48,083 nucleotides of DNA from Armatimonadota bacterium (lineage in GTDB: Bacteria > Armatimonadota > UBA5829 > DTJY01). Location of the stretch: positions 1 through 48,083 of the forward strand of contig JANYKG010000126.1 in NCBI GenBank assembly GCA_025358205.1, read 5' to 3'. The notes below the pieces were generated by a model, which was given only the letters and a program-made list of their open reading frames with translations, was not told where the DNA came from and did no database searches. Positions 1 to 48,083 of the stretch are shown here, in pieces (positions within the stretch are counted from its first letter, which is position 1; every line of letters begins with the position of its first letter). A program made the translations under genes and the position numbers.

Positions 1-166
1 CACTTCATTCTACACACTCCATAGTTACGCATTTTGTCTTCATGTTCGCTGCAATCTCCGTTTCGACATCACCATGGTCAAGGCCTAACTAGGTTCCCAT
101 CCATTCGCATAGCTTGCCTATGGACTGAGTAGGCGGTCCGACAAATGAATCCTTCTCGACGCGATC

Positions 167-445
167 CTACTCATCGCCCAGTTCCATCAGTTTGTCGAGA
201 GCAACCTGAGCGCACCGCCTGAGTTCCTCCTCGTCAATGTCCTGACGTGGGTCGAATATCTCAGTGTTGTCGTTGAACGCATCCACGTCGGTGAATAGAT
301 CGAAGAGCACAGAGCGTTGGCTCTCTGACATCCAACTACCGCTGTCCGAACCGAACAACTCCAGGTACCTAGCCTCAAACTCCTTGGCCGTGATCGTTCG
401 CCCGAGGAATGAGCGAACCAGACCAACATATGTATTGAGTGACAT
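167..445 (-). CDS. Colicin-D-type immunity protein for the adjacent RHS toxin
   Basis: A 92-residue acidic protein with no signal peptide or membrane segment. It has the look of the bacterial self-protective colicin-like immunity family (PF09204): a helical protein opening with an aromatic/FLG stretch, an EFEARYLELF helix, an LFDLFTDVDAF segment and a conserved DIDEEELRR helix near the end. Members bind the colicin D tRNase domain and block its active site in the cytoplasm. Its ATG lies 2 bp after the toxin stop codon, and the GGAGG site sits inside the last toxin codons, so the two are translationally coupled. The upstream domain is colicin-D-like, so the pairing supports both calls. The family call is by recalled pattern. 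Confidence 0.8.
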   Translation of the reverse strand: MSLNTYVGLVRSFLGRTITAKEFEARYLELFGSDSGSWMSESQRSVLFDLFTDVDAFNDNTEIFDPRQDIDEEELRRCAQVALDKLMELGDE

Positions 446-447
446 GT

Positions 448-3400
448 TTACCGACCTCCCAGTCTACCCGATTCCAGCACGCATCGAAGCTGCTCCGGGT
501 TGAGCTTCCAACCACTCAGGAAGTTCCCTTCCGTGTCGGCTATCACGGCCAATCCAGTATTTGGATCGGTGTACAGGGTGGCATCCTGCCCTCGGTATAT
601 GCCCTGAGTCGCTCTGGTATCAGGGCCGCTGACGTGCTTCTCGATGGCGCTCTGAAATGCCTGAGCATTCGCTTTGCTGTAGTTACCTTCTACTCCAAAC
701 GCTTGGGCATGTTTGAACTTCGACTGCAGTTGCTTCTCGGCAAAGTTGAGAGCAGGTCTGGGGCTCTCGACGACTCCCTTCGGCGCACCGCGCACACTCC
801 GCATAGCTGGGCCAAGAGAAACCGCGAGCACAGTCGAAGAGAACGTACCGACATCGCCCCAAGCGCGGCATACCGCATCAGGACTGTGGTCTCCTCCGGC
901 CCAGCAACCGAGGCCCTCGCCGAGATGAGCGAACGCAGAGGGCGTTTGCATGATACCGTCAAACACGTCTATCGCGGTATTCACGATGGTAGCATCGCAG
1001 ACGCCGATGTTGCTGTCTAGAACGGCTTCCTTCGCGCGGCGCGTCTTCTGCTCCCAGTAGCGGGCAGTGTAGTCCGCCCACTCCGTCCCCGGCTGGAAGC
1101 CAGATGGGTCCACAACGTTTACGGGATTGCCGTTCACGTACGCATACAGATTCTGTCCGCCTGCATAACCTATCGGATCTCTGGTTAGGAATCTGCCTTC
1201 GGTCGGATCGTAGTAGCGGTGAGTCAGCAACTGAAGACCAGTTTCGGAATCCGTATAGTAGCCGTGCCGTGCACAAAAACCGTACGGATACGTGGGCGTG
1301 CCGGTGAGCAGCGAACCATAAGCATCATATAGCTGAGTCGAGACCACGTTGGCGGACGAGTCCAGCGACTGCACAACGTTCCCCTGCAGATCGAAGGTGT
1401 AGAAGGTGCTCTGTCCAGCCTCCTCCTTGCCAATAGACCGTTGGGACCAAAGGTGTTCACAGCAGAGATCACCAATGCGCCGTCATCGGGCACCAATTCG
1501 CAGACCGGGATCCATCCGGAGTAGAGGTAGTACCTGGTAACGCCGTCTGATGTCTTCCAAGCCCGGAGCCCGTCCGAGGTGTACCCTGCTGACATGGCTC
1601 CAAAGGATGTCAGTCGGTTCTCAGCGTCATAGTCCAGCGAATTGCCGTTGTACAGCCTTGGATTGCCATCAGCATCGTAGATGAACAGATCATTCTGGTT
1701 CTTGGCATTACTGTAGGTCTTGGCGACACCCCTGAGAACCGTTGGATTGCCGGCACCATCGTACTGGAATGCGTAGCTGTATCCACCATTTCGAGTGGAC
1801 TGCTCGGTCACCAACTGGTCGAGATTGCTGTACGAGTAGTTGGTAGTCCCACTGAACAGCGGACTCAAGCCGGGAATGTCCGCAGCCATCGTAAGTAGGT
1901 TGCTTGCCGGATCATATCCAGAGGCGCTTGACGGGGCAATGAACTGAGAGAGCAGTGTCTGGTTCTGATCCATCTTCCTATTCGTGATGCTGGTAACAAG
2001 TCCTCGCTGGTTGTAGTCATACGTGGTAGACGAGGCCGGGGCCACTTGGGTCTGCAGCCAATCGTTGTTCAGATAACTCCATGAATATGCCTCACAAAAT
2101 GGGTTCGTCATCCCCACCGGACGGCCGGCCGCGTCGTAGGTATATCCAAAATCCCCCGCCGGCGTAGACATCGTCATCAAGCTACCGTTCGGATAGTACT
2201 GGTACTGGATGGTCTGGGCGGGAAGTCCTGCGTAGGCTGACGTTTCCAGGTATGGCACATCACTATTGTCGTACGCGAAGCTGCGGATCCCAGTCCCGTC
2301 CTGCACCTGCGACAATCTTCCGTACACCGGATCGTAGCTGAAGTGAACATTAAGCACAGGCGTGGCCGGATACAGGATATCGGTTGGAAGATCTTCGGGG
2401 TCCGAATAAGCAAACTGTATGACGGTCTGGCTGGGATCAATGATCCTCAGTACCCTTCCGGCGACATCGTACTCCGGGAACTGCACTACATCGCCGCCAG
2501 GATACTCGATACGTCTAAGAAGACCAAGTGGCGGGTCATAGGTGTCCGGATCGCCATCATCGTCATAGACATAGTTGGTGGTGTTGCCCCTGCCATCAGT
2601 GATAGTCTTCACCCGGTAGAGCGTATCATACGTATACGAGACTGGGTTGATGTCCCCGCCAAGGGACAGAAGTTCGCCTTCCGGTCCGTAGTTCCTTCGA
2701 ACCTGCCGGAACCGATTGCCGTTCTCATCGAAGACCGTCGTTCTGACCAGCGGGCCACCTGGATACAGGTAGTCAATGTGCTCCATGATCCTGCCACCTG
2801 GATTGATGACCCCAAGTGTCGGATCATAGATCGTTGAGCAGTCGCCATTGTCTTCATCAGAGGGAGTGTCTGTCCAGTTGTCAGCATTGTCCGAAGCTAC
2901 CAGGTCGAAATAGTAGGTGCCCTCTTCTGGAGGAACGAAGCTGAACGATCCCGACGCTCCTGTTTGGTCGTCAGGATAGTACATCCAATAACCTGTTCCG
3001 CACTTGTACCATAGCTCCACATGGTTGAGACCACTGTAGTCATCAGAGGCTCCTACGTAGTTCACTGTTATCGGACTAGTTCCAGTATAGACTGGTGCCG
3101 ATGCCGTACCGGGGTCAGGTGGGGTTGTGTCAGGTGGATAGTAGGAGATGTCCCACTGGCAACGTGGTCGGAGCACCCTTATTTTCCCACCGCCTGTGAT
3201 AGATTCGCAGCTACTGATACCCGTGACACCTACGAAACATCCCACAGCCGGAGCCCACATCTCCAGGTTGGTGTTCAGGTTCTGCCAATCCCAACTCACC
3301 CTCAGTCCGATGGCACTGTGCGAGTTTCCGTCATTCAAAGCGGACCCATCGTCTACATAGAAGCAGTTCTCGTCTTGATATACTCCGGTTACTCTACCCA

Positions 3401-4697
3401 CCGCCTTGACGAGCAGACCGATATTGTTGGTGCCATATCCAGGCGGTGTGTCGACTCCGGGCGAAAGGACATTGAAACTGGCACCTCCTAGCACCGCGTT
3501 ATTCATGGTAGTGGGACGAACATCCGAGTAGGTAGACGCACTGCTAATGCCATCGGTACTGGCCTCTATCCATCGCTCGCCACTCGGCAAGGTGTTCGTC
3601 GTTCCTGTGACGTTGACCATCAGGTCCTTCTCCATCCAGGTCCAACCAGTATAGTGTACCAGGATACCCGAATTCCGATCAGGCTCTTCCACATACAGGT
3701 GATCGTCTGCGAGATCGTGCCTGTCGGCAGTGATGATCTTGGCGCAGATCGTTACGCTACAGCTGTTTGGCAGTGACTTCGCATAGGCAATGGTCCCTTG
3801 CCCAACCGTTTGAATGCGCCCATCGAGTATTTGCGGGTCGTAACCCGGACCAATATCCACGCATATCACCGGAGTTGTCCCGACATGCCTAGTCTGCCCG
3901 GCGATGAGGTTCACTCGATCAGTCACTGGCACATCAGCGGTGCAGTAGGCTCTTATCCAGTCTTCTGAGGGGAGATCGTCGGCGATATCGACGTACTTGT
4001 ACTCCGTGCTATCAATCGTCTCGACGCCGATGCCAATGATCCTCTTACACTGAAGCTCTACCGGCGTCCCGTCAGGCAAACCCGTCACTTCTGGAATGCC
4101 GGAGTACAATGACTGCGTCTGCATTCTCTGAGACTGAGAACGCTGTAAACCAATGATATCCGCAACTGTAGGGTAGTAGTCTGGAGCTTTTGCTGGGTCA
4201 GCGATCGGTTCAGCGGTTGACATTGACGCGGCTGCAGCCACTCTGGTTCGAACCGTCAGATCGACCATCCATCGCCACGGTGTAGCGCGAAAAGGCCCCT
4301 TTGATAGAGGCCCGTGTCTGAGGAGATTGCCTTCCTTGTCCGTGTAACCATAGATCGTCGGGTTGGAAATGATCCGGCTTCCGTTACTTAGAGTAGACAC
4401 ATCCCCTTCGACATCGATGATCTGCTTCAGCCTGAGTTCCGGAGAGGGAGGGGTAATCACAACGATTCGATCCGTGCTGCTGAAACACTCGCGTATCACA
4501 AGATATGAAGGGGTAGTCTTTCCTTCAATCTTGTCAACTAGAACTGCATCCAAGTATACATGCGATCCATCCTCAAGTCTTGTTGCGTGCCCTATGGTCC
4601 CCGGTCTCGTCATCCAATCAGGAACTGCACTCGCCGATACGGAAAGCGGGGATACAAGAAGACTTATCACAATTGCAGTACGAAGCGTCAGCATCAA
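448..4697 (-). CDS. Exported RHS-repeat polymorphic toxin with C-terminal colicin-D-type tRNase domain (frameshifted)
   Basis: About 1,415 codons in two overlapping frames. Frame 1 (TTG at 4697 or ATG at 4694 after AGGAGG) has a signal peptide (about residues 1-24), several beta-rich OB-like segments to about 540, an Ig-like domain (about 545-645), then RHS/YD repeats. Frame 2 resumes near 1430 with the RHS core, ending at the typical DPIGY...NPVNVVDPSGF hallmark, a linker, and a terminal toxin domain of about 95 residues. Counting from the methionine encoded at 1372-1374, that domain has K219, K221, H222, then S287 and W289. These match, with nearly the same spacing, the colicin D residues recalled as K608, K610, H611, S677 and W679, which cleave the tRNA-Arg anticodon loop. 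An immunity gene follows. One base is missing near 1421-1434, so as written the toxin domain is not translated in frame. It could be a sequencing error, a decayed gene or recoding. Confidence 0.85.
1421..1434 (-). other. Frameshift point in the RHS toxin gene
   Basis: Frame 1 reads NTFGPNGLLARR and then degenerates into arginine- and proline-rich nonsense. The next frame picks up with GQSTFYTFDLQGNVVQ, the expected RHS continuation. The switch falls in an AGGAGGAGG run on the coding strand, and one extra G there would restore a continuous protein. The run is both a triplet repeat prone to length error and Shine-Dalgarno-like, the kind of element that can promote -1 frameshifting. No clear slippery heptamer is visible. 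Confidence 0.7.
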
Positions 4698-4980
4698 GAG
4701 CTATACCTCCTATGGATCATCTGAACGGCATAATGCAAACAGACTATCCATTAGCTGCCATCATCTCAGATTCCTCCCTGTGTAAATGAGAAAGAGAGCA
4801 ACCTACGGATGTCAGAGTGGGTTAGTAGCACATATAAAGGGCGAGTTTTGTGAGAGAAATGCAGCAGGTAGCGATCGAATGGAACATGCAGAGAGCAGCG
4901 TGGGATGAGTCGAGTTTCTGCGCATCAATGGAGTATCATACAAGATGCGAAAGCCTTTGGAAGGATCTTCCGAGTTGTGA
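4698..4980. other. Intergenic region between the RHS gene and tRNA-Gln
   Basis: On the minus strand this leader holds a GGGAGGAATCTGAG site followed by a six-codon reading frame (MMAANG, stop) about 60 bp before the RHS start, possibly a leader peptide. No repeat of the tRNA 3' end was found here or at 1-166. Nothing else is recognised. Confidence 0.35.
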
Positions 4981-5056
4981 TGGCTGCCGGACAAGGACTC
5001 GAACCTTGAACATCATGCTCCAGAGGCACGCGCTCTGCCAATTGAGCTATCCGGCA
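4981..5056 (-). tRNA. tRNA-Gln (anticodon CUG)
   Basis: The reverse complement folds into a complete cloverleaf of 76 nt. The acceptor stem TGCCGGA pairs fully with TCCGGCA, including the U1-A72 pair typical of tRNA-Gln. The D arm is GCTC...GAGC, the anticodon arm CGTGC-CTCTGGA-GCATG, and the T arm CAAGG-TTCGAGT-CCTTG. The anticodon is CUG, the discriminator base is G73, and CCA is encoded. Its 3' end faces the RHS toxin module, a position often used by integrating elements, although no attachment repeat was found. Confidence 0.97.
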
Positions 5057-5219
5057 GCGACGGGTTATTCTAACATGCCAGGCATGGTATGTCAATAGTT
5101 CAGCCGCCAAGTTCAGACGCCGCGCAGGGCCTTCGCGCATTATTCATGATTCCCGTGAACAATGCGGGGTGGGAACGACTCCCGTATTCCCCAGATGCGC
5201 ATATTGTTCGCCGGATGAA

Positions 5220-6479
5220 TCACTTCGCCTTCGCCGGCTCCGTCTTTTTCGGGTTGGTCTTTTTCGTTAGGTTCGACGCAATCATCTTGTTGGCGGTCGG
5301 TTTGGATTTGTCGGTGATGGCGGCAAACGGCGACGGCTTGAAGAGATTGCTGGTAATTAAGAAATTGTCGGCGGTCTTACCGATTACGATCCCCGGACCG
5401 TTGTCGTCGAAAGTGCAGCCATTGACGAGGACGCTGTCACCGCCGTCGAGTGTCATGGCAGGAATGGTCGGCCAGTTGCGTCCGCTCTTGCCGATAGAGC
5501 ATCCGGTTATCGTGAGGCTGGTACACTTGTTGACGATTACGGCAGGCGCGCCGTTGCTCCTGAGTACCGAGCCGGAGATGGTGACTCGACCCGGCCCAAC
5601 AACTTTGAGTGCGGTGGCATGCGCCCAGGAGTTCGCGCTGTTTACGCGAAGCTCAGTTACTTCCTCGACTACTATCCCTTCGACCGAGAAGTCAATGCCG
5701 CAATTCGACATGCCGCCCCAGGTGGAGCCTTCCTTCTCTTTCACAAACAGGAAGCCGACCTTGCAGGCGAAGGCGAAGCAGTTGTCCATGCGAATCTCGT
5801 CGTTGCGGCCAAGCTTGAAACCAATGCAGTTGTTGAGGCAGTAGGGATCAGGGTTCCAGACTTCTATATTCCGCAGGGTGGGAATGTCAAAGGTATTGGT
5901 GACGTACACGCCGCACGCTCGCGCCGAGACGATGAAGACGTTCTCAATGTTCAGGCGACCGACGTTGGTGGTTCCATCCGCCATGATTCCTTCATACGGC
6001 TGATGTATTGCGATGTTGGTGACCGAGATGCCGTTGCCCGATAGCTGGATGGTAGGGCCGAACTTGCGCGCCTTTTCGCCCTTGTGATCGTAATCGAAAC
6101 GCAGGCCGTGGACGGACGTGCCGGACTTGGCGATGATGCAGGGGCCGTCTGTGAAATCCACAAGGATTCTAGGCATCGGTGCGCCGTCGGCAGGCCACGC
6201 GCCGCTCGAAAGGCCGGTGAGCAGTACGCTGTCGAGTGTCAGGGACTTGGTGAGCCTGTACCTTCCGGGCGGAACCTGAACGGTCGCCCCCATTGGCCCA
6301 TCTGCGCGCGCTTTTGCGATTGCGTCAGTAAAGGCTTTGGTGTCATCAACCTTGCCGTCTCCGATCGCCCCCAGGTCTTTTACGTTCACGATTCCGTCGG
6401 TGGGTCCGGCGTACACTACAAGACCGGTCGCCATCACAACTACAAGGCAAATAAGCATTACAAGTGCAAGTCTTTTCAT
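5220..6479 (-). CDS. Exported pectate-lyase-like right-handed beta-helix protein
   Basis: The chosen ATG (6479) follows GGA with good spacing and starts a clear signal peptide (MKRLALVMLICLVVVMATG); upstream in-frame codons look untranslated. The mature protein of about 395 residues opens with VKDLGAIGDGKVDDTKAF, the N-terminal signature of the Pectate_lyase_3 family shared by polygalacturonases and phage tailspikes. It continues with many short beta-coil repeats (SLTITGCSIG, SVLVNGCTFD), and ends in a lysine- and proline-rich tail. The substrate cannot be told from sequence, and no catalytic triad was assigned. It is convergent with nothing and divergent from the GH5-like operon, so a shared control region is possible. 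Confidence 0.75.
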   Translation of the reverse strand: MKRLALVMLICLVVVMATGLVVYAGPTDGIVNVKDLGAIGDGKVDDTKAFTDAIAKARADGPMGATVQVPPGRYRLTKSLTLDSVLLTGLSSGAWPADGAPMPRILVDFTDGPCIIAKSGTSVHGLRFDYDHKGEKARKFGPTIQLSGNGISVTNIAIHQPYEGIMADGTTNVGRLNIENVFIVSARACGVYVTNTFDIPTLRNIEVWNPDPYCLNNCIGFKLGRNDEIRMDNCFAFACKVGFLFVKEKEGSTWGGMSNCGIDFSVEGIVVEEVTELRVNSANSWAHATALKVVGPGRVTISGSVLRSNGAPAVIVNKCTSLTITGCSIGKSGRNWPTIPAMTLDGGDSVLVNGCTFDDNGPGIVIGKTADNFLITSNLFKPSPFAAITDKSKPTANKMIASNLTKKTNPKKTEPAKAK

Positions 6480-6640
6480 TATGGCAGGTCCTTTCACGTG
6501 GGTAACCTTAGACCTGAATGGTAGGTCATTGGGTGGGACGTTGTCAACGGCGCGAGCAGGGAGATGTTTCTGATGCGCTGACACGAGCGCGGTTTCCGGT
6601 TATAATGTCAGCGATGTGTGGTGTCTGAGGAGGTATCGGC

Positions 6641-8917
6641 ATGACCTGGTTATCGCATTCGCTTTGCATAGGGATCATTCTAGCTGCGATGTTATCTGCA
6701 AACGGTGCGGAGGTCGCCCCGCTGCAGCCCTCGCTGAGTGACAATCGGCCTCTGAAGCTGGCCGCAGTGACCCCGGACCGAACCCGCGTTCCACGGTATG
6801 GCAAGATCGAGTTACGGCTCAATCTGCAAGGTACATTCACGAACGCGTTCGACCCTGATGAGATAGATGTTAGCGGTCGGTTCACTGCACCAGGCGGCAA
6901 GATTGTCCAAGCGTCGGGGTTCTACTTCCAGAGCTACACGCACGAACTGCGAGGCAACAGCGAGGTTATCTCGTTAAACGGCATTCCCGAATGGCGCATC
7001 CGATTCGCGCCAACACAGATAGGCAAGTACACATTAACGGTGACGGCCCGCGACCGCACAGGCGCACAGGTGCAATCCAAACCGGTCGAGTTTGAGTGCG
7101 TCGCCTCGAACGATCCCGGCTTTGTGCGAATCAGCATGGATGACCACCGGTATTTCGTCTTCGATAACGGCCAGCCCTATGTGCCCATCGGCGCGAACGT
7201 CTGCTGGGCCGGATCGCGCGGGTTGTATGACTACGCCGATTGGCTGCCGCAATACGGCAAATCGGGGTGCAACTACTTCCGCCTGTGGCTCGGACCGGCG
7301 TGGGTGACCTTTGGGCTGGAGAAAACCGGTAAGCCTGCAGATCGGTTCGGCGCCGGGAAGTTCGATCTGGCGACTTCTTGGCGGTTGGACAAGGTGTTGG
7401 ACATGGGCGCGAAACAGGGCATGTACGCGATGCTGTGCCTGGACAGCTTCAACGAGCTTCGGAAGAAGGTTGAGGGCAGCTATCCGTACTGGGAGGAGAC
7501 GCCCCAGAACGCCGCGAACGGCGGTCCGCTCAAGGAGCCGCGCGAGTTTTGGACGAACCCGACGATGCGCAAGCTCTACAGAGACAAGCTGCGGTACATG
7601 GTCGCGCGCTATGGCTGGGATACACATGTGCTGAGCTGGGAGTTCTGGAACGAGGTGGACATCATCTCGTCGTCCGCGTATGTGCCGGATGAAGTGGCGC
7701 GCTGGCACGCGGAGATGTGCGACTACATCAGGAGCATTGACCCGTGGCAGCACCTGCGAACCACCAGTTTCGCGTACTCGAGCGGCAAACCGGAGATAGA
7801 CAGCCTCTCGCAGATGGACTACGTGCAGACGCACAACTACGGCTCGCGAGACATAGCCGGTGCGCTGTCGGGTTGGCAGGTCAAGAAGGAGGTCTACCGC
7901 AAGCCGCACTACGTCGGCGAGTTCGGCGCGGATACTGAAGGCAAGGCGAACATGGAAGCAAACGGCATCGCGCTGCACAACGGCATCTGGAGCACGCTCC
8001 TTTCCGGCTCGGCTGGCACAGGAATGCTCTGGTGGTGGGACAGCCGCATCCACCCCGGGAATCTGTACCATCACTTTGCCTCACTAAGCGGGTTCATCAA
8101 AGGCGTTAATTTCCCAAAGGAGTCATTCAAGCATATTGAAGGCGCGGAGTTCAAGTCACTCGCGGCATCGCCCGGCCCGACCTACCGCGACTTGGAGATG
8201 AACGGCCCTGCATCGTGGGAATCGTCGGTCGCCAACAAGCCCACGGAAGTGGCTGTGGGTTCGTCGGGTGTTAGTGTGAAGGGGCAGGTGGCAGGGATAC
8301 TCCACGGTAAAGTGAACCACCTTGACCTCCACAACCCACTGACACTCGACGTGAATCTGCCGCATGCCACCACACTGCACGTATACGTGAGAGGCGTATC
8401 GGGCTTTGGAGGAGCGCATCTCGTCATCAGCATTGACGGCAAGACGGCTGTGGACAAGGATATGCCGAACCCTGCAAGCAATACCAAGCATGAGACGATG
8501 ACGCAGTACGACGGTGAGTACATGGTGGATATTCCCCTGGGTAAGCACAGATTGGTTGTTGAAAACATCGGCACGGACTGGATGCTTGTGGGCTATGTGC
8601 TGGACAAGGCCGAGAAAAGGACATCGCCGGACTTGCGGCTTTTCGGTTTGCGCGGAAAGAACGTATCCCTGCTGTGGGTGCAGAACTCTCTCAATACATG
8701 GTATCGAGTCAGCGAACTGAAGAAGCCGACTCCGACCCAAAGCCCTGCATTACTCAAGATTCCCGAATGGCCGGCGGGCAAATACCGCGTGCGGCTTTGG
8801 GATACATATGCGGGCAAGGAGACAGGGACGAAGGATGTGACAGTAGGAGCGTCTGGACTGCAGATCGAACTGCCCGGAATCGAAAAAGACATTGCACTGC
8901 GAATTGAAAAATACTGA
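6641..8917 (+). CDS. Exported DUF5060 - GH5-like glycoside hydrolase
   Basis: 758 residues, starting at ATG after AGGAGG, with an N-terminal signal peptide (about 1-22). Residues about 40-150 form a DUF5060-like beta-sandwich (GTFTNAFDP...; typical of cellulase-like enzymes). Residues about 160-500 form a TIM barrel: FWNEVD carries the likely acid/base E338, and YVGEFGAD carries the likely nucleophile E427, as in clan GH-A. A beta-rich carbohydrate-binding-like C-terminal part follows. It probably cleaves a beta-linked plant polysaccharide outside the cytoplasm; the exact substrate is unknown. It is the first gene of an operon, with the AAC(3)-like gene 12 bp downstream. Confidence 0.8.
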   Translation: MTWLSHSLCIGIILAAMLSANGAEVAPLQPSLSDNRPLKLAAVTPDRTRVPRYGKIELRLNLQGTFTNAFDPDEIDVSGRFTAPGGKIVQASGFYFQSYTHELRGNSEVISLNGIPEWRIRFAPTQIGKYTLTVTARDRTGAQVQSKPVEFECVASNDPGFVRISMDDHRYFVFDNGQPYVPIGANVCWAGSRGLYDYADWLPQYGKSGCNYFRLWLGPAWVTFGLEKTGKPADRFGAGKFDLATSWRLDKVLDMGAKQGMYAMLCLDSFNELRKKVEGSYPYWEETPQNAANGGPLKEPREFWTNPTMRKLYRDKLRYMVARYGWDTHVLSWEFWNEVDIISSSAYVPDEVARWHAEMCDYIRSIDPWQHLRTTSFAYSSGKPEIDSLSQMDYVQTHNYGSRDIAGALSGWQVKKEVYRKPHYVGEFGADTEGKANMEANGIALHNGIWSTLLSGSAGTGMLWWWDSRIHPGNLYHHFASLSGFIKGVNFPKESFKHIEGAEFKSLAASPGPTYRDLEMNGPASWESSVANKPTEVAVGSSGVSVKGQVAGILHGKVNHLDLHNPLTLDVNLPHATTLHVYVRGVSGFGGAHLVISIDGKTAVDKDMPNPASNTKHETMTQYDGEYMVDIPLGKHRLVVENIGTDWMLVGYVLDKAEKRTSPDLRLFGLRGKNVSLLWVQNSLNTWYRVSELKKPTPTQSPALLKIPEWPAGKYRVRLWDTYAGKETGTKDVTVGASGLQIELPGIEKDIALRIEKY

Positions 8918-8929
8918 TGGGGGATACAC

Positions 8930-9730
8930 ATGCCTGATTCATTGACCGTAAACGATATGGTGAAAGCATTCCGCGAACTAGGCCTGAAGCCGGGAGACAG
9001 TTTCATTGTCCACAGCTCATATAAGAGTTTGGGTCCGGTGGACGGCGGGCCGGACGCGGTGATAGACGCGCTGATTGAGGCGGTTGCGCCCAACGGGAAC
9101 GTGGTGTTTCCGACCTTCAACTACACCCAGAATGTCGCCGTGCCGTACTTTGATGTTGCGGTGGTGCCGTGCCGGACGGGCATCATCCCCGAGTTGAGCC
9201 GCAAGCGTCCGAATGCCGTCCGCAGCCTGCACCCCACGCACTCGGTTACCGTGATAGGCCCCGATGCGGATGAGATCACCAAGGATCACATGTCATTCCG
9301 CACGGTGGGGTTCGGCAGCCCCATTGACCGCCTGATGAAGATGGGAGGGAAGGTTTTGCTGCTGGGCGTGGGGCATACGTCGAACACCACCATCCACCTG
9401 GGCGAGGAGTATGCCGAGGTGCCGAAAGTGGGCTGGTCCGAGGAAGAAAGATGCGCGATGGTTCTTATGCCGGACGGGAGCATCTACCCACATCCGTTAG
9501 ACACATCCACATCGTGCAGCCACCACTTCGGGCCGGTTGGCGACGTGCTGCGGAAGTACGGCGAGACCAACGAAGGTATGGTGGGCGGCGCACAGGTTCA
9601 GCTCATGCAGGCGGCTGACGTCGTGAAACGAGTGCAGGAGATCATCGCGGCTCAACCGGACGCTCTGCTCTGCGATTCGCCGACCTGCCGACCGTGTTCC
9701 GGCGCGAGGAGGAACTTGGGGAGGTGTTAG
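8930..9730 (+). CDS. AAC(3)-family N-acetyltransferase
   Basis: 266 residues. The N-terminal region (VHSSYKSLGPVDGGPDAVIDALIEAV, GNVVFPTFNYT) and the later RSLHPTHSVTVIG and LLLGVGHTSNTTIHLGEEYA segments are those of the aminoglycoside 3-N-acetyltransferase family (PF02522), which transfers acetyl from acetyl-CoA to amino groups. Many members, like YokD, are not resistance enzymes. The linkage to a glycosidase and a creatininase-type amidohydrolase suggests an amino sugar or a similar amine as substrate. The C terminus ends with a cysteine-containing stretch (LLCDSPTCRPC), seen in environmental members. It is 12 bp after the glycosidase, with GGGGGAT as ribosome site. Confidence 0.85.
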   Translation: MPDSLTVNDMVKAFRELGLKPGDSFIVHSSYKSLGPVDGGPDAVIDALIEAVAPNGNVVFPTFNYTQNVAVPYFDVAVVPCRTGIIPELSRKRPNAVRSLHPTHSVTVIGPDADEITKDHMSFRTVGFGSPIDRLMKMGGKVLLLGVGHTSNTTIHLGEEYAEVPKVGWSEEERCAMVLMPDGSIYPHPLDTSTSCSHHFGPVGDVLRKYGETNEGMVGGAQVQLMQAADVVKRVQEIIAAQPDALLCDSPTCRPCSGARRNLGRC

Positions 9731-9839
9731 GTGGTAGTTGTTAGGTTGTTTGGTGGATATGAAATACAGAGTACGCAATACAAAGGACTGGGCGCTGTGC
9801 CAGGGATTTCGAGTACGAGTAAGAGTGCGAGGGGGAAAA

Positions 9840-10544
9840 ATGAGATACGAATTTACTAAGCCTGCGGAGTATCGCCGGATAAAGATTGAGAAGTCCATCG
9901 CCTATTTGCCGTGGGGGGCGCATGAATGGCATGGGTTCCACAATCCGCTGGGCCTGGATACGCTGAAGTCGCACGGCCACTGCCTGGCATTATGCGCCGA
10001 GACGGGGGGCATCGTCTTCCCGCCGATCTACTGCGGCACCCAGACGATGAAGCCGTACAGGGGCTTTGATGCCACTCTGAACTTCAGCGACGGGTGCGTG
10101 CGGATGCTGGTGGACGAGTATCTTGAGCAACTCGCGGACGAGAAGTTCAAGGTGATCGTGATAGTCATGGGCCACTACGGCGGGGAGCACGTGCGCGCGG
10201 TGCGGGAGACCGTCGAGGCGTTTAACGTGCGGCACAGTGAGTGCGTCGCATGGGCGGTCCCTGACTATGAGCTGACCAAACCGGACGGCATAAACGGCGA
10301 CCATGCCGGTGCGACCGAGACATCGTATATGCTGTACTTCCATCCTGAGAGCGTGGATATATCGAGGCTGACAAAGGATGGTGAACTGAATATGGAAGAG
10401 GACGGTGTGGGCGGCCTGGACCCTCGGACGCACGCTTCGGCTAAGTTGGGACGTGATGCGACCAATCTGGTGGTCAAGAACGGCGCACCGAAGATACTGG
10501 AGTTGCTAGAACGGATGCAGTTAGCCGCCGATGAACGCGGATAG
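9840..10544 (+). CDS. Creatininase-family amidohydrolase
   Basis: 234 residues. The start at 9840 is preceded by GAGGGGG; the 102 in-frame bases upstream are repeat-like and rejected. The sequence carries the creatininase family (PF02633) signature: PWGAHEWHGFHNPLGLDT gives metal ligands E29, H31 and D40, MGHYGGEH is the central loop, and GDHAGATETSYM matches the family HAGxxETS motif. The family hydrolyses cyclic or linear amides using two metal ions; related enzymes act in riboflavin/F420 and mycofactocin pathways. The real substrate is not predictable. The final residues (ADERG) are encoded by a gatgaacgcggat-type repeat that runs into the next gap. Confidence 0.85.
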   Translation: MRYEFTKPAEYRRIKIEKSIAYLPWGAHEWHGFHNPLGLDTLKSHGHCLALCAETGGIVFPPIYCGTQTMKPYRGFDATLNFSDGCVRMLVDEYLEQLADEKFKVIVIVMGHYGGEHVRAVRETVEAFNVRHSECVAWAVPDYELTKPDGINGDHAGATETSYMLYFHPESVDISRLTKDGELNMEEDGVGGLDPRTHASAKLGRDATNLVVKNGAPKILELLERMQLAADERG

Positions 10545-10583
10545 ACGCCGATAGGGAATTCAGGGATAACGCGTGAGAATGAT

Positions 10584-11033
10584 ATGGTGACAGAGAAGCA
10601 GTGGCAACAAAAACTGTCAGGAGAGGAATGCCCATTGTGTGACGATCCCTCGAAGGGCATGGCGATGGTCGGCGACCTGGGGATTACCTGCGCATACCTC
10701 CAGAAGAGTGCGAGCTTTCGGGGATATTGCGTCCTCGTTCTGAAGAGGCACGCGGTCGAGCTGGATGACCTGTCTACCGAGGAGCGGAGCGCCTTGATGG
10801 AGGACATCACCCGCGTCACCAGTGCAGTAAGGCAGGTATGTAAGCCCAGGAAGATCAACTACGAGATACTGGGTAACATGGTCCCGCATGTCCACGTACA
10901 CATCATCCCGCGCTATGAGGCGGACCCGGCATGGGATCGCGCGGCGTGGTTCGCCCTGCCGGACGAGGCATCGCTGACGGATGAGGATTACTCGCTGCTG
11001 GCATCGCAGATGAGCGCGGCGATGGTAGGCTAG
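10584..11033 (+). CDS. HIT-family nucleotide hydrolase/transferase
   Basis: 149 residues. The NMVPHVHVHIIPRY segment holds the histidine triad H102, H104 and H106, whose middle residue is the nucleophile. The N-terminal CPLCD pair and the GYCVLVLKRHAVELDDL region (the HIT-family strand-helix) support the call. HIT proteins cleave nucleoside phosphoramidates and dinucleoside polyphosphates in the cytoplasm. It is the last gene of the run starting at 6641, 39 bp after the creatininase-like gene; the link to the glycosidase is positional only. It has a weak ribosome site (GTGAG). A perfect 10-bp hairpin follows. Confidence 0.88.
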   Translation: MVTEKQWQQKLSGEECPLCDDPSKGMAMVGDLGITCAYLQKSASFRGYCVLVLKRHAVELDDLSTEERSALMEDITRVTSAVRQVCKPRKINYEILGNMVPHVHVHIIPRYEADPAWDRAAWFALPDEASLTDEDYSLLASQMSAAMVG

Positions 11034-11072
11034 CAGGGGGATCGGATCCCAGAACGTCCACCCAGTGGGCCG

Positions 11073-11096
11073 GCACTGGATTCGGAAATCCAGTGC
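11073..11096. terminator. Perfect hairpin between convergent HIT and diguanylate cyclase genes
   Basis: GCACTGGATT, loop CGGA, AATCCAGTGC: a 10-bp uninterrupted stem 40 bp after the HIT stop. Neither strand has a good T-run after it, so it is either a weak terminator for the upstream operon or one of the window's dispersed hairpins. Confidence 0.4.
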
Positions 11097-11213
11097 AAAC
11101 ATCGTGGTGCGCTTCCTGCTAACAGCATGTGTGCTTCTCGGCCAAAGGCGGAAGACAACGTTAGCTCGGAATTTCCGAATCGCGAGCGCCGGGGGGAGCC
11201 GGACAGGCGGCTA

Positions 11214-12467
11214 CTAGGCTGCCAGTTTTTCGAGGTTCTTCTCGGTTCGCACGCAGTTCTTGCCGGCGTTCTTAGCGACGTACAAAGCCCGGTCAGCGCG
11301 TGATATCAGGTCATCATCAGCGACCCTGCGGTGAGACTCCGCCACGCCGATGCTAACCGTGAATGAGAACTCCCGGGCAGCGGGTTCGCCCTGATAGAGG
11401 TATCGCCTGGATGCCACCGTCTCGCGAATGCGCTTTGCCACCCTTAGAGCATGACGCAAGCTGGCGTTAGGCAGCATGATGGCAAACTCATCGCCGCCAT
11501 AGCGCGCTATAATGTCGGTCTTGCGCAAGACGCCCATCGCCTCCCGGACGAACATTTGCAATACCACGTCGCCGGTCTGGTGCCCGAATGAATCGTTAAT
11601 GATCTTGAAATCATCTATATCGCACATTAGCAGCGAAATGGGCTTTCCACCTACCTCGGCCGCCACCAGGGATGACTTGTACTCAACATCAAAAGACGAT
11701 CTGGTGCATGCGTTGGTGAGAGTATCCGTGGCGACGGTCTGTTTGAACTGGTGCAGATTGGCGTCGAGGGTCTTCACCTCTTTTGACAGCGCTTCGATAC
11801 GTTGGTTGTCTGCTTCCTGCTTAGAGTGCAGCGCCGTCCTCATGGTTTCGACTTCCGTGTGCAGAGCATCACGCATCTGTCGGATGTCTTCCAGTTTGAT
11901 GATGGATTCGATACGGCTGTGCTGCTCGTGGACCTGAGTGTTAAACGTCCGATTCTCGCCCAGCATGTTCGTAATGACCGATTTGAAGTAGTCAAACATG
12001 CTCTTGAACTCTGCTTCGCGAGTATAGATATACTCCCTCTCCTGCGCCGTGAAGGTGATGATATCAGTCTTGCCTTTGCCAAACACCTTCTCGAAGGTGT
12101 TTGGCGAATGGGCTTTGTTGAGCGCAGACACCATACTGTCCATGCGTTCTTTGAACCCGTCTGCGTCAATATCAGGGAGGTCAAAGGTGAAGTCTTTGAT
12201 CAGATAGCACAGGACGCGCATGCATGATAACATCATGTCGTTCTGATCGCGAGATGAGGTGACCAAGCCGGCGAGTTGCTCCGGAGTGAGTTCGGCCAAT
12301 GGCAGTTGCGGTCTAGAGCGTTTGAACATGTATTGCATCCCAAAAGACTTGATACTATAGTTTTTCCATGTTCCGACGAGAAACCCCAGTACTATTTCCA
12401 GTAAAAAACCAAGGTACACGCGGGCCTGGGGCAGCGCATAAACAGGCTGTTCGTTGATAGTAGTCAC
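11214..12467 (-). CDS. Diguanylate cyclase (GGDEF), possible N-terminal membrane segment
   Basis: 417 residues from a GTG at 12467, or about 369-372 from an internal ATG (MQYM, near 12335). A C-terminal GGDEF domain (about 250-410) has the intact motif GGDEF at 324-328, and a product-inhibition I-site R315-K-T-D318 exactly five residues before it. It is therefore predicted to make c-di-GMP with feedback inhibition. Residues about 60-240 are a helical domain with a coiled coil, shared with the paralogue at 12548-13675. Residues 17-35 (YLGFLLEIVLGFLVG) could be a membrane anchor, but the ribosome site for the GTG is poor and the paralogue lacks this segment, so the true start is uncertain. Confidence 0.9.
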   Translation of the reverse strand: MTTINEQPVYALPQARVYLGFLLEIVLGFLVGTWKNYSIKSFGMQYMFKRSRPQLPLAELTPEQLAGLVTSSRDQNDMMLSCMRVLCYLIKDFTFDLPDIDADGFKERMDSMVSALNKAHSPNTFEKVFGKGKTDIITFTAQEREYIYTREAEFKSMFDYFKSVITNMLGENRTFNTQVHEQHSRIESIIKLEDIRQMRDALHTEVETMRTALHSKQEADNQRIEALSKEVKTLDANLHQFKQTVATDTLTNACTRSSFDVEYKSSLVAAEVGGKPISLLMCDIDDFKIINDSFGHQTGDVVLQMFVREAMGVLRKTDIIARYGGDEFAIMLPNASLRHALRVAKRIRETVASRRYLYQGEPAAREFSFTVSIGVAESHRRVADDDLISRADRALYVAKNAGKNCVRTEKNLEKLAA

Positions 12468-12547
12468 TTGGAAAATGAGCGCAACATGCCATTATACTGA
12501 ATGGAGATGGTACCCAGAGCAAATACACTATACTGGGAGTTACATGA
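12468..12547. promoter_or_regulatory. Divergent promoter region between two diguanylate cyclases
   Basis: 80 bp between divergent starts. Two TATACT hexamers read rightward, at about 12494-12499 and 12531-12536. The first has TTGGAA 19 bp upstream (12469-12474). No convincing leftward promoter is seen, and a TATAGT nearer 12350 could serve the shorter form of the left gene. Confidence 0.35.
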
Positions 12548-13675
12548 ATGCTGTTCCGCAAAACCCGATGTAAGGTTTACGAAGAAATGTCCCCCAAGCA
12601 GATTGCTGAAGTTGCTGAGTCATACAAAGATCAGTCCAATTACTTGCTTTCCTGCTTGAGACAGCTCGCTTACCTCATGAAGGAAGCCACAATCGAGTCC
12701 CCTGAGATTGATTCGGACGGTTTCCGAAAGCGCGTTGATGATATGGTCAACGGTTTGGACAAGGCCGAGACCACAAGGGACCTGCAGAAATCCTTCGATG
12801 GCGGCAAGGAAACAATGATTGCCTTCATCAAAAAGGAAAAGAAGTACTTTGAGGACAAGGACGGCGAGTTAAAGAAGCTCATTGACTTCCTCCGCTCCAC
12901 ACTCACCAGCGTGATGGGAGAGAACCGCTCGTATAATGGAGAACTGTATGAGCAGAACCTGCGCATTGGTAAGCTGACCGAACTGGACGACATCCGCAAG
13001 ATCAAAGAGTCGCTGAAGGCGGAAGTTGCGACGATGCAGAAGACCATTCGCGCCAAGCAAGAAAATGAAGAGGCGCGCGCGAACAAGCTGGCCCGAGAAG
13101 TGGCGTTGTTGCGCAACAGCCTGGAAGAATACAAAGGCGCGGCGATGACCGATCCGCTTACGAAAGCGTCGAATCGTCTAGGTTTCGACACCGACATCAG
13201 AAGATGCGTGGAAGAAGCTGAGTTGCAACGTCGTCCGCTGTCTCTGCTGATGTGCGATATTGACGATTTCCGCAGCTTCAATACGCGCTACGGACACCAG
13301 GCCGCAGACGTAGTGTTGCAGGTGTTCGTGGCGAAATGCAAGGCTGCGCTGAGAGAGCCTGATATTGTGGCCCGATATGGTGGGGATGAGTTTGCGATCA
13401 TTCTGCCCAATACTAAGCTGAAGGAAGCGGTGCGAGTGGCGCAGAGAATATGCCAGACCATCGCCTCCAACAGCTACGCATATGAAGGCCAAAACACGAA
13501 AACAGAATTCTCATTCACATGCACCATCGGGGTTGGCGAAAGCCACAAGCGTGACAAAGCCACCGCCATAATAGAGCGCGCGGACAAGGCCATGTACGTG
13601 GCAAAGAACGCCGGCAAGGGCTGCGTTCGAAGTGAGAAAGACATTCTGGAAGAAACCCAGGCCAAAGCCGCCTGA
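12548..13675 (+). CDS. Diguanylate cyclase (GGDEF), soluble paralogue
   Basis: 375 residues, starting at ATG after GGGAG. It is the same architecture as the divergent neighbour: residues about 20-200 are a helical, coiled-coil domain with shared motifs (DQSNYLLSCLRQLAYLMK, EIDSDGF, VMGENRSYN, DDIRKIKESLKAEV), followed by a GGDEF domain with GGDEF at 278-282 and an I-site R269-E-P-D272. It should synthesise c-di-GMP. It has no membrane segment. The two genes look like an old inverted duplication; the conserved N-terminal domain probably senses a shared signal or partner. Its ligand is unknown. An intrinsic terminator follows. Confidence 0.92.
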   Translation: MLFRKTRCKVYEEMSPKQIAEVAESYKDQSNYLLSCLRQLAYLMKEATIESPEIDSDGFRKRVDDMVNGLDKAETTRDLQKSFDGGKETMIAFIKKEKKYFEDKDGELKKLIDFLRSTLTSVMGENRSYNGELYEQNLRIGKLTELDDIRKIKESLKAEVATMQKTIRAKQENEEARANKLAREVALLRNSLEEYKGAAMTDPLTKASNRLGFDTDIRRCVEEAELQRRPLSLLMCDIDDFRSFNTRYGHQAADVVLQVFVAKCKAALREPDIVARYGGDEFAIILPNTKLKEAVRVAQRICQTIASNSYAYEGQNTKTEFSFTCTIGVGESHKRDKATAIIERADKAMYVAKNAGKGCVRSEKDILEETQAKAA

Positions 13676-13707
13676 ACTCCAGACCAATACGCTGCCGATA
13701 TACATGA

Positions 13708-13740
13708 AGCCCGGAACGGATTGTCCGTCCGGGCTTTCTT
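13708..13740 (+). terminator. Intrinsic terminator of the soluble diguanylate cyclase gene
   Basis: AGCCCGG and CCGGGCT enclose an inner ACGGA-ttg-TCCGT stem with one bulged A, followed by TTCTT. It begins 33 bp after the stop codon. Confidence 0.75.
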
Positions 13741-13963
13741 GCGTGATATCCGCCCGTTCAACCCAGCAATATTACCAGTTTTTCGCGGATTCAGGCCAAA
13801 ACCATTGACGGTTCGGTCTGGCTGTAGTATAAATATCGTAAGCTGGCGTACTTGTGCGCTGGGAATATCCGTGAACCCCGTCGCATGTCGGCAGAGTGCG
13901 TCACGTGCATTGGCTGGTGTCAGAAGAATCGTCGCTTGCTGGTGCAATTAAGAAACGGCTGAT

Positions 13964-14423
13964 TCTACGGGAACATTTCCCGTAGACCGGCTGTCAAAGC
14001 GAGTAGTTTTTGCAGAATAGTGCGCTTGACGCACAAGAGCGGTCACTTTGAACCGCGCAGCACACGAGAAAAGGTACAATTGGCCCGCATTGTTCATAAA
14101 GAGAGTGAATAATGCTCAGGGGTCCTGCATTATGTGGGAGACGCATAATGCAGATGGGGAGACTTAGAACGGTGAAACCGCGTTCGCCTCTGGAGATGGA
14201 ATCTCATAGGGCGCTACCGCTGGGCGCTTTGCGTCGAGCGCTTGACATGGGAAGGACTCAACGGGAGTCCTCGCCCGACCTGTTGACGCAACTACGTTTC
14301 GCCGGTTCGTCGGAGTCTTCTCACGCGGCACCGGTTACAGTAGATACGTTTGATATCCACAAACACATTTAGAACTTGAACGATAAAGCCTGTACGCGGT
14401 GTTTCCATCGCGTCCGGTTTTTT
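13964..14423 (+). ncRNA. Candidate structured RNA: chain of hairpins ending in a terminator
   Basis: A roughly 760-bp gap without a convincing gene. It holds a series of stems: TCTACGGGAA-cat-TTCCCGTAGA (13964-13986); GTGCG-CTTGA-CGCAC (14020-14034); GCGGT/ACCGC (near 14040-14055); GCATTGTTCA/TGAATAATGC with one G-U pair (14087-14115); CTGCATTATG/CATAATGCAG (14125-14153); GAAC-GGT-gaa-ACC-gc-GTTC (about 14167-14185); GAGAT-gga-ATCTC (14192-14204); and GGACT/AGTCC (about 14254-14270). The chain ends in a U-tailed terminator. I compared it by eye with tmRNA, RNase P, SRP, 6S and c-di-GMP-I RNAs and found no match. The open 86-codon frame at 14112-14372 has no protein-like character. It could instead be a cluster of dispersed hairpin repeats. 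Confidence 0.4.
14394..14423 (+). terminator. Intrinsic terminator at the end of the hairpin-rich region
   Basis: ACGCGGTG, loop TTTC, CATCGCGT (one G-U pair), then CCGG and six T. The T-run is only on the plus-strand side, so it ends a rightward transcript rather than the leftward gene at 14434-14691. This is the main evidence that the preceding gap is transcribed. Confidence 0.75.
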
Positions 14424-14433
14424 GAATTCGCTG

Positions 14434-14691
14434 CTACTCCTGAAAGACCATCTTCTGCACTTCTACGCCCTCGATGTTCCTGATCTTCTGCTCCATCTCG
14501 TTGATGGTATTCTCATCGCCGAACATCTCCAGAAGGATTAAACCGCCACCCGAGCAGTAGTTGTCGCCCACGTTGTGCAGGCCGATTCGAGTCTTGATAT
14601 TGCACCCGTAAGCGGAAATGGTCTCCTGAAACTTCGACGCAGCCGCGATCCTGTTGGTCAGTTCTGCGCCCAGAATGATTCGTTTTGCCAT
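14434..14691 (-). CDS. Small ferredoxin/ACT-fold regulator, TM1266 (iron-only hydrogenase regulator) like
   Basis: 85 residues. The ATG at 14691 follows GGAGG by 7 bp, which favours it over the in-frame ATG at 14709. The pattern is beta-alpha-beta-beta-alpha-beta: KRIILGAEL, a helix, CNIKTRIGLHNV, LILLEMFGD, a helix, and GVEVQKMVF at the end. The RIGLH...LILLEMFGDENTINEMEQKIRNIEGVEVQ stretch follows the TM1266-like family, called putative regulators of iron-only hydrogenase systems, also related to the NikR ligand domain. A Cys (DNYCSGGG) lies in the central loop. No hydrogenase gene is nearby. Assignment is by fold pattern only. Confidence 0.55.
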   Translation of the reverse strand: MAKRIILGAELTNRIAAASKFQETISAYGCNIKTRIGLHNVGDNYCSGGGLILLEMFGDENTINEMEQKIRNIEGVEVQKMVFQE

Positions 14692-14858
14692 GTGTATACC
14701 TCCAATCATGAACTCCTCTCCTTATTCCCTTTTTACGCCATCAAACCCTGCCAACGAAGAAGTTTCGCAGAAAATTCATGGCCTGTTATTACAATATGTG
14801 CGGACGAAATGCTTATATACATGGGTGCGCAACGCACCTGTTGTTTTGGTATTAGAAT

Positions 14859-14872
14859 CGAACAGATGTTCT
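14859..14872. promoter_or_regulatory. Candidate LexA (SOS) box upstream of the phage cassette
   Basis: CGAACAGATGTTCT matches the Gram-positive-type LexA operator (CGAAC-N4-GTTCG) at 13 of 14 defined positions, with perfect GAAC/GTTC arms. It lies 22 bp before the portal start and overlaps a plausible promoter (TTGGTA at 14846-14851, TCTATA at 14870-14875, 18-bp spacer). GAAC-N4-GTTC is expected by chance about once per 65 kb, so the position, not its presence, is the argument. A GGTGCG-caa-CGCACC hairpin sits just upstream (14824-14838). Confidence 0.6.
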
Positions 14873-14894
14873 ATATACGGGGGGGGAGGCGATC

Positions 14895-16142
14895 ATGAAT
14901 ATGAATCTGGCGGAACGGATCAAGAACAGTTTTGGCGGGCGTAAGCCGTTGCTGGAGGAAGTCGCACCGGCGCAGGCGACTCTGGCGGGAGGCGCGCTGA
15001 GGCATGGCGGCTACTCGTCGGATGATTTGGCATCGCGCAAAGGGCTGGCCGTGTATGACGAGATGCAGAGAGATGCCCAAGTGCGGAGCTGTCTGAATAC
15101 GAAGAAATTTGCGGCGCTCTCTCGCGGATGGGATGTCCGGCCTGCGAGCGATGATCCGAGGGACGTGGAGATTGCCGGGTTCGTGAAGCACTGCCTTGAG
15201 GAGATGCGCGGGTCCGTTCAAGATGTGCTGTTCAAGGTTCTGGACGCGGTGGCGAAGGGATTCTCGATCTCGGAAATCAACTACGTGATTCTGACGGACG
15301 GGCCGTATGCGGGAATGATCGGCCTTCAGTCAATCAAGTCGAAAGACCCGGCGGCGTTCGGGTTCGACACGGATGAGTACCTGAACATTCGTGCGCTGGT
15401 CCATCACGGCGCGGGTGAGCGAACTCTGCCGATTGAGAAGTTTATCCTCTACACCTACATGCCGTCTTACGAACTGCCGCATGGACAGTCGGACCTGCGG
15501 GCGGCCTACAAGCACTGGTGGAGTAAAGAGATCATCCTGAAATTCTGGAACATGTATCTCGAGAAATTCGGTATGCCGACCGCGAAGGGCGCATTCAGGC
15601 GCGGGATGCCCAAGGAGCAGCAGGACGAACTGCTGCGGGTGCTGGACAAGATGCAGCAAGAGACCGCAATCGTGGTGCCGGAGGACGTGTCGGTGGAACT
15701 GATGGAGGCTCAGCGCGGCGGTGAGGCAGGCTATCGCGATGCGGTGGAGCATCACAACCGGCAGATCGCAAAGGCGATACTCGGACAGACTCTCACCAGC
15801 GATGAGGGTTCCAGGGTCGGCTCACTGGCGTTGGGCAAGGTGCATCAGGATGTGCTGGGCTTCTATCTGGAGAAGCTGAAGCGCGACCTGGAGGAGACGG
15901 TGATGCAGGAGCAGGTGATCCGCAGGCTGGTGGACTTGAACTTCAGTGGCAGCGTGTCGCCGACTTCAGAAAGATGCCGGCAAGCTGCTGGCGCTACCGG
16001 TTACCCGCGGTTCACTCTCGGCAGCCTGCAGGAGCGCGACACGGCACAGCTAGGCGATCTGGTCGGCAAGCTGATTGCCGGTCAGGTGGTTTCGCCGGAC
16101 GAGCAGTGGATACGCGAGTACCTGGGAATACCGGCGGGATAG
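14895..16142 (+). CDS. Phage portal protein, DUF935 / Mu gp29 family
   Basis: 415 residues, starting at ATG after GGGGGAGG. The order YDEMQRDAQVRSCLNTKKFAALSRGWDV, FSISEINYV, RTLPIEKFILYTYMP, YGxSDLRAAYKHWWSKEIILKFWNMYLEKFGMPTAKGAF, QQETAIVVPEDVSVELMEAQRGGEAGYRDAVEHHNRQIAKAILGQTLTSDEG is that of Mu-like portal proteins. The portal forms the dodecameric ring at one capsid vertex through which DNA enters and leaves. The usual neighbours, terminase large subunit (gp28) and gp30-like minor head protein, are not seen on either side. It is first in a run of head genes. Confidence 0.9.
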   Translation: MNMNLAERIKNSFGGRKPLLEEVAPAQATLAGGALRHGGYSSDDLASRKGLAVYDEMQRDAQVRSCLNTKKFAALSRGWDVRPASDDPRDVEIAGFVKHCLEEMRGSVQDVLFKVLDAVAKGFSISEINYVILTDGPYAGMIGLQSIKSKDPAAFGFDTDEYLNIRALVHHGAGERTLPIEKFILYTYMPSYELPHGQSDLRAAYKHWWSKEIILKFWNMYLEKFGMPTAKGAFRRGMPKEQQDELLRVLDKMQQETAIVVPEDVSVELMEAQRGGEAGYRDAVEHHNRQIAKAILGQTLTSDEGSRVGSLALGKVHQDVLGFYLEKLKRDLEETVMQEQVIRRLVDLNFSGSVSPTSERCRQAAGATGYPRFTLGSLQERDTAQLGDLVGKLIAGQVVSPDEQWIREYLGIPAG

Positions 16143-16230
16143 ATGAGGGAAATGGTCTTATGGTCAGACGGTCAGTGATCCAGCGTCACAACAACCCGTT
16201 GCTCGACATTTGAGGTGAGAGGAGGACTTA

Positions 16231-16665
16231 GTGCAAGAACAGATTCTGTTTGAGTTGGATTATTCGGCGGACGAGATGTCCGTTGAGAAAGAAGCCAAGA
16301 TCTTTGAGGCCGGGGAGTATCCGGACAAGGAGATCACCGTCACGGAGGACGATCTGGATGCCATAGTCGGCAACTTCGCGGGGGCGCCGGTGAAGGTGGA
16401 GCACACGGACAGCCCGCTTGATCCGCTCGGCACGGTGAAGTCGGTGTGGCGGAACGGGCGCGATCTGTTTGCCAAGCTCGCGTTTCCGAAGGATCTGGCA
16501 GCGTTTCTGGAGCGGCGCGGCGTGAAGAAGCTGAGTGTGGCTCTGTGGAAGGACCCTCTTCGGCTGGCGGAGGTTTCGCTGGTGCTTGCGCCGAGGGTTC
16601 CATCCGCATCAATTTTCGGGCAAGCTGATCCACAATCCGCAATCCGCAATTTGGAAAGGTGGTGA
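16231..16665 (+). CDS. Prohead protease (Mu gpI-like)
   Basis: 144 residues from a GTG start preceded by GAGAGGAGG. The sequence shows the short prohead-protease pattern: FEAGEYPDKEITVTEDDLDAIV, then VKVEHTDSPLDPLG with the likely catalytic H58, and VKKLSVALWKDPLRLAEVSLVLAPRVPSA with the likely catalytic S102. Such proteases cut scaffold and capsid protein during head maturation. In Mu the protease continues directly into the scaffold; here it stops and a separate scaffold gene overlaps it by 7 bp. The last residues (PQSAIRN) are encoded by a ccgcaat direct repeat, which suggests repeat insertion split or capped the gene. Confidence 0.75.
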   Translation: MQEQILFELDYSADEMSVEKEAKIFEAGEYPDKEITVTEDDLDAIVGNFAGAPVKVEHTDSPLDPLGTVKSVWRNGRDLFAKLAFPKDLAAFLERRGVKKLSVALWKDPLRLAEVSLVLAPRVPSASIFGQADPQSAIRNLERW

Positions 16666-17036
16666 ATGAGAGCATGAGCGACCAGGAAAAAGAGATACAG
16701 GAACTGAGGTTCGCGCTCCGGGCGAAGGATGTTGACGTGAAGCTCGCAGACCTGAGGACACAGGGCAAGATCGTTCCCGCGTCCGAGGCGTTTGCGAGGG
16801 AACTCCTCATGCGCGGTGACAGCATGGTCACTTTCGGGGACGAAGAGGTCAGCATAGCCGGGCTGTTCGAGCGGTTTCTGCTGAGCCAGCCAAAGGTGAT
16901 CTCGTTTCATGAGATGGCGCCTGCGTCCGGCGAAGAGGAAAGCGGGCCGCTTTCCGCCGAGGAGCAGAGGCTTCTGTCCAAGCTGGGCATAAGCCGTGAG
17001 CAGATGCAGCGATATGAGAAGAAGTTGAGCGTGTAA
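16659..17036 (+). CDS. Scaffolding protein (C-terminal gpI/Z-like)
   Basis: 125 residues from GTG at 16659; an ATG at 16674 is also possible. It is acidic and helical, opening with a coiled coil (SDQEKEIQELRFALRAKDVDVKL). It continues with LRTQGKIVPASEAFARELLMRGDSMVTFGD and LFERFLLSQPKVISFHEMAP, a pattern found at the C terminus of Mu-like protease/scaffold proteins. It should act as an internal assembly core for the procapsid and be removed by the protease. It overlaps the protease stop codon (translational coupling). Confidence 0.65.
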   Translation: MVNESMSDQEKEIQELRFALRAKDVDVKLADLRTQGKIVPASEAFARELLMRGDSMVTFGDEEVSIAGLFERFLLSQPKVISFHEMAPASGEEESGPLSAEEQRLLSKLGISREQMQRYEKKLSV

Positions 17037-17064
17037 ATCGGCGTTCAGAGAAAGGGGCTACGGA

Positions 17065-17484
17065 ATGACAGCAACCACGACAGACAGAGATTCCAGGCGC
17101 AGTGACGGCGCGCTGAAGTGCATGAAGATGGCAGCCGTCAAGATTCCGAAGGGCGTGCTGGTGTGCGTGAACACAACCGGCTATGCGACGAACGGCGCGG
17201 ATACCGCGAGCTTCCTATTCGGCGGTGTGAGCTATGAGCAGGTGGACAACTCCGCTGGTTCGGCCGGCGACAAGGAGATTCGTGTCGAGAAGAATGGCGA
17301 ACATACGTTCGTATACGGCGCAGGAAATGCGACTCAGGCGTCGGTCGGCAAGGAAGTCTGCATCACGGATAACCAGACCGTTGACGATGCTGCGACCACG
17401 ACGAATGACGTGAAGTGCGGCGTAATCGCGGAGGTCGTTAGCGGCAGCCTGGTCCGCGTGCGGATAGATAACTACACGAGATAG
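17065..17484 (+). CDS. Probable capsid decoration protein
   Basis: 139 residues, with ATG at 17065 after AAAGGGG. It is small, glycine-, threonine- and valine-rich with predicted beta strands (IPKGVLVCVNTTGYA, KEIRVEKNGEHTFVYG, CGVIAEVVSGSLVRVRIDNYT), lying directly between the scaffold and the major capsid gene, where DUF2190-like head decoration proteins usually sit. The family call rests on size, composition and position. It would bind the outside of the expanded head and stabilise it. Confidence 0.6.
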   Translation: MTATTTDRDSRRSDGALKCMKMAAVKIPKGVLVCVNTTGYATNGADTASFLFGGVSYEQVDNSAGSAGDKEIRVEKNGEHTFVYGAGNATQASVGKEVCITDNQTVDDAATTTNDVKCGVIAEVVSGSLVRVRIDNYTR

Positions 17485-17572
17485 ATGAGTGATACGTGAC
17501 CTGCTGCATAAGGCTTGGCAGACTGGTTCACGCTTCACTTGTCACTCATCACGGATGAAAGGAGTTCAGAAA
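17485..17572. repeat. Repeat-bearing gap with TGAGTGA/TCACTCA inverted repeat
   Basis: The 88-bp gap before the capsid gene holds ATGAGTGATACGTGAC and, inverted near its end, GTCACTCATCAC, a hairpin-forming pair. It ends in the capsid gene's AAAGGAG. This is one of several repeat-like gaps inside the phage cassette. Confidence 0.45.
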
Positions 17573-18478
17573 ATGGCAATTGTTAAGTCCGATATCCCTC
17601 GGCTGTTGGAAGCCGGGTTGCGAACGGTATTCTTCGAGGCCTACGAGGCCGCGCCCAGCGACTGGCAGCGCATAGCCACGGTAGTCCCCTCGGAGCATGA
17701 CACCGAGAAGTACGCGTGGCTCGGCTCCACCCCGCGAGTCCGCGAGTTCAAGGACGAGAGAGTCCCTGCCGGGCTGTTGGAGCACGACTTCTCGATTCGG
17801 AACAAGACCTGGGAGGCGTCCATCGGCGTGGACCGAAGCGCACTGGAAGACGACGAGTACGGCCAAATAAAGCTTCGTGTGCAGGAACTGGCGCAGGAGG
17901 TCAAGCGGCATCAGGACGAGTTGGTCTTCAGCCTGCTGAAGGATGGCTTCACGTCGCTGTGCCACGATGGTCAGTACTTCTTCGATACGGACCATGCCGA
18001 GGGCGACTCCGGCACTCAGGGCAACAAGGGCACGGCTGCTCTATCTGCAACAGCGCTTCAGACGGCCTTTACCTCCATGATGAAGATCAAGGACGACAAG
18101 GGTAAACCCATGGCCATCGTGCCGGATACGCTGGTGGTGCCGCCCGATCTGAAGTGGACCGCAACCGAGCTGCTGGAATCCGTCTACGCGCCGGAAGTGG
18201 TGAGCGGAAAGACCGACACCAGGCGCAACGTGCTCTCCGGGGTTGTGGAGCTGATCGTCAACCCGTACCTGACCGATACGAACGATTGGTTCCTGCTCAG
18301 CACTCGCAGGATCGTGAAGCCCATGATCTTCCAGTCGAGGATTCCCGTGGAGTTCGCCGCGCTAGAGGCCAATTCCGAGGGCGGATTCATGCGCGACCAG
18401 TACGTGTACGGCGCGCGGGCACGGTACAACGTGGGCTACGGGCTGTGGCAGCTCGCGTACGGCAGCCAGGTAGCATAG
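17573..18478 (+). CDS. Major capsid protein, Mu gpT family
   Basis: 301 residues. The ATG at 17573 is set by AAAGGAG 8 bp upstream. Conserved stretches of the Mu gpT head subunit (PF10124) are present: FFEAYEAAPSDWQRIATVVPSEHDTEKYAWLG, REFKDERVPAGLLEHDFSIRNKTWEASIGVDRSALEDDEYG, a DGQYFFDTDHAEGDSGTQGN segment, and VELIVNPYLTDTNDWFLLSTRRIVKPMIFQ with QYVYGARARYNVGYGLWQLAYGS at the end. It has a HK97 fold and forms the icosahedral shell. The length is normal and the reading frame intact, which argues against simple decay. Confidence 0.92.
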   Translation: MAIVKSDIPRLLEAGLRTVFFEAYEAAPSDWQRIATVVPSEHDTEKYAWLGSTPRVREFKDERVPAGLLEHDFSIRNKTWEASIGVDRSALEDDEYGQIKLRVQELAQEVKRHQDELVFSLLKDGFTSLCHDGQYFFDTDHAEGDSGTQGNKGTAALSATALQTAFTSMMKIKDDKGKPMAIVPDTLVVPPDLKWTATELLESVYAPEVVSGKTDTRRNVLSGVVELIVNPYLTDTNDWFLLSTRRIVKPMIFQSRIPVEFAALEANSEGGFMRDQYVYGARARYNVGYGLWQLAYGSQVA

Positions 18479-18605
18479 CGGAGGTTTCGGGTGACGGGTT
18501 TCGGGTGTCAGGGCAAAAGTAGCCCGACGAGTCTGACATGACGGAGTGGGCTTAGGCCCCCGGAACCTGGCACCTGGCACCCATAACCGATTCAGGAGGT
18601 ACCCC
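18479..18605. repeat. Dispersed repeat, shared with 38230-38303
   Basis: The gap contains GGGTGACGGGTTTCGGGT followed by a GTCAGG...CTGAC pair and a tail of ggcacctggcaccc type. A related copy fills the gap between the ABC permease and metK genes. A perfect AGGAGG site for the next gene is at its end. Confidence 0.6.
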
Positions 18606-19043
18606 ATGGCAATCACAATCACCCGGGCAGAGGTGAAGCGCAAGTGCATGATATCTTCATCCGACACCACTTGGGACACGGATGCGGACGCGCTCATGGC
18701 CGAACTGCAGCCGAGCATTGAGTACACCATCGCCGATCAGTATCTGAACGACACCGCGAACACAAAGCTGCAGGCCGTTCTGAAGCTGGGCATTCTGGAG
18801 ATGGTCAGCGGTGAGCTGTTGCAGCAGATCTACCGCACGGCAGGCGCGTCGGAGTCAGTCAGCGTCGGCGGAGTCAGCCTGGGCGTGCGTCAGGAACACG
18901 GCGCGAAGCTGATAGACCAAGGCGTGGCGAGGTTGAGACCGTTCCAGAAGTTGACAGACGGACTGACGGACGAGGCTGTCATCGCTACTAACGCGGACAA
19001 TCGGGAGCGCGAGTTCTCATCCGCGAGCATGGAGGGCTGGTGA
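18606..19043 (+). CDS. Head-completion / head-tail connector protein
   Basis: 145 residues, ATG set by AGGAGG. It lies just after the capsid gene, where gp6/DUF1320-like head completion proteins sit. It is helical at the N terminus (DADALMAELQPSIEYTIADQYLND, LGILEMVSGELLQQIYR), followed by GVSLGVRQEHGAKLIDQGVARLRPF, a pattern of DNA-channel adaptor proteins. It would attach under the portal ring and prevent DNA leakage. Its stop overlaps the next start (TGATG). Confidence 0.65.
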   Translation: MAITITRAEVKRKCMISSSDTTWDTDADALMAELQPSIEYTIADQYLNDTANTKLQAVLKLGILEMVSGELLQQIYRTAGASESVSVGGVSLGVRQEHGAKLIDQGVARLRPFQKLTDGLTDEAVIATNADNREREFSSASMEGW

Positions 19044-19348
19044 TGGCAAGCTACAAGAAGCGCGTGACCGAGCAGATAGACCTGCACGGCGAGGATTTCC
19101 TGGTCAACGGAACCGCTGCCGCCAAGGGGTTCTTCATGCTGATGGACCTCACGCGCCTGAACACCTACTTCAACAGCTACGAGCAAGCTGGTCTGACAAA
19201 GCCGGCGCTCTCGCTGCAGGTGGCGGCGGACACATCGCTGGAGATTGACGACACTGTTGACCGCGACGGGCGCACCTACACCGTCGCGCGGCTGACCCAG
19301 TACAGAATCCACGGCGAGATCGTCCTGCAGACCGCTGTGCTGACCTAA
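19043..19348 (+). CDS. Head-tail joining protein-like
   Basis: 101 residues starting at ATG within the upstream TGATG overlap. It is beta-rich: SLQVAADTSLEIDDTVDRDGRTYTVARLTQYRIHGEIVLQTAVL resembles the small beta-barrel head-tail adaptors (stopper proteins) of siphoviruses and Mu-like phages. Coupled translation with the preceding connector supports a shared complex. It is the last gene that would link to a tail, yet no tail gene follows; the next gene encodes a lysis-type protein. The exact family is not identified. Confidence 0.5.
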   Translation: MASYKKRVTEQIDLHGEDFLVNGTAAAKGFFMLMDLTRLNTYFNSYEQAGLTKPALSLQVAADTSLEIDDTVDRDGRTYTVARLTQYRIHGEIVLQTAVLT

Positions 19349-19371
19349 CGGCCACCGGACAAATTCTGAAC

Positions 19372-19428
19372 TGTAGCCGCAGGCTTCATGCCTGCGTGGT
19401 AAGCGCACCCGTAAAGGGTGCGGCTACA
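19372..19428. repeat. 57-bp palindromic element with two inner hairpins
   Basis: Outer arms TGTAGCCGCA (19372-19381) and TGCGGCTACA (19419-19428) are perfect 10-bp inverted repeats. Inside are CGCAGGC-ttcat-GCCTGCG and CGCACCC-gtaaa-GGGTGCG. This is a REP/MITE-like design of the kind scattered through bacterial chromosomes. It sits in the gap between the head-joining and holin-like genes. Confidence 0.75.
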
Positions 19429-19464
19429 GGCTTAATCCGATCCCTGCTGGTGGGAGGCAAGCAG

Positions 19465-19707
19465 ATGACAAACAGAACGGCGACACGTGATGCGGATGTG
19501 GGCGCTCGGCTGGCGGTGATAGAGCAGAAGATCGAGACGGTAATCGAGGAACTGGCGGCGATACGCGAGTACATACCCGGCGCAATGATCCAGCACTCTG
19601 AGAAGATCGCCGTACTGGAGCGAAATGCGCGAACTGCTCAGTGGCTTGGCGCGGCGCTGGCGGTGGCGCTCATCGGCTCGTTTCTGGGCCATGTACTCGG
19701 ACGTTGA
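19465..19707 (+). CDS. Small coiled-coil membrane protein, XhlA/holin-like
   Basis: 80 residues. The start at 19465 is set by GGGAGGC; the upstream in-frame codons lie in a repeat. An N-terminal helix (about 12-55: ARLAVIEQKIETVIEELAAI...HSEKIAVLERNAR) forms a coiled coil and is followed by one C-terminal membrane segment (WLGAALAVALIGSFLGHVL). This is the layout of the XhlA family, which helps holins permeabilise the inner membrane for endolysin release. A lysis role is supported by the holin and endolysin genes 0.4-1 kb downstream. Confidence 0.65.
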   Translation: MTNRTATRDADVGARLAVIEQKIETVIEELAAIREYIPGAMIQHSEKIAVLERNARTAQWLGAALAVALIGSFLGHVLGR

Positions 19708-19725
19708 CAAGAAGGAGGCTGGACA

Positions 19726-20082
19726 ATGCTAACTGCGGCAAACGAAAAGACAAGGATGATCCAGGAGGTGACGGCGACGGCTCAGGGCGAGCTGCTCGGC
19801 GCGGAGCGGGCGGCTCAAGTGGCGTTCGTAGACGCACTGAACCCCATGCCGCTCACCGGGCCGTGCCGCTGCCTGGGGATCATGCTCTTTGGGGGCGAAG
19901 TAGAAAATGCGAATCTGAGGGTGATGGACGGCGGCAGGAGCGTTCCTCTTATGGAGATATTCTCAAGCTCCGGGTGGTGGGATAGCTTCATCATGCCGCG
20001 TGGGGTAGCAAGCTCCGGGAACCTCGTCATCACCATAGGTGGTACCGGGGCATACGGATATGTCTACTACCTGCCGGAATAA
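19726..20082 (+). CDS. Small beta-rich protein A, unknown, paralogue of the protein at 20922-21272
   Basis: 118 residues, starting at ATG after AAGGAGG. No known family recognised. N-terminal MLTAANEKTRMIQEVTATAQGE is followed by a beta-rich body (TGPCRCLGIMLFGGEV, NLRVMDGG, NLVITIGGTGAYGYVYYLPE). Protein B has the same outline: MITA, an IQE-like region, AT..GE, GP...GM, YY near the C terminus. Such small beta sandwiches are often decoration or receptor-binding proteins. It lies between the XhlA-like and holin genes. Function is unknown. Confidence 0.7.
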   Translation: MLTAANEKTRMIQEVTATAQGELLGAERAAQVAFVDALNPMPLTGPCRCLGIMLFGGEVENANLRVMDGGRSVPLMEIFSSSGWWDSFIMPRGVASSGNLVITIGGTGAYGYVYYLPE

Positions 20083-20107
20083 CGGAGACTAAGAAGGAGA
20101 ACCAATC

Positions 20108-20422
20108 ATGCACAAACACGATCTTTGGCAGTTGATACCCTACGTCCTGCCTATTCTGTCATACATCATCGGCACGTCACGGAACAAGCTGCGCGTGCCG
20201 GACCGGATTCGCAAACTGCTGGAGAACAAGCTGGTGGTGGACACGGTCGTCAACGGAGTGCAGGCTGCTCAGTCTATGAAGCAGATGACCGACGAGCAGA
20301 AGCGCGAATACGTCCGCGCATGGGCGAAGTCCGAGCTGTACGGCGTGCTGGGCGAGTGGCTGCCGGACTCCGCAGTGAACTTCCTGATTGAGCACGTAAT
20401 CGTCAAGAGCAAGGGGGCGTAA
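20108..20422 (+). CDS. Holin, LLH-like
   Basis: 104 residues, starting at ATG after AAGGAGA. One N-terminal membrane segment (LIPYVLPILSYIIG) is followed by a charged helical part: VDTVVNGVQAAQSMKQMTDEQKREYVRAWAKSEL...LIEHVIVKS. This matches the LLH-type phage holin layout: one membrane helix, an EK-rich helix and an IE..V..K ending. It would form inner-membrane pores that let the endolysin reach the wall. It abuts the endolysin start exactly (TAA then ATG). Confidence 0.65.
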   Translation: MHKHDLWQLIPYVLPILSYIIGTSRNKLRVPDRIRKLLENKLVVDTVVNGVQAAQSMKQMTDEQKREYVRAWAKSELYGVLGEWLPDSAVNFLIEHVIVKSKGA

Positions 20423-20821
20423 ATGAACGGTTTGGACCCCGATTTCCGGCGCAGGCTGGATGCATTTGAGGAGTCACTCAGGCGGCGCGGAGTTCAGGTG
20501 CGAATGGTCTGCGGCTACCGAAGCGTGGAAGAACAGGAACGACTCTACGCGGTTGGGCGTACCATGGCGGGCAGCGTGGTCACCAAGGCGCGCGGTGGGT
20601 TTTCGTGGCACAACTACGGGTTGGCCGCGGACTATGCCTTCGTGGTGGACGGCAAGCTTTCATGGGAAGGCCCGTGGCGCACGTTCGGCCTGGTAGCCAG
20701 GACATGTGGACTGGAGTGGGGCGGCGACTGGAAGCGGTTCCCGGACCGCCCGCATGTGCAGTGGCGCGGCGGCAGGACGATTGCCCAGATGCAGCGGTTG
20801 GCGAAGAAGCAGGCGGAGTAG
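20423..20821 (+). CDS. Endolysin: L-alanyl-D-glutamate peptidase, M15 family
   Basis: 132 residues, ATG immediately after the holin stop. It is an M15C peptidase (CwlK / T5 endolysin-like): VRMVCGYRSVEEQERLYAVGR, then SWHNYGLAADYAF with zinc ligands H63 and D70, and DRPHVQW with H111. These form the zinc site and cut the L-Ala-D-Glu bond in peptidoglycan peptides. There is no signal peptide, consistent with holin-dependent release. All catalytic residues are intact, so the lysis genes appear functional. Confidence 0.9.
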   Translation: MNGLDPDFRRRLDAFEESLRRRGVQVRMVCGYRSVEEQERLYAVGRTMAGSVVTKARGGFSWHNYGLAADYAFVVDGKLSWEGPWRTFGLVARTCGLEWGGDWKRFPDRPHVQWRGGRTIAQMQRLAKKQAE

Positions 20822-20829
20822 TGGGAACC

Positions 20830-20895
20830 TGGGAGCGCACTTGTCTTCACGTGCATCCCTTCGGAAAGATGCGGGTGAGGATACCCGCGCTCCCA
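20830..20895. repeat. 66-bp REP-like element with 9-bp terminal inverted repeats
   Basis: TGGGAGCGC (20830-20838) and GCGCTCCCA (20887-20895) form perfect ends, and GCGGGT-gaggat-ACCCGC lies inside. A second partial copy is at 21488-21529, sharing cctgggagcgca, gcatccc and tcggaaaga. It fills the gap between the endolysin gene and protein B. Confidence 0.75.
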
Positions 20896-20921
20896 TCATA
20901 CAATCAACCAGGAGGAATAAC

Positions 20922-21272
20922 ATGATCACGGCATCGCATCGTTTGACGAAGAAGACTCAGGAGATACTGGCGACCGGGAACGGCGAGGTGCTCACCTTCC
21001 CGGCGGCTGCAAAAGCGCTGGCTCTGACGGACACTGCCACCATAAACGGGCCGATCTACTTCATAGGCATGCTGGTGGTGTGCGGCACCGAATCAGGACA
21101 AATGAACGTGACGGCGGACGGCAACCTCGTCTTCGCGTGTAAGGTGGTCAGCGCGGGAACGGTGGATTGCAGGCTCCTGCAGTTCCCCGTGTACTGTCCG
21201 ACCGGCGTGACGTGTACGAAGCTGTTCGGCAACGGCGCAACGTTCGTGCTCTACTATGTGGAGGCGGTTTGA
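20922..21272 (+). CDS. Small beta-rich protein B, unknown, paralogue of the protein at 19726-20082
   Basis: 116 residues. The ATG at 20922 is set by AGGAGG. No known family. MITASHRLTKKTQEILATGNGEVL, then a beta body (INGPIYFIGMLVVCGTE, MNVTADGNLVFACKVV, FPVYCPTGVTC) ending FVLYYVEAV. The N-terminal third and the GP...G(I/M) and final YY positions line up with protein A, so the two are probably an old duplication. It is the last gene of the cassette, before a terminator. Candidates include virion decoration or an immunity or release factor; nothing decides between them. Confidence 0.65.
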   Translation: MITASHRLTKKTQEILATGNGEVLTFPAAAKALALTDTATINGPIYFIGMLVVCGTESGQMNVTADGNLVFACKVVSAGTVDCRLLQFPVYCPTGVTCTKLFGNGATFVLYYVEAV

Positions 21273-21447
21273 CCTCCAGAAAAACCGGCATTTCTGTCAT
21301 GTCGAATGGCACGATACTTGCAGAGTATATCAGTGTTGGTGACATCCAACTCCGATCCTCCTGCTAAAACTGATTCGTCTGGAAGGGTAAGAATTATAAT
21401 CTGAGGTCTCTCCACTTTCTCCATAGAGAGAAAGGTCCCTCATGCTC

Positions 21448-21476
21448 AAAGGCTCCGGTCACTCGCCGGGGCCTTT
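21448..21476 (+). terminator. Terminator downstream of the phage cassette
   Basis: AAAGGCTCCGG and CCGGGGCCTTT form an 11-bp stem with one T-G pair and a 7-base loop, and the stem ends in TTT. It lies 175 bp after the stop of protein B and should insulate rpsT. Confidence 0.65.
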
Positions 21477-21487
21477 GGTCTGTCTGG

Positions 21488-21529
21488 CCTGGGAGCGCAT
21501 GTGGCCTCACATGCATCCCCTCGGAAAGA
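21488..21529. repeat. Second partial copy of the cctgggagcgca repeat
   Basis: This copy shares cctgggagcgca, tcac, tgcatccc and tcggaaaga with 20828-20869 but not the distal GCGCTCCCA arm. It directly follows the terminator stem. Confidence 0.65.
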
Positions 21530-21654
21530 GGTTCGTACTCGGTTGTTGTTTGTTCCGGAAAGACCGAGTAAGATCAACGAGTACGATTTACGGAGCCTGT
21601 TCTGCTTCCGGTCAATCCGCAATCCGACATCCGTATTCCGAAATGGCAAAATGC

Positions 21655-21683
21655 TTGCCATTTCTGGATTGGCATGCTATACT
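21655..21683 (+). promoter_or_regulatory. rpsT promoter
   Basis: TTGCCA (21655-21660), a 17-bp spacer, then TATACT (21678-21683). It is a strong vegetative promoter, predicting a start near 21690 and a leader of about 110 nt. Confidence 0.75.
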
Positions 21684-21704
21684 GTACGTCCGAAGGGGTA
21701 ATTA

Positions 21705-21754
21705 GACCCTTGGGGCTGGTTCACGCCCGGCATACGGGCGCCGATTCCGGGGTC
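21705..21754 (+). promoter_or_regulatory. Structured rpsT leader
   Basis: GACCC (21705-21709) pairs with GGGTC (21750-21754), enclosing CGCCCG-gcata-CGGGCG. A stem this close to the TTG start and GGGGGTG site could mediate S20 feedback control, which is known in E. coli. No specific S20-binding structure was recognised. Confidence 0.4.
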
Positions 21755-21798
21755 ATATCTCAGTTTTTCAGTTTCAGACGATATGGGGGTGAAATCTC

Positions 21799-22065
21799 TT
21801 GCCGAATATTAAGTCCGTAATTAAGGATGTTAAGAAGTCCCGTGAGCGTCACGAGCGCAACATCGCCGTGAAGTCCAAGATCAAGACTTTCGTGAAGAAG
21901 GCGAAGGGTGCGATGGCGGCAGGTGACGCAGCAGTGACTCAGCAGGCCGTATCCGCCGCTACCAGCGTGATAGACAAGGCCGCCGAGAAGGGCATCATCC
22001 ACAAGAACGCGGCAGCGCGACGCAAGTCTCGCATGATGCTTTCAGCCAACAAGGCCAAGGTCTAG
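21799..22065 (+). CDS. rpsT: Small ribosomal subunit protein bS20
   Basis: 88 residues from a TTG start after GGGGGTG; E. coli rpsT also uses a poor start codon. The basic helical sequence PNIKSVIKDVKKSRERHERN, KIKTFVKKAKGAM and the C-terminal IDKAAEKGIIHKNAAARRKSRM are diagnostic for bS20, which binds 16S rRNA 5' domain and the 3' minor domain. It is transcribed alone, from its own promoter to a terminator 33 bp after the stop. Confidence 0.98.
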   Translation: MPNIKSVIKDVKKSRERHERNIAVKSKIKTFVKKAKGAMAAGDAAVTQQAVSAATSVIDKAAEKGIIHKNAAARRKSRMMLSANKAKV

Positions 22066-22097
22066 TTTTCCGTCCGCACAATATACTGATAGCAACC

Positions 22098-22126
22098 AGC
22101 CCGGTTTCTCACTGAGGCCGGGCTTT
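22098..22126 (+). terminator. rpsT terminator
   Basis: AGCCCGG, a 13-base loop, CCGGGCT, then a short TT run. It is between the convergent rpsT and rex genes. Confidence 0.65.
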
Positions 22127-22257
22127 GTGCCGTCTGCCTGTTAAGCCTGCTAGCTAGAGAGGTGCCCGAAAGCTTCGCATTCGATATCCAAAGCGAAAGT
22201 TCCGTCCGCCGCAACGGATACGCGTTCGCACTCCATGGAAACGAGCCGCGGACTTCG

Positions 22258-22905
22258 CTACCCAACATTCGGTTCGGGGAGCTTGGAGAGGTAGTACGAC
22301 AGCACGGCCAATTCCTGAATGAAACAGACGTTTCGCACCCCTACCCCGTCCGGTACGCGTATGGTCGTTGGCGCGAAGTTCAGTATCACCCGAATGCCCG
22401 CGTCCACCAGTACGTCCGTGATATTCTGTGCAGCCACTGCCGGCCCCGCAATGATGCCTATGCGCGCACCAAGCTGGGCGTTGGTCTCACTCAGCCGCCC
22501 CACATCCTGCACCTGCAGATCCCACAGCGTCTGGCCGATCTTGCGCGGATTGTTGTCGAAAACCGCGACGATGTGGAAGTTGTGCTGGGGCAGTCCGAAG
22601 AACCCTACCAGCGCCGACCCCAGGTTTCCCGCGCCCACCAGAATAACCGGCTGCTCGTTCTCGACCTTGAGGATGCCCGCTATGCGCCTCTTCAGGTCGT
22701 CCACGTCATACCCGATCCCCGGTCTTCCGAACACCCCGAAATACGAGAGGTCCTTGCGGAACTGCGCGGCGTGAATACCCGTGGCGGTCTCAATTGCGGA
22801 CGAGGAGATAGTCTCCACGTTTCGGCTTTCTATGTCGGTGAGGTATCGGTAGCAGGTAGCCAGCCGCTCCAGTGTGGGCAGCGGGATCTTGGTTTCGCGC
22901 GGCAC
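22258..22905 (-). CDS. rex: Redox-sensing transcriptional repressor Rex
   Basis: 215 residues from a GTG after GGAGG. The N-terminal winged helix (IPLPTLERLATCYRYL, ETISSSAIETATGIHAAQFRKDLSYFG) is followed by a Rossmann domain with the VGAGNLGSAL nucleotide loop (G91-G96) and the C-terminal domain-swap helix (FIQELAVLSYYLSKL). Rex senses the NADH/NAD+ ratio and represses fermentation and respiratory genes when NADH is low. An almost perfect Rex site is just upstream of its own start, so it is probably autoregulated. It lies convergent to rpsT. Confidence 0.97.
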   Translation of the reverse strand: MPRETKIPLPTLERLATCYRYLTDIESRNVETISSSAIETATGIHAAQFRKDLSYFGVFGRPGIGYDVDDLKRRIAGILKVENEQPVILVGAGNLGSALVGFFGLPQHNFHIVAVFDNNPRKIGQTLWDLQVQDVGRLSETNAQLGARIGIIAGPAVAAQNITDVLVDAGIRVILNFAPTTIRVPDGVGVRNVCFIQELAVLSYYLSKLPEPNVG

Positions 22906-22931
22906 TTCTTGGTAGCCTCCGTGTTCAGGGG

Positions 22932-22949
22932 TTGTGCATTATTTCACAG
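22932..22949. promoter_or_regulatory. Rex operator upstream of rex
   Basis: TTGTGCATTATTTCACAG is an 18-bp imperfect palindrome close to the Rex consensus TTGTGAA-N4-TTCACAA. It ends 27 bp before the rex GTG and lies just downstream of the predicted -10 hexamer, so bound Rex would block initiation or early elongation. Confidence 0.8.
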
Positions 22950-22960
22950 CCAGCGCGCAT

Positions 22961-22990
22961 ACTATACCATTTTCCGGCCCAAACATCCAA
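22961..22990 (-). promoter_or_regulatory. rex promoter
   Basis: On the minus strand, TTGGAT (22985-22990), an 18-bp spacer, then TATAGT (22961-22966). The predicted start lies a few bases before the Rex operator. The -35 half overlaps repeat-like aacatccaac sequence. Confidence 0.6.
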
Positions 22991-23092
22991 CATCGAACAA
23001 TCCCCCTTCAAATATTCAACCATCCTTAACACTCGCCTTGCCCTTTTTGGGAGAGGGGGGTTATTTGTGGTATACTGAAGCTGAGGCTAGTC

Positions 23093-24004
23093 ATGGCATC
23101 GAGTCAAGGCACACTCAGCACAATATGGAAAGCCGTTCGGCAGTTGAACCCTCACAGCGCTCTGCGTGACGCGGAGCGGGGGTTCAACCTCGCCGTGGTC
23201 GGCGCGAACCTAGATGAGTCCCAGGCCCTCGCGCGGCATCTACTCGGCGAGACTCCCGACTACGAGTCCGCGTTGAGCGTCAAGGCATACGCACTGCCGT
23301 TGGTCAGCCCGGCGGCGGATGAGGTCACGCGCGCTGATACAGTGATCGCCACGGTGGCCGCCTCAACCCCAGTGCCGCCGTGCCGAGGCGCGCTGGTCTG
23401 GGACCCCGCTGAACCAGCCAAATCCGCGAAGACCGTCTCCTCGCGAATCGCCCCTGATCTCCGGCTCTCATTCGCCAGGTCTCTGCCCGGATTGCGGAAC
23501 GAGATCGCCCGCCAAATCGTCCGCGAAGTATGCAAAGAGAACGCAGTTTTCGTGATTGCCACCGCGCTCGGCGACGTGGTTCCCAGCGTCTTCTCCCCGC
23601 TCTTGGGTATCGCGCAGGCCGCCAGCGACACTGCTTTCCTCACGGCAAACCAGGTCCGCATGGCCTTCTTGCTCGGCGGCGCGTACAGCAGAGAAGTCGG
23701 CTACTCCGCGCAGTGGCGTGAGATCGCTTCGATAGTGGGCGCTTCGTTCGGCTGGCGCGCAATAGCCCGGGAACTGGTTGCCAAGATACCATTCGGCGGC
23801 GGGCTGGTACCCAAAGGCGCCATCTCATACGCGGGCACCGCGGCGGTCGGCGAGGGGCTGATCTTCTACTATACCACCGGCAGGCACATGACCAAGGTTG
23901 AGATGAAGCAGGCGTTTGGTCGGTACTACTCGGAGGCCCTGACCTCGGTCCGCGCGCTGGTCGGCAAGCACAAGGATTCAACTCCACCCCCTCCCTCGGC
24001 TTGA
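23093..24004 (+). CDS. DUF697 (YcjF)-like protein, unknown function
   Basis: 303 residues, starting at ATG after GAGG. The N-terminal half has a Rossmann-like start (FNLAVVGANLDESQALARHLLG) and an IATVAAS stretch, but no Walker A. The C-terminal half resembles the DUF697/YcjF hydrophobic helices found with small GTPases: VPSVFSPLLGIAQAASDTAFLTANQVRMAFLLGGAY, WRAIARELVAKIPFGGGLVPKGAISYAGTAAVGEGLIFYYTTG. It could be a membrane-associated partner of a GTPase lost or encoded elsewhere. A proline-rich tail (STPPPPSA) ends it. The downstream MFS promoter overlaps its stop codon. Confidence 0.6.
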   Translation: MASSQGTLSTIWKAVRQLNPHSALRDAERGFNLAVVGANLDESQALARHLLGETPDYESALSVKAYALPLVSPAADEVTRADTVIATVAASTPVPPCRGALVWDPAEPAKSAKTVSSRIAPDLRLSFARSLPGLRNEIARQIVREVCKENAVFVIATALGDVVPSVFSPLLGIAQAASDTAFLTANQVRMAFLLGGAYSREVGYSAQWREIASIVGASFGWRAIARELVAKIPFGGGLVPKGAISYAGTAAVGEGLIFYYTTGRHMTKVEMKQAFGRYYSEALTSVRALVGKHKDSTPPPPSA

Positions 24005-24029
24005 CACGGATTGACTGCTAGGTTAGTAT
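24001..24029 (+). promoter_or_regulatory. Promoter of the MFS transporter gene
   Basis: TTGACA (24001-24006), a 17-bp spacer, then TAGTAT (24024-24029). It has a consensus -35 and overlaps the stop codon of the preceding gene. The predicted start is near 24036, 27 bp before the MFS start codon. Confidence 0.75.
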
Positions 24030-24062
24030 GAGGCTGATGGAACCCCTTTACCAGGAGGAGAT

Positions 24063-25325
24063 ATGACGGATTCTGCTGCACCCAAGAGAAGCGTCCTGTG
24101 GCTTGTGTTGCTAGTGGCGTGGCTCGGCTGGATGTTCGACGGCATGGAGATGGGTCTGTACTCCGTGCTCGCCCACCCCGCGCTGAAGGAACTGCTGAAC
24201 ACCGCAGACAAGGCGATCATCGGCAAGTACGCCGGCTACATGTTCGCGCTCTTCCTGCTCGGCGCGTCCGCCGGTGGCTTCATCTTCGGAAGACTTGGCG
24301 ACAAGATCGGCCGAGTGAAGACCATGATCCTCACCGTGCTGATGTACTCGGTGTTCACCGGACTCACCTACTTCTCGCAGAACGCATGGCAGTTCGGCGC
24401 ATGCCGGTTCCTGGGCGCGATGGGCCTCGGCGGCGAATGGGGTCTGGGCGTGGCGCTGGTGATGGAGACCTGGCCGAACGCCAGCCGACCGGTACTTGCG
24501 GGTCTACTCGGGAGCTCGGCGAACGTCGGATTCCTGATAAGCTCGATAGTGAATCTGAAGCTAGGTCCGATACTGACCACGATGTACGGCGAACACGCCT
24601 GGCGGCGCATTATCCTCATCGGTGTGATACCCGCGGCCCTCACGCTCATAATCCGCATGGCAATCAAGGAGCCTGAGAAGTGGGTGAAGGCACGCGAACG
24701 CGGAGAGCGCCCGGACATGAAGCAGCTATGGCAGCCGGCGCTGAGGAAGAATCTGATACTGGCATGCCTATTATCCTCCGTTGCAGTTGTCGGCACGTGG
24801 GGTGTTTTCCAGCTCATACCTACATGGGTAAACACCATGGTCGGCGGCGCGGCGGTACACGAGCGAGCGGTGGCTGCGATGTGGATGGCATTTGGCCAAA
24901 TTGCAGGGTCGTTCATCGGCGGACCGGCTGCGGAATGGCTGGGACGAAGGAAGTCATACGCGTTGTTCTGCATTCTCAGCCTGGCATCGGCGCTCCTGCT
25001 TTTCCAGACAACGTCCGGCTACAGCATGCGCCTGCTGGTACTGGCGGCCATCGCGGGAGTATTCACCACCAGCTTCTTCGGCTGGCTTCCGCTCTACCTG
25101 CCTGAGCTCTTTCCCACGCGCATACGTTCCACCGGCGAGGGGATTTCGTTCAACATCGGACGGATAGTCGCGGCGGTGGCGATCATCATGGGGTTCGGCC
25201 AACTCGACAAGGTGTTCGGCGGTTCGTTCGAGCGCGCCGGCAGCACGATGTCGTTCGTGTACGTGATAGGCCTCATCCTGATCTGGTTCGTGCCTGAGAC
25301 CAAGGGCTGCAAACTGCCTGAATAA
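24063..25325 (+). CDS. Major facilitator superfamily transporter
   Basis: 420 residues, AGGAGG-type site. Twelve hydrophobic segments are evident. The loop after TM2 carries motif A (GRLGDKIGRVKTM), followed by FLGAMGLGGEWGLGVALVMETWPNASRP, the sugar/aromatic-acid (AAHS/SP-like) family signature, then the second motif A (GGPAAEWLGRRKSYA) and the YLPELFPTRIRSTGEG signature of the same families. It exchanges a small organic substrate with the cation gradient; the substrate is not predictable. It has its own promoter and a strong hairpin after it. Confidence 0.88.
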   Translation: MTDSAAPKRSVLWLVLLVAWLGWMFDGMEMGLYSVLAHPALKELLNTADKAIIGKYAGYMFALFLLGASAGGFIFGRLGDKIGRVKTMILTVLMYSVFTGLTYFSQNAWQFGACRFLGAMGLGGEWGLGVALVMETWPNASRPVLAGLLGSSANVGFLISSIVNLKLGPILTTMYGEHAWRRIILIGVIPAALTLIIRMAIKEPEKWVKARERGERPDMKQLWQPALRKNLILACLLSSVAVVGTWGVFQLIPTWVNTMVGGAAVHERAVAAMWMAFGQIAGSFIGGPAAEWLGRRKSYALFCILSLASALLLFQTTSGYSMRLLVLAAIAGVFTTSFFGWLPLYLPELFPTRIRSTGEGISFNIGRIVAAVAIIMGFGQLDKVFGGSFERAGSTMSFVYVIGLILIWFVPETKGCKLPE

Positions 25326-25349
25326 CCGGGCTGTACAGAATACCAACGC

Positions 25350-25382
25350 GAACTGCTGGACCGTTTACCGATCCAGCAGTTC
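25350..25382. terminator. Terminator between MFS and PNPOx-like genes
   Basis: GAACTGCTGGA pairs with TCCAGCAGTTC (11 bp) around an 11-base loop, between convergent genes. The tail is T-poor, so it may be a bidirectional or dispersed hairpin; position supports termination. Confidence 0.6.
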
Positions 25383-25403
25383 TTCCGTGTGCTATTCTAT
25401 TTT

Positions 25404-25868
25404 TCAGCCGCTGTGACTAAGCGACTTCTCCCTCAGATTCACGGTGCTAGCGGGCATCATGCTCTGGTCGGCGATGATCATCTCAATCGGCTTGCATACA
25501 ATTATGACGTAGTTCGGATCGTCAACTCCGCCTGGGAAGAAGGTCCTGATCTCCTCCATCCAGAAGCGTTTCTTGAGATCCATGTCATCGCTGACCTCGG
25601 CCTCACCCTTGATGAGCACTGAGCACCAATCGGTCATCGGTGATACCACGTCTTTCCAGAAAGTGCTGACCTTGGGGTTCGCGGCAATGTGCGCACACTT
25701 CGCGGACTGGCGGGCCGTCACGAAGTACTGGGTGAAGCAATCCTCAACCGCCGTTGTCATCATTGCGCGAATCTGCGGAAAACCGTTCTCATCAATCGTG
25801 GCGAATGACGGGAACATGTCCTTGGCGATGATTTCCTTTGCGCGATCCTTCAGTTCCTGATCTATCAT
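25404..25868 (-). CDS. PNPOx-like flavin-binding protein
   Basis: 154 residues, starting at ATG after AGGAGGAG. It is a split-barrel FMN protein of the pyridoxamine 5'-phosphate oxidase-like family, general stress 26 type: FPSFATIDENGFPQIRAMMT, YFVTARQSAKCAHIAANPKVSTFW, VLIKGEAEVSDDMDLKKRFW, YVIIVCKPIEMIIAD. These proteins are cytoplasmic and may reduce F420 or flavin-linked substrates; none is certain here. It lies convergent to the MFS gene. Its product is a normal-length family member. Confidence 0.82.
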   Translation of the reverse strand: MIDQELKDRAKEIIAKDMFPSFATIDENGFPQIRAMMTTAVEDCFTQYFVTARQSAKCAHIAANPKVSTFWKDVVSPMTDWCSVLIKGEAEVSDDMDLKKRFWMEEIRTFFPGGVDDPNYVIIVCKPIEMIIADQSMMPASTVNLREKSLSHSG

Positions 25869-25976
25869 AACTGTCTCCTCCTGGCGGGGGTCGTGTCAGA
25901 CCTCTGCGCCTTATTAACATTGTGAGGATAGTATACCCAGTTATACGCCGCGCCGGACACCCCAATCCGGAATATC

Positions 25977-28220
25977 CTACAATTTCACATCCGTTATCGT
26001 CCCCGGTTTGGTAATCGCCTCGTGCGTGACGCCCTTGATCTCGATGGTCACACCGGTCTCCGTATCCGTCGTGTTGAGGAACAGGAATCGCTTCGGGCCG
26101 ATCTGCGTGCCGAAGACGCCGTTCTTCTTCAGGTCATAGACCGGCAGACCCAGGGCCGCCAGGTCCTTCCCAAGCTGCGCGGACAGGCCGTCCCAACCCT
26201 TCACGCGAACAGCACCCGCGAGTAGCTGCTCGGGTTCGGGCATTCCCTCCACGCTCTCGAACTTCGGCACGTTCATCACGATCACGCGCCCGCCCTTCTG
26301 AATCCACTTCGCGATCAGCCGCGCGTCCGATGTCTCCATCACCGCGCCCTGGACGACGACCAGAACCTTGTACTTGCCCAGCGCCCCGGTGCGGAGCATC
26401 GTCTCGTCCACGTAGTCGAAATCAGTGTAGTCCCGAAGCTCGGCCGCCTTCTCGATGAACCCGCCCCACCTCAGCGTCAGATCCACATTCGGATACCAGA
26501 GCGCCACCGGCACGAGCGGCTTCTTCACGTTGAACAGGTACTTCAGATGCGCCTGCTGAGCGTCCATGCGCGGCTTGGTGGAGGTCACATTCGGCGTGTA
26601 ATCGTGAAGCTGGTTTGCGCCGGACGCGGTGGCGTTGTAGATGCGCGCGACTATGCCCTTCTCATCCTCTGCGCCCGCCGGCTCGAAGCCATAGTAAGCG
26701 CCGTAATGCTTACCAGCCGCCGCCACCCAGCGCGTGATAGCGAAGTTGGCCGTGTAGTCCGACGCCTCGTTGGTGATGCGCACACCCGCATCGTGGTTCG
26801 CGGCTACCCGGCACTGCTCGGCGAAGTTCGACCCGTGGTGCGGCTCGGCATCCCCTCCGGTGCACAGGTAGATCGGCGTCTGAGGAAAATGCTTTCGGGT
26901 CGTCGCCATCCACCAGTCCGACCAGTCGGTCATGGAGGCGCGGTACCAGTCAATGAAGTCCAGCCACCTGCGCTGGACCTGCGGATCGCCCTTCGGAACC
27001 TCCGCCTCGAACTTCGCCAGCCCATCACCGTACCCCGGGAAGTCCACATCCCCGAACGATTCGTAATCCGTACCCCAGGCCTTGTTCACGGCCATCGCGG
27101 TCTTGTAGCGCTTCTCCACGTATGCGCGGAAATCCACCCTGGCATAGGGGTCATCGCACCAGTAGCCCGCGTGGTTGTGGTACTCGCCTGGGACGTTGAA
27201 GGTCCAGCCGCCGCCGGATACCGAGTAGATCGCCTCGCCGAAATCGCCTTGAATGCCGAGCAACACGGACTCCACCACGCCGGTACTCCGATACCTGCGC
27301 GCAAACTCCCCGATGAATCGGTCAATCCACTTCGGCAGGTGCGGGTTCCACAGGCTCTCGATCTTGCTGTCAATGCCGTGCTCCAGGCACCGGCAGGGGA
27401 AGTGCTGCTTGCCCGCGCGGAACCAGTCCGGCGTGGAGTATGCCGGTGAGAGGATGAGGAACGGCACCCACTTCAGGCCGTTGTCCTGCAGCGCCTTCAC
27501 GGTTTGGTCCCAGGCGGTCCAGTCCCACTGGCCCTCGCCCGCGCGCTCGCAGGTCTCCCAGGTGACGTAGCTCTCGATGCTGGTGACGCCGAGCGATTTG
27601 TAGAGCTTGGCGGTCGTGTCGTCCACCTCGCCGCCGAACGTGTAGTACATGTCCTTGGGCTTTAGCGATTTGCCGATTGTCTTCATGATTCGCTCCTTGT
27701 CTGAAACAACCCTAACGCTTGGTTTATCTGCGTATACTTCCAGCCGGGAGATGGGAATCGCGCCGAACGTGCAGGTCAGACGGAAGTCCGCGCCGCCGTT
27801 CTGCAGGCCCTGGAACTTCGCGTCCATGAGGTGGATGAGAGCCCGCTCCCACTTCCCGCCGGTGGTGACCATAAAGCCGTGCGTTCCCTGATAGGTATTC
27901 CCAGCACTGTTGAAATGCACTCCCACCGGGCCGAACCCGTTGTCGAAGAAATCCACGACCAGGTACGCGTCCGAGCCGATCTTCGCGCGCGCCTCCGGTG
28001 TGAGTTGGAAGTAGAGGAACTGGCTAGCGGGGGTGGTGTCCGGCTTCAGGACTGCCGCCTGCCTGCCGCTGACCTCGGACTGGGCCCACTGCCCGTCCTC
28101 CACGGTGGTGATTAGCTGAACGCCGTCCGCCTGCCCTGGCGTCCACACGGCAAGTGGCTGAGCCGCGAACGCGGGCAGTGAGACAAGCAGAAGGATGATA
28201 ACCAATCCGACTAAGCGCAA
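25977..28220 (-). CDS. Exported GH42-like glycoside hydrolase
   Basis: 747 residues from TTG at 28220, which follows GAGGAGG and begins a signal peptide (LRLVGLVIILLLVSLPAFAA). The longer in-frame extension has no ribosome site and repeat-like sequence. Residues about 30-170 form a beta-sandwich, followed by a TIM barrel (about 190-560) like GH42/GH14 beta-galactosidases: GVTSIESYVTWETCE, LGIQGDFGEAIY with a likely acid/base E329, and RITNEASDYTANF with a likely nucleophile E485. A trimerisation-like Rossmann domain follows (KYKVLVVVQGAVMETSDARLIAKWIQKGGRVIV). It probably releases galactose or a related sugar in the envelope. Confidence 0.72.
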   Translation of the reverse strand: MRLVGLVIILLLVSLPAFAAQPLAVWTPGQADGVQLITTVEDGQWAQSEVSGRQAAVLKPDTTPASQFLYFQLTPEARAKIGSDAYLVVDFFDNGFGPVGVHFNSAGNTYQGTHGFMVTTGGKWERALIHLMDAKFQGLQNGGADFRLTCTFGAIPISRLEVYADKPSVRVVSDKERIMKTIGKSLKPKDMYYTFGGEVDDTTAKLYKSLGVTSIESYVTWETCERAGEGQWDWTAWDQTVKALQDNGLKWVPFLILSPAYSTPDWFRAGKQHFPCRCLEHGIDSKIESLWNPHLPKWIDRFIGEFARRYRSTGVVESVLLGIQGDFGEAIYSVSGGGWTFNVPGEYHNHAGYWCDDPYARVDFRAYVEKRYKTAMAVNKAWGTDYESFGDVDFPGYGDGLAKFEAEVPKGDPQVQRRWLDFIDWYRASMTDWSDWWMATTRKHFPQTPIYLCTGGDAEPHHGSNFAEQCRVAANHDAGVRITNEASDYTANFAITRWVAAAGKHYGAYYGFEPAGAEDEKGIVARIYNATASGANQLHDYTPNVTSTKPRMDAQQAHLKYLFNVKKPLVPVALWYPNVDLTLRWGGFIEKAAELRDYTDFDYVDETMLRTGALGKYKVLVVVQGAVMETSDARLIAKWIQKGGRVIVMNVPKFESVEGMPEPEQLLAGAVRVKGWDGLSAQLGKDLAALGLPVYDLKKNGVFGTQIGPKRFLFLNTTDTETGVTIEIKGVTHEAITKPGTITDVKL

Positions 28221-28326
28221 ACCGTGCCTCCTCGGGGAACGGAGCCGTGCGAATGGCTCATGGTCACTGGCCGATGGCTTACCGGAAACGTCCCCGGACA
28301 CAGGTTACACAATCCATGAGGCGTTC

Positions 28327-28350
28327 CCTTCTCCCGTTATCGGGAGAAGG
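28327..28350. repeat. Perfect 10-bp hairpin repeat, ccttctcccg type
   Basis: CCTTCTCCCG-TTAT-CGGGAGAAGG, followed by tcgggatgaggg. A degraded relative lies near 33640 (cactcccgataacaggtgaaggg). It is between the lipoprotein and the GH42-like genes and could also weaken read-through. Confidence 0.65.
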
Positions 28351-28396
28351 TCGGGATGAGGGTTCCCGGTTCGGATGTGGACGTTCGGATGCGTGT

Positions 28397-28846
28397 CTAC
28401 TTCCTCGTCAAGCTGAGGACTACTCCGCCGATGAGGGCCGGCCCGTCGTAGTTGGTGAACTCACAGCGAAGATCCGTGCCCTGCGTCGGGAACCAGAGGC
28501 CCGTGCCGGCGCCGGTGTAGGTTTCGCTCGGGTAGCTCCACGTGTATGTCGCCGCGCCGTTAGTGCTGATGTGGCCGGTGATGGTGGCGGTCTTGCTCTG
28601 AGTATCGTTGACCACCGTGCCGGTCATGTCTCCGTCCGACGCGATGGTGATGTCCGCGGTGCCAGAATCCCCGTTGTCAATATCGCCCCAGGTTCCGGTC
28701 CACCGGCCCATCCACGGGCTGCTGGACCCGCCTCCTCCGCCGCCGCACCCAGCGAGGATAAGCGCGAAGAACGCAGCCACCAAAACCGCGCACGCGTACT
28801 TCTTGATATGATTCTTTCCCATCATCCCACTCTGATTATTGTTCAT
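28397..28846 (-). CDS. Small lipoprotein, unknown function
   Basis: 149 residues. The start at 28846 follows GGAG by 6 bp, then an N-terminal membrane segment with lipobox LILAGC, followed by a Gly/Ser linker (GGGGGGSSS). The mature part (WMGRWTGTWGDIDNGDSGTADITIASDGDMTGTVVND, TITGHI, LWFPTQGTDLRCEFTNYDGP) forms a single beta-rich domain, like small lipocalin-type exported domains. The lipidated form would be anchored to a membrane. It is upstream of, and codirectional with, the GH42-like gene; a link is not shown. Confidence 0.75.
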   Translation of the reverse strand: MNNNQSGMMGKNHIKKYACAVLVAAFFALILAGCGGGGGGSSSPWMGRWTGTWGDIDNGDSGTADITIASDGDMTGTVVNDTQSKTATITGHISTNGAATYTWSYPSETYTGAGTGLWFPTQGTDLRCEFTNYDGPALIGGVVLSLTRK

Positions 28847-28991
28847 AGTCCGCTCCATCAACCACATATTCTCTTCCATTACATCTATTCCGATTGTCGG
28901 CACTCCGCACGGATAAATGGAGCAGGACCGACCGCAGCGTTTGGCCAAGAAGGGATATCACCGGTCGCGCCGAAGTACTATGGGAGAGTCT

Positions 28992-30854
28992 ATGCTAATC
29001 CGAACGCGTGATACGTATGGATATGTCCGCGAACAGGCATCTCGACGCAGAGGTGGTCCACAGCCAGTGAAGAAACCGAAGAAAGACAATCAGCTCCTCA
29101 TAGTAGTCCTGCTGCTTGCGGTGGTTACCATCGCTGCGTATCTGCCGGTGTTGCGCGCCGATTATGTAAACTTCGACGACCAGTCATACGTGACCTTGAA
29201 TCCATACGTGCAGTCGGGCTTGACCGCCGAGGAATTCAAGTGGGCGTTCAATGTGGGATACTCGGGCAACTGGCACCCGCTGACGTGGATCTCCCATATG
29301 CTTGACCGTCAAATGTTCGGTCCCGGTCCCGCCGCCCCACACGCCGTGAATCTGCTGCTGCACCTGGCGAACACGCTGCTGCTACTTTTTGTGCTCAACC
29401 GTATTACGAAGTCGCTTTGGAAGAGTGCAATCGTTGCCGCGCTGTTCGCTGTTCACCCCACGCATGTGGAATCGGTGGCGTGGATCTCTGAGCGCAAGGA
29501 TGTGCTTAGCACGCTCTTCTGGATGCTGACCATGTGGGCGTATGTGCGGTACACGGAATCGCCGAATCTGAAACGCAATGCTGTCATGCTTGTCTTCTTC
29601 GCATTAGGGTTGATGTCCAAGCCTACTCTTGTCACGCTGCCATTAGTCTTCTTGCTGCTCGACTACTGGCCGCTGGGCAGGTGGTCAGTTTCACCGTGGC
29701 GGCTGGTCAAAGAGAAGCTCCCGCTCTTCGCGCTATCGGTGGCATCCTGTGTGGTGACATATCAGGCTCACCAAGGCACCGTCGCCGCCACAACTCTGCT
29801 GCCAATATCCTCCCGCATAACCAACGCGCTAGCGGCGTACCTGGACTACATCGGTATGATGCTGTGGCCTGCCAAACTAGCAGTGTTCTACCCGCATCCG
29901 GCCAGTCTGCCGATATGGCACGTAATGGCTGCGGTTGTGGTCTTGGTAGCGGTAACGGCGCTGGTGATGCGGTCGGCGCGAAGTCGCCCCTATCTTGTCG
30001 TGGGATGGCTGTGGTACCTGATTGTTCTGGCGCCGATGATCGGTTTGGTGCAGGTCGGCTCCCAGTCAATGGCTGATCGGTACACGTACGTGTCCTTCAT
30101 CGGGCTGTTCATAATGATTGCATGGGGAGTCGGGGAGAGTATCCGCCTTCGCACAAGCTACAGCGGACAAGTGGGAGTGTGGGAGTGTGGGGGTGCGGGA
30201 GTCTCGGAGCTTGCGGGCGTTACGAAGTCGAAGAGGCGCAAACGCATGCAAGAACCACAACGTCCAGCTTATACATGGTCTTCTGTGCTTCCTGTGGTTG
30301 TAGCATCGTCAATGCTGATTGCTGCTCTGGCGGTCGGCACGTGGCGGCAGGCTGGGTATTGGCGTGATAGCCTTACACTGTGGTCGCATGCGCAGTCCGT
30401 CACGACCAGCAATGCCCTGGCACACGCCGGTCTGGGGACAGCGCTATACGGGATTGGCCAATTCGGCGAGGCTGCGAGCGAGTACGAACAGGCGGTCCGC
30501 ATCGAACCGAACTTTGCCGAGGCATACGGCGGGCTGGGGGCGACTTACAGTGCGCTCGGTATGTATAACGAGGCAGCGAACTCCTTCGAGCAGACGGTCC
30601 GCATTGACCCAAGTCGCGCCAATGCGTACTTCGGCCTGGGTGACGCTTACGGCAAACTCGGCAGATATTCCAAGGCGGCAGACGCCTATAAGCAGGTAAT
30701 CCGCCTCAACCCGAACGATGCCGATGCGCACTTTAACGTTGGCCTCGCATATGTGCTATTGGGCAACAAGACACTCGCCGCACAGGAATATAAAATCCTG
30801 GAAAAACTCAATCCGCAGATGGCGAACAGACTCTTCAATATTATCTACAAGTGA
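28992..30854 (+). CDS. Membrane protein with O-mannosyltransferase/TMTC-like N-terminus and TPR C-terminus
   Basis: About 620 residues from ATG 28992, which follows GGGAGAG; the longer frame start has no site. Residues about 30-445 have some ten membrane segments with DDQSYVTLNPYVQ, WHPLTWISHMLD, AALFAVHPTHVESVAWISERKDVLSTLFWMLTMWAYVRY, MSKPTLVTLPLVFLLLDYWPLGRW and QSMADRYTYV. This resembles the TMTC/GT-C glycosyltransferase-like family. The C terminus has four TPR units (about 460-610; NALAHAGLGTALYGIGQFGEAASEYEQAVRIEPNFAEAYGGLGATY). It might transfer sugar from a lipid donor to exported proteins. A repeat-derived insert lies in it (see 30150-30250). Confidence 0.75.
   Translation: MLIRTRDTYGYVREQASRRRGGPQPVKKPKKDNQLLIVVLLLAVVTIAAYLPVLRADYVNFDDQSYVTLNPYVQSGLTAEEFKWAFNVGYSGNWHPLTWISHMLDRQMFGPGPAAPHAVNLLLHLANTLLLLFVLNRITKSLWKSAIVAALFAVHPTHVESVAWISERKDVLSTLFWMLTMWAYVRYTESPNLKRNAVMLVFFALGLMSKPTLVTLPLVFLLLDYWPLGRWSVSPWRLVKEKLPLFALSVASCVVTYQAHQGTVAATTLLPISSRITNALAAYLDYIGMMLWPAKLAVFYPHPASLPIWHVMAAVVVLVAVTALVMRSARSRPYLVVGWLWYLIVLAPMIGLVQVGSQSMADRYTYVSFIGLFIMIAWGVGESIRLRTSYSGQVGVWECGGAGVSELAGVTKSKRRKRMQEPQRPAYTWSSVLPVVVASSMLIAALAVGTWRQAGYWRDSLTLWSHAQSVTTSNALAHAGLGTALYGIGQFGEAASEYEQAVRIEPNFAEAYGGLGATYSALGMYNEAANSFEQTVRIDPSRANAYFGLGDAYGKLGRYSKAADAYKQVIRLNPNDADAHFNVGLAYVLLGNKTLAAQEYKILEKLNPQMANRLFNIIYK
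30150..30250 (+). repeat. Repeat-derived in-frame insert in the membrane TPR gene
   Basis: The segment acaagctacagcggacaagt followed by three gtgggagtgtggga-type units encodes a low-complexity stretch (LRTSYSGQVGVWECGGAGV...KSKRRKR) between the last membrane segments. The antisense-shifted frame reads like the dispersed AQATADKWEC repeats. No stop codon is produced. Confidence 0.5.
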
Positions 30855-30922
30855 TCCGGTACATAATCCCCCAAAATGCCTGCGCTACGTGCCGGTCTCA
30901 ATGTGCGGCGAGAGTGTGAGGG

Positions 30923-31570
30923 TCAGAAATTCACATCCAACTGCATGGTGACGGTATCTGAAAGCGACGAGTTGTTGTACCAGTCGTACCCCGCGATCAG
31001 GCTGGTGGTCGGCGTGAAGTTGTACGCCACACCCGCGTTGAGTGCGCCAAACGCGCTCTTGCCGCCCTGGTAGTCCACCGCGCCCCACCACTTGGAGTTG
31101 AACGCCTTGTCCACACCCAGCAGTATCATGCTGTTGTCGCTTCCCAGGGCACTCTCCTTGCCGATGCAGTAGCCCAGGTGAACGCGTGTTCCGCTGAAGG
31201 TCTTGCTGCCCAGCGCGTAGACCATGTTACTGGCCGCATCACCGCCCGCGTCGAACAGGCCGAGGACGATCTTTGGCGCGGTCTTCGTCTCGTCCATGAC
31301 AACGACCTTCACGTTCAGGCGAAGCGGGTCCTCGATCCCGTCCAGCGAGAGGTAGTCCACGCCGCCCTCGATTTTGCCGTTACCGATGGTCAGGCCGATG
31401 TCGGTCAGCGTGTCGCCGGACGAGGGCGTGTAGATGTCATAGCCGAAGTGGGTCTGGCCCGCCGCCTGGATGTCGGTTGACGGAATCCAGATCAGCGTTG
31501 ACGGGGTGGCGCAGGCCGCGCCCGCGATGGCGCACAAAGCGATGATGAGCGGTACGATGTTCTTCTTCAT
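30923..31570 (-). CDS. Exported beta-barrel-like protein
   Basis: 215 residues. The ATG at 31570 follows AGGAGG; a signal peptide (MKKNIVPLIIALCAIAGAACA) is cleaved near residue 22. The mature part is a series of amphipathic strands alternating with turns (HFGYDIYTPS, LTIGNGKIEGGVDYLSLDG, LNVKVVVMDETK, LGLFDAGGDAASNMVYALGSKTFSG, VHLGYCIG, NAGVAYNFTPTTSLIAGYDWYNN, TVTMQLDVNF). A terminal aromatic F supports an outer membrane barrel. The exact family is unknown; it faces away from the TPR gene. Confidence 0.6.
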   Translation of the reverse strand: MKKNIVPLIIALCAIAGAACATPSTLIWIPSTDIQAAGQTHFGYDIYTPSSGDTLTDIGLTIGNGKIEGGVDYLSLDGIEDPLRLNVKVVVMDETKTAPKIVLGLFDAGGDAASNMVYALGSKTFSGTRVHLGYCIGKESALGSDNSMILLGVDKAFNSKWWGAVDYQGGKSAFGALNAGVAYNFTPTTSLIAGYDWYNNSSLSDTVTMQLDVNF

Positions 31571-32052
31571 ATCTTGTCCTCCTTGGTCTTGCCTGGACTA
31601 TGCGTGAAGCGCGTAATCCAAGGCCTTCTGAGCATTGTTCACTCTGTTCGTGAATAATGCGATCCAGCATGCACATGGTAACCCGCCCAGGTTTCCGCCG
31701 AGTTGCGACAGTATTACGTTCGTATTTCGCGATATGCTCTCCTTTTTGTCGGACATAAAGATTGTATTAAGTTCGACCTCCGCCGAGTTGCGGGTGTGTT
31801 AAGTGTGGGTTTCGGGGGAGGGGAGCTTAACAGGATTGACCCTTCGACGAGACTCAGGACAGGCAGAATAGACATGATGGGAGCAGATGGGGTTGTTCAA
31901 GAACCGATCCATGAACGCAGGCTATATGAGAGGGCGAAACTCCGTCGAGCCACGAACAACACGCGACGGACGACTGACAACGATCCCTTTGCTTGCAACT
32001 TTCTGCGCCTTGGGGTTACTATACCTGTAGAATGTCCACAGGGAGCACGTTC
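31571..32052. other. Gene-free region of repeat-like sequence
   Basis: 482 bp with no supported gene. It contains two copies of ccgccgagttgcg (near 31694 and 31782), a cccttcgacgagactcaggacaggcagaa segment (near 31840) of a widespread dispersed type, and a plus-strand ribosome site for the next gene at its right end. Divergent genes leave here, so promoters must be present, but none stands out. Confidence 0.5.
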
Positions 32053-33594
32053 ATGACCACAACTCGCAAGCTGGATATCCTGGCAATCATCGGCATCGTG
32101 CTGGCGGTGGCGGCGGTTGTGAGCGTGATAGTAGGAATGGTTCGTGTGGACCACTGGATCAACTCCTCTGACGCTGGTACAGGAGATCTGGACTTCATCA
32201 AGAATCTTCCCGAATCCGATGTTCGAGCAGACCTGCATGCCGTTGTCGCGAACAAGTCGTCCAAGGCCGTGGTGAAGGAACTCAGTAGAGCGACCGGAAG
32301 GTACCCGAACAGCGCGAGGCTCCATTTCAGGCTGGGGACGTTCTCGCAGGGCGACCAGTCAACCGAAGCATTGACCCGGGCAGCAGAGCTTGATCGGCAG
32401 AACGCGCTCCCAGTGTTCCTCCTCGCATCCAGAGCGGCCTATGCCAGGCAGTGGGACACGGTTCGCGTGTACCTGACACAGGCCAACCTACGGCCGCGCG
32501 TCGACTGGTATGGCATTCCATCCAGTGTCAGCGATGGATACATGTTTGGTTCACTGGGTTTCCTGAGAGTGGAGGAACAGATTGACCATCCTGTCCAGAA
32601 AGGGCTATCAAGTCTGTCGAGGACTCTTGGTGAACACGCCCTGATCCTTCACAAGTCGGGGCAGACTGCGTTGGCAATTGATGACCTGCGTCTAGTACGG
32701 CAAGCGGCAGAGAAGATAGCCAGAACACAAGATGGAACAGCCGTGGAACTGCTGATCGGTCAGTCTATGGCTGCGGCAACCAACAAGCGCAGGGCAACGA
32801 TATTCTCTGCGGTGCATGATCGGGAACAGCTTCGATCCCTAGATTCAGATAGACGCACGTTGGAGTATCGTCGAGCGGGGATTCGTTACTTCGCGAGGCG
32901 CGCGTTGGACGGTGAGCTAAGTATGACCATCATCGGCTGTGCCCTGTTCATTATCCTCTACATATCACTTCTCCACCCCTCGGTGGGGATCCTGATTGGT
33001 GCGTTCGAGGTCCGCGCATTGACTCGAAAGTCTCTTGGAATGGCCCCAACAGAACTTCATGAACGAGCATTCTCGCATGTTCGTCTCTCACTGGGTAGGT
33101 ACGCCCTTGTGCTGCTTGTGCTCTGCGCAGGCTGTGCAAGCCTGATCCAGACGCAGATGAAGGATTTCGACCAGATAGCATGGGTGGCCCTGCCGCTCCT
33201 AGTTGCCGTAATTGCAGCGCCGCACGTTACGCCGTCGTCGCACCAGTATCTAAAGGCTTACAGGCGGGAGCACGAGCTAGCGGGCCTTCCGCTTCCGTTT
33301 CACAGAAAGAATATGCCCGTTGAGGACAAGCGTGAACTCGCGAGACTGGAACTGGGGATTCTCGGTGCTACGATGATAGTGATGGTACTGTTCGTCGCAG
33401 TCGCCTGCGGTTTCTACAAAGCACGTGCAGACGCGTATCCTTGGCAACCCGGCAAAACCTTGACGAATGTCCGTAGGGAAGAACAGACCTTCGTCCGCGG
33501 CCTGCTGGCAGGCAAGATCAAGGTCCCGCAGAAGTACATCCTCGAAGAGCAGAAGAAAGCAGCCGAACGGAAGCCCGGAAACCCTCACCCCTGA
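32053..33594 (+). CDS. Membrane protein with TPR-like middle, unknown function
   Basis: 513 residues from ATG 32053 (GGGAG 7 bp upstream). One membrane segment lies near the N terminus (ILAIIGIVLAVAAVVSVIVG), then a soluble helical part with TPR-like pairs (KAVVKELSRATGRYPNSARLHFRLG, ALTRAAELDRQNALPVFLLASRAAYARQWDTVRVYLTQANL), then four further membrane segments (SMTIIGCALFIILYISLL, YALVLLVLCAGCASLI, WVALPLLVAVIAAPHV, ILGATMIVMVLFVAVACGF). No family recognised. Possibly a sensor or scaffolding protein in the inner membrane. Confidence 0.65.
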   Translation: MTTTRKLDILAIIGIVLAVAAVVSVIVGMVRVDHWINSSDAGTGDLDFIKNLPESDVRADLHAVVANKSSKAVVKELSRATGRYPNSARLHFRLGTFSQGDQSTEALTRAAELDRQNALPVFLLASRAAYARQWDTVRVYLTQANLRPRVDWYGIPSSVSDGYMFGSLGFLRVEEQIDHPVQKGLSSLSRTLGEHALILHKSGQTALAIDDLRLVRQAAEKIARTQDGTAVELLIGQSMAAATNKRRATIFSAVHDREQLRSLDSDRRTLEYRRAGIRYFARRALDGELSMTIIGCALFIILYISLLHPSVGILIGAFEVRALTRKSLGMAPTELHERAFSHVRLSLGRYALVLLVLCAGCASLIQTQMKDFDQIAWVALPLLVAVIAAPHVTPSSHQYLKAYRREHELAGLPLPFHRKNMPVEDKRELARLELGILGATMIVMVLFVAVACGFYKARADAYPWQPGKTLTNVRREEQTFVRGLLAGKIKVPQKYILEEQKKAAERKPGNPHP

Positions 33595-33805
33595 CCCCTT
33601 TCATCGCGTCATCCGCGATTGTCGGGCGAGGCCACTCCCGATAACAGGTGAAGGGAACTGGCACGCGCACCGAGTGAACCGGCGCTCAGATGATGTTTCC
33701 CGGTCAACCACTCGAAATCCTTCGGCTGTCTACAATGGAGAATTGCAGGATACGCGTTACCACGCAGGGAAGATGTCAGTATCGCGGTGTTGGAGGCCGC
33801 CTGAC

Positions 33806-36373
33806 ATGAAACGCATACTGCCCTTGATCGCCCTTATCCTATCGTCCACCATGTGCCTTGCCGCTGCACCGGTGACCGTCGGGCCGTCCGCGAACGGCTA
33901 TGTCGTGACTACAAAGCAACTGGTACGCCCCGCCGGTCAGGTCCTCAACTTCGGCGGACGACCGGTTGACCTAGCGCTATCACCCGATGGGAAGGCGCTG
34001 TACGTAGAAACCGTCAAATCCGTGCTTGTTGTAGACCCGAAGACGTGGAAAGTGCGGCAGGAACTGCCCTACAGCGCAGGCTCCAACTCCATGCACGGGA
34101 TCGCGGTAAGCAGAGATGGTTCTCGCGTGTACGTGACGACGGTTCCTAACCAGCTTCTACAGGCCAAAGTGGGGCAGGATGGCAAGCTCTTATGGGGGAA
34201 CACGATCACGCTGCCCGGACCCGACGGCAAGGGCGGTTCGACACCGTGCGGGATTGCCCTGACCCCGGATGGTAAGACCGCGCTTGTCTGCCTCTCGCGC
34301 AACAACACGCTTGCGGTGGTGGACCTGGCGCAGCGCAAGCTGGTGAAAGAAGTTCTAGTCGGAGTGGCTCCTTACGCCGTAACCTTGGCGGCGGACGGAA
34401 GCAAGGCCTATGTCTCCAACTGGGGCGGGCGACGTGCCGCGAGCGACGAACGCACAGCGGATTCGTCCGGCACTGCCGCGTTGGTGGATAAGCGCGGCGT
34501 CGGGTGCAGCGGAACGGTATCGGTCGTTGACCTCAACCAGGGTAAGGAAACGGCTGAGATCACCACGGGGCTGCATCCGTCCGGCGCGGCGATAAGCGCT
34601 GACGGCAGGACGCTCTACGTCGCCAACGCGAACTCGGACACGGTCAGCGTGATTGATACCAAGTCCCAGCGCGTCACTCAAACGATAGTCGTCCGGCCAG
34701 ACCTGTCTCTACCGTTCGGCAGCGCCCCCAACGCGCTGGCGCTTGGCAGTAACGGCAAGGATATATACATCGCCAACGCCGGTAACAACGCAGTCGCGGC
34801 GGTGTCGCTTGGCAAGAAGCCCGTGGTGCGCGGATTCATCCCCGCGGGCTGGCATCCGGGTGCGGTGGTTACGGATGGCAAATACCTCTACATCGCCAAC
34901 GTGAAGGGCTTTGGCTCGCGGGACAAGCAGAAAGACGCTAACGGCTGGTCCGTTCGCTGGACCCTCGGCTGCCTGAACAAGGTGGCGATTCCCAATGCCG
35001 CCACGCTCAAGAAATACACCGCACAGGTAAAGACCGACGCCCGAGTGCCGCAGGTCCTCCGCGCGCTTGAGAAAGCGCAGACCGGCAAGAAGCCCGTGCC
35101 GATACCCGAAAGGGCCGGGGAACCTTCGACCATCGAGCATGTGGTGTACGTCATCAAGGAGAACCGCACTTACGACCAGCTTTTCGGCGACCTGCCGAAG
35201 GGGAACAACGACCCAAGCCTGTGCGTTTTCGGGCGAGAGATCACACCCAACCACCACGCCATCGCCGAGCAGTTCGGCATCCTGGACAACTTCTACTGCA
35301 ACGGTATCGTCTCCGCAGACGGCCACCAGTGGGCAACACAGGGGTATGTTACCGACTACATCGAGAAGCAGTGGGGCGGCTGGGGGCGCAGCTATCCATA
35401 TGAGGGCGATGACTCGCTCGCGTTTGCGTCGTCGGGCTTCATCTGGGACAACGCGCTACTCCACGGCGTCTCGTTCCGCAACTACGGCGAGATGGGCCGA
35501 GGCGAATCCATCCCCAATGATGCTTCCTACGAGGTGATTCAGAACGACAAGTCCGGTGATATCAAGCTCTCATCCTTATACCGGGTTGAAACGCTTCGGC
35601 GCTATAGCTGCCCGGACTACCCCGGCTGGAACATGAAGATACCCGATTCCGCGCGCGCCGATTCGTTCCTCCGGGAGTTCCGCAAATATGAGAAGAACGG
35701 CGACTGGCCGGAGTTCAATATCGTCTACCTCCCGAACGACCACACCAGCGGCGCTAACCCAGGACTGCCCAGCCCGAGCGGTTACCTGGCTGCCAACGAC
35801 CTGGCGCTCGGGCGGATAGTGGAAGCCATCAGCAAGAGCCGCTTCTGGGCCAAGACAGCGATCTTCGTGGTGGAGGACGACCCTCAGGCCGGGTTCGATC
35901 ACGTGGACGGGCATCGGTCAATCGGCCTCGTGATCAGCCCGTACACCAAGCGCGGCGCGGTGGTCAGCGAGTTCTACAACCAGACCTCGGTTTTGCACAC
36001 GATAGAGCTTATCCTCGGGCTGCCGCCGATGAACCAGATGGACGCCATGGCCCCGGTGATGCGCGAGTGCTTCACGGAGACGCCCGACCTGCGGACGTAC
36101 ACCTGCCTGCCGAGGAACATCCCGCTTGATCAGATGAATCCGAGGACCGCGAAACTGAATGGTATCCTACTGCAGATGGCCGAGCAGAGCATGAGCATGG
36201 ACTTCAGCGAACCCGACAGGATCGTTGACGACACCCTGAACCGAATCGTCTGGCACTCGGTCAAGGGTATTGACGCGCCCTACCCCGCCGCGTGGGCCGG
36301 TGCCCACGGCAGAGGCCTGACGCAGCTCAACCTGCGCCTCGACGAAACGACTGAGGAAGAGCCGGGCGGTTGA
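33806..36373 (+). CDS. Bifunctional YncE-like beta-propeller / phosphoesterase
   Basis: 855 residues. The ATG at 33806 follows GGAGG and starts a signal peptide (MKRILPLIALILSSTMCLAA). Residues about 30-380 are a seven-bladed YVTN/YncE propeller (DGKALYVETV, DGSRVYVTTVPN, DGKTALVCLSRNNTLAVVD, DGRTLYVANANSDTVSVIDT, GKDIYIANAGNNAVAAVSL). Residues about 430-820 are an alkaline phosphatase/phospholipase C-type (PF04185) domain: IEHVVYVIKENRTYDQLFGD with the metal-binding ENRTYD, NFYCNGIVSADGHQW, and FVVEDDPQAGFDHVDGHRS. It probably hydrolyses phosphate esters in the periplasm. The pair is known as a natural fusion; normal length. Confidence 0.85.
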   Translation: MKRILPLIALILSSTMCLAAAPVTVGPSANGYVVTTKQLVRPAGQVLNFGGRPVDLALSPDGKALYVETVKSVLVVDPKTWKVRQELPYSAGSNSMHGIAVSRDGSRVYVTTVPNQLLQAKVGQDGKLLWGNTITLPGPDGKGGSTPCGIALTPDGKTALVCLSRNNTLAVVDLAQRKLVKEVLVGVAPYAVTLAADGSKAYVSNWGGRRAASDERTADSSGTAALVDKRGVGCSGTVSVVDLNQGKETAEITTGLHPSGAAISADGRTLYVANANSDTVSVIDTKSQRVTQTIVVRPDLSLPFGSAPNALALGSNGKDIYIANAGNNAVAAVSLGKKPVVRGFIPAGWHPGAVVTDGKYLYIANVKGFGSRDKQKDANGWSVRWTLGCLNKVAIPNAATLKKYTAQVKTDARVPQVLRALEKAQTGKKPVPIPERAGEPSTIEHVVYVIKENRTYDQLFGDLPKGNNDPSLCVFGREITPNHHAIAEQFGILDNFYCNGIVSADGHQWATQGYVTDYIEKQWGGWGRSYPYEGDDSLAFASSGFIWDNALLHGVSFRNYGEMGRGESIPNDASYEVIQNDKSGDIKLSSLYRVETLRRYSCPDYPGWNMKIPDSARADSFLREFRKYEKNGDWPEFNIVYLPNDHTSGANPGLPSPSGYLAANDLALGRIVEAISKSRFWAKTAIFVVEDDPQAGFDHVDGHRSIGLVISPYTKRGAVVSEFYNQTSVLHTIELILGLPPMNQMDAMAPVMRECFTETPDLRTYTCLPRNIPLDQMNPRTAKLNGILLQMAEQSMSMDFSEPDRIVDDTLNRIVWHSVKGIDAPYPAAWAGAHGRGLTQLNLRLDETTEEEPGG

Positions 36374-36530
36374 CAATGCGTGCCGACGGGAAGGCGAGCG
36401 TCCCCGCGGGCCGGTATCACTGGTCTATCAGACGACTCGCCCGAGTCTCGTCCTCTCAAATAGACGCAACCTTTCCGAAGCGCCGAGTGTCTAACGAAAT
36501 GACAGACTGACACGTCAACGGAGTACGCAC

Positions 36531-37463
36531 TTGACTGACATAGCAATACGAACTGAGAACCTCACCCGCCAATTCGCAACGGTGCGGGCGGTTGATAACC
36601 TCTCGATTGAGATCCCCGCCGGAACGATCTTCGGCTTCCTTGGCCCGAACGGCGCGGGAAAGACAACGACAATCCGCCTTCTGCTCGGACTGCTGGAGCC
36701 GACCGTGGGCAGCGCGAACGTGCTGGGGTTCGACACCCGAACCCACGCCGACGAGATTCGCACTCGCTGCGGTGCGCTTTTGGAGTACACCGGCCTGTAT
36801 GAGCGTCTGAGCGCGGAGGACAACCTGGATTTCTACGGGCGCATCTGGCACATCCCGACCACCGAGCGCAAGGCGAGAATCAAGGAAATGCTCGAGCACA
36901 TAGGGCTGTACGACCGCCGCAAGGAGGTCGTCGGCACGTGGAGCAGAGGCATGCGGCAGAAGCTCGCCGTGGCCCGCGCAGTCTTCCATCGCCCAGCGCT
37001 ACTCTTCGTTGATGAGCCGACAGCGGGACTCGATCCGGTGGCGTCGGCGGCGCTGAGGGACGATCTCGCCAGCCTGGCGGAAGGGCAAGGCGTCACAGTC
37101 TTTCTCACCACGCACAACCTGGTCGAGGCCGAGCGGCTGTGCAGCCAAGTAGCCGTTATCCGACAAGGTAAGCTGCTTGCGGTGGGCCACCCTGATGAAC
37201 TGCGCGCCAAGTCCGGCGGCTTGCATGTGGAAGTGAAAGGACGGAACCTGAACGGCAAGGTGCTCGAACTCGTGAAACTGCGCCCCGAGGTCGGCGAGGC
37301 GGAGAACCAGAACGGACGCCTGATGATTACGATGAAGGAGCAGACCGAGTTCGCCCCATTGGTTGCACTCATGGTCAACTCCGGCGCGGAGATCGAGGAG
37401 ATTCACAAGGATACCGGCAGCTTGGAGGACGTGTTCCTGGCGATGGTGGAGGAAGAGAAATGA
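36531..37463 (+). CDS. ABC transporter ATP-binding protein (ABC-2 exporter)
   Basis: 310 residues from TTG at 36531, after GGAG. Walker A is GPNGAGKTT (38-46), the signature is SRGMRQK (138-144, the ABC-2 style form of LSGGQ), Walker B is LLFVDE (157-162), and the switch histidine is TTHNLVEAE. Residues about 225-310 are the extra C-terminal domain of ABC-2 exporter subunits (DUF4162-like). It hydrolyses ATP to drive the permease encoded next, with which it overlaps by 4 bp (ATGA). Likely substrates: lipid, polysaccharide or drug; unknown. Confidence 0.95.
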   Translation: MTDIAIRTENLTRQFATVRAVDNLSIEIPAGTIFGFLGPNGAGKTTTIRLLLGLLEPTVGSANVLGFDTRTHADEIRTRCGALLEYTGLYERLSAEDNLDFYGRIWHIPTTERKARIKEMLEHIGLYDRRKEVVGTWSRGMRQKLAVARAVFHRPALLFVDEPTAGLDPVASAALRDDLASLAEGQGVTVFLTTHNLVEAERLCSQVAVIRQGKLLAVGHPDELRAKSGGLHVEVKGRNLNGKVLELVKLRPEVGEAENQNGRLMITMKEQTEFAPLVALMVNSGAEIEEIHKDTGSLEDVFLAMVEEEK

Positions 37464-38224
37464 TCGGTGACATCTGGACAATCATGCGCAAGGAATTCAA
37501 GGAATTTCTCATCATGCGGGGGCGCCGGGTCGGGCTCACCAGTATAGCAGTAGTCGTAGGGATGTTCGGTCTCTTCATGCCTCTGCAGTCCGGTCCTGGG
37601 TGGTTCGCCCAGCCGTTGGTCTTATTCTATGCGTACTTGCCGTTCGTGATGGCTATGGGCATAGTAGCCGATGCTTTTGCCGGAGAACGAGAGCGGCGCA
37701 CTCTGGAAAATCTACTCGCCAGCAGATTGCCGGACACTGCGATCCTGTTCGGCAAGATAGCATTCATAGTGAGCTACTCATGGGGAATGAGCCTGGTGTC
37801 AATGCTGACCGCGGTCATAGCGCTGAACCTGAAGTATGGTCACGCCACCATCGCGAAAAGCTCGACAATGGTGATAGCGGGGATGCACATGAGCATGTTG
37901 TCTGTCGTGGTCGGAGTAGCATTTCTCGGATTGATCCTCGCCACCCTGATGACAGCAATCGGCATCTTGTTATCCATGAAAGCTTCATCCGTGAAACAGG
38001 TTCAGCAGACCATGGGCTTTGTCATGATGGGGTTCTTCCTGGTGCCAACCGTCGGAGCCGCTCTGATTCCGCACACGTGGATGTCCAAGCTGTTCCAGTC
38101 CGCCTCAGCCATGGGTGTGAAGGAGTTCGCCTTACTTGTAGCCGCGGTCTTCGTGCTGCTGGATGTGGTACTCCTTGCATTGGCCATTGCCCGCTTCAAG
38201 CGCGCAAAGCTGATAATGGACTAG
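37460..38224 (+). CDS. ABC-2 type exporter permease
   Basis: 254 residues, start overlapping the upstream stop. Six membrane segments are visible, with an amphipathic N terminus (WTIMRKEFKEFLIMRGRR, the usual ABC-2 start) and an AFAGERERRTLENLLASRLPDTAILFGKI signature between TM2 and TM3, characteristic of ABC-2 permeases. It forms the membrane pore for the ATPase at 36531. The two genes form a short operon ending in a repeat-bearing gap. Confidence 0.9.
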   Translation: MIGDIWTIMRKEFKEFLIMRGRRVGLTSIAVVVGMFGLFMPLQSGPGWFAQPLVLFYAYLPFVMAMGIVADAFAGERERRTLENLLASRLPDTAILFGKIAFIVSYSWGMSLVSMLTAVIALNLKYGHATIAKSSTMVIAGMHMSMLSVVVGVAFLGLILATLMTAIGILLSMKASSVKQVQQTMGFVMMGFFLVPTVGAALIPHTWMSKLFQSASAMGVKEFALLVAAVFVLLDVVLLALAIARFKRAKLIMD

Positions 38225-38229
38225 CGGGT

Positions 38230-38303
38230 TGGGTGACGGGTTACGGGTTTCTGTTGTCAGGCAAGACCGGAACCCGAAACCTGGAACCCGGTACCCGGAA
38301 CCC
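38230..38303. repeat. Dispersed repeat between convergent ABC permease and metK
   Basis: Begins GGGTGACGGGTTACGGGT, matching 17 of 18 bases of the repeat at 18489-18506, followed by a gttgtcagg core and ggaacccgaaacctgg-type tail. It forms GGGTT/AACCC-type stems and may serve as a bidirectional terminator. Confidence 0.6.
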
Positions 38304-39422
38304 TTACCTCGCTCCCCGCAGCTCGTCCGCCCTGTCGGTCTGCTCCCAGGATACCCCCGGCCTTCCGAAGTGTCCGTAGGCGGACAGTGGCGTGTAGATC
38401 GGCCTGCGTAAGTCGAGGACCCGAATGATGCTCCCTGGAGTGAGATCGAAGCGCTCACCTACCACTTCGCTCAGCCGCTCATCAGGCAGTCTTCCTGTCC
38501 CGAACGTGTCCACCTTCAGCGAGAACGGAGCGGTGTCGCCTATGCCATATGCGATCTCCACCTCACACCGATCCGCAAGGCCCGCAGCCACCAGGTTCTT
38601 GGCAACGTATCGCATCATATAAGTGGCCGACCGGTCCACCTTCGTGGGGTCCTTCCCGCTGAATGCGCCGCCACCGTGCCTGGCATAGCCGCCGTAGGTG
38701 TCTACGATTATCTTCCGCCCGGTCAGCCCGGTATCTGCGCCTGGGCCTCCGATCACAAACGAACCGTTCGGATTCACCCGGATGTTTCGCTCGTCAACGT
38801 CAACAGCAGGCTGAACAACCAGCCGTATGACATCTCTGCGCAGAGTGTCCAGATCAACTTCGGGAGAGTGCTGAGCCGCGATAAGCACCTTGGCTATTCC
38901 CACAGGCTTGCCGCTGCCGTCGTATTCAATCGTGACCTGCGTCTTGCCGTCGGGTCGCAGGTAGGGGATCAGCCCGGTCTTGCGCGCCTCCGTCAGTCGG
39001 GCCGCCAGCTTGTGCGCGATGATGATCGGCATGGGCACAAGCTCGTCCGTATCGGTGCATGCGAACCCAAACATCATGCCCTGGTCGCCCGCGCCTTCGG
39101 TATCAACCTGCGCGCCTATCTCGACGGACTGGCTGCGGACCACCGATCTGATCTCGGCGGCATCGAGGTCGAACCCATCGTCCGCGGTGTGGTAGCCGAT
39201 CTCCGCGATAGCCTTTCGCGCAATGCCGGGGATGTCCACGTCCGCGTTGGCCGTGATCTCGCCGCCTACCACGCATAGCCCGCTGGTGATGAACGTCTCG
39301 CATGCCACCCTGCCCCTGGGATCCTGGGCCAGCACTGCGTCCAGCACCGAGTCCGAGATTCTGTCGGCAACCTTGTCCGGGTGCCCCTCGGTAACCGATT
39401 CAGAAGTGAAATAAGAATTCAT
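38304..39422 (-). CDS. metK: S-adenosylmethionine synthetase
   Basis: 372 residues from ATG 39422 (GGGAG 8 bp upstream); the long in-frame extension upstream is not coding. It opens with [18 protein letters not shown]. MetK signatures are present: GVGGEI-type [51 protein letters not shown] (the P-loop-like GDAGLTGRK), [23 protein letters not shown]. It makes S-adenosylmethionine from methionine and ATP in the cytoplasm. It is the last gene of the leftward run, 22 bp after the ceramidase-like gene, an unusual setting for an essential gene. Confidence 0.97.
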
Positions 39423-39444
39423 CGCGCGTACTCCCGTCCCGTCG

Positions 39445-40728
39445 TCAACCCGCAAGCTTCCTGAGCAGTTTGCCCGCAGCGTTGGCGATCTGCACGCCCG
39501 CCGATGGTTCGAGCACGGCGGAAAGAATCGGCATCGTCTCGTAGGTCCCGGGGTAGAACGCATCGGACGTCGGTATGTACCCGAATGAGCCGTTCGCCAA
39601 CTCGCCGACGAAGGTCTGCGCAAACGGGGACCACTCTTTGATGCTCAGTCCATACTCCACGAAATACTCGCCGGGGATACCGACGATAGCCATATCGCCT
39701 ATTCGGATGACCTGCAGTTCTACCTCTGCCGACTTGCCGTCCAGATCGTAGGTCTGGATGTACTTGGCCTGCGCGAACTCCTTCTCGTCCGGGTCGGCCT
39801 GCTTGAGCACCTCATCCGCATGTGCTCGTAGGGTATCGGTCATCGGGGCGTACTTGATGTCCAGAGTGTCTGTCCCAACGCCCAGCGCATCGTTCATCGG
39901 CTCGGAAAGCTCCGATGCCGCCAGGACCTTTCCGGCCAGCGTTCGGGCGATGATGGTGGACTGGCCCCAACCGTTCTGGTCTCGCGCGGTGGTAACGTCA
40001 ATGTGGTTGATGTTTCCACACGTGCCCTGCATGAAGATGACCAACGGCTTGCTCTCGTACTGCGAACTGACGATGCGCGACATCTCGCCGGGGAAATCCG
40101 CGGAGATCTCGCAGCCGGTCTTCACGTCCACGTGCAGCGAGTAGTTGGCCAGGATGCACATCGGCTGACCGGACTCGTCGTCTACGCGCAGGACATTCAC
40201 CTGCGGGTCTATCGGGCCGTCCGGGCCTATGATATCCGGGTTCAGCTTGCCGGGGTTGAACTTCACCGTACCGTCCTTCATGCGGAATCGGCGGTTGAAA
40301 GCCACGCCGTCTTCATACTCCTCGCCGAGGCGTAACTTGGCGGGCTTCAGGTTTGCATTGGCCTGGATCACGGCTTCGGCTATCAGCTTGGGCAGTCCGC
40401 GCAAGTACTCCTCGTGTACTGGAACCATGGGCCGCTCCATATAAGTCTCCGGGCCGGTGTGCGTGTGCGTGCATGCGATCATGATGTGGTCGGCGTGGAT
40501 CCCCGTCGCCTTCGACGTGATTTTCCTGGCCTCCTCCACTTGCGGCCGCATGAGGTGGATGATATCACACACGACGATGGCGAGCTTGACATGCCCACAT
40601 TCAAGGACGAGCGCCTTGGCGAACAGATCGTCGTGAACAGCGGTCGAAACCCTGTCGTAGAAGTACCCGCTCAGCGATGTCCCCACCGGCGGGGTGATGA
40701 TTTGTGCGTATGTGCCTGCGCGAAGCAT
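39445..40728 (-). CDS. Neutral/alkaline non-lysosomal ceramidase-like amidohydrolase
   Basis: 427 residues. The ATG at 40728 follows GGAGG; the in-frame bases upstream are repeat sequence (gatactcgat type). There is no signal peptide. Conserved stretches are [59 protein letters not shown] with metal-binding histidines, [16 protein letters not shown] as the active-site loop, and [23 protein letters not shown]. This family (PF04734) contains ceramidases but many bacterial members are of unknown substrate. It is in a run with the GH78 and GH106 genes, so a glycoconjugate substrate is possible. Confidence 0.8.
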
Positions 40729-40751
40729 GAAAATGACCTCCTTGAACCAAC

Positions 40752-40786
40752 GTGATACTCGATGCTCGATTCTGGATACTCGATCC
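40752..40786. repeat. gatactcgat direct repeat between operon genes
   Basis: GATACTCGAT occurs twice (about 40754 and 40775) with GCTCGAT between, in the gap before the ceramidase-like gene. Its translation extends that gene's frame upstream spuriously. Confidence 0.5.
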
Positions 40787-40806
40787 CCGAATGGACCTGC
40801 CGACAC

Positions 40807-41280
40807 CTAGTCCCGCTCTGCATCTTCAGGTTTGCGGGCTTGGTACATCGAGAAATCTCGAAATCCGGTGAAATCTCGTAAGATCACGACGAGCAAGATA
40901 ATTCCGACAATGTCTAGGCTGAAATGGGCTTTCCCCAATAAAGCCCGCAACAAGGGGCTTAGTACACTCAAGGCCAAACTTGCGAGTATCACCCAATAAC
41001 CCCACATCCGACCCTTCAAGGTGTAGAATGCAGACAGCGCCCCAACCGCACAGAATGCCGTCATTACAAGCACGGCGACCAGAAGTGATCTCCATCCCGA
41101 CGCCACATACTGATGCCCGGTTATCTGATTGGTGAAGAGCACATTACCGTCAGGCACCGTATGCGCCAGACTTATGACGAGAAGACTGGCCAAGACAGGC
41201 CCCACCAGCGTTATCCATGCGATGACCTGTACTCCCAGCGGAATACAAGGCGGATGTGTGCTGCTCAGATCATTGCTCAT
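40807..41280 (-). CDS. Small integral membrane protein, unknown function
   Basis: 157 residues from ATG 41280; a TTG at 41298 is an alternative. Four membrane segments are visible (GVQVIAWITLVGPVLASLLVI, SLLVAVLVMTAFCAVGALSAFYTL, YWVILASLALSVLSPLLRALL, IVGIILLVVILRDF). No family recognised. It is 36 bp after the GH78 gene and 78 bp before the ceramidase-like gene, in the same run. The GC content is lower than that of its neighbours. Confidence 0.7.
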   Translation of the reverse strand: MSNDLSSTHPPCIPLGVQVIAWITLVGPVLASLLVISLAHTVPDGNVLFTNQITGHQYVASGWRSLLVAVLVMTAFCAVGALSAFYTLKGRMWGYWVILASLALSVLSPLLRALLGKAHFSLDIVGIILLVVILRDFTGFRDFSMYQARKPEDAERD

Positions 41281-41316
41281 CGTAGGTTGTGTCTCCAATC
41301 ACCCAAACCCCCACGC

Positions 41317-44300
41317 TCACTGACCGGCTATCAGACTGAACGAGTAACTCCCTGAGCCGCAGTCGAACTTGACCCAGGCGTCCGTTTCCCGGCTGGACGA
41401 GACGCCCGGTACACCTGGAACCGGCTTGTCGTTCTCCCAGACCACGCGCCCGCTCTCGGTGACCTTGATGTGCTGCTGTCCCAGCTTCGGCACGCAGACC
41501 ACCGCGCGCGAGTTGCCGGGGATGGTGACCTCCATCGTGAGGCCATCCTTCGTGAGCACCCAGTACGAGGCGACCGGGCCGCGAACCGTGTCAACCGCCG
41601 CTCGCGCCCACGTCAGATCGCCGACGACATACGGCTTGATTTCGAACCCTTCGAAGCCGCCTACGGGCTGCGCGATCGGCGTTATGCCCGCAAGCGCCTG
41701 GTAGAACCATCCGTTGATGAAGCCGAACGCCGGGTGGTTGTGCGAGTTCATGCCGTTGCCGACTGTGTACGTCCACAGCTCCCAGACGGTGGTCGCCCCC
41801 TTCGATATCATATAGCCCCATCCAGGGTAGTCCTTCTGCGTCACGATGGTGTAGGCTACATCCGCGCGGCCTTCGTTGCACAGAACCTCCAGCAGGTAGC
41901 GCGCGCCGAGGAACCCGGTGCTGAGGTGACCATTGCGAGTCACCATGATGTCCTTGATGAGATTATCCACAACCGCCTTGTGTACATCCTTCGGCACGAT
42001 ACCGAGGTAGAGCGGCCAGGCGTTCGAGTACTGACTCGCATTGCCGTAGTTGTTCGTCTTCGGGTCGAAGAATTTCTTGTTGAACGCGTCGCCGATCTTC
42101 GCACACAGTGCATCATATTTCTTCGCGTCGCCGGGCTTTCCGAGTATCTCCGCCATGCGCGCGGCCAACCACGTGCAGCGGTAGAAGCCGCCGGTGGAGA
42201 TCAGGTCCCTGGGAGTATGAACCACGCCAACCCAGTCACCGTAGTTGTTGCGTTTGATGATGTAGGAGTCGCCTGCCTCGCGGGCCAGCATGTCCACGTA
42301 CTTGGCAATGCCGGGGTAGTGCTGGGCGAGTATGCGCTGGTCGCCGGTGTGGCGGTACAGGTCCCAGAGCACAAACGGGTACGCCGCAGCCCACATCGGG
42401 TCGCCAGGGTTCGAGCCCCACACGTGCGGCACGGTATCCGGCACGCGGCCGTCATCGCCTTGGGAATCGGCCATGTCACGCAGCCACTTTGTGTAGCCGG
42501 GCAGCATGTCGAAGTTGTAGAACCCCATGTCGGCGGTCATGTGGCCGTCAGCCATCCAGCCCTGCCGCTCGTCACGCTGCGGGCAGTCCGTGGGGATGCT
42601 GTGGAAGTTGGTCTTGTACCCCCACCATGCGTTTCTTGCTATCTGATTGATGAGCGTGTCGGAGCACTGGAACGAACCTCGCGGCTCGAAATCCGTGTGT
42701 ACCACCCGCCCGAGCAGGTTCTTCAAATAGGGCGTACCGGGAAAGCCTTCAATCTGGACGTAGCGGAAGCCGTGGTACGTGAACCTGGGTTCGTACACCT
42801 CTTCGCCCTTGCCGTTGAGGATGTACTTGTCCGTAGCCCTCGCGCTCCTTAGGTTCTCCTGGTTGACCGTGCCGTTGTCATAGAGAACCTCAGCATGCCT
42901 GAGTTTGACCTCAGTCCCCGCCGGACCCGAGACCTTGAGTTGACACCAACCGGAAAAGTTCTGTCCAAAGTCATAAACCCACACACCCGGCTTCGGGTTG
43001 GTGAGCGTTTTCGGCTTCATGTCCTGGCACACACGGATCGGCTGGATGGTCTCGGCAGAGAGCGCTTTGGCGGGCGATTCTATGGTATCCGCCTTGGCCC
43101 ACGTTGAGTCGTTGAAGCCCGGTTTGTCCCAGCCCGGTGTCTCCAGCCGCGCGTCATAGGTTTCGCCGTGGTACAGCGAGTTTTCCGTAATGGGGCTGTC
43201 GTTCCGCTTCCATCCCTTGCCGGACGTGATGCAGGCCTTCGTGCCGTCCGCATACTCCACGTTGATCTGCAGGATGAAGCGCGGGGATTCGCCCCACCAA
43301 CCCTTGCCCAGAATTACACCGGCGGCGTTTGCGCCGTGCTTCAGCAGACCGGTGACGTCATATGTGCTGTACAGGGTGCGCTTGGCAAAGGCTGTGTAGC
43401 CCGGGTCCAACACCTTGTCGCCTACCTTGTCGCCGTTGAGATGCAGTTCATAGTACCCCAGCCCGGTGACATACGCCCGCGCGCTTCTCACCGGTTTCGA
43501 CAGGCTGAACTCCGTGCGGAATACGGGCGCGTTTTTAGGCGATTCAACCGAAGTGACGATCCCCTCGGTCAGGAATTTCGTGCTCCAGCCTAGCTCCTCG
43601 ATACTGTCCAGCGCGGTAACCGGTTTGCCCAGCGCGAGGTTCTGGTGCAAGTAGTTCGTCACCTGCATTTCGGCGAGTGAGAGCATCTTCTGGCCGTCCT
43701 GCCTGGCCCACAGCTTCGTGGCGGTCAGCCGGACGTAGCGCGCCTTCACCGTATCGAAGTTGATCTCGACGGATTCCGTGCCGGGATTCTTCTGATCTTC
43801 GCTTGTCCTGTCCGCCAGCAGAACCGGCTTGGCGAAATCGGCTGTATCGGATGCCTCGATCCTGTAGCGAATCGGGAACCCGAAGCCGGGGATGTCTTCC
43901 TTCCAGTTGTAAGGCCGCGCGGGGTAGAGCTTGACGATGCTGATGTCGGTCGGCGCGCCCAGGTCAATCTGCACCCACTTCACGGTGTTCTCGTCGGACA
44001 CTTCTTTGGAGTGGTAGCCGTTGCCGCCGCCGGGTGTGTTCAGCCACTGGGCCTTCAAGTCGGACTTGTTCAGGAGCGCCATCTCGAACCAAGCGGGTTC
44101 CACCCAGTCGCCGGCTGTTCCCTGCGCATCCCAAACCTTGACGCGCCAGAAGTACCGCGCGCCGCTTGCGAGCTTCGCGTCCTTGAGGACGATGTCAGAC
44201 ATGCGCGAGGAGAGGATCTTGCCGCTGTCCCATAGCAACGGCTTGCCGGACTGGAGCGATGCTATGCTGCCAGCGACCTGGACTTGGTACGCGCTCTGCC

Positions 44301-44490
44301 GGGAGCCGCGCACATCCTGCACGAACCGCCAGGAGAACCCGGGTTCAGGCGCGTCAATGCCTAGAGGGTTCGCAATCCCGTCCGTCAGCAGATGCTGAGC
44401 GGAGGGTTTGGCAACACTGCTGGCCTCCGCAGAGACGACGACCATCAACACCGCCAGACCGGCGGCAATCAGACAACGCGATAATGACAT
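41317..44490 (-). CDS. Exported alpha-L-rhamnosidase, GH78
   Basis: 1,057 residues. ATG 44490 starts a signal peptide (MSLSRCLIAAGLAVLMVVVSAEA). Residues about 30-135 form a fibronectin-like domain; about 140-310 hold an inserted F5/8-type (discoidin) domain (VKWVQIDLGAPTDISIVKLYPARPYNW); then beta domains with GLGYYELHLNGDKVGDKVLDPGYT and FSGWCQLKVSGPAGTEVKLRHAE. The (alpha/alpha)6 catalytic barrel has FHSIPTDCPQRDERQGWMADGHMTADM with the catalytic acidic residues, and TTVWELWTY...HNHPAFGFINGWFYQALAGI at its end. It removes terminal alpha-L-rhamnose from polymers such as rhamnogalacturonan. It is 28 bp after the GH106 gene. Confidence 0.92.
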   Translation of the reverse strand: MSLSRCLIAAGLAVLMVVVSAEASSVAKPSAQHLLTDGIANPLGIDAPEPGFSWRFVQDVRGSRQSAYQVQVAGSIASLQSGKPLLWDSGKILSSRMSDIVLKDAKLASGARYFWRVKVWDAQGTAGDWVEPAWFEMALLNKSDLKAQWLNTPGGGNGYHSKEVSDENTVKWVQIDLGAPTDISIVKLYPARPYNWKEDIPGFGFPIRYRIEASDTADFAKPVLLADRTSEDQKNPGTESVEINFDTVKARYVRLTATKLWARQDGQKMLSLAEMQVTNYLHQNLALGKPVTALDSIEELGWSTKFLTEGIVTSVESPKNAPVFRTEFSLSKPVRSARAYVTGLGYYELHLNGDKVGDKVLDPGYTAFAKRTLYSTYDVTGLLKHGANAAGVILGKGWWGESPRFILQINVEYADGTKACITSGKGWKRNDSPITENSLYHGETYDARLETPGWDKPGFNDSTWAKADTIESPAKALSAETIQPIRVCQDMKPKTLTNPKPGVWVYDFGQNFSGWCQLKVSGPAGTEVKLRHAEVLYDNGTVNQENLRSARATDKYILNGKGEEVYEPRFTYHGFRYVQIEGFPGTPYLKNLLGRVVHTDFEPRGSFQCSDTLINQIARNAWWGYKTNFHSIPTDCPQRDERQGWMADGHMTADMGFYNFDMLPGYTKWLRDMADSQGDDGRVPDTVPHVWGSNPGDPMWAAAYPFVLWDLYRHTGDQRILAQHYPGIAKYVDMLAREAGDSYIIKRNNYGDWVGVVHTPRDLISTGGFYRCTWLAARMAEILGKPGDAKKYDALCAKIGDAFNKKFFDPKTNNYGNASQYSNAWPLYLGIVPKDVHKAVVDNLIKDIMVTRNGHLSTGFLGARYLLEVLCNEGRADVAYTIVTQKDYPGWGYMISKGATTVWELWTYTVGNGMNSHNHPAFGFINGWFYQALAGITPIAQPVGGFEGFEIKPYVVGDLTWARAAVDTVRGPVASYWVLTKDGLTMEVTIPGNSRAVVCVPKLGQQHIKVTESGRVVWENDKPVPGVPGVSSSRETDAWVKFDCGSGSYSFSLIAGQ

Positions 44491-44518
44491 CGTGATTCCT
44501 TTTCTTCGGATATTGCGC

Positions 44519-47500
44519 TTACTTGACCGTGATCTCCTGCGCCGCGGTGATCGTGACTGGGCCAATCAACCCGGACTTCAGTAACGGCTCATCTTTTCGC
44601 CACAGCAACCAGTCGGCGAAAGTGATCCGGCCGGTAGGGCTGAGCCTGCCGTCCTGCAGCCACTGCGGCCAGGACTTGAGCGTGCCGTTCCCGTTCCGAT
44701 CGCTGTCCTCGGGAAGCTGCGCATCCCCGATCAACCGGTTCACCCACTGGTTCGTTACCTTGACCTCCAGCACATTCATTCCGGGCCTAAGGGCTTTCGT
44801 CACGTCAACGATGAATGGCTGTTTCCAGAGCAAACCGAGCGGCTTGCCGTTCAGCTTCACTTCTGCCATCACCTGCACGTCACCGAGATTCAGAGTCGTC
44901 GAAACGCTGGGGGCGAATAGACTCTTCGGCGCGTCAAACGTGGTGCTGTAGGTCGCGGTACCTGAGAAATACTTGACACCGGCATCAACATTCTCTGACA
45001 GCGAGATCAGCCGATCAAGCTTAATCTGTCCCGGAGCGCCCTGATTCGCAGGGAATGATACTTTCCATGGACCGCCGATCTTCAGAGCAGGCGGGAGACT
45101 CGAAACCGTGAATTCGCGCGAATTCACGCTTGCCCTAACCAGCGAGTAGCGACCCGGCTGCCGAGCTGTTAGCATCAGGCTCTTGTCGGACCCGGTTAGT
45201 ACGCAAGGTGAAGGACTGCTTGGCGGAGGCAATGCGAGGTCAACGATCTCGGGGTCAGTGCCGGTCGCGGTGGCTTTCTTTCCGCCGATGGTGTAATCGA
45301 GTACAAGAGTCTTCACGGTCCCGAACGCCGGATCATCGCCCGCCGCCATCTCTGATACCCGGAAGCTATACTCGCCGCCGTCAATTATCTTCTGAGCCTT
45401 ATCCCGCACATCTCGAGTTCGGGCCGGGTCGTCCAGAATGCCGTATGTCGCTTTCTGGATCACGATCTTAGCGGATTTGGCGGACTGAGACGGGTACAGC
45501 GACTTGCCGTTGTACTTGATTTCTACTACGGGATCGGACTTGTCCGCGTTCCTGAAAACCACGAAGACCGAACCGCTGGGACCGAGCGGCAGCATGACGG
45601 TGGTGACGCCTGCCTTTGCCTGATAGACCGCGGCGCATTCGACACGACCGCTATCCGGCCACCACAACTCGGGAACCTTGCCGCTCACACGGAATGTGCA
45701 TACGGACGCTGTCTCATACGGTCGCGGGTTGGACACGAAGTAGATATCGGCCCCGGTAGGAGTACGGCGGTGGATGTAGCGCGCGTCCCCAGATCCAGCG
45801 AAATCGGGCTGCACGCCGGACTGCGCGAGCATCTTCTCCGGCTCAATACCCCAGACTACCCGGCCCTTGCCGAGGCGGTGTTCCTTGATCTGCTTGCCGT
45901 CACCGTCGCCCCACAACTCCTGCGCGAGACGGGCAACTTCCTCGTCGCACTTGGGGTAGCCGTTCAGACTAGGCGACCTAACAGGGCGTGGGCCGATGAC
46001 GGTAGCGCCGGCTTTCACCAGTTCGCTGATCTTCCTCAGCAGTGCGGGTGTCATGGTCTGCGATTCCGGTAATACCAGCACGCGATAGCTCATCCCGTCC
46101 GGCAGCACGATTCTGCCGTTCTTGACCGACATGCGGGTGAGAACGACCTCCGCCCCGCACTCGTCCCAGTTGTATCCCTTGCGCGGATGGTCACCCATTC
46201 CGCTCGGCGAGTTTTCGGCCTGAAGGTAGCAGATATCCGCAACGAACAGGCCCTGTCTCAGCATGTACTGGCAGCGTGACAGATACTTATGCCACGCCGG
46301 TGTCTGTTCCCACCACGTCTCTGTGCGCTCGTAATGCTGTCCCCACGGCCCCATCATCATTCCGGGCTTGCGGGTCGGCTCGGTCCACGGCTGCATGGCA
46401 TAGCGGTGGAAGACAAATCGGTTGATCCCCTCGCAGAACGCCTGGTCGCCGAGCGCCTTGAGTGACGCTGGATGATGAAGCCATCGCTCATGCCCACCCG
46501 CCGTGAAGGCTTCCGCGCCGATGACAGGCTTGCCGTACACATGCCCGGATGACGCCATGCCCCTGCAAGTCTCCATCGCGCCGCTCGGGTCCCAGAACTC
46601 GCCCATCGGCTCATCGGCCATCCCGCCGTAGGGGATGTTGTCGCACGGACTGCCGTACGCCTCGATGGTGAACCTGAGTCCGTTCTGATGCGCCATGTCG
46701 CGAATGTGGCCCGCGTAGTTCTCGACCACCAGATCAGAGATCGTGCGGCGCAGGTCCCACAGGAATCGGTCCGACGTCTCCGCGCTGCCGACAACTCGCC
46801 CCGTCATTACCGGCAGGAACGGCATCATGTCATAGCCCCGTCGCTGCTGGAACTCTTCGCGCATTTTGGCTGTCCAGTTCTGCGAGCCGTTCTCCCAGCT
46901 ATCCACGTGAGTGGCAACCAATGCTCCCTTACCGGCTGAGCCGGAGTCAGCCACCAACTTCGCCATCATACCGTTGAAGGCGGCTTCTGAACCTTCCTTG
47001 CTTAGCTTGTCGCATTCCAGACCGCGTCCGGTCGCCGGCGCAGGGGAGTTGTTCACGCCTGTGCTGGTATGGCCGAACCGCACGACCGTCCACTTGCCCG
47101 CCGGAACGTCCCAGACCAGGTGACCGCTGGAATCCATCTTGTCGCTTATGTCAACAATCTTGTCGCTGTTGATGATCATCTCCGGTGTAACGCCGCCTTC
47201 GGAAGAACCGCCCGAACCGGGGCTGTTCGGTCCGCCCCAGGAAGCGGCCTTGGTCTGGATGCCCGGGATGCGATACGAACCAACCGTGGGGAACGCCAGA
47301 ACCTTGATATCCTGATAAAAACCCGCGACCGCAGTGGGCTGAGGAAGCGTACCGTCGAAGCGCTTCGATCCCTCGGCTTCGACCTCGCTCCAGACGACCT
47401 TCTGCATAGACTGCTCGGGCTTGATCCACGGACCGCCGCTGCCGTTCCAGCCCGCGTCGTTGTTCATGTTCACTTCGAGGCCGAGGCGTTTGGCCTCTGA

Positions 47501-47803
47501 AACCACGTGCTTGAACAACTCACGCCACTTATCGCCCATGAAGTCCACCGGGCCAACCGGCGCGCCCTGGTCCACTTCCATGATGAGGACGCCGCCGATG
47601 CCGACGCGCTTCATCGCCTCAAGGTCGGCGGTGATTCCGCTCTTGGTGATGTTGCCGTTGAGCCAGAACCAGTAGACCCACGGTCGAGCGGAATCCGGCG
47701 GGGACTGGAAGCCCTTCGCCAGGCTGTCCGCGGCAAAACACGCCGAACAGCAGAGGATAAGAACAATCGCGATCACTGTCAGTGTCAGTTTTCTGATACT
47801 CAT
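44519..47803 (-). CDS. Exported alpha-L-rhamnosidase, GH106
   Basis: 1,094 residues. ATG 47803 begins a signal peptide (MSIRKLTLTVIAIVLILCCSACFA); the 90 upstream codons are AT-rich and unlikely to be read. GH106 hallmarks follow: SARPWVYWFWLNGNITKSGITADLEAMKRVGIGGVLIMEVDQG, VNMNNDAGWNGSGGPWIKPEQSMQKVVWSE, and LRFTIEAYGSPCDNIPYGGMADEPMGEFWDP with likely catalytic acidic residues. C-terminal beta domains end with the galactose-binding-like LNGKPLGLLWKQPFIVDVTKALRPGMNVLEVKVTNQWVNRLIGD. It cleaves alpha-L-rhamnosyl linkages in plant or algal polymers. It heads the rhamnosidase run. Confidence 0.9.
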   Translation of the reverse strand: MSIRKLTLTVIAIVLILCCSACFAADSLAKGFQSPPDSARPWVYWFWLNGNITKSGITADLEAMKRVGIGGVLIMEVDQGAPVGPVDFMGDKWRELFKHVVSEAKRLGLEVNMNNDAGWNGSGGPWIKPEQSMQKVVWSEVEAEGSKRFDGTLPQPTAVAGFYQDIKVLAFPTVGSYRIPGIQTKAASWGGPNSPGSGGSSEGGVTPEMIINSDKIVDISDKMDSSGHLVWDVPAGKWTVVRFGHTSTGVNNSPAPATGRGLECDKLSKEGSEAAFNGMMAKLVADSGSAGKGALVATHVDSWENGSQNWTAKMREEFQQRRGYDMMPFLPVMTGRVVGSAETSDRFLWDLRRTISDLVVENYAGHIRDMAHQNGLRFTIEAYGSPCDNIPYGGMADEPMGEFWDPSGAMETCRGMASSGHVYGKPVIGAEAFTAGGHERWLHHPASLKALGDQAFCEGINRFVFHRYAMQPWTEPTRKPGMMMGPWGQHYERTETWWEQTPAWHKYLSRCQYMLRQGLFVADICYLQAENSPSGMGDHPRKGYNWDECGAEVVLTRMSVKNGRIVLPDGMSYRVLVLPESQTMTPALLRKISELVKAGATVIGPRPVRSPSLNGYPKCDEEVARLAQELWGDGDGKQIKEHRLGKGRVVWGIEPEKMLAQSGVQPDFAGSGDARYIHRRTPTGADIYFVSNPRPYETASVCTFRVSGKVPELWWPDSGRVECAAVYQAKAGVTTVMLPLGPSGSVFVVFRNADKSDPVVEIKYNGKSLYPSQSAKSAKIVIQKATYGILDDPARTRDVRDKAQKIIDGGEYSFRVSEMAAGDDPAFGTVKTLVLDYTIGGKKATATGTDPEIVDLALPPPSSPSPCVLTGSDKSLMLTARQPGRYSLVRASVNSREFTVSSLPPALKIGGPWKVSFPANQGAPGQIKLDRLISLSENVDAGVKYFSGTATYSTTFDAPKSLFAPSVSTTLNLGDVQVMAEVKLNGKPLGLLWKQPFIVDVTKALRPGMNVLEVKVTNQWVNRLIGDAQLPEDSDRNGNGTLKSWPQWLQDGRLSPTGRITFADWLLWRKDEPLLKSGLIGPVTITAAQEITVK

Positions 47804-48083
47804 TTCATCACGCTTCCTTTGTTTGTCAGTAGCCGGAATAACGGCATGCTGGCGAATCCGGCTCACGAGTTCATTCTGCGAACTCCCAAGGCCACAGCCG
47901 CTGTTATCAATACCTCCGACAATTTGGAAGTAAACTCCTCTTGAGTTTGTGCACGAACATTTCCTGCCAGCACTGTAAGAAAAAAAACAATAACAGGTAA
48001 CTGAATTAAAATAATACTCCTTCTCTCTTTCATTTTCATTATGAATAGATTTTAAGTTAGACAAAGAGTCCATTGCGACCAGA
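47804..48083. other. Upstream region of the rhamnosidase run
   Basis: Gene-free on the reading made here. The outer part (about 47970-48083) is strongly AT-rich compared with the rest of the window, with A-runs and tttaagttag. This may be the promoter region of the run, the edge of an acquired segment, or simply the end of the assembly. No clear hexamer pair was identified. Confidence 0.4.

Follow-up and report, generated by a model that had tools for sequence, protein, structure and literature searches.

A contig of 48,083 bases from an Armatimonadota bacterium, the whole of which was analysed here as the window, carries a compact run of Mu-like phage head genes followed by lysis genes. We consider this cassette to be, more likely than not, an ancient, domesticated and vertically inherited head, packaging and lysis system that resembles a gene transfer agent (GTA), is inducible by the SOS response and possibly lacks a tail. 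Gene content, conservation, selection, co-inheritance and LexA-type boxes can all be observed directly, and it is by anatomy and inheritance that the element is GTA-like; its membership among the GTAs is not established, since packaging and delivery of host DNA are unshown and the tail question is open.

All genes of the cassette (14895-21272) are open and in order, those from portal to capsid in the order found in phages. They are listed here with their Pfam and PHROG profile matches, where there are any, and with a LexA-type box in front.

14860..14871, strand not given: LexA-type box (GAAC-N4-GTTC) GAACAGATGTTC, ending 23 bp before the portal start.
14895..16142, + strand: Mu-type portal (PF06074, 3e-76; phrog_113, 2e-84), with orthologues in relatives.
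16231..16665, + strand: prohead protease, corresponding to the N-terminal half of the relatives' protease-scaffold protein (phrog_976, 1e-6).
16659..17036, + strand: scaffold, corresponding to the C-terminal half of the same protein (PF10123, 2.5e-4; phrog_976, 3e-6).
17065..17484, + strand: head decoration protein (phrog_1731, 3e-24), present in nearly all loci.
17573..18478, + strand: major capsid protein of the Mu gpT family (PF10124, 4e-79; PDB relatives including 8rkc, 3e-63).
18606..19043, + strand: helical connector, an adaptor by position only, conserved phylum-wide.
19040 (or 19043)..19348, + strand: stopper or head-closure protein (AlphaFold pLDDT 94.8; Foldseek neighbours).
19396..19707, + strand: protein with a coiled coil and a membrane helix, a possible holin or lysis accessory (phrog_1193 'hemolysin', 0.0017, weak), with homologues in 12 loci and a true start perhaps nearer 19466.
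19726..20082, + strand: small protein of the variable-slot family, a possible head-surface protein, without library match; its homologues in G002 and G004 sit between capsid and connector.
20108..20422, + strand: holin-like protein (phrog_608 holin, 0.006, weak), conserved in family f1.
20423..20821, + strand: M15/VanY-type endolysin, a peptidase (PF13539, 5e-11).
20922..21272, + strand: small protein of unknown kind, known as an ORF only and without match in the profile libraries; its N-terminus resembles that of the 19726 protein.

An earlier note on this DNA had claimed that head and lysis genes are present in order, and this is borne out by the open genes and by profile matches for the core and the endolysin. 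Its description of the genes as all intact holds for the reading frames, but the protease-scaffold protein is one ORF in relatives and two overlapping ORFs in the genome of the studied contig (G000). The H58 and S102 columns of the protease are conserved in the alignment with relatives, and the same kind of alignment moved the capsid start from 17489 to the ATG at 17573 and set that of the helical connector at 18606. Of the two connectors named in the note, the second fits the stopper fold: most of its top PDB hits in Foldseek are stoppers or head-tail connectors of phages (T1, SPP1, R4C, Douge and lambda), at probabilities close to 1 but with E-values of only 0.007-0.07. The first is helical and matched no known adaptor, and searches by PDB sequence, fold and profile lent an adaptor assignment no support. 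The two proteins called holin-like do exist as genes, but their holin labels rest on the weak matches given above.

The cassette is flanked by host genes, where the regulator (CPF_0552/TM1266-type) and rpsT read by the earlier note are joined by rex, and its GC content does not differ clearly from that of its surroundings. Of the features of a Mu-like prophage, the Mu-type portal, protease-scaffold and gpT capsid are all present. The neighbourhood examined, from about 8 to 28 kb of the contig, showed no terminase, tail, integrase or phage repressor, in agreement with the earlier claim that none could be read, and no transposase/integrase, replication or tail module adjoins the head genes in the studied contig or in the loci of the class. 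An assembly break or edge was considered as the cause of the missing genes and rejected: the cassette lies far from the ends of its contig (C151), the contig is complete around it, and the boundaries in relatives are similar.

A Mu-like capsid gene occurs in 25 of 28 genomes of the class, nearly always as a single copy, with identities of 76% within the family falling to about 50% at the limits of the class. Across the phylum it was found in 111 of 255 Armatimonadota genomes (92 of the 194 good ones), clustered by family, and named records with a related capsid include Fimbriimonadales, Chthonomonadaceae and HRbin16 genomes. The order shared by the class runs from terS, terL and portal through protease-scaffold, decoration protein, capsid, a variable slot, connector and stopper to small membrane and lysis genes and then host genes; in other classes the core of protease, decoration protein, capsid, (small) gene, connector and stopper is often kept, and portal and terL have moved. 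The cassette is thus a fixture of the lineage and no stray piece of prophage. The slot between capsid and connector is filled by proteins that look unrelated and range from 73 to 1005 aa, several of them sharing a similar N-terminus, and the protein occupying it in an uncultivated phage contig (L178) matches a head-decoration family; the variable-slot proteins might be head-surface proteins.

The earlier note had suggested a GTA-like locus whose packaging genes lie elsewhere, or else a capsid-and-lysis system with a cargo other than phage DNA, and proposed a search of the remaining genome for a Mu-like terminase and for tail genes. The data favour the first of these suggestions, and the second would be compatible with them. 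A PHROG terminase search of G000 returned a single match, on contig C109.

C109 of G000, 9080-10447: terL, encoding a full TerL (PF03237/PF17289), a lone gene between two host-type genes.

This solitary terL has a LexA-type box of its own and co-diversifies with the head genes, and the two parts of the element stand on separate contigs, C151 and C109, both amid host genes. Most genomes of the class have an orthologue; many genomes of families f2-f5 carry it directly upstream of the portal, and in family f1 it sits on a different contig. In sister families terS-terL is immediately 5' of the portal, from which it follows that terL has moved away in f1, the family of G000. A terminase and tail near the cassette in relatives had been named beforehand as an observation that would refute the reading; the terminase is indeed there in sister families, but none of the relatives in the class showed a tail module next to the cassette. 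The small helix-turn-helix protein TerS is encoded before terL in nearly all relatives. In G000 no terS lies between the box and terL, and only a weak match was found elsewhere (C92, 2e-5), so that on present sequence evidence G000 has lost or replaced it, and this makes it uncertain whether the element of G000 is still functional.

The second LexA-type box, GAACATACGTTC, is placed 75 bp before the start of the detached terL, near position 8993 of C109. The 4.08 Mb of G000 contain 13 distinct sites of the stringent pattern GAACRNRYGTTC, and six of these are no more than 100 bp before a credible gene start. The starts concerned are those of the portal gene, terL, a dinB operon, the gene of a DinG/YoaA helicase, that of an Amidoligase_2 protein and one whose 330-aa product by eye resembles DUF1848. 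It is the placement of the boxes that constitutes the signal, because the pattern itself is not enriched overall in G000, where a reversed control pattern has more sites; by our own arithmetic, 13 sites would by chance put one within 100 bp before a single named gene with a probability of about 3e-4, and before two with about 1e-7. Perfect boxes number 7 in 21 terL upstream regions of the class, against 0.20 expected and a maximum of 3 in 2000 shuffles, and most stand directly before terS. LexA is present in G000, with a recognition region that we take to read like that of Bacillus subtilis LexA, and the region upstream of lexA itself has only a one-mismatch site, GAACATCCTTTC. The box is missing in most f3 genomes, LexA went undetected in some of them, and no LexA box was found before the cassette in 14 kb of upstream DNA from other classes. 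A further motif upstream of terS in f3/f5, GTCTTATAATTATGG, was rejected as a private promoter, as it has several copies in some genomes (31 in G018) and stands before unrelated genes. Control of the portal operon and terL by LexA is inferred.

Among the lysis genes, f1 genomes encode a holin-like protein together with an M15 peptidase, and the same position in family f3 is occupied by another small membrane protein and an endolysin of the Amidase_3 type. The exchange of one lysis enzyme for a non-homologous one suggests that lysis itself is selected.

Searches for tail genes elsewhere in the genome, made for the sheath (PF04984) and two tape-measure families (PF10145 and PF20155) and so not covering all tail families, found none in G000, which is 97% complete, nor in 16 of the 25 capsid-bearing genomes of the class. 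Where such matches occur, their distribution is patchy and they lie apart from the cassette, and in G006, G008 and G023 the contig with the tail match also carries a separate weak terL-like match, as would be expected of ordinary prophages or contractile systems. A tail that is short, unusual or too diverged is not excluded. Without a tail for the delivery of DNA, and with lysis genes and LexA-type boxes in place, the cassette could be read as an SOS-triggered capsid system that transfers no genes, in which DNA or another cargo would be packed, or the cell lysed, to benefit its bearers in another way, through altruistic suicide, the release of nutrients or a storage compartment. We regard this as unlikely, because portal, TerL, terS and stopper persist throughout the class, implying that DNA is packaged, and would be superfluous for a plain compartment or a suicide device.

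The core genes are under purifying selection. Between G002 and G004, dN/dS is 0.045 for the portal, 0.049 for the capsid, 0.07 for the endolysin and 0.03-0.13 for the other core genes; the short gene of the holin-like protein reaches 0.42. Every host family represented by several members comes out as a single clade in the capsid, portal and TerL trees, with the exception of f3, from which the long-branched G013 and G021 stray in some of them. Changes of family label number 11, 8 and 9, respectively, close to the minima of 10, 8 and 9 and below the shuffled means of 28.6, 15.3 and 16.4; concordance was judged against these labels and not against a full host tree. TerL shares the tree pattern of the head genes although it is unlinked in f1. 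As far as these trees can tell, inheritance is mostly vertical, with co-diversification with the hosts. The capsid of L178 groups with f1, however, and exchange with phages in that region of the tree cannot be excluded.

Another possibility is that the loci are decaying relics of Mu-like prophages stripped of tails and replication genes. The absence of tail, integrase and replication genes would fit decay, as would the missing terS and split protease of G000 and the stops found in relatives (one each in portal and capsid of G004, one in the capsid of G015). Broken copies in relatives had been set out in the earlier note as grounds for giving up its reading, and to that extent they were found, but many copies are intact. 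The comparison of dN/dS and synteny across relatives, which the note had also proposed, gave values of 0.03-0.13 with the same gene set kept across families; such conservation in single copy, together with trees that follow host families and LexA-type boxes kept on unlinked units, leaves decay with little credibility.

Homologous portal, protease-scaffold and capsid genes occur in the same order in Mu-like phages such as Faecalibacterium phage FP_Mushu and Pseudomonas phage LPB1, which are complete and tailed, whereas the Armatimonadota element has no tail, transposition or replication module and its terL has moved. The closest capsid from an isolated phage is 41.5% identical, and that of L178, in which further phage-type (tail-type) genes follow the adaptor, 66%. 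A mobile satellite, or an active phage with its remaining parts elsewhere in the genome, would fit a head module this small, accompanied by lysis genes, and the tail-type genes of L178, but is very improbable given that no integrase, replication or regulatory genes lie beside the cassette, its parts are scattered over the chromosome and the trees follow the hosts. The 45.5-kb prophage of Fimbriimonas ginsengisoli, a phage-derived element from the same phylum, excises and has a recombinase, primase and helicase (PMC4072686).

GTAs have been defined as tailed-phage-derived proteins forming tailed-phage-like particles that package mostly random host DNA and deliver it to other cells, with full endogenisation, often at several loci, an own genome that cannot be fully packaged, and mostly vertical inheritance with host co-diversification (PMC9662315). 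Portal, capsid, protease and TerL are homologous to phage proteins, with no tail genes detected, and the element is endogenised in the host genome at more than one locus. The RcGTA-like elements, Bartonella BaGTA and Brachyspira VSH-1 likewise have head, packaging and lysis genes derived from tailed phages, several loci, a single copy per genome and mostly vertical inheritance with co-diversification. The Armatimonadota element differs from them in its Mu gpT-type head, in having no recognisable tail and in the LexA-type boxes that immediately precede each of its two units, and for it the packaging and transfer of host DNA have not been shown. In weighing the GTA-like reading we counted for it the single capsid copy, the unlinked terL, the host-following trees, the low dN/dS and the boxes shared with dinB and dinG/yoaA, and also the lysis-enzyme swap in f3, the lack of integrase and replication genes and the host-gene flanks. 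Counted against it were the lack of tail genes where known GTAs have tails, the unclear terS and split protease-scaffold of G000, the stops in two relatives, the boxes missing from most f3 genomes and from other classes, and the absence of experimental evidence of particles, cargo or transfer.

If the GTA-like reading is right, LexA would come off the boxes upstream of the portal operon and of the unlinked terL on DNA damage, and portal, head, packaging motor and lysis genes would be made together. Heads would assemble on the scaffold and be matured by the protease, TerL would fill them through the portal, most likely with host chromosomal DNA, and the filled heads would be closed by connector and stopper and then released by lysis. 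Particle formation, cargo, lysis and delivery are all inferred; host DNA is the probable cargo, since no component was found that could replicate the element or pack it as a unit. With no tail detected, any route by which DNA might get into a recipient is a guess; capsid-surface proteins and a DNA-uptake system could be invoked. Taken to its full extent, a tailless GTA of DNA-damage-induced, DNA-filled and stoppered Mu-type heads, released by lysis, binding recipients through variable capsid-surface proteins, with DNA uptake that needs no tail, and maintained in several classes of one phylum, is a serious possibility that we advance only tentatively.

Searches of the open literature turned up no account of a GTA in Armatimonadota, and the genome paper of F. 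ginsengisoli does not mention capsids, a capsid locus or gene transfer agents (PMC4072686); the element looks like an apparently unrecorded kind of gene-transfer particle. A few lineages are known to have experimentally verified GTAs, and how widespread these are outside the Alphaproteobacteria is a question raised by a recent review (PMC11841831). Related capsids in named Fimbriimonadales and Chthonomonadaceae records mean that cultivated relatives may allow experiment. If true, the finding would represent an independent domestication of a GTA in Armatimonadota, spanning several classes, under apparently direct LexA control and without a recognisable tail. Two questions would then become testable: whether a tail is dispensable for the working of a GTA, and whether selection favours the packaging of a cell's own genome during DNA damage for the sake of repair, of exchange or of benefit to kin.

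Two diguanylate cyclase-like proteins, similar to each other and divergently oriented, are encoded upstream of the cassette, the resemblance resting on a GGDEF-type motif recognized by eye:

Window 11214-12467, minus strand: diguanylate cyclase-like protein
Window 12548-13675, plus strand: diguanylate cyclase-like protein

The uncultivated phage contig IMGVR_UViG_3300033405_000949 (L178) is a possible closest phage relative; its capsid is 66% identical and clusters with host family f1 in the capsid tree, and its terminase is different. Within the class, genome G006 carries a second gpT (Mu-type) capsid, 51% identical and in different gene surroundings (L037, contig G006:C68), at a locus that is possibly a true prophage. 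In-frame stops were observed in the portal and capsid genes of G004 (L034, 6642-7865 and 9325-10275) and in the capsid gene of G015 (L043, 9293-10273), and it remains undecided for both genomes whether these represent genuine inactivation or assembly error.

The slot between the capsid and connector genes is occupied in three loci by variable proteins of 346-1005 amino acids:

L044, 5915-8932: variable-slot protein
L048, 10510-11550: variable-slot protein
L049, 8023-9081: variable-slot protein

A library search with these three proteins gave no matches, and they are candidates for a role at the head surface or in recipient binding.

A LexA-type box (GAAC-N4-GTTC) at 55877 of contig G000:C94 lies 30 bp upstream of the start of an Amidoligase_2 protein (L310), which may belong to the same putative LexA-type regulon as the cassette and terL. 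In families f3 and f5, terS is preceded by a conserved element around GTCTTATAATTATGG (position about 1500; L377, L357, L369, L360 and other class relatives). Elements of this type are not confined to terS, being dispersed genome-wide before unrelated genes in up to 31 copies (G018), and in G018 the element is partly an inverted repeat, TTGTTGTC...GACAACAA.

The cassette spacers themselves contain repeat-like sequences (window 19370-19432, 20828-20869 and 21488-21529), with further copies elsewhere in G000. Identity is 89% over 63 bases against locus L307, and is 86% between 20828-20869 and 21488-21529. Judged from sequence, this sharing of repeats with the rest of the genome looks as if the cassette has long been resident in the host chromosome.
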